From Bacteroidales bacterium (GTDB taxonomy: Bacteria; Bacteroidota; Bacteroidia; Bacteroidales; UBA932), in assembly GCA_017437755.1 (NCBI GenBank), contig JAFRXI010000048.1, positions 1-64,000 on the forward strand: a stretch of 64,000 nt of DNA, in the 5' to 3' direction. A program made the translations under genes and the position numbers. Each line of letters opens with the position of its first letter. The stretch's first letter is position 1. Below the pieces are notes generated by a model. That model worked only from the letters and a program-made list of their open reading frames with translations, had not been told where the DNA came from and ran no database searches. Below, one piece after another: positions 1-64,000 of this stretch.

Positions 1-72
1 AGGGGTTGGAATTTCCTGACAAGACAAAAAGGACAGCGCCACTGCCGCCCAAAACAATAAGTTTTTCCGCAT
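1..72 (-). CDS. Lipoprotein, N-terminal fragment cut by the window edge
   Basis: Only the first 24 codons are present. They read MRKNLLFWAAVALSFLSCQ and on, which is a typical bacterial lipoprotein signal: two basic residues, a hydrophobic run, and a lipobox ending in Cys18. The protein would be lipid-anchored in the outer or inner membrane. A longer in-frame reading does not exist; an ATG at 103 lies in another frame and gives no signal peptide. Function cannot be judged because the rest is outside the window. Confidence 0.6.
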   Translation of the reverse strand, partial: MRKNLLFWAAVALSFLSCQEIPTP

Positions 73-180
73 GATTTGTATCTATGTTGTCGATATCGGT
101 CATGTTATCTATAATATAGACGACCTATCTGCGAAAATACTTATCATCAAAAAGCAGCAAGACGCTCACTATCGCTGCGA

Positions 181-474
181 CTATACCGCCACGGGAGCCT
201 TGATGCCGGGCCAGGGGTCGTAGCCTTCGAGGGTGAAGTCTTCGTACTTGAAATCAAAGACCGACTTGACGTCCGGGTTGAGGCGCATCACAGGGAGGGG
301 CCTGGGCTCGCGGGAGAGCTGGAGGGCCACCTGCTCGAAATGGTTCTGGTAGATGTGCGTGTCGCCCGTGGTGTGGATGAATTCGCCCGGCTCGAGGCCA
401 GCTGCGCGAAGCCGGGCGATCACATCTGGATAGTAAGGGTTCCTCCAGCTGGATGCTACGTAGATCTTTGCCAT
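181..474 (-). pseudogene. Chimeric ORF: deoxyribosyltransferase-like start fused to thymidylate synthase C-terminus
   Basis: This is a 97-residue reading frame. Residues 1-26 ([12 protein letters not shown] and on) look like the first strand and helix of nucleoside 2-deoxyribosyltransferase-like proteins. Residues 27-97 are clearly the C-terminal quarter of thymidylate synthase, with [18 protein letters not shown] and the extreme C-terminus [14 protein letters not shown]. The catalytic Cys region and the whole N-terminal part of ThyA (normally about 264 residues) are missing, so ThyA activity is not expected. The junction near position 396 is in frame, as expected from a deletion between two neighbouring nucleotide-metabolism genes, or from an assembly error. 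A promoter-like TAAATTTG lies just upstream at 498-505 on the same strand, which supports the ATG at 474. Confidence 0.75.
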
Positions 475-759
475 AGGTATTGATTGCTTTAGTCCTACAA
501 ATTTAATCAATATCAGCAAAAAACGCGTGACGATAAAAGGAAAAAGCGTATATTTGTTATTGGTGTCGGGCCGAAAACCCACGCCAATTGAAATTATTGT
601 TTAACCAGCGTAAGATATCCGGATTGTTTTACCATATTGTTTTACCACTACCGGAAATCAATCCACTTTTTGTCAGGTTGAAGGATGCACGCTGTCAGAT
701 GAATGGCCGTTTGATTCTTTGGTAAACATTATTCTACGGCCTTGAGACAGCGGTATAAC
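475..759. other. Intergenic stretch with a short direct repeat
   Basis: No coding region is convincing here. A -7-like TAAATTTG (minus strand, 498-505) probably serves the ORF ending at 181. A 12-base direct repeat, ATTGTTTTACCA, occurs at 623-634 and 636-647 between the inverted pentamers TCCGG and CCGGA. Nothing else is seen. Confidence 0.4.
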
Positions 760-790
760 AAAAAAATACGACCACTTTTCAGCAGTCGTA
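760..790 (-). terminator. Rho-independent terminator of tRNA-Gly
   Basis: On the minus strand TACGAC and GTCGTA form a 6-bp stem with a 12-base loop, followed at once by a run of seven T. It sits eight bases past the tRNA 3' end. Confidence 0.7.
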
Positions 791-798
791 CTTTGTGG

Positions 799-871
<73 letters not shown>

Positions 872-882
872 AATTGGGACTA

Positions 883-913
883 CAAAGATACGGCAATTTT
901 CCGGGTTTGCAAA
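883..913 (-). promoter_or_regulatory. Bacteroidota promoter of tRNA-Gly
   Basis: TTTG (913-910) is followed after exactly 19 bases by TATCTTTG (890-883) on the minus strand. This matches the -33/-7 consensus of the Bacteroidota primary sigma factor. Transcription would begin close to the tRNA 5' end at 871. Confidence 0.8.
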
Positions 914-983
914 TTTTTTTCGCTTTTTTCTTCGCATTTTTTGTTTTACTTTTGTAAAAATGTTCAGCATTAAACGCAACATC

Positions 984-1658
984 ATGAAAAAAGCATTTGC
1001 CGCAGCCCTGGCTGCCACCCTGATCGCCCTCGGCAGCGGGATGAGCGCTTCCGCCCAGGATTACCGCGTGGACTTGAATGTGGGTGCCGCCTGGCCGGAA
1101 AACCTTTCCTACACCGATGCCGGCGAGGGAATCGGCAACGCCATAGGCCAGGTCTTCGCCGTGATTTTCACCTTCGGAATGTACACGCCACACAGTGACT
1201 ACGAGAGGGTCGAGAGCCTCTATCTCCCCGCCCTGGCGCTCCAGGGAGGCTACCAGGTCCTACCATGGCTGCAGGTTACGGGCGACCTGTACTACCACTA
1301 CGCCAACAGGGAATACTTCACCAAGGAAACCGACCTCCTCCCAGATAAAACCCGCATGGTCAGCAGGATAGCCCTGCTCCCCGGATGCAAGTTCACCTTC
1401 CTTAACAAGGGTGCGTTCAAGATGTACGCCTCCGTCGCGCTGGGCGCCGGACTGAATTTCCATGACACCTCCATAACCACCACCGACCAGGAAACCGGCA
1501 CCAGGACAACCAGCAATGAGAAAGGTGTCAATCCCCGCTTCACCGTCCAGACCGTTCCAATCGGATTCTCGGTGGGCAGGGCCCTTTACGGATTCGCCGA
1601 CGTCGGGATCGGCTCGGAATACACCGGCTTCCGTGGCGGCATAGGTTACAGGTTCTAG
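984..1658 (+). CDS. Predicted outer-membrane beta-barrel protein
   Basis: This 224-residue protein starts with a signal peptide (MKKAFAAALAATLIALGSG, cut after SAQ). It continues with alternating polar/hydrophobic strands rich in Tyr and Gly and ends in Phe (GGIGYRF), the usual C-terminal signature of a barrel recognised by the Bam machinery. I prefer the ATG at 984 over the one at 960 because the signal peptide begins there and a -7-like TACTTTTG sits at 947-954. The family is not recognised. It is 30 bases upstream of the tricorn-like protease gene on the same strand, so the two may be cotranscribed. Confidence 0.75.
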   Translation: MKKAFAAALAATLIALGSGMSASAQDYRVDLNVGAAWPENLSYTDAGEGIGNAIGQVFAVIFTFGMYTPHSDYERVESLYLPALALQGGYQVLPWLQVTGDLYYHYANREYFTKETDLLPDKTRMVSRIALLPGCKFTFLNKGAFKMYASVALGAGLNFHDTSITTTDQETGTRTTSNEKGVNPRFTVQTVPIGFSVGRALYGFADVGIGSEYTGFRGGIGYRF

Positions 1659-1688
1659 GCATCCTTACTGAGGAAAATACAGATTCAG

Positions 1689-4600
1689 ATGAAAAAGATA
1701 CTTCTCGCGGCTGTCGTCGCAATGACGGGACTTACGCTTATGGCGGAGCCCCAAACACCTCGCTGGCTTCGCCAGAACGCCATTTCGCCCGACGGGAAAA
1801 CCGTGGCATTCGTCTATCAGGGCGACATCTTCACCGTTCCCGTACAGGGAGGGAATGCCCGGCAGATAACCACCAACATCGCCCACGACACGGAGCCCCT
1901 CTGGAGCCCCGACGGAAAATGGATAGTCTTTGCCTCGTACAGGGAAGAGCAGAAGGACATCTGGGCCATTCCATCGAAAGGCGGACAGCCGGTAAGGCTC
2001 ACAGTCTTCGGCGGGGCCGAAAACCCGCTTGCCGTTTCGCCCCAGGGAGATATCCTGTATTCGGCCTACTACCAGGAGAATCCCTCCTCAAGCGCCTTCC
2101 CCGGCGGGGCCCAGCTATATTCCCTGAACCTTGAAGAGGCCCTCAAGGCCACTCCCGAGAACCGCCCCAAGCCCAGGAGGATCACCTCCGCGGAGGTGGG
2201 TGCCGTGAGCATAAACAGCCAAGGAACAATTATTTACGAAGATATCAAGGGTTATGAGGACCCCTTCCGCAAGCACCACACATCGGCAGTCACCAGGGAC
2301 ATCTGGAAACTCTCCGGCGGAGTCTACACCAAGCTTACGGAAAGCATCGCAGAAGACCGCAACCCCGTGTTCGCCCCTGACGGGAAAACCTTCTATTACA
2401 TCAGCGAACAGGGCGACGCCCCGCTCAGGACCGACGACTGGGCTTCAGACGCAAATATCTGGAAATCAAGCATCGACGGCGGAAAACCCACCAGGATCAC
2501 ATCGTTCAAGGACAATCCGGTCCGGTATCTTTCCATCAGCGGCGAAGGCACCTTGTGCTACTCCTGGAACGGCGACCTCTACATCCAGAAGGACGGCTCC
2601 GCCCCCAGGAAACTGGAAATCCTGCTGGAAAAGGACAAGACCAGAAGGGAGCACAACTACAGGACGGCATCCATGGGCGGCACCCACATCGCCGCCTCCC
2701 CCACAGGAAAGGAAGTGGCCATCGTGGTAAGGGGAAACATCTACGTGACTCCTTATGAATTAGGCGATACCCGCCGCATCACGGAAACCCCGGAGCAGGA
2801 GAGGACCGTAGCCTTCTCCAAGGACGGAAGGACCCTGTACTACGACTCCGAGCGCCAGGGCGAGTGGGCAATCTGGAAGGCCACCCTGGAGAACAAGTCC
2901 GACAAGATGTTCACCTTCGGCGGCAAGTTCAAGGAGGAAAGGGTGACCCCTGAAGGGGAGATCTGCTTCCAGCCCAGCGTCTCGCCCGACGGCAAGTGGC
3001 TGGGTTACATCCGCAACCGCTCGGCAATCGTAATCCGCAGCACCTCAGGCGGAAAGGAAAAGGTCCTGCTTCCCGAGGGCGTGAACTTCTCCTATTCCGA
3101 CGGCGACCTCTACTTCCAGTGGAGCCCCGACAGCCGCTACATCCTCACCGGATACCAGGGCGGCGGACGCATGTACAACGAGGACGTGGCCCTGATAGAG
3201 GTGGAGTCCGGCAACCTGACCGACCTCACCGAGAGCGGATACTCCGACGTGGCGGCCAAATGGGCCCTCGGCGGCAAGGCCATGACCTGGGAGAGCGACA
3301 AGGCCGGCTACCGCAGCCACGGCAGCTGGGGCGCGGAAGGCGACATCTACATGATGTTCTTCGACAACGAGGCCTACACGAAATTCGCCGAGAGCAAGGA
3401 TATCGAAAGCATCCGGAAACTCCTCTCCGACAAGGATACCACCAAGAAAAAGGACACTACCAAGGTTGCAAAGAAGGAAAAGCTCAAACTTGAGCTGGAG
3501 GGAAGGGAAGACCGGATCGTGAGGCTGACCCCCACGTCGGGACGGATCGGCGACTACTACCTGTCGGAGGACGGCTCAAAGCTCTACTACGTGGTCCAGC
3601 TGGAAAAGGGCCGCGACCTGGTCTGCGCCAACTTCAAGGACGGGTCGGTGAAAGTGGTCAAGAAGGGATTCTCCGGCAACTTCATATCTTCTCCCGACGG
3701 GAAATACCTCTTTGTCACGGGCCTGTTCGGGTTCTCCAAGATAAACACCAAGGACTTCAGCACCAAGAGCATATCGCTCAAGGGAGAGTACGAACTGTAT
3801 CCCGAAAAGGAGAAGGAATACATCTTTGACCACTGCTGGCGTCAGGTGAAGGAAAAATGGTACGACCCCGACATGCACGGCGTGGACTGGGCTGCCGTGG
3901 GCGAGAACTACCGCCAGTTCGTACCCTACATCACCGACAACTTTGCCTTCCGCGAACTCCTGTCCGAGATGCTGGGAGAGCTCAACGGTTCGCACACCGG
4001 AGGCCGGTACCGCCACGGAATGGGCGGGGCCATCGGCCGCCTGGGCGTCATTTACGACGATGAATACACCGGGAAGGGCCTGAAAATCAAGGAATTGATA
4101 CCGGGCAGCATCCTCTCCAGGGACGTTCCGGGAATCAAGGAGGGAGACGTGATCCTCGCAATCGACGGGGTGGAGATCCCCCAGGGCAAACCCTGGTATG
4201 AGGCCTTTGCCCGCATTGTGGACAAGAGGGTGCGGCTGACCCTGACCGTGGACGGAAAGGAAAAGGACGTGTTCATCACCCCGGTCGCGTCCGACAGCGA
4301 AGGCCTCTACCGCCGCTGGGTCCGCGCCAACGAGAAGAAGGTGGAGCAGCTTTCCGGAGGCCGGGTGGGCTACGTCCATGTCAAGGGCATGAACTCCCCC
4401 TCCTTCCGCGAAGTCTACTCCAGGGCCCTGGGTAAATACCGCAACTGCGACGCCCTCATCGTGGACACCCGCCACAACGGCGGCGGCTGGCTCCACAACG
4501 ACCTGGCCACCTTCCTCGACGGCAAGCTCTACACCGAGCGCAAGCCCCGCGGGGTCTACATGGGACCCGAACCGTACGACAAGTGGATAAAGCCCTCCTG

Positions 4601-4916
4601 CGTGCTGGTCTGCGAGGACGATTATTCCGACGCATGCGGCTTCCCCTACGTCTACAGGGCCCTCGGCACCGGAAAGATAATCGGCGCGCCCGTGGCAGGT
4701 ACGGCCACGTCGGTATGGTGGGAAACCCAGATAGACCGGTCCCTCATCTTCGGGATCCCGCAGATCGGGTCGTTCAGCGTATCCAACGGAAGGTATCTCG
4801 AGAATCTCCAGCTGCAGCCCGACATAGTGGTGTACAACGACCCGGCCGACGTTGAACGCGGAGGCGACGCACAGCTGGAAAGGGCCGTGCAGGAGATGCT
4901 TAAAACAGTGAAATAG
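1689..4916 (+). CDS. Tricorn-type S41 protease with beta-propeller
   Basis: This 1075-residue secreted protease has a signal peptide ending at about Ala19. Residues 25-560 carry repeated PD40/WD40-like propeller blades (SPDGK, SPDSRY motifs), followed by a Lys/Thr-rich linker near 580-600 and a second set of blades. The C-terminal third has the tricorn core: a PDZ domain (about 780-870, EGDVILAIDGV) and the S41 peptidase domain. By alignment with the tricorn pattern, His769 (NGSHTGG) and Ser980 (EDDYSDACG) are the likely catalytic residues. The role is probably degradation of peptides in the periplasm. Length and domain order fit bacterial tricorn homologues. It converges on the methyltransferase gene with only six bases between stops. 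Confidence 0.9.
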   Translation: MKKILLAAVVAMTGLTLMAEPQTPRWLRQNAISPDGKTVAFVYQGDIFTVPVQGGNARQITTNIAHDTEPLWSPDGKWIVFASYREEQKDIWAIPSKGGQPVRLTVFGGAENPLAVSPQGDILYSAYYQENPSSSAFPGGAQLYSLNLEEALKATPENRPKPRRITSAEVGAVSINSQGTIIYEDIKGYEDPFRKHHTSAVTRDIWKLSGGVYTKLTESIAEDRNPVFAPDGKTFYYISEQGDAPLRTDDWASDANIWKSSIDGGKPTRITSFKDNPVRYLSISGEGTLCYSWNGDLYIQKDGSAPRKLEILLEKDKTRREHNYRTASMGGTHIAASPTGKEVAIVVRGNIYVTPYELGDTRRITETPEQERTVAFSKDGRTLYYDSERQGEWAIWKATLENKSDKMFTFGGKFKEERVTPEGEICFQPSVSPDGKWLGYIRNRSAIVIRSTSGGKEKVLLPEGVNFSYSDGDLYFQWSPDSRYILTGYQGGGRMYNEDVALIEVESGNLTDLTESGYSDVAAKWALGGKAMTWESDKAGYRSHGSWGAEGDIYMMFFDNEAYTKFAESKDIESIRKLLSDKDTTKKKDTTKVAKKEKLKLELEGREDRIVRLTPTSGRIGDYYLSEDGSKLYYVVQLEKGRDLVCANFKDGSVKVVKKGFSGNFISSPDGKYLFVTGLFGFSKINTKDFSTKSISLKGEYELYPEKEKEYIFDHCWRQVKEKWYDPDMHGVDWAAVGENYRQFVPYITDNFAFRELLSEMLGELNGSHTGGRYRHGMGGAIGRLGVIYDDEYTGKGLKIKELIPGSILSRDVPGIKEGDVILAIDGVEIPQGKPWYEAFARIVDKRVRLTLTVDGKEKDVFITPVASDSEGLYRRWVRANEKKVEQLSGGRVGYVHVKGMNSPSFREVYSRALGKYRNCDALIVDTRHNGGGWLHNDLATFLDGKLYTERKPRGVYMGPEPYDKWIKPSCVLVCEDDYSDACGFPYVYRALGTGKIIGAPVAGTATSVWWETQIDRSLIFGIPQIGSFSVSNGRYLENLQLQPDIVVYNDPADVERGGDAQLERAVQEMLKTVK

Positions 4917-4922
4917 AAGTAT

Positions 4923-5465
4923 TTACTTCCCCAGTTCGAGCTTTATCAGGTCCCGCTTCAAGGCGGGACCGAATGCATATTCCCCTACATCGATGGTGTC
5001 CAGCAGGTAGAGGTCGCTGCCGCGGAAAAGGGTGCTCTCGGCCCCGCGCCGGATTTCGGCCACCCTGTCCATGGACTCCTTGGGAATTATCCTGTGGCAG
5101 GGTATCAGGAGCGCCACGGGATTGAGCCCCACGGCATGGGCCACGGAACGGACCCCCTTGGGGTTGCCGCAGAGCGATGCGAATTCGGTATAGCTGTACA
5201 GCCTGTTTTCAAGGCCGAAGATGGTTTTCCAGACGCTCACCTGGAACTTGGTCCCGAAGAGGCGGAAATCCTCCCAAGTCAGGGTGCTGCCCAGCGCCAT
5301 GAGCTCCCCGGTCGTCAGACGCTCTGTCCGTATCTCCCTTACCGACGATTCCGGCAGCGACGCGATGGCCGAGGCTATTCCGGGAAGCCGGCGCCAGTCG
5401 GGCGCGACGGACGCTATCCGGCCGTCCACCCTTACCATAATCCATTCTCCTGGTGTGTGTTGCAT
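4923..5465 (-). CDS. ogt: Methylated-DNA-[protein]-cysteine S-methyltransferase
   Basis: This protein removes alkyl groups from O6-alkylguanine by irreversible transfer to its own cysteine, a DNA repair reaction in the cytoplasm. The signature PCHRI is present with acceptor Cys123. The preceding helix-turn-helix segment FGLENRLYSYTEFASLCGNP and the RSVAHAVGLNP region are also typical. At 180 residues it is the short Ogt/MGMT form without an Ada regulatory domain. The stop of the upstream DUF3298 lipoprotein gene is two bases before this start, so the two genes are almost certainly cotranscribed and translationally coupled. Confidence 0.92.
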   Translation of the reverse strand: MQHTPGEWIMVRVDGRIASVAPDWRRLPGIASAIASLPESSVREIRTERLTTGELMALGSTLTWEDFRLFGTKFQVSVWKTIFGLENRLYSYTEFASLCGNPKGVRSVAHAVGLNPVALLIPCHRIIPKESMDRVAEIRRGAESTLFRGSDLYLLDTIDVGEYAFGPALKRDLIKLELGK

Positions 5466-5467
5466 GG

Positions 5468-6238
5468 CTATTTCCTCAATATGGGTTCAAGTTCCTTCCA
5501 CGGCACCGTGACGCTTATCACACCAAGGTAGAAAGGCCCTATTTCATATGGCTGATAATAATATGTAATACCCTTGGATGTAACCTCGAAGCTTCCGTTG
5601 GGCATGATCTGGGGGTCGAATACCGAATCCATGGCCTCATCGTCGCCCTCGAAAGCCTCCGGAAGGTGCTTTGAGAGCAATCCTCCAAGGGTTTCCTCAA
5701 AGCCCTCCTTGAACAGGTCGGACTCGGAGACGGTTGCGCCGGTCTTCCGGTCAAAGACCATCGGCGTGAGCGAATACATCCCGTGCGCACCCCCGTAGTA
5801 CTCCTCATATCCCACGAAATAATTGACGTAGCGCCGCCATCCCTTTGAGAACGAGCCGCTCACATGGATATACCAATTATATATCCACTCCTTCCACTCG
5901 TCCTTGTCGGCAAGGTGCTGTTCCCAGGCGTCGGACAGGTCGTTTATGTAACCCGACGAAACCTCCTCAATGTATTTCCCGGCGGTCTCCTCCACCGTTC
6001 CGCTGACGGTATCCACATCAAACACGAACGACAGGATGGATTCCGTCATGGCCTCCAGCGCCTCCTTGGGCGCCCTCCCAACCGGATACTCCAGGTGGAC
6101 CTGGAGGTCGAGGGTGTCGGGGCAGTCGGCATTGAGGGTGACGGCCCGCTCGTCGTCGAAGTTTCGGGTCCTGAGGCCGCAGCCCGCCGTAATCAGGGCC
6201 AGGGCGGCAACCGCTGATAATCTGATGATTCGGTTCAT
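5468..6238 (-). CDS. DUF3298/RsiV-like lipoprotein
   Basis: This 256-residue lipoprotein starts MNRIIRLSAVAALALITAGC, with a clear lipobox. I chose the ATG at 6238 rather than 6250 because the lipobox then sits at the normal distance. The middle (YFVGYEEYYGGAHGMYSL) and the C-terminus resemble the DUF4163-DUF3298 pair found in RsiV and PdaC-type proteins, with the conserved GGAHG. In relatives this fold binds lysozyme or peptidoglycan; the role here is not known. A -7-like TATATTTG lies at 6256-6263 on the minus strand. It is divergent from the str operon and in an operon with ogt. Confidence 0.8.
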   Translation of the reverse strand: MNRIIRLSAVAALALITAGCGLRTRNFDDERAVTLNADCPDTLDLQVHLEYPVGRAPKEALEAMTESILSFVFDVDTVSGTVEETAGKYIEEVSSGYINDLSDAWEQHLADKDEWKEWIYNWYIHVSGSFSKGWRRYVNYFVGYEEYYGGAHGMYSLTPMVFDRKTGATVSESDLFKEGFEETLGGLLSKHLPEAFEGDDEAMDSVFDPQIMPNGSFEVTSKGITYYYQPYEIGPFYLGVISVTVPWKELEPILRK

Positions 6239-6281
6239 TGGGAATAGCATTTATGCAAATATAAGGATTCTTGTTGAAAAC

Positions 6282-6312
6282 TTTGTTAATTAATGAATTA
6301 TTCGTATATTTG
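6282..6312 (+). promoter_or_regulatory. Promoter of the str operon
   Basis: TTTG (6282-6285), 19 bases, then TATATTTG (6305-6312): a perfect Bacteroidota housekeeping promoter. Expected transcription start is near 6320, leaving a leader of about 45 bases before rpsL. Confidence 0.85.
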
Positions 6313-6364
6313 CAGCCCCCAAAAAACGGGGAAGGAAACATAAATTATAGATTTACAATCATTT

Positions 6365-6751
6365 ATGCCTACAATTCAACAATTAGTTCGCAAGGGGCGC
6401 GAGGTCATTGCTTTCAAGAGCAAGTCGCGCGCTCTGGATGCTTGCCCTCAGAAGCGTGGCGTATGCCTCAGGGTCTACACGACGACCCCGAAGAAACCTA
6501 ACTCAGCAATGCGTAAGGTGGCCCGTGTACGTCTTTCCAACGCCAAGGAGGTCAATGCCTACATCCCGGGCGAAGGGCACAATCTCCAGGAGCACTCCAT
6601 CGTGCTCGTACGCGGAGGCCGTGTCAAGGACCTGCCGGGTGTACGTTACCACATCCTTCGCGGCGCACTTGATACCGCAGGCGTAGACGGCAGGACCCAG
6701 TCCCGTTCCCTCTATGGCGCCAAGCGGCCCAAGAAAGCCAAGAAGAAGTAA
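6365..6751 (+). CDS. rpsL: 30S ribosomal protein S12
   Basis: This 128-residue protein begins [13 protein letters not shown] and carries the accuracy-centre segments [15 protein letters not shown] and [13 protein letters not shown]. It is part of the decoding site of the small subunit. The C-terminus is a short Lys-rich tail (RPKKAKKK), as usual for Bacteroidota. Lys at the classic streptomycin positions (PKKPNSA, RVKDLPG) looks wild type. It is the first gene of the rpsL-rpsG-fusA-rpsJ operon. Confidence 0.98.
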
Positions 6752-6784
6752 TCCCCCACTTTTTCACCTTTAATTCATTACACA

Positions 6785-7261
6785 ATGAGAAAATCGAAGC
6801 CTAAGAAGAGGATTCTACTTCCTGATCCCAAGTTCCACGACGTGATGGTTACACGTTTCGTGAACAATCTCATGCTCCAGGGAAAGAAGAGTATCGCGTA
6901 TTCTATTTTTTACGATGCCATTGACATGGTAGGCGAGAAGATGAAAGATTCTGACAAGGCTCCTCTGGATATTTGGAGGAAGGCCCTCGAGAACGTGACT
7001 CCCCAGATCGAGGTCAAGTCACGCCGTATCGGCGGTGCCAACTTCCAGGTGCCTACAGAGTTGCGTCCGGAAAGGAAGATCTCCGTCTCCATGAAGAACA
7101 TGATCATGTTCGCCCGCAAGCGTTCCGGTCACTCTATGGCAGAAAAACTTTGCGCCGAGATCGTTGCCGCATACAACAACGAGGGCGGTGCATTCAAGCG
7201 TAAGGAAGATATGCACAGGATGGCAGAGGCCAACAAGGCATTTGCACACTTCCGCTTCTAA
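6785..7261 (+). CDS. rpsG: 30S ribosomal protein S7
   Basis: This 158-residue protein has the S7 sequence from [15 protein letters not shown] to the C-terminal [12 protein letters not shown]. It nucleates assembly of the 16S rRNA 3' domain and contacts the E site. It lies 33 bases downstream of rpsL and 19 bases upstream of fusA, so the three are one transcript. Length is normal for the family. Confidence 0.98.
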
Positions 7262-7280
7262 TTCCTGAGACACGCGTTAC

Positions 7281-9395
7281 ATGGCAAACAGGGATCTTAC
7301 ATTCACCCGCAACATCGGCATCATGGCCCACATCGATGCCGGGAAGACCACCACATCGGAGCGTATCCTCTATTACACCGGCAAGACCCACAAGATCGGC
7401 GAGGTGCACGAAGGAGCCGCCACGATGGACTGGATGGTGCAGGAACAGGAGAGGGGTATCACCATCACCTCCGCCGCCACCACCGCTTTCTGGCACTATG
7501 ACGGAAAGACCTATCAGATCAACCTCATAGACACTCCGGGTCATGTGGACTTCACCGTGGAGGTGGAGCGCTCGCTGCGTGTACTCGACGGCACCATCGC
7601 CACATTCTGCGCGGTGGGCCGCGTACAGCCGCAGAGCGAGACCGTTTGGCGCCAGGCCGACAAATACGGTGTTCCCAAGATCGCCTATGTCAACAAGATG
7701 GACCGCGTCGGTGCCGACTTCCACGCCTGCGTGGAGGAGATCCGCACCAAACTCGGCGCCAAGGCAATACCCGTCTGCATCCCCATGGGTGCCGAGGACA
7801 TGTTCGAGGGAATCATCGACCTGATTACCCGCAAGGCCATTTTCTACAATTCCTCGGAGGAGCTCGTGAACTACGAAGTACGCGATATCCCCGCGAAATA
7901 TGCCGATGAGGCCGCAAGGTACAGGGACGAACTCCTGGAGGCCGCCGCCGAGTGCGACGAAGACCTGATGGAGAAGTATTTCGACGATCCCGAGACCATC
8001 ACCGAGGAGGAAATCTTCTCGGCCCTCCGCAAGGGAACCATTTCCATGAAGATAGTGCCCGCCTGCTGCGGGTCCTCGTTCAAGAACAAGGGCGTACAGT
8101 TCCTCCTGGACTGCGTAATGCGCTACCTCCCCTCCCCCCTGGACAAGGGAGCCGTCACCGGCACCAACCCTTCCACCGGAGAGGAAATCGAGCGCAAGCC
8201 CTCCGCCCAGGAGCCTTTCTGCGCCCTGGTGTTCAAGATTGCAACCGACCCCTTCGTCGGCCGCCTGGCCTTCATGAGGGCCTACTCCGGCAGGCTCGAC
8301 GCCGGCTCGTACGTGCACAACTCCCGTACCGGCAAGAACGAAAGGGTGTCGCGCCTGTACCAGATGCACTCCAACCACCAGAATCCCATCGATTTCGTGG
8401 AGGCCGGAGACATCTGCGCAGCCGTCGGTTTCAAGGACCTGCGCACCGGCGACACCATCTGCCTGGAAAGCGCTCCCATCACCCTGGAATCCATGGAGTT
8501 CCCCGATCCGGTCATCGGAATCGCAGTGGAGCCCAAGACCCAGAAAGACCTTGACAAACTGGGAATCGCCCTCGCGAAACTCGCCGAGGAGGATCCCACG
8601 TTCACCGTCAAGTCCGACCCGGAGACCGGCCAGACCGTCATCAGCGGCATGGGCGAGCTCCATCTCGACATCATAGTGGACCGTCTCCGCAGGGAGTTCG
8701 GCGTGGACATCAACCAGGGTGCCCCGCAGGTCAACTACAAGGAGACCATCACCACCTCCACACAGCTCCGGGAAGTCTTCAAGAAGCAGACCGGCGGCCG
8801 TGGCAAGTTCGCCGACATCATCGTCGAAATCGGACCTGCCGACGAGGGGCACACCGGTCTCCAGTTCGAGAATGCGGTCAAGGGCGGGAACGTTCCCAAG
8901 GAATTCGTCCCCTCCGTGGAAAAGGGTTTTGTCGCGGCCATGTCCAACGGCGTCCTCGCCGGATACGAGGTCCCTTCGCTGAAGGTCACCCTGCTCGACG
9001 GCAGCTTCCATCCGGTCGATTCGGACCAGCTGTCGTTTGAGCTGGCGGCCCGCATGGCATTCCGCCACGCCTGCCCCAAGTGCCACCCGGTTATCCTGGA
9101 GCCCATCATGTCGCTGGAGGTCGTCACCCCCGAAGACTACATGGGAGACATCGTGGGAGACCTCAACAGGCGCAGGGGGCAGATCCTGGCGATGGATTCC
9201 GCAACCAACGGCGCGCGCATAGTCAAGGCGTTCGTCCCTCTTGCCGAGCAGTTCGGCTATGTAACGGTACTCCGTACCCTGTCTTCCGGCCGTGCCACAA
9301 GCACGATGACGTTCGACCACTACTCCGAGGTGCCCGCGGCCCTTGCCAAGGACATCGTGGAGAAGAGCGGTTACCGCCTGATGCAGGAAGACTAA
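7281..9395 (+). CDS. fusA: Elongation factor G
   Basis: This 704-residue translocase GTPase carries G1 AHIDAGKTT, the switch-region RGITITSA, G3 DTPGHVDF and G4 NKMDR, followed by domain II and the C-terminal domains III-V ([13 protein letters not shown] is characteristic). It drives tRNA-mRNA translocation. Length matches typical EF-G1. The long open frame on the opposite strand (7194-9449) is a GC-codon-bias shadow and not a gene. The position in the str operon also argues for the housekeeping copy. Confidence 0.98.
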
Positions 9396-9426
9396 ACAAA
9401 GGAAAAAAGTAAAAAAAGTTATTGAT

Positions 9427-9732
9427 ATGAGCCAAAAAATCAGAATCAAACTTAAATCATTCGATCACATGCTCGTCGACAAGTCGGCGGCCAAGATCGT
9501 TGATACGGTGAAGTCTACAGGTGCAAAGGTCAATGGTCCCATTCCCCTTCCTACCAACAAGAAAATCTTCACCGTGAACCGCTCGACCTTCGTCAACAAG
9601 AAGTCCCGCGAGCAGTTCGAACTCGACTCCTACTGCCGGCTTCTGGACATCGACGATTCCAACGCAAAGACCGTCGACGCCCTCATGAAGCTCGAGCTCC
9701 CTTCGGGTGTCGAGGTTGAGATCAAGGTCTGA
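9427..9732 (+). CDS. rpsJ: 30S ribosomal protein S10
   Basis: This 101-residue S10/NusE begins [21 protein letters not shown] and ends SGVEVEIKV. It works in the 30S head and in NusB/NusE antitermination. In many Bacteroidota rpsJ leads directly into rplC and the rest of the S10 cluster. Here a strong terminator follows at 9757 and no rplC is seen. Confidence 0.97.
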
Positions 9733-9756
9733 CCTTTAATCTCAAGATTTCAATGG

Positions 9757-9799
9757 AAAGCAGCCACTTCCGCTTAAGTAGAAATGGCTGCTTTTTTTG
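9757..9799 (+). terminator. Terminator of the str operon
   Basis: AGCAGCCA (9759-9766) pairs with TGGCTGCT (9785-9792) and is followed by a run of seven T. It lies 25 bases after the rpsJ stop and separates it from the following barrel gene. Confidence 0.85.
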
Positions 9800-9963
9800 G
9801 AGGGCTCATCTGTTATACAGACCTCACCTTATTACTACACCCGTAATTGATTGCCGCAATTTCTTTGGTTTAGACAACTTTAATGTGGCTGATGTCCTTT
9901 CTCATTGCAGGTCTTTTACCGTCAGCCTGTTTGTGGACATGATTCATCACTTCTGCATCAGCG

Positions 9964-12360
9964 ATGAAGACTTTACTTTCCCCGCATAAGGCGTTTCCGA
10001 AAGCCGGATTGAGCGCAGTGTTGTTCTTTCTTGTCTTTGGAATCATGTCCCCGGCACAGGAAGTCGTGAAATACCGTGTATCCGGAACGATAAAGGAAGA
10101 GGGAAGCAACATTCCACTCGCCTTTTCCAAAATATATGTAACCACGCCTGAAAACGAGAAAGTAACAAGGACCATAACCCTCCAAGATGGAATTTTCAAC
10201 CTTTCAGTGCCGACCGGTCAGTATAAGATCCAAATAGAGAATACCGGACACAAAACCCTTGAAAAAGATTTGATTGTAAAGGAAGAAGATTTGGCCTTCG
10301 GGGATGTTTTCCTTGCAGTCGGCGAAGATATCATGGCTTCCGAATCCATTGCAAATCGACTTCTTGTAAGAAAGGGAACAAGGGTCCAGTATGATGTATC
10401 TCGCGATCCCGATGCATGGAAAACCAGCATGATGGAAATGATGTCGCGTATTCCTGACCTAAAGATGTCCGCAAGGAACGGCAATTTGGAATACGACGGG
10501 AAACCCGTGTCAAGTATTCTCATTAATAATGAAAGGGATGGAATCATTAACGTAAAGCGGCAGTATCCTATGGAATTCATAAAAGCCGGATATATGCGCA
10601 GGATAGAGGTGGTGCTCCCCGGCGATTCCGAGTACCAAAACGATGCCCCAATCCTCTTGATAAGGCTTTCAAAACCACTCCCATATGGATTTGCCGCTCA
10701 GATTAGCGAAGAAAGCAGTACATCTAACATACATTCTCCATCAGTGGATATGGTAGCCAACACCCCCATCATCGGAATAGGAGCCGGATACTCATATTCA
10801 TTCAGCCACGAGAAAGAACTTAAGAATCTCTCTCTCCGCCAGATGACTGATGAAGACTCTGAAATCTCTGAAGTTGAAAGCATAAAGAGAAGCCGCGAAA
10901 AATCTTCTTCACACAATATATCACTGAACCTGTTCCGCTCGTTCAATAAAGAACTCATAAGGTTTAATGCCACCATGCATTCATCCCTGATGGACGGTAA
11001 TTCCTACTCTTCAAGTTCAACAACGGCAACGTATTTAAACGGAGCATCGGAAACAACAGATAAGACTGAATCAAAAAGTACGACCCACTCCCCTTTCAGG
11101 TTCAACGCCTCCATGAGCCTGTCGGGCCTGTTCGGCCCTGGAGATAATAGGATGAAGCCCTATCAATGGAGAATCCTGTATGGCTTCATAAATTCTTCAT
11201 CCTGGGGCAGCACCTCATCCGACAAGTTCAGCCAAAGCACCTCAACAGGGAAACTTGAGCACAGGGTCAATGCGGATATCAAACTCAATAATCTGATTTC
11301 CAGAGCCATATCTCTTTCGATGGCCGCAAAGGGCGGGTACTACTACCGTAACTACAACAACCGTTCTTTGTATGACACATTTAATTCACAAATGAACTAT
11401 CGACAGCAGGTGGGCTTCATGAAAGTGGACTTGCTTGGAAATGCATTTAAAAACAAATTGGGATTCATCACCTCACTTAACACCGAATATCTCAGAACTG
11501 CAGGGCAGTATCTGAAAGATGCCGACAGTGTACCGTTATCATACCACGAGTTGAATTTCCAGCCATACGTTTCCATCAGTTGGGCACTCCGGCGCGGAAG
11601 CATTTCGGCATCCTACAACAGAACGGTCAAGCGTCCATCCATCAATCAGTTGAATCCTTATACGGACAATACAAATCCATATAACGTCCGTTGCGGCAAT
11701 CCGGAGTTGAAGGGTCAGAATAATGATGCATACACGCTTTCATACAATGTTATGACCGACAACAAGTGGTTTCAAAGATTCTCGGTGTCAACAGGATATT
11801 TATCCTCCTCCAATACAATAGCAGGTATTGTTACAACAGACAAAGATGGCGTGGCAACCTATACCTATGGCAACGTGGGGAGGATCAAAGGGGTTACAGC
11901 CTCGACAAGCATCTCGTTATCTCCCGTTAAAAGAGTAACCATAAACGTATTTGCCACCTGCACATACCGCATTATTTCTCTTCCATACGGATCGACCAAC
12001 AGAATTATCAGTCCGAGTATGACATCAAACATATCATGGTCGCCCAAATGGTTTGAGGCCAATGCCTCCATAAGCATAGCCCCTTCCTTATCTTCAATCC
12101 AGCGGAACGGTCTTGTAATGGAACCTATGGGAGAATTCAGTATTTCCAGATACTTCAGCAAACCTCATCTTGGAATATCCATGGCGGTCAATGACATCTT
12201 CCACGGAGGGGGATATAGGACAAGCACTCTTGCTTACAACAACTTCTCACAGAAAAATTATACAGAAAGAATAGGAAGGGCTTTCATATTCCGCCTATGG
12301 TGGCGCTTGGGATCCTTCCGAAACACTCCTCCCGTAGAGATCAAAGCCTATGATTTGTAG
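9964..12360 (+). CDS. TonB-receptor-like outer-membrane beta-barrel protein
   Basis: This 798-residue protein has an N-terminal signal peptide (cut near SPAQE), then a carboxypeptidase-regulatory-like fold (about 35-105, YRVSGTIKEEGSNIPLAFSKI). A plug-like segment follows, and then a long C-terminal barrel of the outer-membrane protein beta-barrel type found in Bacteroidota (WALRRGSISASYNRTVKRPSINQLNP is characteristic). It lacks the usual C-terminal Phe and ends KAYDL. No TonB box can be defined. The cargo is unknown; no SusD partner is next to it. Its base composition is lower in GC than the str operon, so it may be acquired. Confidence 0.8.
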   Translation: MKTLLSPHKAFPKAGLSAVLFFLVFGIMSPAQEVVKYRVSGTIKEEGSNIPLAFSKIYVTTPENEKVTRTITLQDGIFNLSVPTGQYKIQIENTGHKTLEKDLIVKEEDLAFGDVFLAVGEDIMASESIANRLLVRKGTRVQYDVSRDPDAWKTSMMEMMSRIPDLKMSARNGNLEYDGKPVSSILINNERDGIINVKRQYPMEFIKAGYMRRIEVVLPGDSEYQNDAPILLIRLSKPLPYGFAAQISEESSTSNIHSPSVDMVANTPIIGIGAGYSYSFSHEKELKNLSLRQMTDEDSEISEVESIKRSREKSSSHNISLNLFRSFNKELIRFNATMHSSLMDGNSYSSSSTTATYLNGASETTDKTESKSTTHSPFRFNASMSLSGLFGPGDNRMKPYQWRILYGFINSSSWGSTSSDKFSQSTSTGKLEHRVNADIKLNNLISRAISLSMAAKGGYYYRNYNNRSLYDTFNSQMNYRQQVGFMKVDLLGNAFKNKLGFITSLNTEYLRTAGQYLKDADSVPLSYHELNFQPYVSISWALRRGSISASYNRTVKRPSINQLNPYTDNTNPYNVRCGNPELKGQNNDAYTLSYNVMTDNKWFQRFSVSTGYLSSSNTIAGIVTTDKDGVATYTYGNVGRIKGVTASTSISLSPVKRVTINVFATCTYRIISLPYGSTNRIISPSMTSNISWSPKWFEANASISIAPSLSSIQRNGLVMEPMGEFSISRYFSKPHLGISMAVNDIFHGGGYRTSTLAYNNFSQKNYTERIGRAFIFRLWWRLGSFRNTPPVEIKAYDL

Positions 12361-12399
12361 GGAAAAGACCATCTGCTATACCCAAAAACCATCCGGCAA

Positions 12400-12430
12400 T
12401 TGCTTTTTTCAAATAATATATCTACTTTTG
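12400..12430 (+). promoter_or_regulatory. Probable promoter of tRNA (CAT)
   Basis: TTG at 12400-12402 and TACTTTTG at 12423-12430 with a 20-base spacer, 12 bases upstream of the tRNA. Confidence 0.55.
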
Positions 12431-12441
12431 TATTCTGAATT

Positions 12442-12515
12442 GGTCCCATAGCTCAGTTGGTTAGAGCATCTGACTCATAATCAGGGGGTCGCAGGATCAT
12501 GCCCTGCTGGGACCA
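12442..12515 (+). tRNA. tRNA with anticodon CAT (elongator Met or Ile2)
   Basis: The acceptor GGTCCCA/TGGGACC, D arm, anticodon loop CTCATAA and T stem GCAGG/CCTGC all pair. The discriminator is A and CCA is not encoded. Initiator features (unpaired position 1-72, GGG/CCC anticodon stem) are absent. The T loop reads ATCATGC where TTCRANY is normal, so bases 54 and 58 are swapped (A54, T58). Whether it is Met or lysidine-modified Ile2 cannot be settled by eye. Confidence 0.9.
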
Positions 12516-12523
12516 CTCTCAGA

Positions 12524-12558
12524 ATCAAGCACTTACAACAGTGCTTGATTTTTCTTTT
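12524..12558 (+). terminator. Terminator after tRNA (CAT)
   Basis: ATCAAGCACT and AGTGCTTGAT form a 10-bp stem with a six-base loop, followed by a T-rich tract. It starts nine bases after the tRNA. Confidence 0.85.
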
Positions 12559-12619
12559 ATACCAAGGGGCGTGATTTCAACTTGTTTTGCCACCCTCTCG
12601 GTTGGCCATCCCCAGGCAC

Positions 12620-12730
12620 GCAGTCCCCCACCAGACCGCACCGTTCCGGCCCTCCTGGTGCGGTCAGGGGGCAAAATGACGATAGACCGCACGAAAACGC
12701 ATATTATGGTGCGGTCTGTCTATACCCAGT
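12620..12730 (+). repeat. Twin-hairpin element A
   Basis: Two hairpins in tandem use the same arm sequence. Hairpin 1 pairs GACCGCACC (12634-12642) with GGTGCGGTC (12657-12665) and can be extended by CCCCC/GGGGG. Hairpin 2 pairs AGACCGCAC (12684-12692) with GTGCGGTCT (12709-12717), with further ATAG/CTAT pairing. The layout resembles the elements near 14.5, 20.1 and 28.85 kb, whose arm sequences differ. No T tract follows, so these are not simple terminators. Function unknown. Confidence 0.6.
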
Positions 12731-12837
12731 GCGGGAAGGGATGGAGACGGAAAAAAGTCAAAAGAGCATCGCTCACCGTGGAAAAATACTATATTTGTCT
12801 GTCGTGGGAAACGGCGCCATACATAATCATCGGGACC

Positions 12838-13287
12838 ATGAAGACACTTTATCATTTAGTTTTCATCGTTTTGGGAGTATTTCTTCTCACCAGTTGCAAA
12901 TTTGGCCATACTTTCGATTTCTCATTTCATGAGAATCGCGACCTTATCATTCCTGCAAACGAAGGAACGTATTATTTTGAAGTAGAGGCTACCATAGAGA
13001 CAAAAACATCCTTTGATGAAGGATTGTTGAGTTTTGAATATCGAATAAGAATAGACGGAGCCATTTTTGACAAACAAATTGTTAACATCCGTACGCCCAA
13101 CAGACATATTCATAAAGGCGATGTTTTTCAGGTTTCTTTCGTTGTCCCTGCCAACGAGTCCACTGAACATCGGACTGTCACCGTAGATTTATTAAAGGCT
13201 AAAGAGGGGCGTGGTTACAGAGACAATCTGGATCCCGGTAATAACTCATGGCAACTTGTATGGGAAGCTACACAATTAGGGCGATAG
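12838..13287 (+). CDS. Small lipoprotein of unknown function
   Basis: This 149-residue lipoprotein starts MKTLYHLVFIVLGVFLLTSC with a clear lipobox. The first in-frame ATG at 12499 lies inside the tRNA gene and cannot be the start; the ATG at 12838 follows a -7-like TATATTTG at 12790-12797. The mature part looks like an immunoglobulin-type beta sandwich (EGTYYFEVEATIETK, FQVSFVVPANES). I do not recognise the family. Low GC, shared with the next gene 23 bases downstream, suggests that the pair arrived together. Confidence 0.7.
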   Translation: MKTLYHLVFIVLGVFLLTSCKFGHTFDFSFHENRDLIIPANEGTYYFEVEATIETKTSFDEGLLSFEYRIRIDGAIFDKQIVNIRTPNRHIHKGDVFQVSFVVPANESTEHRTVTVDLLKAKEGRGYRDNLDPGNNSWQLVWEATQLGR

Positions 13288-13310
13288 ATTTTGATTAACA
13301 CTGCATTAAC

Positions 13311-14240
13311 ATGAAAAGAATCATTATTATTTTAGCCGCAGTTATTGTATCCTTTGCATGTTTCGCCCAGGAATCAACTATACGAGTTGTGCTTAAGAAT
13401 GGAACATCCTTTACAGGTGCTTTAAAAGAGCTCAGTCCTACATCTCACATCATCATTAGTATTTCAGGCGTTGAAAGTAGAATTAATATGTCTGATGTCT
13501 CCGAAATTGTGTCTTGCAATGTTCAACATTCTTTCTCGGATCATGTCAACGTTAATACTCATGGTGATGTATCTGAATTCAATCCGCATTACCATATCCC
13601 TGAATTGGTATTGAAAGCAGAACAAATTAGTATGCCAGAAGAATATGTGCTAAAGGTCGCAAATGTGGATATTCCGATGATTTTAATAAGGGGTGGGGAG
13701 TTCACAATGGGATATGATGGAAGAGGTAGTCGAATAATGAACTCCGAGCCTGTTCATCAAGTATTTGTCAGTAGTTTTTATATCAGTACCTCCAGTTTAT
13801 CCAGAAAAGATGTTGCTGCTATTCTTCAACAGAAAAAGGCCCCATCAATGAAAGGACCGTATTACACCCTATTTTATAAAGATGCAATTACAATAGTAGA
13901 TAAAATTTCCGAATACACATCTCTTGACGTCCGTCTTCCAACAGAATCCGAATGGGAGTATATTGCCCAGAATGAGACAAATAGAGCCATCTTCACATCC
14001 GGTGAAACTAATTTCTGCATCGATTATTTTGGAGAGTATCCGGAAGATATCAGATTATACATTAATCCGACTGGCCCATCCGAGGGGAATTGCCATATTT
14101 GTAGAACATTTGGCCCCTCAAAAAAAGAATACTGTAATCGACCAAAGATTGATGAGCATAGTACACTCGGAAAGAGCACCCATGCTTCAATAAGAATCGT
14201 GATTCCAGCCAAGATTATTATTCAATCAAATCGACAATAG
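13311..14240 (+). CDS. Secreted protein with SUMF1/FGE-sulfatase-like domain
   Basis: This 309-residue protein has a signal peptide ending FACFAQ. Residues 22-75 resemble a small Sm-like or beta domain. From about 125 it follows the formylglycine-generating-enzyme-like fold: MILIRGGEFTMGYDGRG, PVHQVFVSSFYIS, then RLPTESEWEYIAQ. The domain is shortened at the C-terminus and lacks the usual Cys pair of true FGE, so an enzyme role is unlikely; a binding role in a C-type-lectin-like fold is more plausible. It has conspicuously low GC compared with its neighbours and is probably in one operon with the lipoprotein before it. Confidence 0.75.
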   Translation: MKRIIIILAAVIVSFACFAQESTIRVVLKNGTSFTGALKELSPTSHIIISISGVESRINMSDVSEIVSCNVQHSFSDHVNVNTHGDVSEFNPHYHIPELVLKAEQISMPEEYVLKVANVDIPMILIRGGEFTMGYDGRGSRIMNSEPVHQVFVSSFYISTSSLSRKDVAAILQQKKAPSMKGPYYTLFYKDAITIVDKISEYTSLDVRLPTESEWEYIAQNETNRAIFTSGETNFCIDYFGEYPEDIRLYINPTGPSEGNCHICRTFGPSKKEYCNRPKIDEHSTLGKSTHASIRIVIPAKIIIQSNRQ

Positions 14241-14308
14241 CATTATCCTTTACCATCTCCTGAGAAGGAATCAATCTATAGTCTAATCTTAGAAAATGTC
14301 CCAAAAGC
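14241..14308. other. Short spacer before the repeated element
   Basis: AT-rich spacer without a recognisable gene or terminator between the SUMF1-like gene and the repeat that starts near 14309. Confidence 0.4.
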
Positions 14309-14683
14309 GCACCGCCGCAGGAAAATACCACCTCCGGCGGCTGGGCGTATCGGCGAGCTCGCCGCAAAGGCTCGCCTCACGCCCTGCCATTGGACAGCCA
14401 TCTACCTGTCACTACGTAGAGCCATCGTTCTCGGGACACCTTCCTGAAAACCCCTGCATGACGCGCATTGACCATTCCCAGTGAGCCCCTCTTTACGCTC
14501 TACCCGTGCCGTCCCCTGCACGGAGACGGAAGAATGGGGCCGAATATGCGTCTCCGTGAAGGAATATCAGGAAAAACGGACGATTCACTGCACGGAGACG
14601 GAAAAACAGGCACGTCCATGGGTCTCCGTGCAGGAGCGCTGAGAAGAGATGGCCGATCAGGTCGGCCATGACGGGAAGGGCCT
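14309..14683 (+). repeat. Structured intergenic repeat, copy B1
   Basis: A segment of about 375 bases recurs at 19893-20262 with many substitutions but the same order of parts. The first half can fold into CCGCCG/CGGCGG and, at 14341-14386, a long stem with outer arms CTGGGCGT/ACGCCCTG and inner GGCGAG/CTCGCC. The second half holds two hairpins with the same arm: CACGGAGACG/CGTCTCCGTG (about 14519-14559) and CTGCACGGAGAC/GTCTCCGTGCAG (about 14588-14633). Short ORFs cross it in both copies but have no codon-wise pattern I trust. It could be a non-coding RNA, a mobile repeat, or both. Confidence 0.7.
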
Positions 14684-14709
14684 GGGGCATGGAGGGGCGT
14701 GACCATTCA

Positions 14710-14741
14710 TTTGTTAATTTACGCGATAATCGCTAACTTGC
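14710..14741 (+). promoter_or_regulatory. Variant promoter (TTTG-N20-TAACTTG)
   Basis: TTTG at 14710-14713, 20 bases, TAACTTG at 14734-14740. The -7 box is one T shorter than the usual TAnnTTTG while the spacer is one base longer, so the total length is kept. The surrounding bases CGCTAACTTGCAGCG recur at 20327-20341. Confidence 0.65.
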
Positions 14742-14768
14742 AGCGCTATATTCAAGTTTCACGTGCGT

Positions 14769-15614
14769 ATGAAAAAACTGATTCGCTACCTGATGATGCC
14801 GTTTTTTGTGGCCGGGACCGTCTCCTGCAATAAGGACACGGCGGCGCCTCAGGACGATGTCAAGGCCGTGACCGTGTCGGAATTCCTGGCGGCCCCCGAG
14901 TCGGAAACACAGGTTTATGAGCTGGTGGGGACTATCGGAAGTACAATCAACACCACTTTCGGCAATTTTGACCTGACAGATGCAACAGGCACCGTCTATG
15001 TATTCGGCTTGACGGCGGAAAATCTGGGGTACGGCACTAAGAATGACAAGAGTTTCTCTTCGCTGGGTCTTTCGGGAGGTGACAGGATCAGGATCCGCGG
15101 CTATCGCGGTTCATATGAAGACAAGATTGAAGTGCTTTATGCATGGTTCATCAAAAAGATAAGCAGCGACGGAAGCGGCGGTGATGAACCCCTGGGTAAT
15201 AAGGTCTCTTTCAAAACGAACTCCGATACCCAGATCTGGTCGGCCGAGACTGACGGCACCTACGGCGTCGGCTATTCGACTACCGCCAAAGGACTGAAGG
15301 TTGGTTTTTACAAGCACACCAGCGGCACAACCCCGGCCGCTCCCAATGCCAACCACGTCCGCATCTATAAGAACAATGTCCTCGTCGTAGGTCCCCTTAG
15401 CGGGAAAAATATCAAAAAGATAGTCATCGGCTGTGCGCCCGATGCTGGGACCACATCCTACTGCCATGACATGACGGGCCTGGAGGGAGGCGCCAATGCC
15501 ACCGCAGACAAGTCTGCCCTGACCGTGACCTGGACCGGGAAGGCCTCCAGGGTGGTCCTCCATACTCCATCCTATCAGGTCCGGATGGAGAAACTAACAG
15601 TGGAGTTCGAATAA
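14769..15614 (+). CDS. Lipoprotein with OB-fold-like domain
   Basis: This 281-residue lipoprotein starts MKKLIRYLMMPFFVAGTVSC. Residues about 35-125 look like the OB-fold domain common in Bacteroidota surface lipoproteins (YELVGTIGSTINTTFGNFDL, DLTDATGTVYVFGL, GDRIRIRGYRG). The C-terminal half resembles a beta-sandwich domain with a buried Cys pair. The start at 14769 is preferred over 14763 because the lipobox fits. It is the first of four tightly spaced genes (gaps of 13, 6 and 10 bases) under the variant promoter at 14710. Precise function unknown. Confidence 0.75.
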   Translation: MKKLIRYLMMPFFVAGTVSCNKDTAAPQDDVKAVTVSEFLAAPESETQVYELVGTIGSTINTTFGNFDLTDATGTVYVFGLTAENLGYGTKNDKSFSSLGLSGGDRIRIRGYRGSYEDKIEVLYAWFIKKISSDGSGGDEPLGNKVSFKTNSDTQIWSAETDGTYGVGYSTTAKGLKVGFYKHTSGTTPAAPNANHVRIYKNNVLVVGPLSGKNIKKIVIGCAPDAGTTSYCHDMTGLEGGANATADKSALTVTWTGKASRVVLHTPSYQVRMEKLTVEFE

Positions 15615-15627
15615 GTGATAATCGCGT

Positions 15628-16296
15628 ATGAAAAAGTTTGTATACATCCTTCTGTTTGCCCTCTTTGTGGCCTGGGCCGCATCGTGCAAGAAAGAAAACC
15701 CCTCTTCCGGCCAAAGCAAATACGGGGCAGACGGCGTGACGCCCATGCCGGAGGCCGTGGACATGGGGACCGTAGTCAATGGAAAGACTGTCAAGTGGGC
15801 GGCGTTCAACCTGGGAGCCTCGTCTCCTGAGGAATATGGCAGTTTTTATTGCTGGGGCGAGCTGGATACAAAGACCAACTACTCCAAGGATACTTATACT
15901 TATTATGATATTCCCGCGGAGCTCCCGTTGAGCGCGGACGTGGCCCACAAGAAACTGGGCGGCCATTGGCGGATGCCCACGCGGGCCGAATTCGAAGCGC
16001 TGCTCGCCAACTGCGACGTACAGGAATTAAACGGCCCAGTGAAAGGGATTCTATTTATCAGCAAGAAGAATTTCCGGACCATCTTCCTTCCTTTGGCCGG
16101 TTCCATGTCCGGCACGGAATGGCGATCTATTGGGGGAGTAACTGAGTATTATTCATCTACCGACTTTGAGGGACATGACCATCTTGTACGAGCCCTTCTG
16201 ATTTATCCTAAAAGTGCCGGGTTCAGCTATCTCACCATCATGGGAAATGCCGCACAGTATGGAGGCCATGTCATCCGTCCCGTATATGTTGAATAA
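15628..16296 (+). CDS. FISUMP-domain lipoprotein
   Basis: This 222-residue lipoprotein (lipobox WAASC) has the Fibrobacter-succinogenes-major-paralogous pattern: EAVDMGTVVNGKTVKWAAFN with NLGASSPEEYG and YCWGE, then WRMPTRAEFEALL, and a C-terminus GGHVIRPVYVE. The fold is C-type-lectin-like. Such proteins are surface or periplasmic and probably bind ligands; no catalytic residues are known. Paralogues occur at 19074 and 23155. It lies in the operon 14769-17491. Confidence 0.82.
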   Translation: MKKFVYILLFALFVAWAASCKKENPSSGQSKYGADGVTPMPEAVDMGTVVNGKTVKWAAFNLGASSPEEYGSFYCWGELDTKTNYSKDTYTYYDIPAELPLSADVAHKKLGGHWRMPTRAEFEALLANCDVQELNGPVKGILFISKKNFRTIFLPLAGSMSGTEWRSIGGVTEYYSSTDFEGHDHLVRALLIYPKSAGFSYLTIMGNAAQYGGHVIRPVYVE

Positions 16297-16302
16297 GCCA
16301 TC

Positions 16303-17019
16303 ATGAAAAGATTATCATTCACGCTCATCGCCGTTGCGGCCGCTTTGGCCTCGTGCCCACTCCTCGGCCAAGAAACTGATATCCAATCCACTACGGTCAA
16401 AGACCTGGTAGAGGTGCACGAGAAAGGTTGGTTCCGCGTACAGGGGGAATTCACCAAAACTTACGACAAGTCCAGGCTGCTTTTTTCCATCAAGGACCAG
16501 GATTACATCATTCCGGTCAGGCTCGCCAAGAAGGACCTCGGAGCCGAGGACCGCTTTGAATCCCTTAATCTCCAAAAGGGCGACACCCTTATCGTCAAAG
16601 GCAGGCTAACCTACCTTGAAGCCGCGCCGGGGGAATATTACCGGGGCCTTGCCGATGCGGTAATCATCGAAAAGAAAGAGGCCAGGCATGAGGAAGCGGC
16701 GGATAAGCTGCCGGTTATTATGGATCCGGAGACCAAGCCTTCCTTCAATGGCGGTGACGCAAACGAGTTCTCCAAGTGGGTCTATAACCATCTGGAATAT
16801 CCCCAGAAAGCCAGGGAAAACGGCATTCGGGGCCGTGTCATCATTTCTTTCACCGTTGAAAAGGATGGCACTGTGACCAACGTCAACGTACTCAAGGGGG
16901 CTGATCCCGACCTTGACAACGAGGCCGTCCGCGTGGTATCCAGTTCCCCCAAGTGGAAACCCGGTGCCGTAAACGGCGAACCCGTTGCCGTCAAATATAC
17001 CTTCCCCGTTGTATTTTAG
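16303..17019 (+). CDS. TonB C-terminal-domain protein
   Basis: This 238-residue protein has a signal-like N-terminus ending near LLGQE, an OB-like middle (GWFRVQGEFTK to YRGLADAVIIE), and a C-terminal TonB domain (NHLEYPQKARENGIRGRVIISFTVEKDG and GAVNGEPVAVKYTFPVVF). There is no membrane anchor typical of a working TonB after the signal sequence, so it may be a periplasmic TonB-like protein rather than an energiser. It sits six bases after the FISUMP gene. Confidence 0.82.
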   Translation: MKRLSFTLIAVAAALASCPLLGQETDIQSTTVKDLVEVHEKGWFRVQGEFTKTYDKSRLLFSIKDQDYIIPVRLAKKDLGAEDRFESLNLQKGDTLIVKGRLTYLEAAPGEYYRGLADAVIIEKKEARHEEAADKLPVIMDPETKPSFNGGDANEFSKWVYNHLEYPQKARENGIRGRVIISFTVEKDGTVTNVNVLKGADPDLDNEAVRVVSSSPKWKPGAVNGEPVAVKYTFPVVF

Positions 17020-17029
17020 AAGACTCCGG

Positions 17030-17491
17030 ATGAAGTACCTTCTGATGTTCCTGTCCCTTTTCGGCTGCACCTCGTGCGGGAGTTTTGACGGCATCAACCG
17101 GAAGCCGGATGGCGCTTTCCGGTACTATGAGTTCAACCTGTCAAATATGCGTATGATGCACGAGCGGTATTACCGGCTGGACTGCCTCGAGGACGGAACG
17201 GTCACTCTCTCCTGGGCCCGAAACGGATCGGACACCACTTCCATGACGGTCTCCAAGGAGGTCCCCGAACAGGTCAACGCCTTGATGCTCAAGCACAAAC
17301 TGTATAAACTGAAGAGGCAGTACCGCCCTCCTTTCAAGGTCCTCGACGGAAAAATGTGGTACGTTTTCATCGGATACGATTCCGGCAACATCAACTCGGG
17401 CGGAGCCAACGCCTGGCCGCCGGAGGCCCTCCGCTCCGGGATAGGCGCCATCAACGACTACCTGGACTCCCTCCTTCCCGCCCGGGAATAA
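17030..17491 (+). CDS. Small lipoprotein of unknown function
   Basis: This 153-residue lipoprotein starts MKYLLMFLSLFGCTSC. The ATG at 17030 is chosen because it opens the signal peptide and follows the previous stop by ten bases; the ATG at 16985 would overlap that gene. The mature part is a compact mixed protein (FRYYEFNLSNMRMMHERYYRL, KVLDGKMWYVFIGYDSGNI). I do not recognise a family. It is the last gene of the tightly spaced operon. Confidence 0.7.
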   Translation: MKYLLMFLSLFGCTSCGSFDGINRKPDGAFRYYEFNLSNMRMMHERYYRLDCLEDGTVTLSWARNGSDTTSMTVSKEVPEQVNALMLKHKLYKLKRQYRPPFKVLDGKMWYVFIGYDSGNINSGGANAWPPEALRSGIGAINDYLDSLLPARE

Positions 17492-17556
17492 TCATTTAGG
17501 GTGCCTCGCACCGCCGTTCAACCGGGTATGGATTTTGTATTTACCGTCCGTGCCTT

Positions 17557-18204
17557 ATGGTTGAAAAGCTGCTGTCCATATTATTTTTCCTCGCTGCCTG
17601 GGCCCTGCCCCTCAAGGCGCAGGATTATCCGGTATCCATGCCGGACGGCACCCCCTTGTCCGTGAAGTCCGATTCGATCTCCGTCAAGCCTGACTATTCG
17701 CCGCTGCCGGACTTTTTTCCGATGCCCGGAATCAGGATGCCGTCGTATCTGACACCGGTCCATTTCGAGACCAAGGAAGAAAGGGCGGCAAGGATCAATC
17801 TCCGGACAGAGGCCGGCGTGAAGCTCTCCGTAAAGCAGAACCTCTTCTGGTACCGGCCGCCGGTGTTCTCCCCGGCACAAAAGGCTATGTTTTTCGTTGC
17901 GGGACTCTTTCTGACGAGTCCGTCAAGACTCCCCGACGGCTGCATCCCCGCCATGAATGCCTCCAATCCGTTCTTCTTTTACAAGACGCCCGGGATGGCC
18001 CCGGTCGAGCATCCTTATGCCCCGGAGTTCTTCCCGCAATGCATCCGGACCGAATACGACTTTGCCTCAGGCACTTACAAGCAGGTGATGGTCCCCTGGA
18101 GCGAAATCAACATGAACCTCAACCGCAGCTTCGGCGGCCCGTATCTGAACGCCCCGGTCCCCCGGATGTACTTCAATTCGGCGGAAAGAGCTTTGTTACA
18201 GTAG
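17557..18204 (+). CDS. Secreted protein of unknown function
   Basis: This 215-residue protein has a signal peptide (MVEKLLSILFFLAAWALPLKAQ). The mature chain is rich in Pro, Phe and Tyr and lacks a recognisable motif. It may belong to short uncharacterised Bacteroidota secreted proteins. It lies 65 bases after the preceding lipoprotein gene on the same strand. Confidence 0.6.
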   Translation: MVEKLLSILFFLAAWALPLKAQDYPVSMPDGTPLSVKSDSISVKPDYSPLPDFFPMPGIRMPSYLTPVHFETKEERAARINLRTEAGVKLSVKQNLFWYRPPVFSPAQKAMFFVAGLFLTSPSRLPDGCIPAMNASNPFFFYKTPGMAPVEHPYAPEFFPQCIRTEYDFASGTYKQVMVPWSEINMNLNRSFGGPYLNAPVPRMYFNSAERALLQ

Positions 18205-18256
18205 ATTTTGGCCCTGAAGAGACGGTCCGGCCGTATATTTGTCTTTGATACTGCAG

Positions 18257-18676
18257 ATGAACACATTTCTCAAGATACTTACCCTATTCATCGCCGTCGG
18301 AGCCGTCGGCGGTGCCGTAATGATGTGGACGGATCCGACCGGCGTGAGCTGGGGCGGGGAACCGATGCTGGACCTGCTGCGTTCCAAGATGCCCTGGCCG
18401 GACATCCTGTTCAAAGACTTCATCCCTTCCGGATTCGTTCTCCTGGCCGTAAACGGCCTGACCCAGCTGCTGGCTGCCCTGATGCTTTTCAAGAAGCATC
18501 ACCGGGTTTACTGGGTTTGTCTCGCATGCGGAATCATCCTCATGCTCTGGATAGTGTTGGAATGGTATGTGTGGGGATTCGTGGCGCTGAGCAACATCTT
18601 CTTCGTGCTCGGCCTGGCGGAGGCGGTTGCAGCCTTGATTATGATTCGCCTTTCATCACGCGTTCAATCTTGTTGA
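18257..18676 (+). CDS. Small integral membrane protein
   Basis: This 139-residue protein has four hydrophobic segments (about 5-25, 57-77, 85-105 and 110-130), so it is an inner-membrane protein. The ATG at 18239 lies inside the -7-like box TATATTTG (18234-18241), so the ATG at 18257 is the start. The family is not recognised. Confidence 0.7.
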   Translation: MNTFLKILTLFIAVGAVGGAVMMWTDPTGVSWGGEPMLDLLRSKMPWPDILFKDFIPSGFVLLAVNGLTQLLAALMLFKKHHRVYWVCLACGIILMLWIVLEWYVWGFVALSNIFFVLGLAEAVAALIMIRLSSRVQSC

Positions 18677-18770
18677 GCGTGTGGAAGAAGCGCTTGGTGG
18701 CGATGGGGCCTTGGAGCGCAACCGCTAGATAATCAAGTGTTTCCGCATTTTTGCATGACCGTGACGCGGC
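18639..18770 (-). pseudogene. Possible coding remnant
   Basis: On the minus strand a short open frame (LDYLAVALQGPIATKRFF then HTLNKIERVMKGES) has protein-like composition, a stop at 18639, and no start of its own. A -7-like TATCTTTG lies upstream at 18774-18781. It looks like the C-terminal end of a deleted gene, overlapping the 3' end of the membrane-protein gene. The family is not recognised and the call is tentative. Confidence 0.3.
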
Positions 18771-18781
18771 ATGCAAAGATA

Positions 18782-19015
18782 CGGAAATTACTCTCTGACA
18801 ATCACCTACACTCCACGGGATAAGACACGGTGGCAGGATGCTAGGCGAGATCACCGGGGAACCCAGTCTTCTATAGGAAGAACTATCTAATACAAGTCAA
18901 TAACCCGTCCAATTTTTAGGGGGCAGTTCATAATGGCGGCGTTGTCCATGCATAGCCGCATCCTAGGGCCATAGAATGGCGATTGGCTTGGACAACGAAT
19001 TTCGGGTTGCGCGTA
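18782..19015. other. Gene-free stretch
   Basis: No convincing ORF, RNA gene or terminator. Only scattered short inverted repeats are seen before the promoter at 19016. Confidence 0.4.
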
Positions 19016-19047
19016 TTTGCATTTATCCTTGTCATTGGCTATCTTGC
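19016..19047 (+). promoter_or_regulatory. Variant promoter (TTTG-N20-TATCTTG)
   Basis: TTTG at 19016-19019, 20 bases, TATCTTG at 19040-19046, followed by CAG as in the other members of this set. It serves the FISUMP gene at 19074. Confidence 0.65.
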
Positions 19048-19073
19048 AGTGTTATTTGCAAAATAGCCCGTAT

Positions 19074-19673
19074 ATGAGAAAATCCATTTATCTTCTGATC
19101 ACTGCGATTCTGGTGATTGGCGCCGTATCTTGCAAGAAAGACAAAAACGGGAATGATTCCTCGTACGCAACAGGCGAAATCAATGCCGTAGACCTTGGCC
19201 TAAGCGTACTTTGGGCGGACAGGAATCTGGGAGCCGGCAATCCTATGGACATCGGCGACTGTTTTGCCTGGGGCGAGACCACCCCGCGGCCTTATAACTC
19301 TTTTGCCGATCCTTATGTTTTTGACGGAAGCATCACCCCCACGAAACTGAGCGGGAATTGCGATGCCGCCGAAACCCTGCTCAAAGATGGCTGGCGCATG
19401 CCCACAAAAAAAGAATGCGAGGAACTGAAAACGCTTGAGAAAGAGTTCATAACGAAAAACGGAAAGAACATAGGCCAAAAGGTATCCGGAAACGGCAACA
19501 GCATTTCCATCCCCTACCCCGATCCCAATTCAAACTCTAATTATATTAATATCTGGACTTCGGAAAGGTTGAACGATCCTTTATGGGCCTATATCTGTTA
19601 TAGCGTCGATTATGTGGGACAGTCCCGCCGGGAATACTCCAATCCAATCCGTCCCGTTAAAGACAAGCCATGA
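19074..19673 (+). CDS. FISUMP-domain lipoprotein
   Basis: This 199-residue lipoprotein starts MRKSIYLLITAILVIGAVSC. It has NAVDLGLSVLWADRNLGAGN, CFAWGETTPRPY, WRMPTKKECEEL and the C-terminal RREYSNPIRPV, all typical of the FISUMP lectin-like domain. The in-frame ATG at 19017 lies inside the promoter, so 19074 is the start. It appears monocistronic. A role in binding at the cell surface is inferred from the family only. Confidence 0.82.
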   Translation: MRKSIYLLITAILVIGAVSCKKDKNGNDSSYATGEINAVDLGLSVLWADRNLGAGNPMDIGDCFAWGETTPRPYNSFADPYVFDGSITPTKLSGNCDAAETLLKDGWRMPTKKECEELKTLEKEFITKNGKNIGQKVSGNGNSISIPYPDPNSNSNYINIWTSERLNDPLWAYICYSVDYVGQSRREYSNPIRPVKDKP

Positions 19674-19892
19674 TTCAACCGTCCTGAATCTCCGCTTCCC
19701 CCACCCGAAAAACGGCAGGAACATCAATCCGCATTCTACGCTGCTGTAGTGCCTCTTGCCGTTCTCACCCTAGACAATTTGCCATAGGCTGGAACGTCTG
19801 GCATGCACGTACCGCCGTCAAGGGCCATCTTCCGTTCCAACCGAAATTCGGGTTGGAGAGAAAGCACGGTTGACGGATGATGCTGGCAGGCA
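19674..19892. other. Gene-free stretch with nested inverted repeats
   Basis: CCGTCAA (19815-19821) pairs with TTGACGG (19870-19876) around a second hairpin TCCAACC (19836-19842) / GGTTGGA (19851-19857). This nested structure ends 16 bases before repeat copy B2. No gene is seen. Confidence 0.5.
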
Positions 19893-20262
19893 CCACCGCC
19901 GGACTATACCACCTCCGGCGGCAGGACGCATCGGCGAACTCGCCGCAAAGGCTCGCCTCGCGTCCTGCCATCGGACAGCCATCTACCTGCCACGACGCAG
20001 GGCCATTGTTTTCGGGACACCTTGCGGAAAATCACGGCATTACGCGCATTGGCCCTTCCCAGTGAGACACATTGCGCGCCACACGAGACGTACTTGCACG
20101 GAGACGGAAGAAACGGGCCATATATGCGTCTCCGTGCAGGAATTTCAAGGGAAATGGACGTTTTTCTGCACGGAGACGGAAAAACAGGCGTATTCATGGG
20201 CCTCCGTGCAGGAGCGCGGCAAAGAGATAGCCGATCAGGTCGGCCAGGACGGGAAAGGTCGG
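19893..20262 (+). repeat. Structured intergenic repeat, copy B2
   Basis: Second copy of the element at 14309-14683. The long stem at 19922-19967 has outer arms CAGGACGC/GCGTCCTG, where copy B1 has CTGGGCGT/ACGCCCTG. Two of the pairs differ by changes on both sides that keep pairing. The twin hairpins are TGCACGGAGACG/CGTCTCCGTGCA (about 20095-20140) and CTGCACGGAG/CTCCGTGCAG (about 20168-20213). As with B1, a lipoprotein gene with the variant promoter follows. Confidence 0.7.
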
Positions 20263-20292
20263 CCAGGACGGGAAAGGTCGACCAGGACGGCA
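20239..20292 (+). repeat. Short tandem repeat (about 19 bp, nearly three units)
   Basis: GTCGGCCAGGACGGGAAAG occurs twice in a row (20239-20257, 20258-20276), followed by a diverged partial third unit. It lies at the 3' end of repeat copy B2; copy B1 has only one related unit. Confidence 0.8.
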
Positions 20293-20305
20293 ATTTGCTG
20301 GCGGT

Positions 20306-20337
20306 TTTGCATTCTTCCGTGCCATTCGCTAACTTGC
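20306..20337 (+). promoter_or_regulatory. Variant promoter (TTTG-N20-TAACTTG)
   Basis: TTTG at 20306-20309, 20 bases, TAACTTG at 20330-20336, with the same CGCTAACTTGCAGCG context as at 14731. Precedes the small lipoprotein gene at 20363. Confidence 0.65.
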
Positions 20338-20362
20338 AGCGTAAACGAATAGAAGAATGCAT

Positions 20363-20626
20363 ATGAAACGAATCATTTCAAAACTGGCGGTGCTGCTGCT
20401 TGCCGGAGCCGCATTGATTGCAACTGGATGTTCAAAAGCCAAGAACGATGACGGAAAAGATGGTCAGGATGAGAGCGAATACATAACCAGGGCCGAATTC
20501 AACGAGTACAAAAAGGAAACCGCAGCAACCGTCAAGACCATGGTGGACGCAATAAATGAACTCTCGGCCCTTACCGCAGGCTTCCCGGAAGGCAAGACCA
20601 TCAAACAGTATATCGACAGCAAGTAG
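20363..20626 (+). CDS. Short lipoprotein of unknown function
   Basis: This 87-residue lipoprotein starts MKRIISKLAVLLLAGAALIATGC. The mature part is acidic, then helical (ITRAEFNEYKKETAATVK and on), ending FPEGKTIKQYIDSK. It may be complete or the shortened N-terminal part of a longer lipoprotein. The ATG at 20363 is preferred over 20357 because it opens the signal peptide. No family is recognised. Confidence 0.6.
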   Translation: MKRIISKLAVLLLAGAALIATGCSKAKNDDGKDGQDESEYITRAEFNEYKKETAATVKTMVDAINELSALTAGFPEGKTIKQYIDSK

Positions 20627-20734
20627 CCCTGAAACACAGGCTTAAATCCCTGACAGCAAATCAGTTTATAAAATACAACACTTATCCGCCACCGGTCGGT
20701 GGCAGGCAAGTGGAGATATCAGCATCCAAAAGAA

Positions 20735-20965
20735 TTACTTCTTCATCTGCTCCTTGGCGGCTTCGGCGGCGGCGTTGATGCCGGTCTTAGCCACGTCAAC
20801 GGCAGCCTCGTTGGCAGCGTCCTTGATCTGGTCCTTTGCGCTCTTTTCCTTGGCGGCAGCCTCGGTCTTGGCTTTCTCAGTCTCCTTGGCGCCCTTGTTG
20901 TTACCGCAGGATGCGGCGCAGACCATAAGGGTCAGAACTGCGATGATGGCATAAACTTTCTTCAT
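20735..20965 (-). CDS. Small Ala/Lys-rich lipoprotein
   Basis: This 76-residue lipoprotein (lipobox CAASC) has a mature part that is almost entirely charged, Ala-rich helix (KETEKAKTEAAAKEKSAK, AANEAAVDVAKTGINAAAEA). It may form an amphipathic or coiled-coil helix like small envelope-stress lipoproteins, but that is a guess. A TTG-N20-TATTTTTG promoter-like sequence lies at 20992-21022. Confidence 0.65.
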   Translation of the reverse strand: MKKVYAIIAVLTLMVCAASCGNNKGAKETEKAKTEAAAKEKSAKDQIKDAANEAAVDVAKTGINAAAEAAKEQMKK

Positions 20966-21023
20966 AAGGCAAACGCTTTATAGGGTTTGAACAAAAATAG
21001 CAAGTTCCTCTGAATAAAACAAG

Positions 21024-23000
21024 TCAATTCCTTCCCAGGCGGGCAATCAGCTCATCGCCGAGGGCCTCCTTGACTCGGATGTGGTCCACCACGGCGTTCA
21101 CAAAGGCGTTGGAGTCGAAGGAACCCCTCACCTCCGAGAAATCCTGCTCCTTGTCCTCCTTGGTCCCGTCGGCCCCGAATCCGGTCATCGAGGCCAGGTT
21201 GAACTCCTTCCGAGCGTCGTCGTAAAGTTCCCGGTCAAGGCCGATGACGGCCTCCTTCCACTGCTTTACGACATCCACAACCTGCTCAGCCGTAATTGTT
21301 TCCAGCGGATAGCCGAAGAATCCGGCATACTTGTCATAAGCCCAGGTCCACTCGTATTCGTAATAATGTGCATGCATCCGGTGGAAGGCATCGGACAGTT
21401 CCCGGAGGCCGATCCCGCCTTCCTCAAGCCTTTCCAGGAGATTGTCCACCGCCTCCTTGGGGGCGATAAGGCCGGCAAGGTCCACCCACGGCCCCCTGCC
21501 GAGGGCTGCCGTGGGAAGGAGTTCCCGGCGGATATCGTCGTCGGAAGCCCCCGCAGGAAGGTTTTCCAGTTTCTTTATGATGGAGTTCCCCAGGAACTTG
21601 GTTATGGCGGTGCGATAGTATCCCAGGCCCTTCCGGAGGGAGGAATTGCGGATTTTGGTGCTGTGGTACGAGTAAATGTCCGAGAGCTCCCCGGAAGAAT
21701 ACTTGAGGTTTTCCAGCAGCTGTATGCCCTTCATCATTTTCTGTATTGTGAAGGGACTCAGGAGGTTATAGTTGATGCAGTCCAGGCGGTCGGGATCCTT
21801 CCGGGCGTCACGGCGGGGCCACTTCTGGGCATCGCGGATGGTCCCCACGCTGCGTAGGTTCACCCCCGGCACAAGGTAGGTGTTTTTCTGCTGCTCGATC
21901 AGGTATGAGAACGGCAGGTTGGACGTGTCGGAATGCGTCACATGGCGTCCCATCACAAGCGAGAATGGACCAACCCTCGAGGGCCATAGTATATATGAAT
22001 CCGACGCGGTCTTGGACCCCCTTTCCATCACTCCCTGGTGGATGGGGCCCAGCTTGTACATATGGTTACTCTGGTTGGAACCGCTGCCGGCATTCATAAA
22101 TGAGAACATTCCGGCAATCAGGAGGGTGCTTTTGTGGTGGGTAACCGTGAACGGGCCCGCGAAGATGGCGCAGGCCTCGCCGTTCTCGCCGTGGCAATTG
22201 GAGAAAAAGAGCGAGTCCGAGGCGCTGTAGCCATGCCCCAAATGGCAACTCTGCCCAACGAAACAGCGCGTTAGGGTGGAATTGTCCTCCACGCTGGACC
22301 CGCTGCAAATAATGAAATCGTCGGCAATCACCCCGTGTCCGATGCATACCGGTGCGGCGGCATTACTTATGACGGTGCCGTTGCGGAGCCGGTTCACCCC
22401 GCTCACCACGGCATCGTCGCCAATCCTCACTCCGTGGATGTAGCGGGTATTCCGGAGGCGGACATTGTTCCCGATGCTTCCCCGGTCCGAGCTCTGCTCA
22501 GCGGCATACCGGTCGATGAGGGCATTGAGCCTTTCCGACAGGCCGTGCCGGTGCCGGTACATCGCCAGCACATAGGCGACCTGCGCACTCATGCGGTCGA
22601 AAATCTTCACCTCGCGGCCGCCCGTCTCGTTGAGCACCGACACCTCCACGCCGTTCCCGAAGCTGCACGAACCGTCGCACAGCACCAGATCCACGTTCTC
22701 GATATAGGTATTATGACCGATGTCGTAGTTGGCGATGTAATTCGAGACGTTCTCGATGAGGGAGTCGTCGCCCACCGTAACGTTGTGCAGGGTGGCATTC
22801 CTCAGGCCGGAATGCTTGCTCACGCCTCCCGGAAGGGTAAAACTCCCCTCAAAACGCCCCAGGCGTACATCCCCTGAAAAGCGGACGTCCCTGATGTACT
22901 CCAGGGAATCCGCCGATTCTATCTGAACCCTTTGCCAATCCTCGCTCGTGCAGCCCCTGCCTTGCAGAAGCGCAATCTCCAGTTCCGTAAGATTTCTCAT
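21024..23000 (-). CDS. DUF4954 left-handed beta-helix protein
   Basis: This 658-residue protein has, over residues 60-330, hexapeptide-like repeats typical of a left-handed beta-helix (GVSKHSGLRNATLHNVTVGD, NNVRLRNTRYIHGVRIGDDA), as in sugar-nucleotide acyltransferases and nucleotidyltransferases. A helical C-terminal part follows. It resembles DUF4954 proteins of Bacteroidota, whose role is not known. It has no signal peptide, so it is cytoplasmic. The ATG at 23000 is chosen because the promoter -7 box is at 23017-23024; the ATG at 23039 would be upstream of the transcript start. Confidence 0.85.
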   Translation of the reverse strand: MRNLTELEIALLQGRGCTSEDWQRVQIESADSLEYIRDVRFSGDVRLGRFEGSFTLPGGVSKHSGLRNATLHNVTVGDDSLIENVSNYIANYDIGHNTYIENVDLVLCDGSCSFGNGVEVSVLNETGGREVKIFDRMSAQVAYVLAMYRHRHGLSERLNALIDRYAAEQSSDRGSIGNNVRLRNTRYIHGVRIGDDAVVSGVNRLRNGTVISNAAAPVCIGHGVIADDFIICSGSSVEDNSTLTRCFVGQSCHLGHGYSASDSLFFSNCHGENGEACAIFAGPFTVTHHKSTLLIAGMFSFMNAGSGSNQSNHMYKLGPIHQGVMERGSKTASDSYILWPSRVGPFSLVMGRHVTHSDTSNLPFSYLIEQQKNTYLVPGVNLRSVGTIRDAQKWPRRDARKDPDRLDCINYNLLSPFTIQKMMKGIQLLENLKYSSGELSDIYSYHSTKIRNSSLRKGLGYYRTAITKFLGNSIIKKLENLPAGASDDDIRRELLPTAALGRGPWVDLAGLIAPKEAVDNLLERLEEGGIGLRELSDAFHRMHAHYYEYEWTWAYDKYAGFFGYPLETITAEQVVDVVKQWKEAVIGLDRELYDDARKEFNLASMTGFGADGTKEDKEQDFSEVRGSFDSNAFVNAVVDHIRVKEALGDELIARLGRN

Positions 23001-23016
23001 GTCAATATAATTGGCC

Positions 23017-23048
23017 GCAAGATAGCGATTTCTCCCCAACTTTTCAAA
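23017..23048 (-). promoter_or_regulatory. Variant promoter (TTTG-N20-TATCTTG) of the DUF4954 gene
   Basis: On the minus strand TTTG (23048-23045), 20 bases, then TATCTTG (23024-23018) followed by C. A similar -7 box, TATCTTG, lies on the plus strand at 23124-23130 for the divergent FISUMP/pectin operon, but without TTTG at the right distance. Confidence 0.7.
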
Positions 23049-23154
23049 CCAAGGAACTTAGCATGGCGGCAGTACGGGACACAAAAAAACGGCCTGAATG
23101 ACTCGAAATTCCCCGGGAATCGCTATCTTGCAGGGTTAATCTTGATATTTGCAA

Positions 23155-23913
23155 ATGAAAAAGCTGACCTGCTTCACAATGGCGACGCTGATGATGCTCG
23201 CCGCGGCCTGCAAGAAGGATAAAGACGGACCGGACGGGAATCTTCCGGTGCCCAAGGCTGTGGACATAGGCCTGGTCCTTACCAACGAGAACGGCGAGTA
23301 CAATCTCAAATGGGCCAGTTTCAACCTCGGAGCCTCCAACGAGCTGGAATACGGTGATTATTATGCCTGGGGCGAGATTTCCGCCAAGGAAGATTACACC
23401 TGGGACACATATAAATTCGCAAATGGCGAGAACAAGCTCACAAAGTATTGCCCGAATACTGAAACCGCGGCGTATTATTGGGACGTAAAGGGCAGGGAGC
23501 CAGACGGTCTGACCGTGCTTCAGGGCGATGATGACGTAGCCCGCAAGAGACTGGGCAGGAAATGGCGTATGCCAACCAAGGAGGAATTCAGCGCCCTGCT
23601 GGCCCTGAAGGACAAGCCTGGATATAAATTCAACAAATGGGAGGAGATGAAAGATGCCCAGGGGAATTCAGTCTACGGCCTTAAAATAACCCGGGAATCC
23701 ACTGGAAGCTACCTGTTTTTCCCGGCAGCAGGATACGGCGTGCAAACGACTCTGGGCAAAAACGCCGGGTCCATAGGCCGGTACTGGAGTTCCTCCGTGA
23801 GCACAGGCCTTCCGGTGGGCGCATCGGCTTTGATCGTTATGGCCAATCAGTGCGATCTGATGGCGGCCGATCGGTACTACGGCTACTCGGTCCGACCGGT
23901 TTGCGAAGAATGA
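23155..23913 (+). CDS. FISUMP-domain lipoprotein, first gene of the pectin operon
   Basis: This 252-residue lipoprotein (lipobox LAAAC) contains PKAVDIGLVLTNENGEYNLK, WASFNLGASNELEYGDYYAW, KWRMPTKEEFSALL and the typical end GRYWSSS ... YYGYSVRPV. This is the most complete FISUMP domain in the window. The pectinesterase gene follows after 21 bases, so it may help bind pectin or its fragments at the cell surface; that role is inferred from position only. Upstream is the box CGCTATCTTGCAG at 23121-23133. Confidence 0.83.
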   Translation: MKKLTCFTMATLMMLAAACKKDKDGPDGNLPVPKAVDIGLVLTNENGEYNLKWASFNLGASNELEYGDYYAWGEISAKEDYTWDTYKFANGENKLTKYCPNTETAAYYWDVKGREPDGLTVLQGDDDVARKRLGRKWRMPTKEEFSALLALKDKPGYKFNKWEEMKDAQGNSVYGLKITRESTGSYLFFPAAGYGVQTTLGKNAGSIGRYWSSSVSTGLPVGASALIVMANQCDLMAADRYYGYSVRPVCEE

Positions 23914-23934
23914 ACCCCGACAATCGATTGATCC

Positions 23935-25392
23935 ATGAAGAAATACATTTTAGCTTTCGCCACCCTTGCCCTGCTCCTCTCCTGCGGGAAGGAGCAGCCA
24001 AAACAGGAAGAAACGCCTCCTGAGGTAACCGTCTGCACTGATGCTCCCATACTAATGTCATCTTCCGCCAAACCCGTACTGGGGACGGCTGGAAGCATCT
24101 ATGTTACAAGGGTTTCCGACGGCAAGGTGGTGGACCGGATTGACCTGGCGGACCTTTCTGGCGTAACCGTCCGGGACGACGGGCAGATGATTCCAAAGGA
24201 GCAGATAACCTCCGAGACCGTATTCAACACCTTCCACGACGCTCTCTACTCCGGAGGCCGCTACCGCGCGGTGCACTACACCCCGCTCCGGGCAACGGAC
24301 AAAGGCCTGGAAATCAAGCTCCATAGCGGCGTCCTTGACTACGGGACCGAGTACAAGGTCACGGTGGACGCAGGCGTAATCCAGGGCCTGTCAAACGCCT
24401 GGGAAACCACTTTCAAGACCAGGGCGAGGCCGGAGACCACCTCCGAACTCAAGGTCAATCCAAACGGCGAGGGCGATTTCTGCACGATAAACGGTGCCCT
24501 GAAATTCGCCTCAAGCCTCGGAAAATCGGAAGCGGTCACCATCCTGGTGGCCCCCGGCACCTATCCCGAAATGCTCTATCTTCGTGACAAAGAGAACGTT
24601 ACCATAAAAGGAACCGGAAAACGAAGCCAGAGCGTCATCGCCTATGCCAATAACGAGAGCTATGAAAACGGCAGCGGCGGAGCATTAACCGCCAAACCTG
24701 CTACCGGGAAAAAAATCGGCACCTCCGGCGGCAGGGCCCTCTTCCTCGTCGAGAACTGCAACAACCTCACCCTTGAAAACCTTACCATAAGGAACACCTT
24801 CGGTGAGCTCAAGGGCCAGGCCGAGACCATCTATTTCAACAGCGGCAGCAATGCCCACCGGCTCAACATAGAGAACTGCGAGCTCTGGTCCTTCCAGGAC
24901 ACCTTCCTCTGCAAGGGCCTCGTCTACGTGCATAAATCCCTCATTGCAGGCCACTGCGACTACGTCTGGGGCTATCCCAAGGCCTGCCTTTTCGAAGACT
25001 GCGAGATCCGATCGCTCGCCGATGGGTACATAGTCCAGGCCCGCATCCAGGGAGCCGGCGACAAGGGTTTCGTCTTCCTGAACTGCCGTCTTACAGCAGG
25101 CAGCGGCGTGCAGGACGGCAAAGTTTACCTTGCCCGTTCCGGCGGTGACAGCAATTACTATGACAACGTGACCTTCATCGGCTGCACCATGTACCCGATC
25201 ATCTCAAGCCAGGGCTGGTACAACAGTCCAAGGCCCAATCCGTCAATGCCGAACGCCACCTCCGGCTGGAAGGAATATGGTTCAAAGGACTCCTCCGGCA
25301 ACCCCATCTACGGCCACAATTCATATGGCATTTACCTTACCGACGACACTGCCAAAGCCTTCTCCTCCAAGGAAGCTGTTTTAGGAATATAA
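23935..25392 (+). CDS. Pectinesterase, family CE8, lipoprotein
   Basis: This enzyme removes methyl esters from homogalacturonan. The protein has 485 residues with lipobox LLLSC, an N-terminal beta-sandwich (about 30-165, Ig-like), and a C-terminal right-handed beta-helix from about 170 (GEGDFCTINGALKFA, LVAPGTYPEM). The catalytic motifs are present: FQDTFLC with Asp322 and GHCDYVWG with Asp342. The usual LGRPW is replaced by LARSG, keeping the Arg. Being lipid-anchored, it likely works on the cell surface or in the periplasm. It is in an operon with a FISUMP lipoprotein and an SGNH esterase. Confidence 0.92.
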   Translation: MKKYILAFATLALLLSCGKEQPKQEETPPEVTVCTDAPILMSSSAKPVLGTAGSIYVTRVSDGKVVDRIDLADLSGVTVRDDGQMIPKEQITSETVFNTFHDALYSGGRYRAVHYTPLRATDKGLEIKLHSGVLDYGTEYKVTVDAGVIQGLSNAWETTFKTRARPETTSELKVNPNGEGDFCTINGALKFASSLGKSEAVTILVAPGTYPEMLYLRDKENVTIKGTGKRSQSVIAYANNESYENGSGGALTAKPATGKKIGTSGGRALFLVENCNNLTLENLTIRNTFGELKGQAETIYFNSGSNAHRLNIENCELWSFQDTFLCKGLVYVHKSLIAGHCDYVWGYPKACLFEDCEIRSLADGYIVQARIQGAGDKGFVFLNCRLTAGSGVQDGKVYLARSGGDSNYYDNVTFIGCTMYPIISSQGWYNSPRPNPSMPNATSGWKEYGSKDSSGNPIYGHNSYGIYLTDDTAKAFSSKEAVLGI

Positions 25393-25404
25393 ACGTTCAA
25401 CATC

Positions 25405-26511
25405 ATGAAAAATATCACCCTTACCCTTTTGCTGCTGATGGCTGCCTGGGCAGCCGCAATGGCCCAGAAACCGGAATATGTCTATACCGAGGCCACCGAC
25501 CTTACCATCGTCGGAAGGCTAATGCCCATGAATCCGGCGAGTCCCTACAACCGGATCGACACCGTTAAATACAAGGGTTTCAACCCGAGGGAGAACCAGC
25601 TTGTGAGGATGGCTTCCGGCCTCGCCTGCACCTTCAGGACCAATTCCAGGAGCATCAGCATCCTTACCGAGTACGGCTACATGGACAACCCCACCAATAC
25701 CAGCATCATTTCGGCCAGGGGCTATGACCTTTACATCAGGAAGGACGGGAAATGGCTCTGGGCAAACTCAGGGGTCAGAAAGGCCGACGAACTTGACAAG
25801 CCGCTGACCATCATCAGCTCCATGGACGGAACCGAGCATGAATGCCTGCTCTACCTGCCTACCTACAGCGAGGTCTGCTCAGTCAAGGTGGGCGTGGAGA
25901 AAGGCTCCTCGCTGGAGGCCCTCCCCAATCCTTTCCGTCACAGGGTGGCCATATGGGGCTCCAGCTACACGCACGGTTCCTCCACATCCCGCGCCGGAAT
26001 GGCCTATCCGGCACAATTCTCCCGCGCCACCGGCATCCAGATGCTTTCCATCGGCACCAGCGGCCGCTGCATGATGCAGGACTATTTCTGCGACGTCCTG
26101 GTAGATGCCGAGGCCGACGCCTTTGTCTTCGACTCCTTCTCCAATCCCAATGCCGAGCTCATCAGGGAACGCCTCGTACCCTTCATCGACAGGCTAATCG
26201 CCGCCCATCCCGGCAAACCGCTGATCTTCCAGCAGACGATCTACCGCGAAAGGCGCAATTTCAACACGGAAGTGGAAGAGAAGGAACAGGCCAAGATGGA
26301 TATGGCGGCCAGGATTTTCAAGGAGATCAAATCCACCCGCGAAGGCCGCAAGAAATACAAGGACGTGTATTTCATTACGCCCAACGCCTGTCCGGACAGC
26401 CACGAAGCCTCCGTCGACGGAACCCACCCCGACAACTACGGCTACACCCTCTGGGAGAAATCGGTTGAAAAGCCCATTCTCAGGATTCTGGCCAAGTACG
26501 GGATAAAATAA
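25405..26511 (+). CDS. SGNH hydrolase with GxDLY domain (carbohydrate esterase)
   Basis: This 368-residue secreted protein (signal ending AAAMAQ) has an N-terminal beta domain with the GYDLYIRKDGKW motif, seen in the GxDLY family, followed by an SGNH/GDSL hydrolase domain. The nucleophile Ser187 lies in WGSSYTHGSS and the C-terminal pair Asp338-His341 lies in DGTHPD. In this context it most likely removes acetyl groups from pectin or xylan side groups. It starts 12 bases after the pectinesterase gene. Its stop codon TAA also forms the left target-site duplication of the MITE that follows. Confidence 0.88.
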   Translation: MKNITLTLLLLMAAWAAAMAQKPEYVYTEATDLTIVGRLMPMNPASPYNRIDTVKYKGFNPRENQLVRMASGLACTFRTNSRSISILTEYGYMDNPTNTSIISARGYDLYIRKDGKWLWANSGVRKADELDKPLTIISSMDGTEHECLLYLPTYSEVCSVKVGVEKGSSLEALPNPFRHRVAIWGSSYTHGSSTSRAGMAYPAQFSRATGIQMLSIGTSGRCMMQDYFCDVLVDAEADAFVFDSFSNPNAELIRERLVPFIDRLIAAHPGKPLIFQQTIYRERRNFNTEVEEKEQAKMDMAARIFKEIKSTREGRKKYKDVYFITPNACPDSHEASVDGTHPDNYGYTLWEKSVEKPILRILAKYGIK

Positions 26512-26673
26512 GAAGCTGTTTAAAATTTGTCAACTTCAATCTTTATGGCCTGTTTTTGTTCTTTTTTCACCTTTCATCAGTCACATAGTTTCCACTATGC
26601 TCCTTCTTCAAGGTAAAAAAATACCTAAAAACATCCTCATAAATCTTTTCATCAACAGAATTTAAACAGCTTC
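26512..26673 (-). mobile_element. MITE-like element, 162 bp
   Basis: Terminal inverted repeats GAAGCTGTTTAAA (26512-26524) and TTTAAACAGCTTC (26661-26673) are perfect over 13 bases, flanked by TAA on both sides (26509-26511 and 26674-26676) as a 3-bp target duplication. The interior is AT-rich and does not code for a transposase, although a short minus-strand frame (VDEKIYEDVFRYFFTLKKE) may be a relic. It sits between the SGNH gene and the GH20-like gene, only three bases before the latter's ATG. Confidence 0.8.
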
Positions 26674-26676
26674 TAA

Positions 26677-27795
26677 ATGGACCGAAGAAGATTCCTTGGC
26701 GCCGCCGCTCTGGGGGTTGCCGCTGCCGCAACCGGCATCGGCTGCACTGGCGGAGGGAAGGGGCGCATCCCCAAGATGCAGCCGCAGACCGCCCTGGCGG
26801 ACATTGGCCACATCCGTGCCGTGCTACTCCACCTTGGGCACAACATGTGGTGCAACTACCCTTCGGAAGCCATGGGCAAAACCCTTCAGGAGGGCGCCTT
26901 GCCTCTGGACCCGAAGCCTGATTTCTCCCTTTCCTGCAACGATGCCGCATGGCGCTCCGCCACCGACAGGGCTGCGGAAAAAGGTGTAAACATGATAGTT
27001 GTGGACCTTGGCGAGGGGCTTTTCTACCCCAGTCATCCCGAACTGGCCATCCAAGGCACCTGGAGCGTTGAAAAGATGCGCGGGGAAATCGCCCGCCTCA
27101 ACGCCCTTGGGATAGAGGTGGTACCCAAGCTCAACTTCTCCACCACCCACAACGGCTGGATGGGGGACTACACCCACATGGTTTCATCCAAACCGTACTA
27201 CAGGATGTGCGAGGAGGTGATCGCCGACGTGGTGGAGATCTTCGGCCATCCCCGCTTTTTCCATATCGGCTGCGACGAGGAGAGGGCATCGTTCCAGGAA
27301 AACAACGGCTACAAATATGTCTGCGCCCGGATCGACGAGTTCTGGTGGCATGACCTATACCATCTGGTGGACACTCTTGACGGACACGGAGTCCGTCCCT
27401 GGATGTGGAGCGACCACATGTGGTACCACCCCGATTTCTGCGACCGTTGCCCCCGCGGCGTGGTTCAGCAGAACTGGTTCTACGACAGTCGGAACGGCGG
27501 ATTCAACCTGGAGACCAACAATACCAGTGAGCTGATACGGCTGCAAAGCTACCTGAAACTGGACCAGGCCGGGTTCGACCAGGTTCCCTGCGGCAGCAAC
27601 TGGGCGGGTCATGAAAGGAAGGAGCTTGGAATCGGTGCCGACGACGTCATGGCCGGCCTTGTGGGATTCTGCCGCGAGCACATCTCCCCGGAGCACCTCA
27701 TGGGCTTCATGATGGCCTCCTGGGACGCCACCACCCCCTCCGGCCTGGACCACATCCTCCGCGGCATCGACCTGCTGGCAGTCGGGGTGATGTGA
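26677..27795 (+). CDS. GH20-like Tat-exported lipoprotein with rebuilt C-terminus
   Basis: This 372-residue protein starts with a twin-arginine signal (MDRRRFLGAA) and a possible lipobox (GIGC). The body is TIM-barrel-like, and FHIGCDEERASFQ with Asp200-Glu201 matches the Asp-Glu motif of GH20 hexosaminidases. True substrate unknown. The last residues (LLAVGVM) and the stop come from the tRNA-Pro gene on the other strand, overlapping it by 14 bases. A fragment at 28996-29096 shows what was probably the original end (LLAYAVRCHELRV). The MITE directly upstream has replaced the natural leader, so expression depends on read-through or on the element. Confidence 0.75.
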   Translation: MDRRRFLGAAALGVAAAATGIGCTGGGKGRIPKMQPQTALADIGHIRAVLLHLGHNMWCNYPSEAMGKTLQEGALPLDPKPDFSLSCNDAAWRSATDRAAEKGVNMIVVDLGEGLFYPSHPELAIQGTWSVEKMRGEIARLNALGIEVVPKLNFSTTHNGWMGDYTHMVSSKPYYRMCEEVIADVVEIFGHPRFFHIGCDEERASFQENNGYKYVCARIDEFWWHDLYHLVDTLDGHGVRPWMWSDHMWYHPDFCDRCPRGVVQQNWFYDSRNGGFNLETNNTSELIRLQSYLKLDQAGFDQVPCGSNWAGHERKELGIGADDVMAGLVGFCREHISPEHLMGFMMASWDATTPSGLDHILRGIDLLAVGVM

Positions 27796-27855
27796 CTCGA
27801 ACACACGACCCTCTGGTCCCAAACCAGATGTGCTAGCCAACTGCGCCACACCCCG
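27782..27855 (-). tRNA. tRNA-Pro (anticodon TGG), copy 1, in the insertion
   Basis: The acceptor CGGGGTG/CACCCCG, anticodon loop TTTGGGA (TGG) and T loop TTCGAGT are intact, with discriminator A. Compared with the copy at 50207-50280 it differs at one base, which gives a C11-A24 mismatch in the D stem. A -7-like TATCTTTG lies upstream at 27866-27873. It overlaps the 3' end of the GH20-like gene. Confidence 0.9.
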
Positions 27856-27873
27856 AAACGGATTGCAAAGATA

Positions 27874-28150
27874 ACCCTAATTTGCCGGATTTCCAATCAG
27901 GCATCAAAATATTATTGAACCGTTTCCTTCTACAAGAAGGTTATACCTGGTTATCTTTGCGCCTTTTATTTATTGGGGAAAGTTTTGAATTGTTCAAGGA
28001 TTGATTATAAGAATTGCACTAAATGATAAAGAAACAGTACATCCCTATAAAAAAGATAAAATAATTTTCATCTGCATGTAACCGGATTACTATTTCTGAT
28101 TATGTTTGCCACGTCTCTGCAGTCAAGCAGGAGCGTTTTTTTCATAATAT
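27874..28150. other. AT-rich gene-free stretch
   Basis: No protein gene is convincing. A plus-strand -7-like TATCTTTG (27952-27959) has no good -33 partner and leads into an AT-rich segment that ends in a weak hairpin and seven T near 28132-28138, so a small RNA cannot be excluded. A 13-codon ORF at 28023 is not supported. Confidence 0.35.
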
Positions 28151-28181
28151 TTTGACATATCGCATTTTTGTGATATATTTG
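28151..28181 (+). promoter_or_regulatory. Promoter of hicAB
   Basis: TTTG (28151-28154), 19 bases, TATATTTG (28174-28181): a perfect housekeeping promoter. The hicA ATG follows at 28198, leaving a very short leader of about 10 bases. Confidence 0.85.
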
Positions 28182-28197
28182 CAATCAGTCATAGAAT

Positions 28198-28374
28198 ATG
28201 ACATGGAAGGAATTTGAGCGTATTGCCAGAAGTAAAGGGTGGTTTCTTTTTAGACACGGGGCGCGCCACGATATATATCGTCATGACAATAGAACTGATG
28301 TAATGCAGATCGAGCGGCACTGGTCACAGGAAATCAGACCCAGATTATTGAAGAAATTATTGAACCAATTATAA
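28198..28374 (+). CDS. hicA: HicA-family mRNA interferase toxin
   Basis: This 58-residue protein begins MTWKEFERIARSKGWFLFRH and has the small dsRBD-like HicA fold. The catalytic His24 is in GARHDIYRH, where most members have GSHxxY. HicA toxins cut mRNA independently of the ribosome and are held inactive by HicB. The hicB gene starts 10 bases downstream. The pair sits in a low-GC insertion with a duplicated tRNA-Pro, typical of a mobile or stabilising cassette. Confidence 0.88.
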   Translation: MTWKEFERIARSKGWFLFRHGARHDIYRHDNRTDVMQIERHWSQEIRPRLLKKLLNQL

Positions 28375-28384
28375 TATCAGGGCT

Positions 28385-28789
28385 ATGAGCAAAAAAGTTA
28401 CGGTAATTATCGAAAAGGATGAAAACGGGTTCAGTGCCTTTGTGGACGGCATCCAGTCGACTCTGATTGGGGAGGGACTCACCGTTGCCGAGGCAAAGCA
28501 GGATCTGATAAATTCGTACGAAGAGGTGAAAGAATCATATCGCTCCGCCGGAGAAGAATTGCCCGTGGAAATAAAAGACCTTGAATTTACATACAAGTAC
28601 GACATCTCTGCACTTTTTGATGCATTCCGGTTTTTGAATGCCTCAAAGTTTGCAGAACGAATCGGTCTCTCACCAAGCCTGATGCGCCATTATAAAAGCG
28701 GTGACACCTATATCTCCGCAGAACAGGCCAAGCGAATCGAAAGCGGCCTTCATCAGATTGCCCGCGAACTGCTGCAGGTGGTTCTATAA
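28385..28789 (+). CDS. hicB: HicB-family antitoxin
   Basis: This 134-residue protein has an N-terminal partial RNase-H-like HicB domain (KVTVIIEKDENGFSAFVDGI, GEGLTVAEAKQDLINSYEEV) and a C-terminal helix-turn-helix DNA-binding domain (FAERIGLSPSLMRHYKSGD). It should neutralise HicA and repress the hicAB promoter. Length is normal. Gene order toxin-antitoxin is the standard one. Confidence 0.92.
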   Translation: MSKKVTVIIEKDENGFSAFVDGIQSTLIGEGLTVAEAKQDLINSYEEVKESYRSAGEELPVEIKDLEFTYKYDISALFDAFRFLNASKFAERIGLSPSLMRHYKSGDTYISAEQAKRIESGLHQIARELLQVVL

Positions 28790-28821
28790 CCGCATTCCGT
28801 TACGCGGAACAAAGCTGAAAG

Positions 28822-28940
28822 GGTGTCCCCGAGTTTGTTCATGGCATTTGGTACACCACAGCCCCCTCTGGTGTACCAAAACCCTTCCGAAAGCCATTTG
28901 GTACACGAAACGGCCTCCTGGTGTACGGAATGTACCACTT
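28822..28940 (+). repeat. Twin-hairpin element C
   Basis: Hairpin 1 pairs TTTGGTACACCA (28847-28858) with TGGTGTACCAAA (28869-28880), a 12-bp stem with a 10-base loop. Hairpin 2 reuses the arm, GTACAC (28901-28906) with GTGTAC (28921-28926), and alternatively TGGTACA with TGTACCA. No T tract follows. The sequence just before it (GGTGTCCCCGAGT, GGCATTT, CACCACAG) has a relative near 50340, beside the other tRNA-Pro. Confidence 0.6.
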
Positions 28941-28995
28941 CGGCAATAACTGACCATCGCCTGGCGGTTCTGAGGCTCTCTTACCTTGCCGCGGT

Positions 28996-29096
28996 TGCAA
29001 AGCTACCTGAAACTGGACCAGGCCGGGTTCGACCAGGTCCCCTGCGGCATCGACCTGCTGGCATACGCGGTAAGGTGTCACGAACTCCGTGTTTAA
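28996..29096 (+). pseudogene. 3' fragment of the GH20-like gene
   Basis: Bases 28996-29045 repeat the segment at about 27543-27592 (SYLKLDQAGFDQVPCG) with one synonymous change. The next bases correspond to 27764 onward (GIDLLA), so 58 codons are missing in frame, with GCGGC at the junction. It then runs on to a stop as YAVRCHELRV. This is probably the displaced original end of the GH20-like gene. The stop overlaps the end of the GH92 gene on the other strand. Confidence 0.75.
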
Positions 29097-31327
29097 TCAT
29101 CCAACGACGGAGGAGGCAGAGTTGTTCCCCAATCGGAAGGCTCCGGTCCCATATCCAGGACCAATTCTCCGCCACTGGCGATATCTGAATGTGTAAACCA
29201 GCAACGGTCCCACTTTTTTCCGTTCAGCCTGGCACTGCACACATATTTGTTTTTACGCGACGTCTTTGGGGCTGTTACTGTGAATCTCCGGCCGTTTTCC
29301 AGCAATATAGTACTCCGCGTGAAAAGCGGCGTGCCTATCAGATATACATCCTGTCCAGCCACCGGGAAGAACCCCATGGACCCGAAAACAAACCAGGCCG
29401 ACATGGCTCCTGAATCATCCTGGCCGGGAAGGCCGCGGCGGCCGGTCCGGAATTCATTGAGCAAAACCCTGACACGCTCAGCAGAACAATCCGGACGTCC
29501 TGCATAATGATACAGGTAGGGCGTAAGGAATCCTGGTTCGTTGCCTATTTCGTAGTGTCCTCCGTCAAAAAGTTCATCCAAAAAAGCCTTGAAACAATCC
29601 GGACCACCATGCCTGGCAATCAGTTGCTGCATGTCATGAGGGACGTAGGTAGCATAATTCCACGGAGTGCCTTCGTAAAAATACGGCCCGTTCCAATAAT
29701 CCGGACGGCGGAAAACCGGTGAAAATCCACTCATCCAATTCCCTCCCGTATCCTTTGCCCAGAAAAAGCGTGTCTCCGGATCGAATAGGTTAAGCCAGCT
29801 GCGGGACCGGGCCGAATACTTATCCTTGTCTTCTTCAAGTCCAAGTGCTCCGGCAACCTGCGAAACACAGAAATCATCGTATGCATACTCCAACGACTTT
29901 GAACTGCCATTCTTGACATTATCAGAAAGGTAGCCGTATTTCTCGTATTCGTAGAGTTCACGGCCGTACTTGTAAGGGTTGTCGGATATCACGTCTGCAT
30001 TCTTCTTCACGGCCTCGTAGGCGTGTTCCAAGTCAAACCCTCCGAGTTTCTTCACCACAGCATCGGCGATGATTACATCCGCATTGCTGCCGCCCTGCAC
30101 ATAAGCATAGTCACCGGCAGTCCATGCGTCAGGAAGCCATCCACGATGGTCATAAATATCAAGGAGGCAGCGGACTATCTCCCGCTGGCGCTCCGGCAGG
30201 ATAAGGGTATAAAGCGGCATAACCGTCCGATAGGTATCCCAGATCGTATAAAAATCCCAAAAATGACGCTGTCCCGAATCCCATCCCGGATTCCCGTCAG
30301 TCCCGAGGTCCGAGGGCATCGTCAATGCATGATAGAGCCCGGTATAGAAGACCGTTTTCAACTCCGGAGTTCCTCCTTCCACCCGAAGCAGGCCGAGCGC
30401 ATTGTTCCAGATACTGTCTGCGGCATTGCGCACACCGTCGAAATCCCTGCCTGAGGCCAATTCCAGATTCCGCCAGGCCTGTTCTTTGCTGACATAAGAA
30501 ATCGCCACCTGAAGCCCTACCTCACCGCGTTGTGGCAGGACATATTCGAACCAGACTCCGACATTGACGCCCTCGCATAGTGAATCTGCCGAAAAAACTT
30601 GGCCTTTCCATGTCCCGCAAGAATCGAATGGACGGTCAAAACGTGCCGCAAAATAGACGGCATAGGGATTTTCACCTCCCCAGCCGCCGCGAAACCGGCC
30701 GTAGCCCTGAATTTCACGGTCTGATACAATCTCCACTCCGCTTTTGATATTATACGTAGGCTCCGCCTCCACCATATTGATGATTGCAGATGCGTCTATC
30801 AGCACCCTTCCCTGGATTTTCACATCGGAGGCATAGTCCCTGAGCAGTTCATCAGCTGTCAGTTGAGCGGCCGGTTCAGAAAAGGTATAACGATGGAAAC
30901 CAACAGTTTCCGTAGATGTTAGTTCGCATAGTATTTCTTTCCCATGCTCTTTCAACAGCACGGAATAGTAGCCCGGACGCGCATATTCATCCTGTTTCTC
31001 CGGTTCCGGGAAAAGGTCCAAAGGTCCCGTTTCCGGAATCACAAGTACGTTTCCATAGCGGGCTCCGCCACCTGTTCCGCTTACGTGATTATGGCTGAAC
31101 CCGCGGATAGGACGGTCTGAACGGTATCCCGTGGTATGGTTAGGTGGAGCGACGTCGGGGCTAAGACGGACCATGCCGAACGGGAGCATCGCCCCAGGCA
31201 GCGTATTCCCGATTTCCACACCTATGAAAGGGTCAACCCAAGTTGTAGGGGACGGGGAGGTGTAGGAAGGCGTGCCGCCGCATGCGTAAATCACTGCGGC
31301 GGCCGCCGCAAAAAAAAGTTTCTTCAT
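29093..31327 (-). CDS. GH92 alpha-mannosidase, lipoprotein
   Basis: This 744-residue lipoprotein (lipobox IYAC) has the GH92 pattern throughout: WVDPFIGVEIGNTLPGAMLP, GFSHNHVSGTGGGARYGNV, WDFYTIWDTYRTVMPLY, AYVQGGSNADVIIADA, and the C-terminal PGQDDSGAMSAWFVFGSMGF with the general-base Asp pair. GH92 enzymes are calcium-dependent exo-alpha-mannosidases acting on N-glycans or mannan. It is the last gene of the utilisation locus, six bases after the GH28 gene. Its presence with GH28 is unusual for a purely pectin-directed locus. Confidence 0.92.
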   Translation of the reverse strand: MKKLFFAAAAAVIYACGGTPSYTSPSPTTWVDPFIGVEIGNTLPGAMLPFGMVRLSPDVAPPNHTTGYRSDRPIRGFSHNHVSGTGGGARYGNVLVIPETGPLDLFPEPEKQDEYARPGYYSVLLKEHGKEILCELTSTETVGFHRYTFSEPAAQLTADELLRDYASDVKIQGRVLIDASAIINMVEAEPTYNIKSGVEIVSDREIQGYGRFRGGWGGENPYAVYFAARFDRPFDSCGTWKGQVFSADSLCEGVNVGVWFEYVLPQRGEVGLQVAISYVSKEQAWRNLELASGRDFDGVRNAADSIWNNALGLLRVEGGTPELKTVFYTGLYHALTMPSDLGTDGNPGWDSGQRHFWDFYTIWDTYRTVMPLYTLILPERQREIVRCLLDIYDHRGWLPDAWTAGDYAYVQGGSNADVIIADAVVKKLGGFDLEHAYEAVKKNADVISDNPYKYGRELYEYEKYGYLSDNVKNGSSKSLEYAYDDFCVSQVAGALGLEEDKDKYSARSRSWLNLFDPETRFFWAKDTGGNWMSGFSPVFRRPDYWNGPYFYEGTPWNYATYVPHDMQQLIARHGGPDCFKAFLDELFDGGHYEIGNEPGFLTPYLYHYAGRPDCSAERVRVLLNEFRTGRRGLPGQDDSGAMSAWFVFGSMGFFPVAGQDVYLIGTPLFTRSTILLENGRRFTVTAPKTSRKNKYVCSARLNGKKWDRCWFTHSDIASGGELVLDMGPEPSDWGTTLPPPSLDD

Positions 31328-31333
31328 AGTTTT

Positions 31334-32791
31334 TTATTGTATTTTTGTTACAGCCTCCTCACCCTTTCCGTTACGGAGGCAGGAAAGAGTGGCGTCAGAG
31401 ACATCCTGGAGCACCACCTCGGGACGTCCATCGGGATTGCGGACAACGAATTGGGCATTCTCAACGACCAGCCTCTTTACATGGCGCGCCCAGAGGCTGC
31501 TGGCAGGAAGCGTGAATCCGAACATCCGGTTTTCAGGATAATCCTCCTCGCATTCAGGAACCTCCTCCGGAGATTCAGAAGCCGGTGTACCGCCAGTGGT
31601 ACTGATGAGTATATTCATCAGGGTAACATTCTCGACCGGATGGCCTGGCCAGCCGGTGATGCTACTGCACATCCTGCTGTAACTCGTAGCCCTGACGTTT
31701 GAAATCCGTATATTACGCAATGCTGCGGGGGCATCGGAGATTGCCCGGGGCATCCGGTTGCCCAGTTTGATGAATACCGGGGTTTGCACATTCTCCATAT
31801 GAAGGTTCTCAGCTTCTATATTCTCAGAAATGCCTCCGTCCACATTCTCAATGGCAAGACCGGAGAGCATTGTATTCGGGATTTCCACATGGTCAACTAT
31901 CCGCTGCCAGAGACGGATCCTGTCGGCAGAGGCCGCCCGGAAAAGAATATTCTCGATACGTATATTCCGAAACCCTCCAAGCGAACCAGTGCCTAACTTA
32001 ATGCCGTTGCAGTTAGTGCGAACAGTGCAGTTCCGTATCACCACATTCTCGCACCAGCGGTCCGGGTCATGGCTTTTGAGACAGATCGCGTCGTCATCAG
32101 AATCGAATTCACAATTCTCTACTATGACGTTTTTGGAATCGATGTCGATTCCGTCGTTGTTGAAGTTACAATGATTGCTGACCTTCACGCCGTTAAGTGT
32201 CACCCCGTCACAAGCCAGGTAGCATTGCATCCAATAAGCCGAATTCCTGAGTTGCACCTGATTCAACTGCACTTCCCGGCAGTCGACCATCAGAATCAGC
32301 ACGGGGCGTTCCAGGCTTGCCCTCGATCCGGCGTCGTTACCCAATTGAAAAACGTCCGCGCCACCGTTCCCGTCAATCTGTCCATATCCGGACAGCGAGA
32401 CGTTGCTGACGCTTTCGGCAAACAACAAAGCCCTGTAGCGAAGTATTTCCTGACGGCCGGTATAGTAGCTTTTGTCAGTGAAGCGCGTCTGAAAACGGAC
32501 ATCGAGAAAAGGATAATCCTCCAGACAGTCACTGCCCTGTAACACGGCATCCCGGCAAAGATGTAATTCCACATCGTCACGCAGAATCAGTGTCCCTGTC
32601 CGGAAAATCCCGGAAGGAACCACGACCCGGCCACCGCCCGATGCACTGCACCGGTCGATGGCCTGTTGGATCGCCTGCGTGGAGGATACTGTCTCCGAAA
32701 AACGTGCTCCAAAATCCAGTATATTGAAATCCCTAGCCCATCCCACAAGACAAAACCCTGCCAGAATTGACGTGAAAACTATCCTTTTCAT
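31334..32791 (-). CDS. GH28 polygalacturonase-family glycosidase
   Basis: This 485-residue secreted protein has a signal ending VGWA. It is a right-handed beta-helix with NILDFGARFSE at the N-terminus, CNFNNDGIDIDS and SDDDAICLKS carrying the catalytic Asp residues, and NCNGIKLGTGS in place of the classic GHG motif, as in many Bacteroidota GH28 enzymes that act on rhamnogalacturonan or galacturonate ends. The start codon overlaps the stop of the upstream clan-A glycosidase by 4 bases, showing translational coupling within the locus. Confidence 0.92.
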   Translation of the reverse strand: MKRIVFTSILAGFCLVGWARDFNILDFGARFSETVSSTQAIQQAIDRCSASGGGRVVVPSGIFRTGTLILRDDVELHLCRDAVLQGSDCLEDYPFLDVRFQTRFTDKSYYTGRQEILRYRALLFAESVSNVSLSGYGQIDGNGGADVFQLGNDAGSRASLERPVLILMVDCREVQLNQVQLRNSAYWMQCYLACDGVTLNGVKVSNHCNFNNDGIDIDSKNVIVENCEFDSDDDAICLKSHDPDRWCENVVIRNCTVRTNCNGIKLGTGSLGGFRNIRIENILFRAASADRIRLWQRIVDHVEIPNTMLSGLAIENVDGGISENIEAENLHMENVQTPVFIKLGNRMPRAISDAPAALRNIRISNVRATSYSRMCSSITGWPGHPVENVTLMNILISTTGGTPASESPEEVPECEEDYPENRMFGFTLPASSLWARHVKRLVVENAQFVVRNPDGRPEVVLQDVSDATLSCLRNGKGEEAVTKIQ

Positions 32792-34167
32792 TTAGGTGTA
32801 TAACCATCTATGGGCACATATACCGGCATGTCGGTATACTCCACTGTTACTGATTTGGAAAGGCCAAGTAGCGGCTTAAGATCAGGAGACACTTTCTTTA
32901 CTTCATTCTCCACAGTCCATACAGCCACCTTTGCCTCGCCGGTCTTGGGATTGCGGAATACCAGGCACCAGTCCTTATCGGACCCCATGTCCACCCGTTC
33001 CACATAGGCATAACCGCGCAAACTTTCGGTAAACTTGGTTACAGCCGCCACAGAAGGCTTGGCCACCAGCGTCTTGTGGAAATTATCGCCCGTGGTATAG
33101 AACATTCCGTAATGCTTTGCCAGGATATCTCCTCGCTCGCTCTCGTTACGCGCATCGTCCAGGGAATAGATGCAGTTGATATTGATGCCGATATAATAGC
33201 CCATAATCAACATGCGCACATGAAATTTCGCCTGCTTTTCGTAGTCGATTGCACCTGTCTCGAAAGTCTCCGGCAGACTAGTTGACCAGCCCCACTCAGT
33301 GAATACGATTGGGAAATCGGGCTTGCCGCGTCGGACCAGCTCAGCCTTCATCATTGCCGTTGAGTTGACTATATTTTCGGGGATGCGCCTCTCTGCGGCA
33401 GAACTGAGGTCTGTATAGGGATGATATGACACTCCGTCCACAACGTCCAGCAATCCGGCATCCAGGCAGCGGTCGAACATGTTACCCGACGCCCAGGCGT
33501 TGGACACCACAGGACCTATGATAAGGGGCTTTTCCAGACCATCCGTATTGCGGCCGGTGCTCCATCCATCGTAGATAGCCTCGCGGCACCGACGCACCAA
33601 CTCCACATACTGCTCGGCGGTATAACTGCCGAATCCGGAGAGGTTGGGCTCGTTCCAAATTTCGAAAATAGGGTTGTATTCGCGGTACTTCTTCATCATC
33701 GCACGGCAGTAGTTTGCAAATCCGGTCAGGCCCTCTTCAGAGGTGATGGGCACTGTTTGTGACTGTCCGTAAAGCGTGTTCCCGAAGCCCACGCAGAATA
33801 TTGGACGGATACCACGCTTGAAGAACGCCTGGAAAGCCATGTCATAGCCAGGCTGGTAACTGGAATTGCCTCTGAAACTGTAGACTCCCTTGATGGTTTC
33901 CACGTCGTGCCATGGAGCTCCCATGCGGACAAATTTGTACCCCGCCTGCTGGAACTGGTTCATCGCCACCGAATTCCAATATGAGCTGAAATCAATATAG
34001 GTATTGAAATGCGCCGCCGCACCGTTCAGATTCGGGACCACCGGCTCTGGCCATCCACCGGGAAGCATCTCAGCCTCAAGCGGCGGAAAATTTGGTTGAG
34101 GCTCCGGGGTCTCTTTGTTGCATGCCACCGCAAAAAGCAGGGCCATTCCTATCATTAATCGTTTCAT
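32788..34167 (-). CDS. Clan-A (GH5/GH39-like) glycosidase lipoprotein
   Basis: This 459-residue lipoprotein starts MKRLMIGMALLFAVAC. A TIM barrel shows the clan-A pattern: FEIWNEPN for the acid/base Glu and IVFTEWGWST for the nucleophile Glu, with YKFVRMGAPW near the first strand. A small C-terminal beta domain follows (VAVWTVENEVKKV). The exact family is uncertain; PslG-like or GH39-like endoglycosidases are the closest in feel. Its signal-peptide DNA is nearly identical to that of the surface lipoprotein gene just upstream, suggesting segment exchange. Confidence 0.8.
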   Translation of the reverse strand: MKRLMIGMALLFAVACNKETPEPQPNFPPLEAEMLPGGWPEPVVPNLNGAAAHFNTYIDFSSYWNSVAMNQFQQAGYKFVRMGAPWHDVETIKGVYSFRGNSSYQPGYDMAFQAFFKRGIRPIFCVGFGNTLYGQSQTVPITSEEGLTGFANYCRAMMKKYREYNPIFEIWNEPNLSGFGSYTAEQYVELVRRCREAIYDGWSTGRNTDGLEKPLIIGPVVSNAWASGNMFDRCLDAGLLDVVDGVSYHPYTDLSSAAERRIPENIVNSTAMMKAELVRRGKPDFPIVFTEWGWSTSLPETFETGAIDYEKQAKFHVRMLIMGYYIGININCIYSLDDARNESERGDILAKHYGMFYTTGDNFHKTLVAKPSVAAVTKFTESLRGYAYVERVDMGSDKDWCLVFRNPKTGEAKVAVWTVENEVKKVSPDLKPLLGLSKSVTVEYTDMPVYVPIDGYTPK

Positions 34168-34174
34168 ACACAAG

Positions 34175-35260
34175 CTATTTTAGAATGATGAAATAGGGCG
34201 AACGACCGGTATTTCCGTTACGGCCCACCTCAACGGTACTTCCGGCGGGGAACGTCTTCTTGTACATCCAGAATTTATCGGTGTTCACGCCGATGTAATT
34301 CTCGTCGGCATCTCCGCGAGGCATCGGCTCCCAATCAGCGAGCCACTCTTCTATGGTGGTTCCTGTACCCTGGTTGCGGGCTATATAGACATCGGTCTTC
34401 CGGTTTACCTTGAATGAGGCCAGTGTCTCGCCCACTATATTGAATGCTCGGCTGTTTGTAGCCGTACTGATCCACTTGGAGCCAAGATAGAATTCAGGGA
34501 TCTGACCGAATACAGCCGTACGGTCCACATAAACCACATCGCCCGATTGCAGGTTATCCTTGACCTGCCAAGGATCGGCATTGACCGTGGCAACATACTT
34601 CAGTTCTGTGACTTCCAGCTCTACCAAAGGTTCTTCGGGATCTTCTGGTTCCTCGGGGATGTCGGGGGTTATTGCAGCTTCTCCACTGAGCGTCACCACA
34701 CGGATATCGCCTTTCTTTGGATCATACCCCTCGGGAACGGTTACACTTACCTGAGTTCCGTCATCCGAAGCTGTAAATTGGGTTACAGAGAAAGTACGGC
34801 GGCCCGGGAACAGCACTTTCTGCACATAGAAGAGCCGCTCACCGGTAAGGGTAATCGTTTCGCCAATCTCCGGAAGGGTGTTGCTCATCGCACTCAATGA
34901 CGGTGGCGGAGGAAGCAGGACCAGACTTGCACGGGCCACCCCGCCGTCTGTCAAGACCACCACCTCATCGGTAACCGGACCGTCGGCAATGGTCGGGGCA
35001 TCCAAGGGGATGGACAGCAGTATCTTCTTCTGGGCAATTGCCGCTACTTTCAGGTCAGCCTCGCAGCCGTTGAAAGTCACAGAGTTGACAGAAATCAGGT
35101 TGTCCCCTACAAGTTCCACGCTCATACCCCTCTCGGCATAGGAGACAGTTCCGTTCTCCGTGCGGATGCGCGTCACCACGGGTTTCCCTGGGGCCATGTC
35201 GTTTTCCTTACCGCATGCCACCACAAGAAGCAGGGCCATTCCAATCATTAATCGTTTCAT
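34175..35260 (-). CDS. IPT/TIG surface glycan-binding-like lipoprotein, copy 1
   Basis: This 361-residue lipoprotein starts MKRLMIGMALLLVVAC. It has two IPT/TIG beta-sandwich domains (VVTRIRTENGTVSYAERGMS; LPEIGETITLTGERLFYVQK), an acidic Pro/Glu linker, and a C-terminal domain of about 145 residues ending NTGRSPYFIILK. It occupies the SusE/F-like position, so it probably binds the target glycan on the cell surface. The C-terminal domain is about 85 percent identical at DNA level (estimated by eye) to the next gene, while its signal peptide matches the downstream glycosidase, a mosaic pattern. Confidence 0.82.
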   Translation of the reverse strand: MKRLMIGMALLLVVACGKENDMAPGKPVVTRIRTENGTVSYAERGMSVELVGDNLISVNSVTFNGCEADLKVAAIAQKKILLSIPLDAPTIADGPVTDEVVVLTDGGVARASLVLLPPPPSLSAMSNTLPEIGETITLTGERLFYVQKVLFPGRRTFSVTQFTASDDGTQVSVTVPEGYDPKKGDIRVVTLSGEAAITPDIPEEPEDPEEPLVELEVTELKYVATVNADPWQVKDNLQSGDVVYVDRTAVFGQIPEFYLGSKWISTATNSRAFNIVGETLASFKVNRKTDVYIARNQGTGTTIEEWLADWEPMPRGDADENYIGVNTDKFWMYKKTFPAGSTVEVGRNGNTGRSPYFIILK

Positions 35261-35268
35261 ACACAAGC

Positions 35269-36348
35269 TTATTTTAGAATGATGAAATAGGGCGAACGAC
35301 CGGTATTTCCATTTCGGCCAACCTCAACGGTACTTCCGCCGGGGAACGTCTTCTTGTACATCCAGAACTTATCCGTTCCTATGCCGATGTAATTCTCGTC
35401 CGCTGCTCCGCGAGGCATGGCTTCCCATCCCGACAGCCATTCCTCAATGGTAGCCCCGGTACCCTGATTGCGGGCTATGAATACATCTGTCTTCCGGTTT
35501 ACCTTGAACGAGGCCAGTGTCTCGCCCACTTTATTGAATGCTCGGCTGTTTGTAGCCGTACTGATCCACATCGAACCCTGATAGAATTCCGGAATCTGAC
35601 CGAATACCGCTGTGCGGTCCACATAAACCACGTCACCTGTCTGAAGGTTCTCCCTGACTTCCCAATCTGCGGCATTGACCGTGGCAACATACTTCAGTTC
35701 TGTGATTTCCAAAGGTGGCTGAGGCGGTGCGAGCTGTGCTATGCCGCTCAGTGTGCAGACTTCTATATAGCCATCGAAAAGAGGATCATACCCCTCCGGA
35801 ACGGTAACATTGATGCTCTGTCCGTCCGGGGCCATCTCAAACTGTGTGGTCTGCACTGGCGTCTCCCCGGGGAAGGATACATACTGTACGTAGTAGAGAT
35901 TGTTTCCGGTCAGGGTGACCACCTCGCCTGCAGCGGGAATTGAAATGCCCGAATCGGTCAGCGATGGAGACTTTGGCAGAATCACGAAAGGCACGGAGGC
36001 CACTCCGTTTTTGGTTTCCACCTCCAGCAGGTCGTTTACAGCCTGATCCTCGATAGTCGGAACCGTATAAGGGATGACTATCAGGATGCTGTTTGGCTCG
36101 ATGGTGGCCGTGTTGATATTGGCCTCATAGCCGTTGAAGCGGATTGCCTTTGTGGAGCCAAGACCAGAGCCGACAATTTGGATGCCGTTCCCGCGTGAAG
36201 CATAGGTCACCGGGCCGGTAGAACGCCTTACTTCCTTGATTACCGGCGCTCCCTCGGAGGGCTTGTTGTCGCATCCCCAGGCTCCGGCCGTAGCGACCAG
36301 CACGAGCACGCATTTGCACAATTTGGTGATAACGGATAATTTGTTCAT
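35269..36348 (-). CDS. IPT/TIG surface glycan-binding-like lipoprotein, copy 2
   Basis: This 359-residue lipoprotein (lipobox GAWGC) has the same architecture as copy 1: two IPT/TIG domains and a nearly identical C-terminal domain (VDRTAVFGQIPEFYQGSMW, SRAFNKVGETLASFKVNRKT). The N-terminal domains have diverged much more than the C-terminal one. The likely role is binding glycan next to SusC/SusD. It lies 26 bases after the 1055-residue glycosidase-like gene and 8 bases before copy 1. Confidence 0.82.
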   Translation of the reverse strand: MNKLSVITKLCKCVLVLVATAGAWGCDNKPSEGAPVIKEVRRSTGPVTYASRGNGIQIVGSGLGSTKAIRFNGYEANINTATIEPNSILIVIPYTVPTIEDQAVNDLLEVETKNGVASVPFVILPKSPSLTDSGISIPAAGEVVTLTGNNLYYVQYVSFPGETPVQTTQFEMAPDGQSINVTVPEGYDPLFDGYIEVCTLSGIAQLAPPQPPLEITELKYVATVNAADWEVRENLQTGDVVYVDRTAVFGQIPEFYQGSMWISTATNSRAFNKVGETLASFKVNRKTDVFIARNQGTGATIEEWLSGWEAMPRGAADENYIGIGTDKFWMYKKTFPGGSTVEVGRNGNTGRSPYFIILK

Positions 36349-36374
36349 AGTAATATGTTTTTATTATTTAAGTC

Positions 36375-39300
36375 TTAATTGGTTTGAGCCATCCGGAAAG
36401 CATGGAGTTGCATCGGTTCGGAATCCACTTCAAAACAGATCCGCTCTCCTTCATTCTTCACGGGAACACGTAATCCTGTCACCTGGTCCGTAACTTCTGT
36501 CATTGTGGTTCGGGACATTTCGGCTACAGGAATCGCCACTTTAATCTTTTTAGCCTCGTAGGATTTAGATGCGACACCGACATAAACGGCACCATCCGTA
36601 CAGTAGACCCGTATACAGATGTCCGGATCGGATGTTCCGATACTCTTTCCGTCAATTGCCGGAAGTGCGAGAAAAGCCTGGGCAAAGCGACGGTGGGCAC
36701 CTGCGAATCCGCGGGCATAGGTATAGGAAGTGAATGTCAGCATCCTCGCATCGCCGTGGAACCAAGATAGCAGTTCAAGCGCCATGCTGAACTGTGCGCC
36801 ACCGGGCACCGACATGTTACCTTCGTATTTGGGATTGATGAAACGCGAGCAGGTTTCGTCATAGACTACGGGGTTGCTTACGGACAATCCCTCGGCCGTG
36901 CGGAAATAATTGAGGAAATCAGCGGCCTCAGCCGTGTAGCGGGCATTGACCGGAGCCAGGAGCGCCACTCCTGGAATGTCACGGTAGAGCCAAGGCCTGA
37001 CGCCATGATGCGGAAGGTAACCCTGCGTCTTCACGCCCAGATTGCCTGTGCGCATCATCTCCAGATAGTCGTCGGTCGTGAACCGCTTGCGTTTTTCGAT
37101 GTTGTCACGATACATTTCCAACGCCCCTTCCGGATCGCTTTCAGCCATACGGGCCGCTTTACCCAGAAAATCCCAACCGGTGAAATCGTGCATGCCCAGC
37201 GAGAACTTGTCGTTGTCCCAATTGTAGAACCAGAGTTTCATTCCGGGACGATAAGATGCCAGACGCTGCGCTATCCGGCCGTGGAATTCGGCCCGCTTAC
37301 GATGCCACCAGACGGTGTATCTTGCAGCAGCAGCCCCCTGGGAAGCCCAAATGGCCAGTTCCCGGTCCGTTAGGCCCTGCGGAGGTTTCACAGCCGTCTC
37401 TGCAGTAAAAAGGGAAATATCCGACCGGCTGTAGCTTATGGGCATCCGGTCACTGCGGATTCGCCAAAGGATACCAAGCATCTGAGGATTCCGTGCCGCA
37501 TTCTTTCCGATCAACGAGTCCAGCAGACGGGAGAAATCGTCGTATACCGCCGGATGAAGAAGATCACCACACCAAGGGGCAAAACGGTTGGGCTTTGCCG
37601 GACGGCCTTCACCGTCAACCGCCCTCGCTTCTTCGGGCAGTTCATAGGAACCGCCATACTCGATGCGGGGAATGTATCCCATTCCCGCACGTGAGGTTGC
37701 CTCCAGATAACGAGAATGTATACTCTTCCGGCCAGGCACGGATGCTCCGGGAACGCTTCCGGGAGGTGTCGCCAGTTTGTCCCAATATCCCTGAGCATCA
37801 TCGTTATAGGTATCATAACCAGGTATCGGATCGGCATAGTTCATAAACGCCCACTTCATCACCACGGGAGAAACGGCATTGTAACCCATCAGACGGGAAT
37901 AACCGACCACGTCCTCAGGTTCCATAAGCGGCTGCCGTTCCCAGTCGAGCATCAAAACCCTTCTTGGGGCATTGTCAGGATAACGTATCACCGGGGCATT
38001 CGCCTGATCCAACTCATAGAGACGGATCCTGGCGACTGCCGGACCGCCCTCGAAAAGCGGGAAATAAGACGGGTAATTACGCTTATTCATCACGTAAACC
38101 CAGAACCCGCCCTGAGTCGACGCCCCGTTGGCGCCTGATGTTCCAGACGTTTCATCATCCAGAGGGACTATGGTGTCGAACCATTCCCAGCGACCGCTCA
38201 GAGGCCAGTTATCATAGGGATTGTCGGACGAAATCCCGCTTCTCCAGGCCACATTCTGGTAGTTCTCGCCCACAAGGATTTCCAACGGGCAGTAGCGGGG
38301 TTTGTCTTCGGGATACTCCACTCGAACCAGATAACAGGCGTGCGGTCTGAGTTTTCCACGTCCTATCCGGTAAGCGAACCAACCGAAGCCGCTTTCGCGG
38401 GCCTTCCGCCCCAACACCTCCGATACTTTAACCTCAACCGGCGAACCAGGGGTGCGATACTGCTGGCGGTCGTCGAAACCGCTCTGCATGTAAGGATGCG
38501 GATCTGTGGCTATGTCCTGCGAACAGTCAATCTCATCAACCAGGCGCAACCGGCCGTAAGGCGTTTCATGGAATATTCCGTCATACTGGACTGGAAGTAT
38601 CCGTGTTTCGCGGTCGTGGAACGAAATGCGGTCAACTGTATCGGTCCTCTCCTGGAGCAAATGTCCTCGGATATCTGTTATCTGAGCCGAGGCGCAAAAG
38701 CGTCCGGCCAGATATATGCGGCGTGCAGTTTCCCGGTCAACCGGAATAATAGCCTGAAACACAGGCCCTTCCCCTGTCCGGACGGAAGCGGTTCCGCGAA
38801 GAAGTTCAGTCCCGTAAAAGTCAGTAAGGCGATATGAAGCCCTTACGCTGTGACTTCTCAACGACGCATTGGCAAAACTCATTATTACCTCGAAGGTCAT
38901 CCCTGGCTGGGCATCGCTCAGATCAAACATCTGGGGAGCGCAAGGACCGGCATTGGGTTTGTCCGTGCGACGGAGCATCACCTGCAAAGGGTCGAAAACC
39001 GCCTGAAAAGGACCTTCGGTCAAACCGAAGCGGTTTCCCTCCACTCCCTCACCCAGCATACCCCAGGCCCTGACGGCAACGAGGTTCTTTTCGCCAAAAC
39101 GAATCAAGGATTCCGGTACGGCATATTCACGCTTTGCCAGATTCCGATATTTGTAAGGACCGTGAAGACCGCCCACGCGCACTCCGTTAAAGTACACGTC
39201 GTCATCGTAGCAGATCTCGCCGAAGCACAGCGTAAGCGGCATTCCACGGTATGATTCAGGAACCTCGATACTCTTGCGATACCATCCGAACCCGGAATGG

Positions 39301-39542
39301 CTGATCTCCTGCTGTTTCCAACCCGTACCAGCCACCAGGCCAGCCCAGGCCGAATCATCATACCCGGGAGCAGCCCATCCTTCACGCAACCCCTCCCCGG
39401 CAACCTCGGGAGCAAATTTCCACTCCCCGCCAAGACTGATACGCCGTGCTCCGGGGTCTACCGGAGCCGCTGCAAGGCACAGCAGCGACCCCAGCAACAG
39501 TCCGGCCAGGCAAAAAGTCCCGTATGGCTTTGTCATGATCAT
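36375..39542 (-). CDS. Large secreted protein with GH2-like jelly roll; candidate glycosidase
   Basis: This 1055-residue protein has a signal ending CLAAA. Residues 30-190 form a galactose-binding, GH2-type jelly roll (GGEWKFAPEVAGEG, WYRKSIEVPESYRG, VYFNGVRVGGLHG). A second beta region runs to about 500. The part from 510 to 960 looks like an alpha/beta barrel (RRVLMLDWERQPLMEPEDV, GMGYIPRIEYGG, GILWRIRSDRMPISY, MKLWFYNWDNDKFS), and a C-terminal beta domain follows. No family is recognised with certainty. Its place between SusD and the glycan-binding lipoproteins makes a carbohydrate-active enzyme likely. The start ATG overlaps the SusD stop (ATGA). Confidence 0.7.
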   Translation of the reverse strand: MIMTKPYGTFCLAGLLLGSLLCLAAAPVDPGARRISLGGEWKFAPEVAGEGLREGWAAPGYDDSAWAGLVAGTGWKQQEISHSGFGWYRKSIEVPESYRGMPLTLCFGEICYDDDVYFNGVRVGGLHGPYKYRNLAKREYAVPESLIRFGEKNLVAVRAWGMLGEGVEGNRFGLTEGPFQAVFDPLQVMLRRTDKPNAGPCAPQMFDLSDAQPGMTFEVIMSFANASLRSHSVRASYRLTDFYGTELLRGTASVRTGEGPVFQAIIPVDRETARRIYLAGRFCASAQITDIRGHLLQERTDTVDRISFHDRETRILPVQYDGIFHETPYGRLRLVDEIDCSQDIATDPHPYMQSGFDDRQQYRTPGSPVEVKVSEVLGRKARESGFGWFAYRIGRGKLRPHACYLVRVEYPEDKPRYCPLEILVGENYQNVAWRSGISSDNPYDNWPLSGRWEWFDTIVPLDDETSGTSGANGASTQGGFWVYVMNKRNYPSYFPLFEGGPAVARIRLYELDQANAPVIRYPDNAPRRVLMLDWERQPLMEPEDVVGYSRLMGYNAVSPVVMKWAFMNYADPIPGYDTYNDDAQGYWDKLATPPGSVPGASVPGRKSIHSRYLEATSRAGMGYIPRIEYGGSYELPEEARAVDGEGRPAKPNRFAPWCGDLLHPAVYDDFSRLLDSLIGKNAARNPQMLGILWRIRSDRMPISYSRSDISLFTAETAVKPPQGLTDRELAIWASQGAAAARYTVWWHRKRAEFHGRIAQRLASYRPGMKLWFYNWDNDKFSLGMHDFTGWDFLGKAARMAESDPEGALEMYRDNIEKRKRFTTDDYLEMMRTGNLGVKTQGYLPHHGVRPWLYRDIPGVALLAPVNARYTAEAADFLNYFRTAEGLSVSNPVVYDETCSRFINPKYEGNMSVPGGAQFSMALELLSWFHGDARMLTFTSYTYARGFAGAHRRFAQAFLALPAIDGKSIGTSDPDICIRVYCTDGAVYVGVASKSYEAKKIKVAIPVAEMSRTTMTEVTDQVTGLRVPVKNEGERICFEVDSEPMQLHAFRMAQTN

Positions 39543-41209
39543 TCGTATCCGGGGTTTTGTTCGAGAACAGCTTCGGTGTTGGTCTCGATTTCACCGTATG
39601 GAATCGGGTATAGGTTGTTGTATTCGGAAATTGTCTCACCTTCTATATAGTCGTTGAAACGGCTCACGCGGTCGAAGACCAATCCTAGACGTCCGAGTGT
39701 CAGGATTCGGGGTTCCTCGAAGGACAGCTCCCTGAGGCGCTCGTCAAGGATATAGTCTATGTCGACTTTCTCGGGTCCGATCGGATGACAACCAACCCTT
39801 TCCCTCACGACATTGATGTCTGCGGCCGCCTTTTCCGGATATCCGTCCCAATAATAGGCCTCGGCACGGATCAGGTAGGTTTCTGCCAGACGGGCAAAGT
39901 ACTGGTCGTGATAGGTTTTCATAGCCGAGGATGTCAGCAGGCCTGTCAGCTTGTCCTCCTCCTTGGCATAGAGGTAGGAAGGATGGTCTCCGCGCTGGGA
40001 AATCTTGGACTGGAAAGGATAGCAAAAGTATTTGGTATCGTAATTAGTTCCCTTGTTCTCGCTCACCTTCATGCCATAGTACTCCGATTTGGGATTATCG
40101 TAGACAAAATCCCGGATCATGTTAGGCTCCTGGTTGCGCTGGTCATTGTCCCAGTCATCGCGCCAGAGTTCTTCGCACCAGAATGAGGTGGGGCCAAGAT
40201 AACCGGCTCCGCGGCCACCGTTCTGTGTGGTAGGGCCGATGAATCCGTCAACCCCCTTGGGGTCCTTGAGCTGCCAGTAGACACAGCCGCAGATGCGCTC
40301 AATCTTGTAGTTGCCAACTCCTTTGCGGCCGTCATCGGGCTCGATCTGAGCCACCCAGATAGCCTCCGTGTTTTCCGGAAGGTTATAGTTACCCATCTGG
40401 AAAAGGTCCCACCATGCATTGCCGGGATCTTTCTTGCGGGAACCGAAACGATCCTTCATCAGCCCGAAGGCGGGGTCATCGATGACCATGCTGGCCGCGA
40501 TGGCGGCACTGTCATATTTTTCCAGCGCGAGGTACATCTCGGCCAGGTAATGATATCCGGCGGCACTGTTCAGACGTCCGGCAGCTTTAACGTCCTTCTT
40601 TGCAGGAAGGTTCTCGGCCGCAAAGCGCAGGTCGTTGGCAGCCTGCCGGTATGTCTCTTCACGCGTAGCCCTTACCAGGTCACGGCGGGGAGATTTGATC
40701 TCATTGACAATAAGCGGCACTCCTCCGAACAGGCAGGCAAGGGCACGGTAGCAAAAACCACGGAAGAACCGGGCTTCGGCAATCATCTGCGTCCGGGCCT
40801 TTTCGTCTTTATAGTTTGCGTCCCCTATTCTGTCGATTATGGTGTTGGCTCCCGAAATAACACCGTAAAGCTGGCGCCACCAATAGTCGGGCTGCACGGA
40901 ACTCGGTGTCAACAGGCGGTAATCACCCATGCTGAAACTGCCGTCATTACGGGCATCCCTCAGGTAGTCCGAACCGGATATCAGGGCAAAGCCCTTCTTG
41001 TCGTCATTATTGTAAAAAATGTTGCGGGTCTTGTCATAAAGGTGGGTGATAGCGGCCTCATAGTGCTCAGGACGGACGTAAGAATTTTCCGGGCTATAGA
41101 AATCAAGCGGGATTTCTTCCAGGATTTTCTCTTCATTGCACGAGCAGAGCATCAGAAGCGACGATGCGGCAACAATGGCTGATATAAATCTTTTCGTTTT
41201 CATACTCAT
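39539..41209 (-). CDS. SusD/RagB-family nutrient-binding lipoprotein
   Basis: This 556-residue surface lipoprotein (lipobox LMLCSC) has the SusD helical TPR scaffold and markers such as ARFFRGFCYRALACLFGGVP, EARFFRG, RLAETYLIRAEAYYWDGYP and the C-terminal PIPYGEIETN followed by QNPGY. It acts as the lid of the SusC channel and captures the oligosaccharide. It lies 12 bases downstream of the susC gene. The substrate cannot be told from sequence. Confidence 0.96.
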   Translation of the reverse strand: MSMKTKRFISAIVAASSLLMLCSCNEEKILEEIPLDFYSPENSYVRPEHYEAAITHLYDKTRNIFYNNDDKKGFALISGSDYLRDARNDGSFSMGDYRLLTPSSVQPDYWWRQLYGVISGANTIIDRIGDANYKDEKARTQMIAEARFFRGFCYRALACLFGGVPLIVNEIKSPRRDLVRATREETYRQAANDLRFAAENLPAKKDVKAAGRLNSAAGYHYLAEMYLALEKYDSAAIAASMVIDDPAFGLMKDRFGSRKKDPGNAWWDLFQMGNYNLPENTEAIWVAQIEPDDGRKGVGNYKIERICGCVYWQLKDPKGVDGFIGPTTQNGGRGAGYLGPTSFWCEELWRDDWDNDQRNQEPNMIRDFVYDNPKSEYYGMKVSENKGTNYDTKYFCYPFQSKISQRGDHPSYLYAKEEDKLTGLLTSSAMKTYHDQYFARLAETYLIRAEAYYWDGYPEKAAADINVVRERVGCHPIGPEKVDIDYILDERLRELSFEEPRILTLGRLGLVFDRVSRFNDYIEGETISEYNNLYPIPYGEIETNTEAVLEQNPGYE

Positions 41210-41221
41210 CTCTATTAATGG

Positions 41222-44200
41222 TTAAAAACCTACTTCCAGACCGAAGGTCCAACTCCTGAGCACGGGGCGGCCGCCAAGAGTCAGCCCCTGCCCGGTTTCG
41301 GGATCCCAGCCCTGCCATTTGGTCCAAGTATAAAGGTTCTTGCCGCTCGCATAGAGCTTCAGGCTCTGAAGGCCGACCCGTCGGATCAGTTCGCGCCTGA
41401 ACTGATATGAAAGCGACACATCCTGCAAACGCACGAAGCTACGCTGGCGGTATACAGTGCTCACGGTAGGTGTAGAATAGTAAAGTTGGGCATACTCCGC
41501 ATTGGGGTTGGCCGGTGTCCAATAGTCATATGCGAAAGCATTGCAGTTGGTCGCGGCATCGTTGTAGCCCACATCCGGAGTGTTGGCCGCCATATACCGG
41601 TTGCGTCCGCCCTGGATTGAGTTGATGAACACCCGGAGTGTGAAATTACGATAAGTAAAGGTATTGGCGATACTGAACCGATAGCTCGGATCCTTGTAGC
41701 CGATAATCATACGGTCACCATCGGCCGTAATCTTGCCGTTGCCGTCAAGATCCTCAACCCGGTACTGTCCGGGACGGTAACCCGCCGGAATATCGTCGTC
41801 ATCAACTTGATAGATGCCCTGTACGTTGTAATAGTAAAGGGATCCAAGGGGCTCTCCTATGAAGAGTGAACTTGCCACCAGGTCATCTTCCCTACCGTCC
41901 CCGTCAGCATCATTGCCAGGTCCCAGGACAGAAACGATCCGATTCCTGTTCAGGGAGAAATTTGTGGTCATGTCCCAAGTGAAGTTCCTCGTTTTGACAT
42001 TCCGCGAATTGACGGAGAATTCAAAGCCGTGGTTGTGAACTTTACCGATATTGGTCTTGATGTTCGCAAAACCTGTCATCTGCGGTATCTTGATATCGTA
42101 TAGGATATTACTGGTATTCGTGTTGTAATATTCGAAATTACCGCTCAGGCGCCCCTTCAGGAGACTGAAATCAACTCCCACGTTCAGACCCAGCGTGGTC
42201 TCCCACTTCAAGTCATCGTTTGCCAGGGACGTGATATACTGTCCTATGCTGGGGCCATTACCGTCGCCATAGATATAAGCCGGTTCAGCAGAGACCTTCG
42301 CCAGGGTACCGTAACGGCCAAGTGTGCGGTTACCGGTCATGCCGTAGGACGCCCTCAGTTTGAGGAATTCTATCGAAAGCGGCTTGTTCCTCATGAATCT
42401 CTCGCCGCTGACCACCCATGCCAATGCCGCTGACGGGAATACACCGAACTTATTCTTTTTGGAGAATCCCGAGAAACCGTCGCGCCTGACGGTCAAAGTG
42501 GCAAGGTAACGTCCGTTGTATCCGTAATTTGCACGAGCCATGTAGTAGAGGCTGCTCTCGTTCCAAGCACTGGAAGACACCTTCTGCACATCGCCTACGC
42601 CCAATTTGTTATAACCAAGGTCAAGATTGGAGAATGTGCTGGATGTGGCGCTGGTATTCTCGTATTCGTTCTCCTCGCGTCCTGCCAGAAGGGTGATATT
42701 GACGTTGTGGACATCATTGAAAGTTCGGTCGTATGTAATGATGTTGTCCAGTGTCCAATCATGTGCTGTAGCATTGTACTTGCTGGCCTCTCCTGTATAG
42801 TTGCTGCCGTTTGGATTGCTCTTGAAATTACGCGAAGTCCGATAATTATGCGAATAGTTCAACCGGTAGGAAAGTCCCTTGACAAATGGAATGTCAACTA
42901 TCGCATACACATTCCCCATCAGGTTGAGTTCCTTGTTCACCTCATCTATTTCCAGCGGCTGGAAGGGATTGGGGACATTCTGGTCCATCGGCTGACGGAT
43001 CAGGTTGCCATCTTCATCGCGAGGCTCAGTCAACGGACTCATACGCATGATATCGCTCATGTCAGGAGACTGACCGCTGTAGTCCCCGGAAGAAACCATG
43101 CTCTGGATTCCTATCGTGAACCAGTTGAGAATCTTGTTCTCCAGATTGATACGTCCGGTCCAGCGTCCATATTTATCATTCATTATATATCCCAACTGGT
43201 CTGTATAACCGGAAGAAATGAAGTATTTCGTCCGGTCAGTCGCTCCACGGACACTCACATTATGGTTCTGTACATGTCCTGTCTGCGTTGCTGCATCCCA
43301 CCAGTCAAAGTCGGTTCCATTCTCGAATCCACGAATATTGGCCTGTGATATCCAAACTGAAGTAATGTCAAAATCCGGATTATACTCCTTGTATTCAGGA
43401 GCCAGGTAAGCCCTGTCCCATACAGCATCACGCACGCGGCGGATGAACTGCTCACGATTCAGGGGAACAAGCCTGTGGGCAGGGGTCTGGATTGAATAAG
43501 ATGCAGTATAGGTAATTACGGGTTTGCTGGGTTCATTTGACCCGCTCATCGTGGTAATCAGTATCACGCCGTTCGCAGATCGCGAACCATAAATAGAGGC
43601 AGAACTGGCGTCTTTCAGCACATCGATTGACTTGATATCCGCAGGATTCAGATCCACCAGGTTCCCCTTGTAGATGATTCCGTCCACAACCAGCAGAGGC
43701 GCCGTATTTCCACTATCGAAGGTGTTCTGCCCTCGCACCGTTATACTCGGGTTTGCTCCGGCAGAAGTCACCTGTCCCACATTAAGGCCCGGAACGGAAC
43801 CTTGCAGGGACTGTACTATGGAAACGTTGGGCGACTCCCGGAATGCATCGATATTGGCGGACACGATGGCACCGGTTAAGTCGGACTTCCGCCTGGTGCC
43901 GTAACCCACCACCACAACATCGTCTATGCGAAGCATGTCATCTTCGAGCATAACGTCAATTGTCTTTCGTCCGGCAACCGCCATTTCAGCGGTTTTCATA
44001 CCTATGTACGAGAATGTCAGGACACTTTGCGGGAGAATATTCTCCAGACGGTAGGTACCGTTGGATCCGGTAACCGTTCCTTTGGAGGGGTTGTTCGCAA
44101 CCATGACCGACACGCCGTCCAACACCATGCCCAAAGCGTCGGTCACAGTTCCGGTAACCGTGATGGTGCCATCGGTGTTCTTGGATGAGGCGGGGTCGGC

Positions 44201-44560
44201 CGTACGGGTAAAGAGCACTATATGCTTGCTGTCAATCTTGTAGGCTAGCCGCGTACCTCTCAGCAGCCGGTCCATGACGCTCTCTATGGTTGCGTCCTTC
44301 ACTTGCAACGAACGGCGACCCGTGCCCCGGAGCTGCTCGTCCTGATAGAAAAAGCGATAGTCGGAGTTGTTCTCTATACGCTTAAAGATCTCTGTGAGGG
44401 GGAGATTGCGCACGTCCAGCGTAATGCGGGAGCCATCGGCCTGGGCAAATGCGGACATGCCATTCAGAAGCAGTCCCAGCAGCAGGAGATGCCCGCATAG
44501 ATGACGGAAGACCCTGCGCGGATTGGAAAAAAGGTTCATGTTTTTCAGTCTTAAATTCAT
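41222..44560 (-). CDS. SusC-family TonB-dependent transporter with STN domain
   Basis: This 1112-residue protein has, after the signal (ending SAFAQ), an STN domain (about 45-115, LDVRNLPLTEIFKRIENNSD), a carboxypeptidase-like domain (GTVTDALGMVLDGVSVMVAN), a TonB box, and the plug with DDVVVVGYGTRRKSDLTGA and ASIYGSRSANGVILITT, followed by a 22-strand barrel ending GLEVGF. It imports oligosaccharides across the outer membrane. The STN domain signals to FecR. An in-frame ATG at 44539 is an alternative start. It is followed by susD. Confidence 0.95.
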   Translation of the reverse strand: MNLRLKNMNLFSNPRRVFRHLCGHLLLLGLLLNGMSAFAQADGSRITLDVRNLPLTEIFKRIENNSDYRFFYQDEQLRGTGRRSLQVKDATIESVMDRLLRGTRLAYKIDSKHIVLFTRTADPASSKNTDGTITVTGTVTDALGMVLDGVSVMVANNPSKGTVTGSNGTYRLENILPQSVLTFSYIGMKTAEMAVAGRKTIDVMLEDDMLRIDDVVVVGYGTRRKSDLTGAIVSANIDAFRESPNVSIVQSLQGSVPGLNVGQVTSAGANPSITVRGQNTFDSGNTAPLLVVDGIIYKGNLVDLNPADIKSIDVLKDASSASIYGSRSANGVILITTMSGSNEPSKPVITYTASYSIQTPAHRLVPLNREQFIRRVRDAVWDRAYLAPEYKEYNPDFDITSVWISQANIRGFENGTDFDWWDAATQTGHVQNHNVSVRGATDRTKYFISSGYTDQLGYIMNDKYGRWTGRINLENKILNWFTIGIQSMVSSGDYSGQSPDMSDIMRMSPLTEPRDEDGNLIRQPMDQNVPNPFQPLEIDEVNKELNLMGNVYAIVDIPFVKGLSYRLNYSHNYRTSRNFKSNPNGSNYTGEASKYNATAHDWTLDNIITYDRTFNDVHNVNITLLAGREENEYENTSATSSTFSNLDLGYNKLGVGDVQKVSSSAWNESSLYYMARANYGYNGRYLATLTVRRDGFSGFSKKNKFGVFPSAALAWVVSGERFMRNKPLSIEFLKLRASYGMTGNRTLGRYGTLAKVSAEPAYIYGDGNGPSIGQYITSLANDDLKWETTLGLNVGVDFSLLKGRLSGNFEYYNTNTSNILYDIKIPQMTGFANIKTNIGKVHNHGFEFSVNSRNVKTRNFTWDMTTNFSLNRNRIVSVLGPGNDADGDGREDDLVASSLFIGEPLGSLYYYNVQGIYQVDDDDIPAGYRPGQYRVEDLDGNGKITADGDRMIIGYKDPSYRFSIANTFTYRNFTLRVFINSIQGGRNRYMAANTPDVGYNDAATNCNAFAYDYWTPANPNAEYAQLYYSTPTVSTVYRQRSFVRLQDVSLSYQFRRELIRRVGLQSLKLYASGKNLYTWTKWQGWDPETGQGLTLGGRPVLRSWTFGLEVGF

Positions 44561-44718
44561 GTTCGGTTAAGGATAAATCGTCCCTGGTGACAGTCCATGG
44601 CGGAGTGTCTCCTATGAAGATTTTAGATATGGAACAGGTTGGCTAGTAGCCGGATAAATAGATGTTGGTAGTCACGGGCAGCATTTTTAAGTTAATATCG
44701 GTATGAGCTATAGCTATT

Positions 44719-45705
44719 CTAATGCTTTTTGTCCACTTCCATCCGGACAGTCTTGTTTTCCACCGTGTACCGGATTGGAATGGTCAGGTCAATGAACTCC
44801 AACACCTTATTGATGCTCAGGTTATTGATTGATCCTGAAAAATGTATGTTTTCGAAATCGGTTTCGTTGTAAATCACTTCCACATTGTAGTAACGCTCCA
44901 GCATCTTCACCATCAGAGGGAAGGGCTCGTTATTGAAAATCAGGATACCGTTCTGCCAGACGATGTCATTGTTGGTATTGACATGCGACTTGGTAAATGT
45001 CCCTTCCCGAATGTCATAGACTACTTTCTCTCCTGGAAGGAGGTCGATTGCATCGTTGAATCCTGGTACGCGCATCTCGATGTGGCCGGAGAGCAGTGAA
45101 GCCGCCACATTGCCTGTCTCGGCATAGCAGCGGACATTGAACTTGGTGCCAAGGACCCTGACCACCGTGCCTCCAGCCTCCACACAGAAAGGATGCTGCT
45201 CGTCGTGCTTCACATCAAAGCAGGCTTCCCCGTCTAGGATAATGCGACGCGACTGCCTGTCGGAGAGGAACTCGATGCGGGTTTCGGAGTTGAGCCAGAC
45301 CTGGCTTCCGTCGGGCAGCTCAACGCAACTGTGCTCTCCCGCCCGCGTGGAAACGGCCAACCGTTCCGTACGGTCAAAATAACCAGACCGTAATGCCACA
45401 AACACGGAGCCCCACGAGATGAAGATTGCCGCCGCAACCGCCACTGCAATGCGCAGGAAACGCATCCCGGCAGAAGGTTTCAATACCGCTGGCCTCTCGT
45501 CCAGGCGACGCAACAAACGGCTTCTGACAGCCTCCAAACGGGGATTTTCAGGCTGCGGCTCCGGATTATTCCACCAAGCACCTAACGTATCAGTCCAGAC
45601 GGAGCCTCTGCTACGGAGTGACTTCCATGCACCCAGGCGCTCCTGGTCTCCGGCGGAAGCGCTCCCTGTGAGACAGCGGGCGATAATATGTTGCAATCCT
45701 TTCAT
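44719..45705 (-). CDS. FecR-family anti-sigma factor
   Basis: This 328-residue protein has a short cytoplasmic N-terminus, one membrane segment at about 83-105 (IAVAVAAAIFISWGSVFVAL), then the FecR domain (RAGEHSCVELPDGSQVWLNS, ILDGEACFDVKHDEQHPFCV, VLGTKFNVRCY) and DUF4974 at the end (FNNEPFPLMVKMLERYYNVE). It should bind the STN domain of SusC in the periplasm and release or activate the ECF sigma factor when glycan is present. It lies between the sigma gene and susC, the usual order. Confidence 0.93.
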   Translation of the reverse strand: MKGLQHIIARCLTGSASAGDQERLGAWKSLRSRGSVWTDTLGAWWNNPEPQPENPRLEAVRSRLLRRLDERPAVLKPSAGMRFLRIAVAVAAAIFISWGSVFVALRSGYFDRTERLAVSTRAGEHSCVELPDGSQVWLNSETRIEFLSDRQSRRIILDGEACFDVKHDEQHPFCVEAGGTVVRVLGTKFNVRCYAETGNVAASLLSGHIEMRVPGFNDAIDLLPGEKVVYDIREGTFTKSHVNTNNDIVWQNGILIFNNEPFPLMVKMLERYYNVEVIYNETDFENIHFSGSINNLSINKVLEFIDLTIPIRYTVENKTVRMEVDKKH

Positions 45706-45799
45706 TGACCGTGCTAGTTAGCGTTTGCATGATTAGGACACAAAAAAATCGCATTTTCCCTAAAGGAGCAGCGACTTTTTCGTCCAAAAAAGAAATAAA

Positions 45800-46396
45800 T
45801 TATAAAGTGAGCAGGAAACTGAGAAGAATCTTCGGCTTTCCGGGTTCCGAAAGGTCGATGCCGAGTTCATCGGCGATTTTCCTGACAGCGATGGCCAGCT
45901 GGTTGTCTACGGTCTTGACCGATATGTCCAGCACCTTGGCGGTCTCCGAACGGCCAAGCCCATCCTCCCGCATCAGTTTAAAGATTATCTTGCACCTGGC
46001 CGGCAACTTCTCCACGGCACGTTCCAATGCTTCCATCATGTCGGCTTCAATCAACGGATCGTCGCCACGGCATGTATCGTAGCGGGCAAGAGGCACATCC
46101 GCCTCGTCAAGCATCTCAAAGCTGAAATGCTTGGCATCCCGTAATTTATTGACTGCTGCGTTTCGCACTGCAATAAAAAGGTAGGTATCCGGCCGGTCAA
46201 TGTTTTTCAGCCGCTCATCACGTTGCCAGAGTTTCAAAAAAACGTCCAGCACAGCCTCCTCCGCTAGTGCGTCGGAGCGGGTGATGGTACGGGCAAAAGC
46301 CGTCAGGCGCGAGAAGTACCGGTCGAAAAGTGCCGAAAAAACCTCTTTCGACAAATTCCGCCCTGAACGGCCCGTATCACTTATCCTAAAATCCAT
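45800..46396 (-). CDS. ECF RNA polymerase sigma factor
   Basis: This 198-residue Bacteroidota FecI-like sigma-70 factor has region 2 in FDRYFSRLTAFARTITRSDA and LKLWQRDERL, and region 4 in LMREDGLGRSETAKVLDISV with VKTVDNQLAIAVRKIADEL. It should activate susC and the locus when FecR signals. The ATG at 46447 lies inside the -7 box of the promoter, so the next good start, 46396 (MDFRISD), is chosen. It is divergent from the acetylesterase gene. Confidence 0.92.
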   Translation of the reverse strand: MDFRISDTGRSGRNLSKEVFSALFDRYFSRLTAFARTITRSDALAEEAVLDVFLKLWQRDERLKNIDRPDTYLFIAVRNAAVNKLRDAKHFSFEMLDEADVPLARYDTCRGDDPLIEADMMEALERAVEKLPARCKIIFKLMREDGLGRSETAKVLDISVKTVDNQLAIAVRKIADELGIDLSEPGKPKILLSFLLTL

Positions 46397-46444
46397 TCCA
46401 CAAAAAGGACAGCTTGCCTGCGCGAAAACTAAATGCTTATCGGA

Positions 46445-46475
46445 CAAATATATGAAAGTTAATCATATTCTCAAA
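46445..46475 (-). promoter_or_regulatory. Promoter of the sigma-fecR unit
   Basis: On the minus strand TTTG (46475-46472), 19 bases, TATATTTG (46452-46445). It is a perfect housekeeping promoter and fixes the start of the sigma gene downstream of 46438. Confidence 0.85.
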
Positions 46476-46541
46476 AAAACGCCGTTCTTTTAGTAACTTA
46501 CGGCCATGATGGTGTCTTATTTTTGAATAGCACCATTCCAA

Positions 46542-48587
46542 ATGAAAAAAATTCTCATCCTATTCATCCTGCTCTCCGGTTTCATCCCCGTGTCTGGGAA
46601 AGTAAGGTTGCCACACCTTATTGGAAACCACATGGTTTTACAGCGCGATACCATGGCCGGTATCTGGGGCGAAGCCGCGCCTGGACGCCGCGTGACCGTA
46701 CATCCTTCCTGGAGCCGCAAACACCTCCGTACAACCGCTGATTCTGCCGGGCATTGGTCCGTGCTCCTCCCGACACCCGGTGCGGGAGGCCCATACAGTT
46801 TGGTTATAGATGACGGAGACAAGACTGTTTTGGACAGCATCATGATTGGGGAGGTCTGGGTTTGTTCCGGACAGTCAAACATGGCGCTCACCCTCCACGG
46901 CGAACGGGGTGAATACGTGGAAGGAGCGTTGCAGACGCTACTGGAGGCTGGCCGATATCCTTCAATCAGGTTTTTCAAAATGGGGTATGTTTCCACATCT
47001 GAGCCACAAGACGACTGCCCCGGATATTGGGCCGTACCAAATTGGACCGCCATAAGCGATTTCAGCGCGGTCGCTTATCATTTCGGACGCACACTTACCG
47101 ACGCACTGGGGATTCCTGTGGGACTCATCTCGGCCAGTTGGGGAGCTTCGTCCATCGAGGCGTGGATGAGTCCTGAATCGCTGAACAAGCTGGAACAGAC
47201 AGACAGCATCCGATTCCCCGTACGCAAAGGCATGATGAAACAGAAAATACCTTCAGCACTCTACAACGGCATGATACACCCGCTGATGCGTTTCACTGCC
47301 CGGGGATTCATCTGGTATCAGGGTGAAGGTAACCGGGCCAACTACAAGGTATATGACAAACTTACTGCAGAGATGGTCAAGGCCTGGCGAGATGGATGGA
47401 ATAATCCGTACATGCCATTTTACAGCGTTGAACTGACACCTTTCAGATACGATGATCCCCAGGGCATCGACCGGCCTCTGCTTGTGGAAGCTCAGCACCG
47501 CGCCGTCCGCATGATCCCCCACAGTGGGATAGCCGGCACTCTAGACCTGGGAGATTCCACCAACATACATGCCCCACGAAAGATCGAGATAGGGCAGCGG
47601 CTCGCACTGCTGGCCTTGACCCAGGACTATGGGGTCAGTGGGATCGAGGCCCGTGGGCCTGTTTTCCAGACAGCAGAGTTCGGCAGCGACGGCTCGGTAA
47701 CCGTAACCTTTTCCGATGCACCATTCGGACTTCGCTTTCAAGGACTCCCGTCAGGTTTTGAGATCTGCGGCGAAGACCGTGTTTTCGTCCCGGCAGAGGC
47801 CAGCATAATTCATGGACGGAGTGCAATCCGCATCACTTCAAAGAAGGTTCCACATCCAGTAGCCGCTCGCTATGGCTTCCGGAATTGGTGCCGGGGCAAT
47901 CTTTACAACACCTCCGGCATTCCGGTGGCTCCCTTCCGAACTGACGGAGACAGCCCTTATGAAAAATTGTCCTGTCGAATTTACACCCTGGGCGATTCCA
48001 ATGGTGAAAAGCATGACGGCTGGGTGGACCGCCTGAAAATCATGTTGCCTGGGGCAACCATTCACAACAACTCCCGAAGTGGCCGAACCATCGGGTTCGA
48101 CAACAACGGCGACCGGAACCTCAACGCCCTGAAAACAATTGACGGAGACATGGCAGATGCCGGATCATTCTTTGGAGACCCTGGATGCGATGTTATAATC
48201 GTCTGTCTGGGCACTAACGATGCCAAAGCCGCATTTTCCGACCGACAGCAGGAGGTAGCGGAGAATTTCGACCGTCTGCTCGGACATATCTCCGACTGCG
48301 ATCTTGTCATCCGTTCCAAACCTGTCTGCATCTTCGTTACTCCTCCGCCCATGGACGACAGAAAGGCCGGAACGAAATATACAGGAGGCAACGGACGGCT
48401 CGCAAGCATGATTCCCCACCTTAAAGAAATAGCCCGCAAAAACGGCTGGGAGGTCATCGACATCTATCACCCATTACAATCCGTATTCGGGTTATATTCC
48501 AGCGACGGGGTACACATGGGGCCCGACGGTCAGCAGATCGTGGCTCAAAAAATAGCCGACCTTCTTGTTCACAGTCTGGATTTCTAG
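46542..48587 (+). CDS. Double SGNH acetylesterase (sialate O-acetylesterase-like plus GDSN hydrolase)
   Basis: This 681-residue secreted enzyme has a signal ending FIPVSGK. The N-terminal 440 residues follow the sialate-O-acetylesterase family: VRLPHLIGNHMVLQRD, CSGQSNMALTL with nucleophile Ser112, GLISASWGASSIEAWM, and FIWYQGEGNR. The C-terminal 200 residues form a separate SGNH hydrolase, with Ser486 in YTLGDSNGE, GTNDAK, and Asp655-His658 in SSDGVHM. Two esterases in one chain suggest removal of acetyl groups from two positions or sugars, as known for rhamnogalacturonan acetylesterases. It is divergent from the sigma gene; a TATTTTTG box is at 46518-46525. Confidence 0.88.
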   Translation: MKKILILFILLSGFIPVSGKVRLPHLIGNHMVLQRDTMAGIWGEAAPGRRVTVHPSWSRKHLRTTADSAGHWSVLLPTPGAGGPYSLVIDDGDKTVLDSIMIGEVWVCSGQSNMALTLHGERGEYVEGALQTLLEAGRYPSIRFFKMGYVSTSEPQDDCPGYWAVPNWTAISDFSAVAYHFGRTLTDALGIPVGLISASWGASSIEAWMSPESLNKLEQTDSIRFPVRKGMMKQKIPSALYNGMIHPLMRFTARGFIWYQGEGNRANYKVYDKLTAEMVKAWRDGWNNPYMPFYSVELTPFRYDDPQGIDRPLLVEAQHRAVRMIPHSGIAGTLDLGDSTNIHAPRKIEIGQRLALLALTQDYGVSGIEARGPVFQTAEFGSDGSVTVTFSDAPFGLRFQGLPSGFEICGEDRVFVPAEASIIHGRSAIRITSKKVPHPVAARYGFRNWCRGNLYNTSGIPVAPFRTDGDSPYEKLSCRIYTLGDSNGEKHDGWVDRLKIMLPGATIHNNSRSGRTIGFDNNGDRNLNALKTIDGDMADAGSFFGDPGCDVIIVCLGTNDAKAAFSDRQQEVAENFDRLLGHISDCDLVIRSKPVCIFVTPPPMDDRKAGTKYTGGNGRLASMIPHLKEIARKNGWEVIDIYHPLQSVFGLYSSDGVHMGPDGQQIVAQKIADLLVHSLDF

Positions 48588-48680
48588 ATGTCCAGAAGGT
48601 TGATTACAAGGTAGATACTTAACGACAACTGACAGTCCGCCGAAATTAATCATCCGGAACAGCTGCTGAAGACTCCGGCT

Positions 48681-50186
48681 TCAGAATTGCGTGGTATACT
48701 CCCAGTTGCGGTCGGCTTCCGGGACTTTCTGGGCCTTGCCAGGGGTGGAGCGGCCGGTATCCACGTAGCGCCGCATCCTCCTGGAAAGGCGTTTTATGAG
48801 CCTTGTATTCCGCTTATCAGAGGACAGGTTCACCTTCTCCGAAGGATCCGCGTACATATCGTACAGTTGCATCGGAGGAAGCCCATCCAACTCTGAATCA
48901 GTGGGATAGGAGTCTCCGCCGGAACCGGCATGGAAAATCAGTTTCCGGCCTTTCTCCCTGATGGCGAGCGGTCCCCTGCCGGAAAGGTGCACAATGTCCT
49001 TCCTCCGGCTTCGGCCCCCGCCGGTAAGGTTCCCCCAGAAACTGAAGCTGTCCTCGGCCTCGTCCGGCGAAATACGATACCCAAGCATCTCGGCCATTGT
49101 TGCATAGATGTCACTCAGGCATATCAGGGAACTGTCCCTATGTGGCATCAGGGAATCTCCCCACGTTACAAGAAGCGGGACCCTGTGGCCTCCGTCGTAT
49201 ATATCCCTCTTGTAGCCCCGGTAGATATGGCTGGGATAGTGCCCCTGCCGCTCCAGGTTGGAAACATCGATAGCCGTGGCGCAGCCGTTGTCGGTGGCAA
49301 AGATGAAGACCGTGTTGTCCCACTGGCCGTTGTCCTTGAGGGTCCTGACCAGGTGTCCGATGAGGTCGTCCATCATGATGATATAGTCGCCATAAGGTCC
49401 GATCCCCGACCGGCCCTCATATTCCTTTGACGGAAGAACAGGCGTATGAGGGGCATTCAACGGGAGATACAGGAAGAACGGCGTTCCTGAACCCTTGTGG
49501 GCGGTGATATATTCCTCGCCCTTGCGGAAAAAGGTTTCCAGGCATTCCTCCGGCCTGAAATCACGCGCCATGGGGCCTGACCGGAACAGCCTCACCCCGT
49601 CCATCCCGGGGGCCACATGGTCCGGGACGGCCGTGGGCATGTCATCGTTCACATAGACATAGGGAGGCATGTCCAGCGAGGCCACGATCCCGAAGAAATG
49701 ATCGAACCCGCGGGTGGTAACCCCGTTGCGTACCGGCTTTGAAAAATCCACGTCCCTGTTGTTCCTGGCCACGTCCCTAAGCGTCCAGTTCCACCCAAGG
49801 TGCCATTTGCCTATGCATGCAGTGTGGTATCCGCTCCGGGAGAACATGGTGCCGAGGGTTTTCCGGCCCTCCTCTATCATCGCCCCCTGGTGATAACCGT
49901 TGAAAACGCCCCAGTGCATGCCCGACCGCCAGGAATAACGGCCGGTAAGAAGGGAATACCTGGAAGGAGTTGACAGTGAAGACGATGCGTGGGCGTCGGT
50001 GAAAAGGACCCCGTGGCTGGCCAGGTCGTCAAGATTGCCGGTATGGATCTTTGATCCGGGATTCAGGGCAGACATGTCGCCGTAGCCCATGTCGTCGGCC
50101 AGGACAAGCACCACGTTGGGCCTGACGGCCGCAAAGCCCGTAGCGGCAATGCCGAGGGCCGGAATAGCCAGAATACGCTTGTCCAT
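48681..50186 (-). CDS. Family S1 sulfatase, serine type
   Basis: This 501-residue sulfatase has an N-terminal signal (ending GFAAV), the metal-binding VLVLADDMGYGD, and the activation motif S72TPSRYSLLTGR, in which the Ser must be converted to formylglycine by an anaerobic sulfatase-maturing radical-SAM enzyme not encoded here. FIFATDNGCATA, GYKRDIYDGGHRVPLLV and the C-terminal domain are also typical. The sulfated substrate is unknown. The ATG at 50186 is chosen because it opens the signal peptide; upstream codons lie in the tRNA-Pro gene. It starts 20 bases after that tRNA. Confidence 0.92.
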   Translation of the reverse strand: MDKRILAIPALGIAATGFAAVRPNVVLVLADDMGYGDMSALNPGSKIHTGNLDDLASHGVLFTDAHASSSLSTPSRYSLLTGRYSWRSGMHWGVFNGYHQGAMIEEGRKTLGTMFSRSGYHTACIGKWHLGWNWTLRDVARNNRDVDFSKPVRNGVTTRGFDHFFGIVASLDMPPYVYVNDDMPTAVPDHVAPGMDGVRLFRSGPMARDFRPEECLETFFRKGEEYITAHKGSGTPFFLYLPLNAPHTPVLPSKEYEGRSGIGPYGDYIIMMDDLIGHLVRTLKDNGQWDNTVFIFATDNGCATAIDVSNLERQGHYPSHIYRGYKRDIYDGGHRVPLLVTWGDSLMPHRDSSLICLSDIYATMAEMLGYRISPDEAEDSFSFWGNLTGGGRSRRKDIVHLSGRGPLAIREKGRKLIFHAGSGGDSYPTDSELDGLPPMQLYDMYADPSEKVNLSSDKRNTRLIKRLSRRMRRYVDTGRSTPGKAQKVPEADRNWEYTTQF

Positions 50187-50206
50187 GTGTACCCGTGAAA
50201 AAAAAG

Positions 50207-50280
50207 TCGGGGTGATGTGACTCGAACACACGACCCTCTGGTCCCAAACCAGATGCGCTAGCCAACTGCGCCACACCCCG
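50207..50280 (-). tRNA. tRNA-Pro (anticodon TGG), copy 2
   Basis: The same cloverleaf as copy 1 is present, with a fully paired D stem GCGC/GCGC. CCA is not encoded and the discriminator is A. A perfect promoter lies just upstream (50291-50321). No terminator hairpin separates it from the sulfatase gene; only eight T follow, so read-through is likely. Confidence 0.96.
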
Positions 50281-50290
50281 AAACGGATTG

Positions 50291-50321
50291 CAAATATAGG
50301 AGAAGTTTTGAATATTTCAAA
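50291..50321 (-). promoter_or_regulatory. Promoter of tRNA-Pro copy 2
   Basis: On the minus strand TTTG (50321-50318), 19 bases, TATATTTG (50298-50291), ten bases before the tRNA 5' end. Confidence 0.85.
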
Positions 50322-50391
50322 AAGTATCCTCCATCGCGGAGGGTGTCCCTGAGTATTTGTGGCATTTCGTTCACCACAGGGCGAAGCCCTC

Positions 50392-51804
50392 TTACCTCGC
50401 TGCGGCCATGGCGTCCTCAACGTCGCCGGGCTGGATGGGGAGGCGGTTGGGACCTGTGCGGCGGGCGCCGTCGGCAGTCACCAGGACGTCGTCTTCCAGG
50501 CGGATTCCGCCAAAGTCCAAGTACTCGGCCTCAAGTTTTGCGTAGTTCACAAAGCCCTCACCCTTTCCGGCCGCCTTCCAGTCAGCTATCAGCGCTGGAA
50601 TAAAGTAAATACCTGGTTCATCGGTAATTACGTGACCGGGGACGAGCCTTCGGGCCATCCTCAGGCTGCCGAGGCCAAGCTGAGTAGAGCGCTTCTGATC
50701 AGGGTCATAACCAACAAGGTTCTCGCCAAGGTCCTCCATGTCATGGACGTCGAGGCCCATGTTATGGCCGAGTCCGTGCGGCTGGAACAGGCCGGCGATA
50801 CCTTCGGCAACCATGTCGTCCACGTTCCCTCGAACGAGGTCGAGGGCCTTCAGACCTTCCAGCATCACTCCCATAGTCCTGAGATGCACCTCGCGGTAGG
50901 TGATTCCCGGCCTAGTTATGGAAAAGGCAAACTCGTTGCAGTCGCAGACAATCTGGTAAACGTCACGCTGCCTTGGGGTAAACTTGCCGCCCGTTGGATA
51001 GGTACGGGTAAAGTCGGAGGCGTAGCCGCTTTCAATCTCGGCGCCGGCGTCGATCACCATCAGTTTTCCTGGCTCTATGACCTTGTCGTGCAGGTGATTA
51101 TGCAAGGTCTCGCCGTGCTGGGTAAGGATGGTGGGGAAGGAAACGCCCCAGCCCTTTGCAAGGGTCACCGCTTCCATTTTGCCAACTATTTCTTGCTCCA
51201 CAATCCCCAACCGGATGCTGTCCCGGCCCACGGAATGCATCTCCTGCCCGAGTTCTCCGGCCTTGTCAAGTTCCTCAATCTCACAAGGTTCCTTGACCAG
51301 CCTCATGGCGATGACCGCCTTGGTAAGGGGCAGGGATGCGCTTGATGCCACCTCGTCACGGCCCAGCCCCAGAAGCTCCATGAACCTTACCGTATTGAAG
51401 TATCTCGACGGCGGCAGGAAATGAACCATCCGGGCTTGGGCGACGGCCTTTCCCACGGCCTTGTCAAAATCTCCGTAAGGTGCCGAGGCCTCAACTCCCA
51501 CCCTAGCGGCCTTTGACGATACCGACGGCTGTGGTCCCATCCAGATTATGTCGCCGATCTCAACATCGTCGGCGTACAGGGTTTCCCGGCCGCTTTCAAG
51601 GTCGATTATGGCCGCAAAGAACGGCTCGTTGATTCCCCAGAAATACAGCCAGGAACTGTCCTGGCGGAATTTGTAGCAGTTATCCTTATACTGTGCCGGG
51701 GCCTCGGCATTGCCGATGAAAATTGCAATGCCCTTTTCCCCTTCAGCGGCAAGCCTCTCCTTCAGGGCCCTGCGCCGCCTGATGTAAACTTCCTTGTCGA
51801 ACAT
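50392..51804 (-). CDS. pepP: Xaa-Pro aminopeptidase (M24B)
   Basis: This 470-residue cytoplasmic metallopeptidase removes an N-terminal residue preceding proline. An N-terminal AMP_N domain (YIRRRRALKERLAAEGEKG, FRQDSSWLYFWGINEP) is followed by the pita-bread fold. The metal ligands are visible in VIDAGAEIESGYASDFTRTY, HGLGHNMGLDVHD, DEPGIYF and EDDVLVT. Length matches the family. A leader of about 140 bases with a large inverted repeat and a proline-rich short ORF precedes it. Confidence 0.93.
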   Translation of the reverse strand: MFDKEVYIRRRRALKERLAAEGEKGIAIFIGNAEAPAQYKDNCYKFRQDSSWLYFWGINEPFFAAIIDLESGRETLYADDVEIGDIIWMGPQPSVSSKAARVGVEASAPYGDFDKAVGKAVAQARMVHFLPPSRYFNTVRFMELLGLGRDEVASSASLPLTKAVIAMRLVKEPCEIEELDKAGELGQEMHSVGRDSIRLGIVEQEIVGKMEAVTLAKGWGVSFPTILTQHGETLHNHLHDKVIEPGKLMVIDAGAEIESGYASDFTRTYPTGGKFTPRQRDVYQIVCDCNEFAFSITRPGITYREVHLRTMGVMLEGLKALDLVRGNVDDMVAEGIAGLFQPHGLGHNMGLDVHDMEDLGENLVGYDPDQKRSTQLGLGSLRMARRLVPGHVITDEPGIYFIPALIADWKAAGKGEGFVNYAKLEAEYLDFGGIRLEDDVLVTADGARRTGPNRLPIQPGDVEDAMAAAR

Positions 51805-51931
51805 AACAATACTCCTTTAAAAGCTGCGATGCCGTTTTGGAACCGTATGCACCCGCGCATGTAGCGAGAGAGTCCCATGCCGCAAGGCTGGGAGGGACGA
51901 GGCCGCCTGGCCGAGGGTGGAAAAACGGCAT
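51743..51931 (-). CDS. Possible proline-rich leader ORF overlapping pepP
   Basis: A 62-codon frame begins with ATG at 51931, about 14 bases after the expected transcript start, and reads MPFFHPRPGGLVPPSLAAWD at its N-terminus: five prolines in the first 14 residues. It runs through the leader and overlaps the start of the peptidase gene in another frame. Translation is not proven. Its position before a proline-peptide peptidase gene makes a regulatory leader peptide conceivable. It may also be a chance frame across a structured RNA. Confidence 0.3.
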   Translation of the reverse strand: MPFFHPRPGGLVPPSLAAWDSLATCAGAYGSKTASQLLKEYCYVRQGSLHQAAQGPEGEACR

Positions 51932-51937
51932 TGCTGC
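51823..51937 (-). promoter_or_regulatory. Structured 5' leader of pepP
   Basis: ATGCCGTTTT and AAAACGGCAT form a 10-bp closing helix, extended by two further GC pairs (arms 51922-51937 and 51823-51838). On the RNA strand the interior can fold into hairpins GGCC-AGGC-GGCC, TCCCAGCC with GGCATGGGA around TTGC, and ATGC/GCAT, so a four-way junction is possible. A -7-like TATATTTG lies at 51951-51958. No known riboswitch is recognised. Confidence 0.45.
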
Positions 51938-51996
51938 TTTTCTCTTTCTACAAATATAGTATTTTAACGTGAAAAAATCCGTATATTTACCCTCCG

Positions 51997-52491
51997 ATGG
52001 AAACCACGATTGCAATAATAGCCATTATCCTGGCCGTAGCCGGAATCATAGGCAGCATCCTTCCGGCGCTTCCCGGACCGCCACTGGCCTGGGTAGGGAT
52101 GCTTTTCGTATACCTGTGGGGAGGCGGGACCAAGGGCGGCGAACCCATGTCGCTGAAGCTCCTGCTGATAATGCTTGCCGTCACTGTGGTGGTGTCCATC
52201 CTGGACTATCTGGTCCCGGGGTATCTGACCCGGAAGACCGGCGGTAGCAAGGCCGGATCGAGGGGTGCCATAGTGGGCCTGCTGGTTGGGATGTTCGTCA
52301 TGCCCCCTTGGGGAATCCTGATCGGCACCATGGCAGGGGCCTTCGCCGCAGAGCTCATAGTTTCCGGCAGGGATACCACAGCCTCGCTGAAATCGGCCTT
52401 CGGGGCCTTCCTGGGCTTCATTTCCGGTACCGGCATCAAGCTCATCGCCTCCTGCATGATGCTCTGGTACATCATCGCCTACGGGTTCTGA
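51997..52491 (+). CDS. DUF456 inner-membrane protein
   Basis: This 164-residue protein has four to five hydrophobic helices and the DUF456 pattern LAVAGIIGSILPALPGPPLA, DYLVPGYLTRKTGGSKAGSR and GFISGTGIKLIASCMM. Function in the family is unknown. It is divergent from pepP, and its 3' end overlaps the HAD gene on the other strand by 13 bases. Confidence 0.88.
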   Translation: METTIAIIAIILAVAGIIGSILPALPGPPLAWVGMLFVYLWGGGTKGGEPMSLKLLLIMLAVTVVVSILDYLVPGYLTRKTGGSKAGSRGAIVGLLVGMFVMPPWGILIGTMAGAFAAELIVSGRDTTASLKSAFGAFLGFISGTGIKLIASCMMLWYIIAYGF

Positions 52492-53882
52492 GGATCCTCC
52501 ATGCTGCGATAGCCGTCATATCTCTCCAGGAACCCGTATGCAAAGCCGAAGGGATTGCCCGGAGCATCGGCCGGAGTCCGGATGGAATAGGTATCAAGGA
52601 TATCCCGGACAGAGAGGCTGTCGCTACGGAAATAATTGAGCATCAACTGGTTTTCTTCGCCCGCAAACAGCTTTTCGGAACTTTCCCCAAACCTTATCGT
52701 GGCATTTGATGGGCGCAAGGTCCTGAGGCCGTTCTCGTCCCTGCCCTGAAGAAGGTAATAAGTATCTCCGGCAGCCCCGGCCCCCGCAAGGTCGTACCCC
52801 AGGAAATCCTTTTCATACATGGCCACCTCTGCGATGAGTCCGCCCCCGTCGGTCACTTTCCGGCTGGCCCGGTTGAAGCAGACGCAGAGCCTCATCGAGG
52901 CGAATTCCGTGCAGAAATTGAAATCGCCCGTGGCGTCCATGAAACCGGCCGAAGGGCCCCTGCCGCCGTATCCAGGTGCTATGGCTCCCAATATGGCATC
53001 CACCTTTCCGGGGCCTATGGGCTGGGACCCCATGGGCAGGGTGTCCCTCACCCAGGTACCGTCCGGACCGGCAAGGAAGGCGCATCCGCCGTTGTCGAAT
53101 GCCGGACCGTACCTGTCCAGCGAATCCCTTTCCATACAGATTGCAACCACACCGGTGCAATAATCATGAAGGCCAAAAACGTCAACCGCGGCCAGTACAG
53201 GGGCGATTTCCGATGCCGAGCACACCCAGATGCCGCAGCCCCGGCGGTGCAGTGCCTTCCAGAGCTCGCGGATGTTGTCGGTGACGGAGATGCCGTCGAT
53301 CCAGGAATGACTGTCCCCGTCGGTTTCCCAGGTGCCCGGGGTTGTTTCCACGGCCGAATACTTCCGGTGCGAACGGGCCGCCAGCCCGTACAGTTCGTCC
53401 CCGGTCATCCCCGTATACCAGCCCAGGGTCTTAAGGTAAGCTTCGTCTGGGCCCATCCACTGCTGAAGGGTGAAATAGCTCCGGCCCATCTCCACGGCGA
53501 ACCTTTTCCAGAGCGGGTCCCCGTGCATTACTGCGGCGGTTTCCTCCGACACGCCGGCCGCGCTGAACGGCCCGTATCGGACCCACAGCGAATCGTAAAG
53601 TCCGGGGAAATATGGGAATACCTCCTGAAAGCGCTCCGGCAACATGGCAAAGCTCATGGTCTCAAGTTGGTATATCATGAGCTGCTCGGATATGTCAAAG
53701 ATAGTGCAAGTGTTGTCAAAGTCAAAGACGGCGTACTCCCCCGGCCCGGTGGACGAGATAAAGTCATTGAGACCCTTCTTCACATCCGGCGCCCAGCTGC
53801 GCAGCCTGACCCGCGGCGCACACGAGGCCGCAAGCAGCAGAACCATCACCGCAACCGGAATGATCTTTCGGGACACTGTCAT
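52479..53882 (-). CDS. HAD-superfamily phosphatase lipoprotein
   Basis: This 467-residue lipoprotein (lipobox LAASC) contains the HAD motif I YAVFDFDNTCTIFD with nucleophile Asp and acid Asp, motif II within WVCSASEI, and a late motif near FMDATGDFNF. Its layout resembles secreted phosphoserine-phosphatase-like HAD proteins. The substrate is unknown. The ATG at 53882 is preferred to 53900 because a TATCTTTG box lies at 53908-53915 on the same strand. Convergent overlap with DUF456. Confidence 0.78.
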   Translation of the reverse strand: MTVSRKIIPVAVMVLLLAASCAPRVRLRSWAPDVKKGLNDFISSTGPGEYAVFDFDNTCTIFDISEQLMIYQLETMSFAMLPERFQEVFPYFPGLYDSLWVRYGPFSAAGVSEETAAVMHGDPLWKRFAVEMGRSYFTLQQWMGPDEAYLKTLGWYTGMTGDELYGLAARSHRKYSAVETTPGTWETDGDSHSWIDGISVTDNIRELWKALHRRGCGIWVCSASEIAPVLAAVDVFGLHDYCTGVVAICMERDSLDRYGPAFDNGGCAFLAGPDGTWVRDTLPMGSQPIGPGKVDAILGAIAPGYGGRGPSAGFMDATGDFNFCTEFASMRLCVCFNRASRKVTDGGGLIAEVAMYEKDFLGYDLAGAGAAGDTYYLLQGRDENGLRTLRPSNATIRFGESSEKLFAGEENQLMLNYFRSDSLSVRDILDTYSIRTPADAPGNPFGFAYGFLERYDGYRSMEDPQNP

Positions 53883-54062
53883 TCTAACATCAAGTATCAC
53901 TTCATGGCAAAGATATGTCTTTGAGTCCAGACGAACAAATATCGCTTCTGTTATTTACCAAAGATGCAGCTGCTGCCCCGTCGGCCCGGCCAAGGGCAGT
54001 TTCGTTCACCTGAAGGGCCTTTCATGTACCAAGCGAAGGATTTAATCACTATCTTTGGCTGG

Positions 54063-54827
54063 ATGAAAGCGTTTTGTCAATTTTCCATATGGGTGGCGGC
54101 CGTTTTGCTGATGGCCGGGATGGCATCGTGCAGGCGGGGAGCCGAAGGGCTGAAGTGCGACGGGGAGGAAGATCCGGCCGCGGTGGGAGCGCCTTGCCCC
54201 GTATTCGCCTGGAAGACAGGCGATGACATCTTCCAGGAAGCTTACCGGGTGGTTGTCGCCACCTCGGAAAAGGGCCTGAAGAATCCAGATGTCTGGGATT
54301 CCGGAATGCTCGACGGCAACGCCAAGAGCCTGGCCCTGACGGATTCCACCCTGCTTGAAAGCTGCCGCGACTACTGGTGGACGGTCCAGGTCAGCGCCAA
54401 GGACCGTAAGCACCTTTTGACCGGCAGGAAAGCCCACCTGATGACCGGAATCCTCCGCGAAGAGGACTGGACCGCCTCAGAGATCGCCGTCACAAGAAAG
54501 CGCCGCGACACCACCACCTTCCGCTTCGGGGAGTCGTTCCTGGTTGGAAAGGGGCTCGACAAGGCATGTCTCTACCTCGTTCCCGGTGAAGGGAACAATC
54601 TCACAATCAACGGGAAACAACTTGACACAACCTGTTTTGAAGCCCCTGGCTACACCATCCGGGAAGTATCGGGAATGCTGCGCCGGGGGAGGAACCGGAT
54701 CGACGTATCGGTCGCCCCGCCTTCAACCTCCATCAAGGCCGAACTCCGCCTTTTCTACCCCGACGGCACCGACATCATCGCCTCCGGCCCCCATTGGCCA
54801 GTCGCACCGTGGACCGCAAATGACTGA
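54063..54827 (+). pseudogene. GH78 alpha-L-rhamnosidase N-terminal remnant
   Basis: This 254-residue lipoprotein-like frame (lipobox AGMASC) corresponds to the N-terminal fibronectin-like and jelly-roll domains of GH78 rhamnosidases: PVFAWKTGDDIFQEAYRVVV, DVWDSGMLDG, YWWTVQV, then VGKGLDKACLYLVPGEGNN. The alpha/alpha-barrel catalytic domain of 500 or more residues is missing and the frame stops soon after. It could be a shortened binding protein or a decayed gene. The start at 54063 follows a TATCTTTG box (54050-54057) very closely. Confidence 0.65.
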
Positions 54828-54926
54828 CATCCAATAAGATACACAATCCAGCATGCCGCATTTTCGTCACGCAATTATATATAACCAACTAATAATCAAC
54901 ATCTTACACTCCACGCGCCTTACATA

Positions 54927-55994
54927 ATGAAACCTCTTGCCAATCTCGCCGCTGCGGCGGCTCTCCTGCTCCTGGCCGCCTGCACCGCTTCAAATGACCT
55001 CCCCAGGGCAAAGGGAGGGGCTTCCTTCGACAATGCCTTTGCCGCCTTCTTGGCCGAAGCAGACTCCCTCGACGAGGGACTTCACAGCATAATGGTGGTC
55101 CGCCACGGAAAGGTCATCGCCGAGAAATGGTTCGGCGACAACGCCCCCGGAATTCCCCATGCGATGCACTCGGTGAGTAAAACCTTCACTTCCATGGCAA
55201 TAGGCCTTGCAGTGGAGGAGGGCCTGATCTCTCTCGACGACCGCCTCGTGGACTTCTTCCCCGACAAACTCCCGGCCGAGCCGTCGGAGGACCTTATGAA
55301 AATAACGGTAAAGGACCTCCTCACCATGTCGTGCGGGCACGGGAAGGATCCCACCCGAAAAATCCGGAACGACGAGACCATCGCCCCCGAGGAAAACGAC
55401 TGGATTGCACGCTTCCTTGCCGAGCCTGTCTCCCATGTCCCCGGCACCTATTTCTGCTACAACAGCCTCGGAACGTACATGCTTTCCGCCATCTTCCAGA
55501 AGGTGAAAGGAGAAAAAGTAGCCGACTTCCTGGGGCCAAGACTATTTGAGCCATTGGGAATCGAGGCGCCCGAGTGGGACGAGAGTCCAGCCGGAATCAC
55601 CTGCGGCGGATGGGGCCTGCACCTGAAGACGGAAGACATGGCCAAGTTTGGACAGCTGATCCTGCAGGGAGGAAAATGGAAGGGCAGAAGGCTGCTGCCT
55701 GAAGACTGGATCAAGGCCGCATCGTCAAAGCAGGTGGAGTGCCGCCCCGCCGGAACCACCCCGGAGCAGGTGCTGGAGCGTGGCCTCACGGTCGAAAACA
55801 GCGACTGGGTACAGGGCTACGGCTATCAGATGTGGCGCTGCCGCCATGGCGCCTTCCGTGCCGACGGCGCATACGGCCAGCTTATAATCATCCTTCCTGA
55901 AAAGGATGCCGTGATTGCCGTGACCGCACACGTAAAACACGGCATGCAGCACGAAGTTGACCAGATCTGGAAACATCTGCTGCCCGCCCTCTGA
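54927..55994 (+). CDS. Serine beta-lactamase-family hydrolase, lipoprotein
   Basis: This 355-residue protein has a lipobox (LLAAC) and the S12/class C pattern: Ser82-Val-Ser-Lys85 in HSVSKTFTSMA, the Tyr motif in CYNSLGTYML, and a C-terminal part where the KTG box is not obvious. Such periplasmic proteins are usually esterases or D-Ala-D-Ala peptidases rather than true beta-lactamases. No resistance role is implied. A convergent terminator follows. Confidence 0.87.
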   Translation: MKPLANLAAAAALLLLAACTASNDLPRAKGGASFDNAFAAFLAEADSLDEGLHSIMVVRHGKVIAEKWFGDNAPGIPHAMHSVSKTFTSMAIGLAVEEGLISLDDRLVDFFPDKLPAEPSEDLMKITVKDLLTMSCGHGKDPTRKIRNDETIAPEENDWIARFLAEPVSHVPGTYFCYNSLGTYMLSAIFQKVKGEKVADFLGPRLFEPLGIEAPEWDESPAGITCGGWGLHLKTEDMAKFGQLILQGGKWKGRRLLPEDWIKAASSKQVECRPAGTTPEQVLERGLTVENSDWVQGYGYQMWRCRHGAFRADGAYGQLIIILPEKDAVIAVTAHVKHGMQHEVDQIWKHLLPAL

Positions 55995-56043
55995 CAAGCA
56001 CAAGGCCGTAAATGTAAATAACTGACATACATTGTATTACACG

Positions 56044-56078
56044 AAAGTACCTGGTACATTTGCACCAGGTACTTTTGT
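56044..56078. terminator. Bidirectional terminator
   Basis: AAAGTACCTGGT (56044-56055) and ACCAGGTACTTT (56064-56075) form a 12-bp stem with an eight-base loop, with T and A tracts on the two sides. It lies between the converging hydrolase and transketolase genes. Confidence 0.85.
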
Positions 56079-56108
56079 ATTATCGACTACCTGTCATCCG
56101 TTTCCGTT

Positions 56109-57065
56109 TTACCTCTTCCGTGCCACGGCGCGACGGACGGCCTCCACTATATGGGCGGCGTCGAGACCGTAGGCCTGCATCAGGGCGGCGGGGGTTCCAG
56201 TCTGGCCGAAGCGGTCGCCTCCGTTGATGAATTCAAGCGGGAGGGGCTCGTTTGCGGCAAGGACTCCGGCAATCAGTTCGCCAAGGCCTCCGGCGGAGTT
56301 GTGCTCCTCGGCTACCACTGCGGTACGGGTCTTCCTCACGGATGCAAGGACCGCTTCCTCATCCAGCGGCTTGATTGTGGCAATGTTCACCACCTCTACC
56401 GAGACTCCCTCATCCTCAAGCGCTTCCGCAGCTTTCAGGGCTTCCCACACAAGGTGCCCGCAGGCAAATACGGTGACGTCGGTTCCCTCGTTCATCACAT
56501 AGGCCTTGCCTATCTCGAACGGCTCGTCGGGATTGGTGAAATTGGGCACGCCGGGGCGGCCGAACCTCAGGTACACGGGACCGTCATACTTTGCGGCGGC
56601 GATGGTTGCAGCCTTGGTCTGGTTGTAGTCGCAAGGATTTATCACCACCATTCCCGGCAGGGCCCTCATCAGGGCGATATCCTCCATGGTCTGGTGCGTG
56701 GCTCCGTCCTCGCCGAGGGTAATTCCGGCATGGGACGAGGCCAGTTTCACGTTGGTATGTCCATAGGCCACCTCCTGGCGGACCTGGTCATAGACGCGGC
56801 CGGAGATGAATTCGGCGAAAGAGCCGGCAAAGGGGATCTTTCCGGTGAGGGCCAGACCCGCGGCAACGCCCACCATGTTGGCCTCGGCAATGCCGCACTG
56901 GATGTACCTGTCCGGGAATTCCTTGGCAAAATCGCCCATCTTGAGCGAGCCCTTGAGGTCGGCGGTAAGGGCCACAACGGCCGGATTCCTGCGTCCGGCT
57001 TCCAGAAGGCCCGCGCCAAACCCGCTGCGGGTATCCTTCTTTCCTGTATCGATGTATTTTTTCAT
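56109..57065 (-). CDS. Transketolase, C-terminal subunit
   Basis: This 318-residue protein holds the pyrimidine-binding and C-terminal domains of transketolase (SSHAGITLGEDGATHQTMED, VYLRFGRPGVP, GFGQTGTPAALM-like end). It pairs with the N-terminal subunit encoded upstream to make a split transketolase for the pentose phosphate pathway. I chose the ATG at 57065 (MKKYIDTGKK), one base after the N-subunit stop, rather than 57095. Split transketolases are known in several bacteria and archaea. Confidence 0.92.
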   Translation of the reverse strand: MKKYIDTGKKDTRSGFGAGLLEAGRRNPAVVALTADLKGSLKMGDFAKEFPDRYIQCGIAEANMVGVAAGLALTGKIPFAGSFAEFISGRVYDQVRQEVAYGHTNVKLASSHAGITLGEDGATHQTMEDIALMRALPGMVVINPCDYNQTKAATIAAAKYDGPVYLRFGRPGVPNFTNPDEPFEIGKAYVMNEGTDVTVFACGHLVWEALKAAEALEDEGVSVEVVNIATIKPLDEEAVLASVRKTRTAVVAEEHNSAGGLGELIAGVLAANEPLPLEFINGGDRFGQTGTPAALMQAYGLDAAHIVEAVRRAVARKR

Positions 57066-57066
57066 A

Positions 57067-57915
57067 TCAATAATCTCCAAGAGGGGTTTCACCAAGCTGC
57101 CAGAGGGCCTCGGCGCACTGGTCGGCCGAAGGGGCCTTTCCGTGCCAGGCGCAGGTTCCGCTCATGAAGTCAACGCCGTGACCCATGTCGGTGTGGAAAA
57201 GTATCATCACGGGCCTGCCCTTGCCGTCAAGTTCACGGGCCTTGGCAAAAGCCGCCCTGATGGCGTCAAAGTCGTGTCCGTCGGCCACGATCACCTCCCA
57301 GCCGAAGGCTTTCCACTTGGCCTCGAGGTCGCCCAGTCCGCCAACGGATTCCACCGTTCCGTCGATCTGCTGGTTGTTCCAGTCGGTCATGGCCACCAGG
57401 TTGTCAAGGCCGTGGTGGGCGGCGAAAATGCCGGCCTCCCAGATCTGGCCCTCCTCGCTCTCGCCGTCGCCGCACATCACGAACACGCGGCCCGGATCGC
57501 CGTCGAGTTTCTTCCCGAGGGCGATTCCGGCAGCGGCCGAAAGGCCCTGCCCCAGCGAACCCGACGGCTGGAAAACGCCCGGAAGTCCCTTGTCCACAGA
57601 GGGATGGCCCTGAAGCCTGGAACCGTAATGACGGAACTCTCCCAGCTCCGGAACGGGGAAATACCCGGTCCTGGCCAGAAGGGAATAATAAACCGGCGAA
57701 GTGTGCCCGGCGGAAAGGATGAAGGCGTCGAAGCCCTTTGCGCTGCGGTCCCAGGTGGCGGGATCGTGGTTCATCTCCTCAAAAAAGAGGAAAGTCAGGA
57801 AATCGGCCGACGACATGGAGCCTCCGGGATGACCGCTTCCGGCCTGGCTGACCATCCGGACGATGTCGCGCCGGACCTGGGTCGAAATATTTTTCAGTTG
57901 GATATCGGTATACAT
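57067..57915 (-). CDS. Transketolase, N-terminal subunit
   Basis: This 282-residue protein has the thiamine-diphosphate-binding motif GDGESEEGQIWEA and then WNNQQIDG, with HPGGSMSSADFLTFLF at the N-terminus. It transfers two-carbon units between sugar phosphates together with the C-terminal subunit. The ATG at 57936 is inside the -7-like TATATTTG (57936-57943), so 57915 (MYTDIQLKN) is used. It forms a two-gene operon with the C-subunit. Confidence 0.93.
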   Translation of the reverse strand: MYTDIQLKNISTQVRRDIVRMVSQAGSGHPGGSMSSADFLTFLFFEEMNHDPATWDRSAKGFDAFILSAGHTSPVYYSLLARTGYFPVPELGEFRHYGSRLQGHPSVDKGLPGVFQPSGSLGQGLSAAAGIALGKKLDGDPGRVFVMCGDGESEEGQIWEAGIFAAHHGLDNLVAMTDWNNQQIDGTVESVGGLGDLEAKWKAFGWEVIVADGHDFDAIRAAFAKARELDGKGRPVMILFHTDMGHGVDFMSGTCAWHGKAPSADQCAEALWQLGETPLGDY

Positions 57916-57971
57916 ACGACGTATGGTTATTGACACAAATATAGTGTATCTTCCCTAAAATTACAACCCGG

Positions 57972-58310
57972 TCAGTTGCCCCTTTTTGCGTTATAGCCGA
58001 GTTCCTTCAGCAGGGCCGTCACCTTGTCGCGGAGGTCGCCCTGGATGGTGATTTCACCGTCCTTGGCGGCGCCGCCCACCCCGCACCGTACCTTCAGGGT
58101 GCGGCCGAGTTCCTTCAGGTCGTCGGCGGTGCCCACGAAACCGGTCACCAGAGTCACCTGCTTTCCGCCCCGGTTCCTTCGGTCGATTCCGACTATCAGC
58201 CTCTGCTTTGAAGGCGGAAGGGTCTCAGCCTCAGTTGTTTCCTCGGTCTCGTATTTAAAGTCGGGATTGGTTGAATACACCACCCCGAGCCGTTGTTTCC
58301 AGTCGTTCAT
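57972..58310 (-). CDS. SUI1/YciH-family translation initiation factor-like protein
   Basis: This 112-residue protein has the SUI1 core LIVGIDRRNRGGKQVTLVTG, LKVRCGVGGAAKDGEITIQG and LGYNAKRGN. Bacterial YciH resembles eIF1 and may sharpen start-codon choice. The true start is 58310; the frame upstream belongs to menA. The ATG overlaps the menA stop by four bases, so the two are coupled. Confidence 0.9.
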   Translation of the reverse strand: MNDWKQRLGVVYSTNPDFKYETEETTEAETLPPSKQRLIVGIDRRNRGGKQVTLVTGFVGTADDLKELGRTLKVRCGVGGAAKDGEITIQGDLRDKVTALLKELGYNAKRGN

Positions 58311-59218
58311 CGCCAAAGATAAATTATGAATCCGAGTCCCGCCAGCAGCGAGAATGCGGCGGTTGACATCACCAGCAGCGGCAGCATGGGGTCCAGGGCG
58401 CGTCCGCTCCGGGTCCAGACTCCCCTGAGATGGATTATGTAGAGCGGCAGTGTGATCACGAACAGCCAGTGCCACGGGTCCGGGAACCGGCACAGGCAGT
58501 AGGCGCACATCGCCGCCCAGCCAAGCACGATCAGGACCGTCTGATATATTCGCGCGTTCCTCTCGCCGAGGCGGATGGCCACCGTCATTCGGTTGGCCGC
58601 ATCGGTCTTCATGTCGCGTATATTATTGACATTCAGTACTCCCATGCTGAAAAAACCGATGGCCGAGGCCGGCAGCAGCAGGTACCATGAGCTGATTGTA
58701 TGGGCGGCCACGAAATATGCACCCATCACCGATACCAGCCCGAAGAAAATGAATACGAAGAGGTCACCGAGGCCCCTGTAGCCGTATGGATTGCGTCCGA
58801 GAGTGTATTTCATGGCCCCCAGTATCGCCGCGGCGCCCAGTATCACCAGGCAGAGCCCTTCCATGCAGAATACCGTCCCGAACGACACCCAGATCATCCC
58901 GAGGCCGCTGAGGCAGCACATCACCACCATCGCGGCGATGAGCCTTTTCATGTCCTTCACTGAAAGGATACCGCCGTTGAGGCCGTATTCCGGGCCCTCC
59001 CGGTCGGGGGTGTCGGTGCCCTGGAGTACGTCGCCAAGCTCGTTTGAAAGGTTGGATAGTATCTGGAGGCACACCGTGGTGAGCATTATCAGCAGGGCGG
59101 TCCAGACGCCGACCCTGTAGTCGGCGGTTGCGAGCAGGATTCCAAGCACCACCCCGGCGAGCGACAGAGGCAGGGTCCTGAGTCTCATGGACTTAAGTGC
59201 AGCAGCAGTCTTTGTCAT
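58307..59218 (-). CDS. menA: 1,4-dihydroxy-2-naphthoate polyprenyltransferase
   Basis: This 303-residue inner-membrane enzyme of the UbiA superfamily attaches the prenyl tail in menaquinone synthesis. It has about nine hydrophobic helices, the first Asp-rich motif NLSNELGDVLQGTDTPDR and a second at about NNIRDMKTDAANR. The start is four bases after the lepA stop, so it is in one operon with lepA and the SUI1-like gene. A UbiA prenyltransferase of another pathway is the main alternative. Confidence 0.9.
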   Translation of the reverse strand: MTKTAAALKSMRLRTLPLSLAGVVLGILLATADYRVGVWTALLIMLTTVCLQILSNLSNELGDVLQGTDTPDREGPEYGLNGGILSVKDMKRLIAAMVVMCCLSGLGMIWVSFGTVFCMEGLCLVILGAAAILGAMKYTLGRNPYGYRGLGDLFVFIFFGLVSVMGAYFVAAHTISSWYLLLPASAIGFFSMGVLNVNNIRDMKTDAANRMTVAIRLGERNARIYQTVLIVLGWAAMCAYCLCRFPDPWHWLFVITLPLYIIHLRGVWTRSGRALDPMLPLLVMSTAAFSLLAGLGFIIYLWR

Positions 59219-59221
59219 CCG

Positions 59222-61009
59222 TCAGTCGAGTTTAAGCACTGCCATGAAGGCGCTCTGCGGCACCTGGACGGTACCTATCTGCCGCATCCTCTTCTTCCCT
59301 TCCTTCTGCTTTTCAAGCAGTTTGCGCTTTCGGGTTACATCGCCGCCGTAGCACTTTGCGGTTACGTCCTTGCGGACCTGGCGGACGGTTTCCCGGGCGA
59401 TTATCTTGGCCCCGATGGCAGCCTGGATGGCGATGTCGAACTGCTGGCGCGGGATGAGGTCCTTCAGCTTGAGGCAGATTTTCCGGCCAAAGTCGTAGGC
59501 CCTGTCCTCGTGGATCAGGGTGGAAAGGGCGTCGGCCGGGTCTCCGTTGAGACGGATGTCCAGTTTGACCAGCCTGGCGGGACGGAAACCGGTGAGGTGG
59601 TAATCAAATGAGGCATAGCCCTTTGAGATTGACTTGAGCTTGTCGTAGAAGTCAAAGACTATCTCGGAAAGGGGCATGTCGTAAGTGAGCTCGACCCTGT
59701 CGGCGGTGATGAAATGCTGGCTCACCAGGGTTCCACGCTTGTCCATGCAGAGTTTCATTATGGGGCCGAAGAAATCGGCCTTGGAGATTATCTGGGCACG
59801 GATATAGGGTTCCTCTATATGGTCGATGAGGGTGGGTGCGGGAAGCCCGGAAGGGTTGTGGACGTCCACAACTTCGCCCTTTGAGGTGAACACCTTGTAC
59901 GATACGTTGGGCACCGTGGTGATAACGTCCATGTTGAACTCCCGGAACAGCCTTTCCTGGACTATCTCGAGGTGGAGGAGCCCAAGGAAGCCGCATCGGA
60001 AACCGAATCCAAGGGCCAGCGAACTTTCCGGCTCGTAGACGAAAGAGGCGTCGTTGAGCTGGAATTTCTCCAGGGTGGAGCGGAGTTCCTCGAACTTTGA
60101 GGCATCCACCGGATACATTCCGGCGAAGACCATCGGCTTAACTTCTTCAAATCCTGCAATCGCCTCAGTGCAAGGCCTTTCCGTATGGGTGATGGTGTCG
60201 CCTACCTTAACTTCCACGGCACTCTTGATGCCGGAAATTATGTATCCCACGTCGCCGGCAGAGACCTCGGTCCCGGGCTGGAGTTTCAGTTTCAGTACGC
60301 CGATCTCCTCGGCCTCGTATTCCTTTCCGGTATTGAAGAACTTGACCTTGTCGCCCTTGCGGATGACCCCGTTGACTACCTTGAAATATGCGATGATTCC
60401 GCGGAAGGCGTTGAATACGGAGTCGAAGATGAGTGCCTGCAGGGGTGCCGAGGGGTCCCCGACCGGAGCCGGGATCTTGTCCACGATGGCGTCGAGCACA
60501 GCCTGGACTCCCTCGCCGGTGCGGGCCGATACCTTGTAAACATCCTCGGGGGAGCAGCCCAGAAGGTCGCAAACCTGGTCTGTAACCACTTCTGGCTGAG
60601 CTGATTCCATATCAATCTTGTTGAGGACCGGAATGATTTCCAGTCCGTGGTCGACGGCCTGGTATAGGTTGGATATGGTCTGTGCCTGGATTCCCTGTGA
60701 TGCATCCACCACCAAAAGGGCGCCCTCGCATGAGGCAATGCTCCTGGAAACCTCGTACGAGAAGTCCACGTGCCCTGGGGTGTCGATCAGGTTGAGGCGG
60801 TAGTTTTCCCCGTCCCTGAGGTAATCCATCTGTATGGCGTGGCTCTTTATGGTTATGCCCTTTTCCCGTTCCAAGTCCATGTCGTCGAGGACCTGGTTCT
60901 CCATCTCCCTGTCGGCCACGGTCCTGGTGAGTTCCAGGAGGCGGTCGGCCAGGGTGCTTTTCCCGTGGTCGATGTGGGCTATTATGCAGAAATTGCGGAT
61001 ATTCTTCAT
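59222..61009 (-). CDS. lepA: Elongation factor 4 (LepA)
   Basis: This 595-residue GTPase of translation has G1 AHIDHGKST, switch-region [24 protein letters not shown], and the LepA-specific C-terminus ([40 protein letters not shown]). It acts on stalled ribosomes and initiation complexes. The ATG at 61009 (MKNIRNFC) is used because the promoter lies at 61028-61058; the longer frame upstream crosses it. It is the first gene of lepA-menA-SUI1. Confidence 0.97.
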
Positions 61010-61027
61010 TTGCAGTAATGTATCATG

Positions 61028-61058
61028 CAAATATAGGCAAAGAAGAATAATTCTCAAA
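61028..61058 (-). promoter_or_regulatory. Promoter of lepA-menA-SUI1
   Basis: On the minus strand TTTG (61058-61055), 19 bases, TATATTTG (61035-61028). Perfect housekeeping consensus. Confidence 0.85.
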
Positions 61059-61099
61059 GCCCCCATGGCCCACGTCCCGTCATGTGCCGCGGGGTGACA

Positions 61100-61130
61100 T
61101 TTGCATGAGCGCAATCTTTTTCTATATTTG
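61100..61130 (+). promoter_or_regulatory. Promoter of uxuA-uxuB
   Basis: TTTG (61100-61103), 19 bases, TATATTTG (61123-61130). The uxuA ATG at 61149 follows with a leader of about 10 bases. No separate operator is obvious. Confidence 0.85.
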
Positions 61131-61148
61131 CAAAAAAATCTAACTGTT

Positions 61149-62381
61149 ATGGAAAAGACCTGGAGATGGTTCGGCAAGAACGACAAGATCACGCTTTCGA
61201 TGCTCAGGCAGATAGGCGTGGAAGGCATTGTAACCGCGCTGCACGACGTTCCCCTCGGGGAGGTCTGGACCCGCGAAAAGATCCGCGACCTGCGGGAGTA
61301 CATCGAGGGCTACGGCATGCGCTGGAGCGTGGTGGAATCGCTCCCGGTGGTGGAGACCATCAAGTACGGCGGTCCCGACAGGGACTATCAGATAGAGGTT
61401 TACAAGACCTCGCTGAGAAACCTCGCCGCCGAGGGCATCCACACCATCTGCTATAATTTCATGCCGGTCCTGGACTGGGCCAGGACGGACCTTCTCCATG
61501 AGAATCCCAACGGCTCCTCCAACCTGTATTTCAATTACGCGGAGTTCGCCTACTTTGACATCTACATCCTCAAGCGCCCCGGGGCCAGGGAGGAATGGGC
61601 CTCATTCCGCTTCCCGGAGGGTTACGGAGAGGGCCGCGATGTCCTTGCAGAGGCCGACGCCCTGGCAAAGACCATGACCCCCGAGAAGGACCATGCCCTG
61701 GTGGAGAACATCGTAATCAAGACCCAGGGCTTCGTGAGCGGTAATTTCAAGGAGGACGACGAGGCTCCCATACAGAAGTTCCGCGAGTTCCTCGCCCTTT
61801 ACAAAGATATCGACAAGGCCGCCCTGAGGGCCAACATGAAGTACTTCCTGGAGGCCATCATGCCCGTTTGCGAGGAGTGTGGGATGAACATGTGCGTACA
61901 CCCCGACGACCCGCCCATCGAGGTACTGGGCCTTCCCCGCATAGTCCGCACCGAGGAGGATATCCGGTGGTTCCTTGACGCCGTTCCGTCAAAGCACAAC
62001 GGCCTCACCTTCTGCGCCGGATCGCTCTCGGCCGGGGCCTACAACGACGTGGTTGCCATGGCCCGGGAATTCGCTTCCAGGACCCATTTCGTACACCTCC
62101 GCTCATGCCATATCTTCCCCAACGGCGACTTCACAGAGGCTTCGCACCTCGGCGGCAGGGCCGACATTATTGAACTCGTCCGCATCTTCGAGAAGGAGAA
62201 CCCCAGCCTGCCCATGAGGGTAGACCACGGCATGACCATGCTTGGCGACGAAACCAGGGGCTACAACGCCGGTTACTCCTTCCTGGGCAGGATGTTCGCC
62301 ATGGGGCAGGTACAGGGCATAATAGCCACCGTCGACCGCGAACTCGGCATCCCTTACAAGCAACCCGGATTCTTTGATTAA
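61149..62381 (+). CDS. uxuA: Mannonate dehydratase
   Basis: This 410-residue enzyme dehydrates D-mannonate to 2-keto-3-deoxygluconate in hexuronate breakdown. The start [56 protein letters not shown] and the metal-site segment [19 protein letters not shown] are typical of UxuA. It needs a divalent metal. The ATG at 61149 is used because the in-frame codons before it lie in the promoter. The uxuB gene starts four bases after its stop. It would serve glucuronate directly and complements the pectin genes. Confidence 0.95.
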
Positions 62382-62385
62382 GCTT

Positions 62386-63972
62386 ATGAAACTCACCGAC
62401 ATACTTTCCGGACAGTATAATCCGGCAGACTGGGAATCCAAAGGATACTCCCTCCCGAAATTCGACATCGCCGCAGTTAGGGCAAAGACGCATGACGCTC
62501 CAGTCTGGGTGCACTTCGGCGGCGGCAACATCTTCCGCGCCTTCCCTGCGGCCATACTTAACGAAGCCCTGGATTCCGGGAAGTACGACCGCGGGGTAAT
62601 CGTTGCGGAAACATTTGATTTTGAGGTGATTGACAAGGCGTATACACCTTACGGGAACCTTTCCCTGTCCGTAAGCCTGCAGTCCACGGGCACAATTCAG
62701 AAGACGGTGATCGCATCGGTGACCGAGGCCCTCAAGGCCGATTACGCCTTCCCCGACTGGGACCGACTGGTGGAGATATTCAAGGCTCCGTCGCTCCAGA
62801 TGATTTCGTTCACCATAACGGAAAAGGGCTATTCCGTCCCGCCCTCCGACCTCGACCGCGGCCTCAGGCCGGTGTTCGCCATGGGAAAGGTGGCGGCGCT
62901 GCTGTTTGAGCGCTTCAAGGCCGGACGGCTGCCGCTCACCGTCCAGAGCATGGACAACTGCTCCCACAACGGCGACAGGGTAAAGGCCGGAGTCCTTGCC
63001 TATGCCTCCCGCTGGGTGGAGGACGGACTCGCCCCGGCGGAGTTCCTCTCCTACCTCACCGACGGCGACAAGGTCACCTTCCCGTGGTCGATGATTGACA
63101 AGATCACCCCCCGCCCCCACCAGAAGGTCCAGGAAATGCTCGCCGCCGACGGCTTCGAGGACAACGGGTACATTGAGACGGAAAAACACACCTTCACCGC
63201 CCCGTTCGTCAACTCCGAGGAAGTGCAATACCTTGTGATCGAGGACAATTATACCTGTGGGCGGCCTCCGCTGGAACTCGGCGGAGCGCTGTTCACCACC
63301 AGGGAGACCGTGGACAAGGTGGAAACCATGAAGGTCACCACCTGCCTCAATCCGCTCCATACTGCGATGAGCATCTACGGCTGCATGCTGGGCTATACCC
63401 TCATCAGCGCCGAGATGGCCGACCAGGACATACGCTCCTTCATCCAGAAACTCGGATACATCGAGGCAATGCCGGTGGTAACCGACCCCGGGGTGCTCAA
63501 TCCTTACGAATTCATCGGAACGGTGATCAACCGCAGGCTGCCAAATCCGTTCATGCCCGACGCCCCCCAGCGCATCGCCATGGACACCAGCCAGAAACTG
63601 CCCATCCGCTTTGGCGAGACAATCAAGAAGTACCTTGCCCGTGGCCTGGACATGGATAACCTGATACTCATACCTTTAACCCTCGCCGGATACGCCCGTT
63701 ACCTGAAGGGCGTCCGTGATGACGGCACACCCTTTGACCCGTCGCCGGATCCCCTGCTCCCGGAAATGCAGGCGATCGTTGCACCGTTGGAAATCGGGAA
63801 GCCGGAGCAGGACTGGTCATGCCTGAAGCAGCTCTATTCCAGGGCCGATGTCTTTGGGGTAAACCTCTACGATGCCGGCCTGGGAGAAAGGATCGAGTCG
63901 ATGGTGAAGGAACTGTTCGGCGGCCCCGGTGCCGTCCGCGCCACGCTTCATAAATACGTCACCGCCAGGTAA
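62386..63972 (+). CDS. uxuB: Fructuronate reductase (mannitol dehydrogenase family)
   Basis: This 528-residue NAD-dependent enzyme belongs to the polyol dehydrogenase/mannitol dehydrogenase family. The Rossmann motif VHFGGGNIFRAFPAAI is near the N-terminus, TVQSMDNCSHNGDRVK marks the start of the catalytic domain, and KVTTCLNPLHTAM is also conserved. In this context the likely reaction is D-fructuronate to D-mannonate, the step before UxuA. Tagaturonate reductase would be the alternative. The start MKLTDILSGQYNPADWE at 62386 lies four bases after uxuA. A short spacer to the window end holds nothing else. Confidence 0.92.
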   Translation: MKLTDILSGQYNPADWESKGYSLPKFDIAAVRAKTHDAPVWVHFGGGNIFRAFPAAILNEALDSGKYDRGVIVAETFDFEVIDKAYTPYGNLSLSVSLQSTGTIQKTVIASVTEALKADYAFPDWDRLVEIFKAPSLQMISFTITEKGYSVPPSDLDRGLRPVFAMGKVAALLFERFKAGRLPLTVQSMDNCSHNGDRVKAGVLAYASRWVEDGLAPAEFLSYLTDGDKVTFPWSMIDKITPRPHQKVQEMLAADGFEDNGYIETEKHTFTAPFVNSEEVQYLVIEDNYTCGRPPLELGGALFTTRETVDKVETMKVTTCLNPLHTAMSIYGCMLGYTLISAEMADQDIRSFIQKLGYIEAMPVVTDPGVLNPYEFIGTVINRRLPNPFMPDAPQRIAMDTSQKLPIRFGETIKKYLARGLDMDNLILIPLTLAGYARYLKGVRDDGTPFDPSPDPLLPEMQAIVAPLEIGKPEQDWSCLKQLYSRADVFGVNLYDAGLGERIESMVKELFGGPGAVRATLHKYVTAR

Positions 63973-64000
63973 GGTCTACCGGACAGCCGTATACAGCCTG

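Follow-up and report, generated by a model that had tools for sequence, protein, structure and literature searches.

The 64,000-nucleotide stretch of Bacteroidales DNA analyzed here (the window) contains two copies of an element of about 370 bp, raising the question of whether this is a structured RNA or a structured mobile repeat, which the initial annotation left as alternatives. Copy 1 spans positions 14308-14683 and copy 2 positions 19889-20262, and the two are 83% alike in an alignment; a BLAST search places bases 1-372 of copy 1 on 19890-20258, also at 83% identity. The long stem of copy 1 is formed by CTGGGCGT (14341-14348) pairing with ACGCCCTG (14379-14386) and that of copy 2 by CAGGACGC (19922-19929) pairing with GCGTCCTG (19960-19967). 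One G-C pair of copy 1 is replaced by A-T in copy 2 and one T-A pair by C-G, and the outer T/T mismatch of copy 1 is an A-T pair in copy 2, bearing out the annotation of two like copies with double-sided stem changes. Compared with 100 shuffles each, the segments 14309-14700 and 19893-20285, which hold the copies plus some flank, fold with z values of -4.76 and -4.66. A protein-coding origin was rejected, the ORFs of copy 2 having 160, 152, and 114 amino acids and their counterparts in copy 1 just 62-68.

Composition of the Window Elements

The 370 bp had been annotated as a single structured element, a view that did not hold, with the structured and conserved family confined to the first 81 nucleotides (module A) and the remainder made up of separate repeat types. 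Each copy is a mosaic in which module A is followed by a spacer, a pair of hairpins (B), and a palindrome found throughout the genus (C), and the similarity of the copies sets in where module A starts (14308 in copy 1 and 19889 in copy 2). Module A lies on the plus strand at 14308-14388 in copy 1 (96.7 bits in R1 and 62.0 bits in R2) and at 19889-19969 in copy 2 (93.5 and 60.5 bits, respectively), and folds as a three-way junction with arms P1, the P2 hairpin, and the long stem P3. P1 of copy 1 is CGCA/TGCC in place of the GGCA/TGCC usual in the family. The plus-strand spacer (14389-14514 in copy 1; 19970-20094 in copy 2, from the copy alignment) has the other copy as its sole match among the loci compared at the sensitivity used, and two C45 copies have about 30 nucleotides in its place. 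The hairpins B1 and B2 follow on the plus strand, B2 starting 72 bp after B1 in both copies: 14516-14563 (direct repeat D1, inverted repeat I2) and 14588-14635 (D1, I3) in copy 1, and 20095-20141 (D1, I3) and 20167-20213 (D1) in copy 2. Palindrome C, ATGGCCGATCAGGTCGGCCATGACGGG, which has no strand, is REP-like and common in the genus; it occupies 14647-14676 in copy 1 and 20227-20255 in copy 2, where it runs into a 19-bp tandem repeat.

The window copies are not a chance occurrence, because their own genome has three full copies by BLAST and 11 module A matches, ten of them at E values of 1e-9 or better. Each window copy does precede, as annotated, an ORF with a lipoprotein-like N terminus, at 14763-15614 and 20357-20626 on the plus strand, both being neighbors outside the repeat with lipoboxes read by eye. 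This context is not general, as the other own-genome copies lie antisense to their neighbors, between convergent ORFs, or directly behind a pheS-like gene, and a cis-regulator of lipoprotein genes was rejected on this ground. The strong fold and the placement of both window copies would also fit a stand-alone structured RNA of a new type encoded before lipoprotein genes; the absence of that context from other copies of the same genome or genus makes this explanation highly improbable.

Fold and Covariation of Module A

Module A is a previously unnamed family of branched three-way junctions, mostly 81-93 nucleotides in size. The alignment of 33 diverged long-type copies gives a 99-column fold in which 95.4% of 1055 pair cells pair (85.5% when shuffled) and 20 of the 32 pairs have changed on both sides, compared with a shuffled mean of 9.2 and with none of 500 shuffles reaching 20. 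Structures slid along this alignment have at most seven double-changed pairs. The annotated selection on structure is thus strongly supported with the enlarged family, and would act to keep the folded three-way-junction shape of what is probably a small, genus-specific mobile repeat. The loops and the junction are kept about as well as the stems, the mean conservation being 0.83 at loop positions and 0.87 in stems, and the P2 loop AATATACG has a major base frequency of 0.85-0.97 at its first seven positions. Wobble evidence is mixed: one P3 pair is mostly G-U, and outside it G-U and A-C number 34 versus 20 in the second-set alignment, 13 versus 18 in the 33-row alignment, and 30 versus 49 in an 89-row alignment. 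The mean fold energy is equal on both strands.

The ends of module A are sharp, because pairing continues beyond P1 for at most 2 bp. Occasionally P1 is lengthened by one base pair, with a mean outward pairing of 0.57 bp compared with 0.36 bp when shuffled (the largest of 200 shuffles being 0.50), and the ten flanking positions have no pairing excess (2.43 versus 2.53). A location of module A in the middle of larger palindromes was rejected on these values. The consensus ends GGCACC and GTTGCC, read by eye from the 33 aligned copies, do not fit the R'' (RYYYAAC) and R' (GTTRRRY) boxes of integron attC sites, which were likewise rejected by eye.

Double-sided changes would also arise if module A were an inert palindromic repeat lacking dedicated machinery, with gene conversion from arm to arm keeping the arms complementary. 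Such a repeat would spread when repeat-rich regions recombine and when insertion sequences carry it along. The repeat neighbors of module A do vary between genomes while module A stays, as this explanation would have it. Arm conversion does not, however, explain loop and junction bases conserved to about the level of the stems, and the sharp ends also speak against an inert repeat, which we consider improbable.

Distribution in the Genus

Among 300 genomes of the window's genus of gut bacteria, which is Cryptobacteroides according to matching named contigs, no fewer than 125 have R2 matches, with at least 13 in the genome having most (13 being the number of candidates scored). An order-wide survey with strict filters recovered module A in one of 247 genomes, the window's own, and the 173 genera sampled in the order gave no match outside the window's genus. 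With 11 matches in the own genome and at least 13 elsewhere, module A is dispersed in several copies per genome as are REP sequences. Rfam at the gathering score matched only tRNAs in the window, and relaxed E values gave nothing on module A in the sequences searched. No description was found in the literature searched, mostly at the level of titles and abstract openings.

Position behind Transposase Genes

Six query proteins were used in a strand-blind transposase search of the loci of both sets (117 in the first and 39 in the second). A sense transposase match ends within 60 nucleotides 5' of module A in 15 copies (14 of the 117 loci), whereas one antisense match lies within that distance (L339, on the 3' side) and one match overlaps module A (L304). 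The transposases preceding module A are of at least four types: L122/L126-like, Transposase_mut (L123-like), DDE_Tnp_ISL3, and IS3 rve. The same search found no clear sense case in the 39 second-set loci and no match to the six queries beside the own-genome copies, those of the window included. At L310, in the second set, the sole hint of a sense case is a motif at the C terminus, recognized by eye. Neighboring ORFs within 600 nucleotides have their 3' end facing module A in 174 of 254 cases, using crude ORF calls.

Beyond the transposase gene, the two L181 copies and L126 have a clear matching left end (0/200 shuffles), L123 (4/200), L208 (5/200), and L127 (10/200) have a suggestive one, and none was found for L122, L125, and L131. 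The ISL3 fragment L356 has no module A at the site where L344 and L220 carry it, and is 80% identical over the 138 residues compared; the three represent the empty and occupied versions of one ISL3 site. No target duplication was identified. A MITE of one insertion sequence would have the terminal inverted repeats of its parent and a target duplication; module A alone has just P1, 4 bp long and extended by no more than 2 bp, and it occurs beside several transposase types. An IS110 bridge RNA was rejected, an IS110 transposase being present in only L111 and L124 of the loci searched, about 400 nucleotides away and antisense.

The bias to the coding strand is more natural under an RNA role or a shared descent of insertion-sequence ends. 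In the main rival explanation, module A acts in cis as an RNA that ends transposase transcripts (a terminator, stabilizer, or regulator) and that different insertion sequences have acquired and swapped, the scattered copies being remnants of these insertion sequences or having lost contact with them. The sense placement just behind transposases, the well kept P2 loop, the mostly G-U pair of P3, and the G-U excess in the second set agree with such an RNA, as does the own-genome copy C38:49032, which is followed by a stretch resembling, by eye, an insertion-sequence right end. On the other side, G-U does not exceed A-C outside that P3 pair in the 33-row and 89-row alignments, the strands fold with equal energy, loops are on average not better kept than stems, and many copies lie away from any transposase, with some antisense to their neighbors. 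We regard this RNA as less likely than not.

Of the two annotated alternatives the mobile repeat fits better and the structured RNA less well, given the dispersed copies, the insertion-sequence position, the occupied and empty site, and the linkage to RAYT genes described below. The distribution of module A points to mobility, and with about even confidence we take it to be a REP-like, structure-recognized mobile repeat hitchhiking on insertion sequences.

Linkage to RAYT Genes

RAYTs are HUH/Y1 transposases that have been proposed to recognize the folded single strand of REP sequences. A RAYT gene lies within 1.2 kb of module A in 8 of 117 loci (1.0 expected, p = 1.1e-5) and in 4 of 39 loci of the second set (0.32 expected, p = 3.5e-4). 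Hairpins beside module A at four G016 loci and one G318 locus match RAYT flanks of the same genome at E values of 1e-21 or better. Two histidines and one tyrosine are kept in all 15 RAYTs aligned. Profile searches with RAYTs against solved structures returned only weak hits to chains labeled as transposase (E value of 0.03 at best). Searched from the RAYT side, module A is significant at one of 39 RAYT loci (L157), some of which are the same place, and L100 is the only locus where a RAYT is flanked by module A on each side. A single cognate RAYT lineage was rejected, as the linked RAYTs fall in both RAYT groups. Hairpin B of the window has no match to a RAYT flank among the loci compared (the assembly being 84.9% complete).

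By analogy with the proposed action of RAYTs on REP sequences, the mobile repeat favored above would be copied at the DNA level by a candidate enzyme recognizing the folded single strand, and may spread further as a passenger when its carrier insertion sequence jumps. Folding repeats usually have one transposase each; module A has one fold with strong double-sided changes, recurs in the same orientation behind several unrelated transposase types, and is also present beside RAYTs. A more specific reading, offered only tentatively, is that module A might be a genus-specific, structure-coded passenger that colonizes unrelated insertion sequences, always directly after the transposase gene and on its coding strand, and is recognized there as folded nucleic acid. 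It would then be a common accessory that IS3, ISL3, mutator-type, and HUH elements all either make use of or are parasitized by.

Comparison with Known Repeat Systems

In PMC6006769, REP sequences are marked by a GT[AG]G tetranucleotide at the hairpin foot, and RAYT/REP subclass 2.6 of the Bacteroidetes has "atypical secondary structures," which likewise lack GT[AG]G. Module A resembles REP sequences in being a folding repeat with copies next to RAYT genes as well as at other genomic sites, and in having adjacent hairpins that match RAYT flanks. It differs in being branched and longer than a short single hairpin, and its 33 aligned copies conserve no GTAG/GTGG foot, having GGCA..TGCC ends instead (by eye). 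It differs further in being common to many species and different RAYTs and in lying inside DDE insertion sequences. BIMEs (PMC2817692) are mosaic REP arrays; the window elements are similarly ordered mosaics of several palindromic repeats, and would be composites of module A with REP-type hairpins (B) and the common REP-like palindrome (C). They differ in containing module A, which is without the usual REP marks.

A further comparison is with the pneumococcal BOX elements (PMC3049150). With the modular layout boxA-boxB(n)-boxC, these are comparable by layout as modular, structured intergenic repeats with repeated middle parts, but belong to another phylum, and we know of no insertion-sequence embedding for them. 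Module A would, if confirmed, be a rare structured module common to mobile elements of different kinds, and it would give the RAYTs of the Bacteroidota, which have been little studied, a substrate that can be tested. It may also account for some of the assembly breaks in the genus.

Composite Structure of the Window Repeats

The two copies of the ~370-bp element, at 14308-14683 and 19889-20262, share 83% identity over 372 aligned query bases. The stem changes described in the initial annotation are present, with two pairs altered on both sides and one mismatch becoming a pair, and each copy, taken with some flank, gives a more stable fold than shuffled sequence does (z = -4.76 and -4.66). The element was proposed as one 370-bp unit; it does recur, but as a mosaic in which the first 81 nt, termed module A, are seen elsewhere without the remainder (a spacer, hairpins B1 and B2, and palindrome C). 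In its own genome, an assembly of 2.88 Mb on 76 contigs that is 84.9% complete, copy 1 has 14 BLAST matches. Three are full-length (two within the window, the other on contig C45); the rest cover the first 70-84 bases alone or short pieces of the later parts. In two C45 copies ~30 nt and a single B hairpin, as read by eye, replace the spacer and both hairpins. The B hairpins are spaced 72 bp apart and, at the sensitivity of this search, occur in the genome only beside A. At C38:69985, C73:51970 and C14:157335 of the same genome, A is followed by different repeats. Matches to the element were found in 20 of 37 genus genomes, mostly to C alone, a palindrome common in the genus. The window elements are BIME-like composites with A, the likeness being that each is an ordered mosaic made up of palindromic repeats of several kinds. 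A 19-bp unit, AGGTCGGCCAGGACGGGAA, apparently derived from palindrome C, stands three times in tandem at 20237-20293, the end of copy 2.

A function at lipoprotein genes is not supported. Three lipoprotein-like ORFs with WGE..WRMPT motifs, recognized by eye at 15628-16296, 19017-19673 and 23149-23913, form a small group of paralogs surrounding the repeats and are reminiscent of a Fibrobacter-type paralogous domain.

Fold and Covariation of Module A

A longer consensus, read from 125 distinct copies, has the form of a three-way junction. P1 is GGCA/TGCC, P2 is a 9-bp hairpin with a loop starting AATATACG, and P3, separated from P2 by a single base, is a long stem interrupted by a small, asymmetric internal loop. 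From the 125, 33 long-type copies of similar length were chosen by hand. Pairing is seen in 95.4% of their 1055 cells, compared with 85.5% after shuffling. Of the 32 pairs, 20 show changes on both sides, compared with 9.2 in shuffled alignments, none of 500 shuffles reaching 20; structures slid along the same copies gave at most 7. In the earliest count, made on 13 rows, double-sided changes affected 4 of 22 pairs. Larger alignments of 89 and 48 distinct rows contain many pair types as well, although these alignments are fitted to the model. Unpaired positions of the P2 loop are not more conserved than stem positions (mean 0.83 and 0.87).

Distribution of the Module A Family

Module A forms a dispersed family. 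With a first model, trained on 13 copies, 73 of 300 genus genomes had a match (E up to 0.001). With the retrained model at least 125 of 300 did (E up to 1e-4), a minimum, since scoring was limited to 13 candidates in each genome. The retrained model has 11 matches in the window's genome, of which ten reach an E of 1e-9 or lower and the eleventh has 0.0023; across 247 genomes from 173 genera of the order, under strict filters, it matched that genome only. When named genomes were scanned for an exact pattern, it occurred in 54 contigs titled Bacteroidales, Bacteroidia or Bacteroides MAGs, three of them from two Candidatus Cryptobacteroides species. Rfam holds no family for A. The distribution points to a repeat that moves or hitchhikes and for which the fold is important. 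A also lies <500 bases from a contig end in G071:C28, G071:C73, G036:C25, G036:C60, G000:C73 and G000:C76 (genome:contig), where it is perhaps a cause of assembly breaks.

Position of A behind Transposases and within Insertion Sequences

By crude ORF calls, 174 of 254 ORFs within 600 nt of A point their 3' end toward it (86 of 130 on its 5' side, 88 of 124 on its 3' side), and at locus L052 A begins at the stop codon of a gene identified by eye as pheS-like. A strand-blind search with six transposases covered a first set of 117 loci (131 copies) and a second set of 39 loci plus one locus of the window's genome. Sense matches, several of them fragments, end within 60 nt before A in 15 copies at 14 loci, all in the first set (L085, L090, L122, L125, L126, L127, L130, L181 with two copies, L187, L193, L198, L205, L208 and L220). 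They end 238-257 nt before A at L123, L131 and L223; at L123 and L131 a small ORF lacking any Pfam hit stops 7-8 nt short of A. Only a single antisense match falls within 60 nt of A (L339), and at L304 a match overlaps A itself. In the second set this search found no clear sense case, a transposase at L310 being suggested by a motif read by eye alone, and no copy in the window's genome has a match to the six transposases. Pfam assigns rve to L125, DDE_Tnp_ISL3 to L208 and Transposase_mut to L123 and L126; the L122 protein, which is distantly related to the L126 type, is assigned to none of the transposase families. At L111 and L124 (G071 and G184) A lies ~400 nt from an antisense IS110-type transposase, a protein 97% identical in the two species.

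A function of A as a 3'-UTR RNA, an explanation given less weight, would account for the coding-strand position behind transposases. G-U and A-C counts and fold energies give no consistent sign of a plus-strand RNA, though one may exist. With a single, mostly G-U pair of P3 set aside, the 33 rows have 13 G-U cells to 18 A-C cells, the 89 rows 30 to 49, and the 48 rows 34 to 20 (20 to 20 without a second P3 pair); mean fold energy is equal on both strands, the plus strand being lower in 20 of 33 copies.

The right end beyond A has a clearly matching left end at L126 and in each of the two L181 copies (0 of 200 shuffles), and therefore A lies within an insertion sequence in at least three copies. 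The match is suggestive for L123 (4 of 200), L208 (5 of 200) and L127 (10 of 200), and none was found for L122, L125 and L131. In the ISL3 elements L344 and L220 A sits between the stop codon and the right end, and in L356, a 138-residue end fragment with 80% identity, the stop codon passes straight into the right end without A. Among 16 ISL3 loci from 200 genomes, A is present in one (L344). At L181 2120-2580 two copies of an A-bearing insertion sequence meet in tail-to-tail orientation, their A modules 287 bp apart.

Relation of A to RAYTs

A RAYT, the REP-associated HUH-type transposase gene, lies within 1.2 kb of A at 8 of the 117 first-set loci compared with 1.0 expected (p = 1.1e-5) and at 4 of the 39 second-set loci compared with 0.32 expected (p = 3.5e-4), the second set being from the same genus with genomes partly shared. 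The expectation is taken from 398 RAYTs in ~150 Mb of 67 genomes, sizes rounded, and the local and genome-wide searches used different profiles and cut-offs. Two histidines and a tyrosine are invariant in 15 aligned RAYTs. Repeats downstream of A match a RAYT flank of the same genome at four G016 loci (E of 1e-36 or better) and at L102 of G318 (1e-21 or better), weakly at L103, and not at L108 of G162. Against the enrichment, the first model found a significant A in 1 of 39 RAYT loci (L157, the same place as L119), and the A-linked RAYTs are spread over both RAYT groups seen; A is thus in REP territory, yet not the REP of one RAYT. We give most weight to a reading in which the folded single strand of A would be recognized by an HUH-type enzyme, and some to passive spread of A.

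The two flanks of a RAYT share a repeat in 20 of the 49 RAYT entries that include both flanks, some entries being the same place. In the window's genome, the RAYT at L065 4845-5962 has the same hairpin pair (CGTGCTCCCCGTCC type) on both sides and is a REP-RAYT-like unit.
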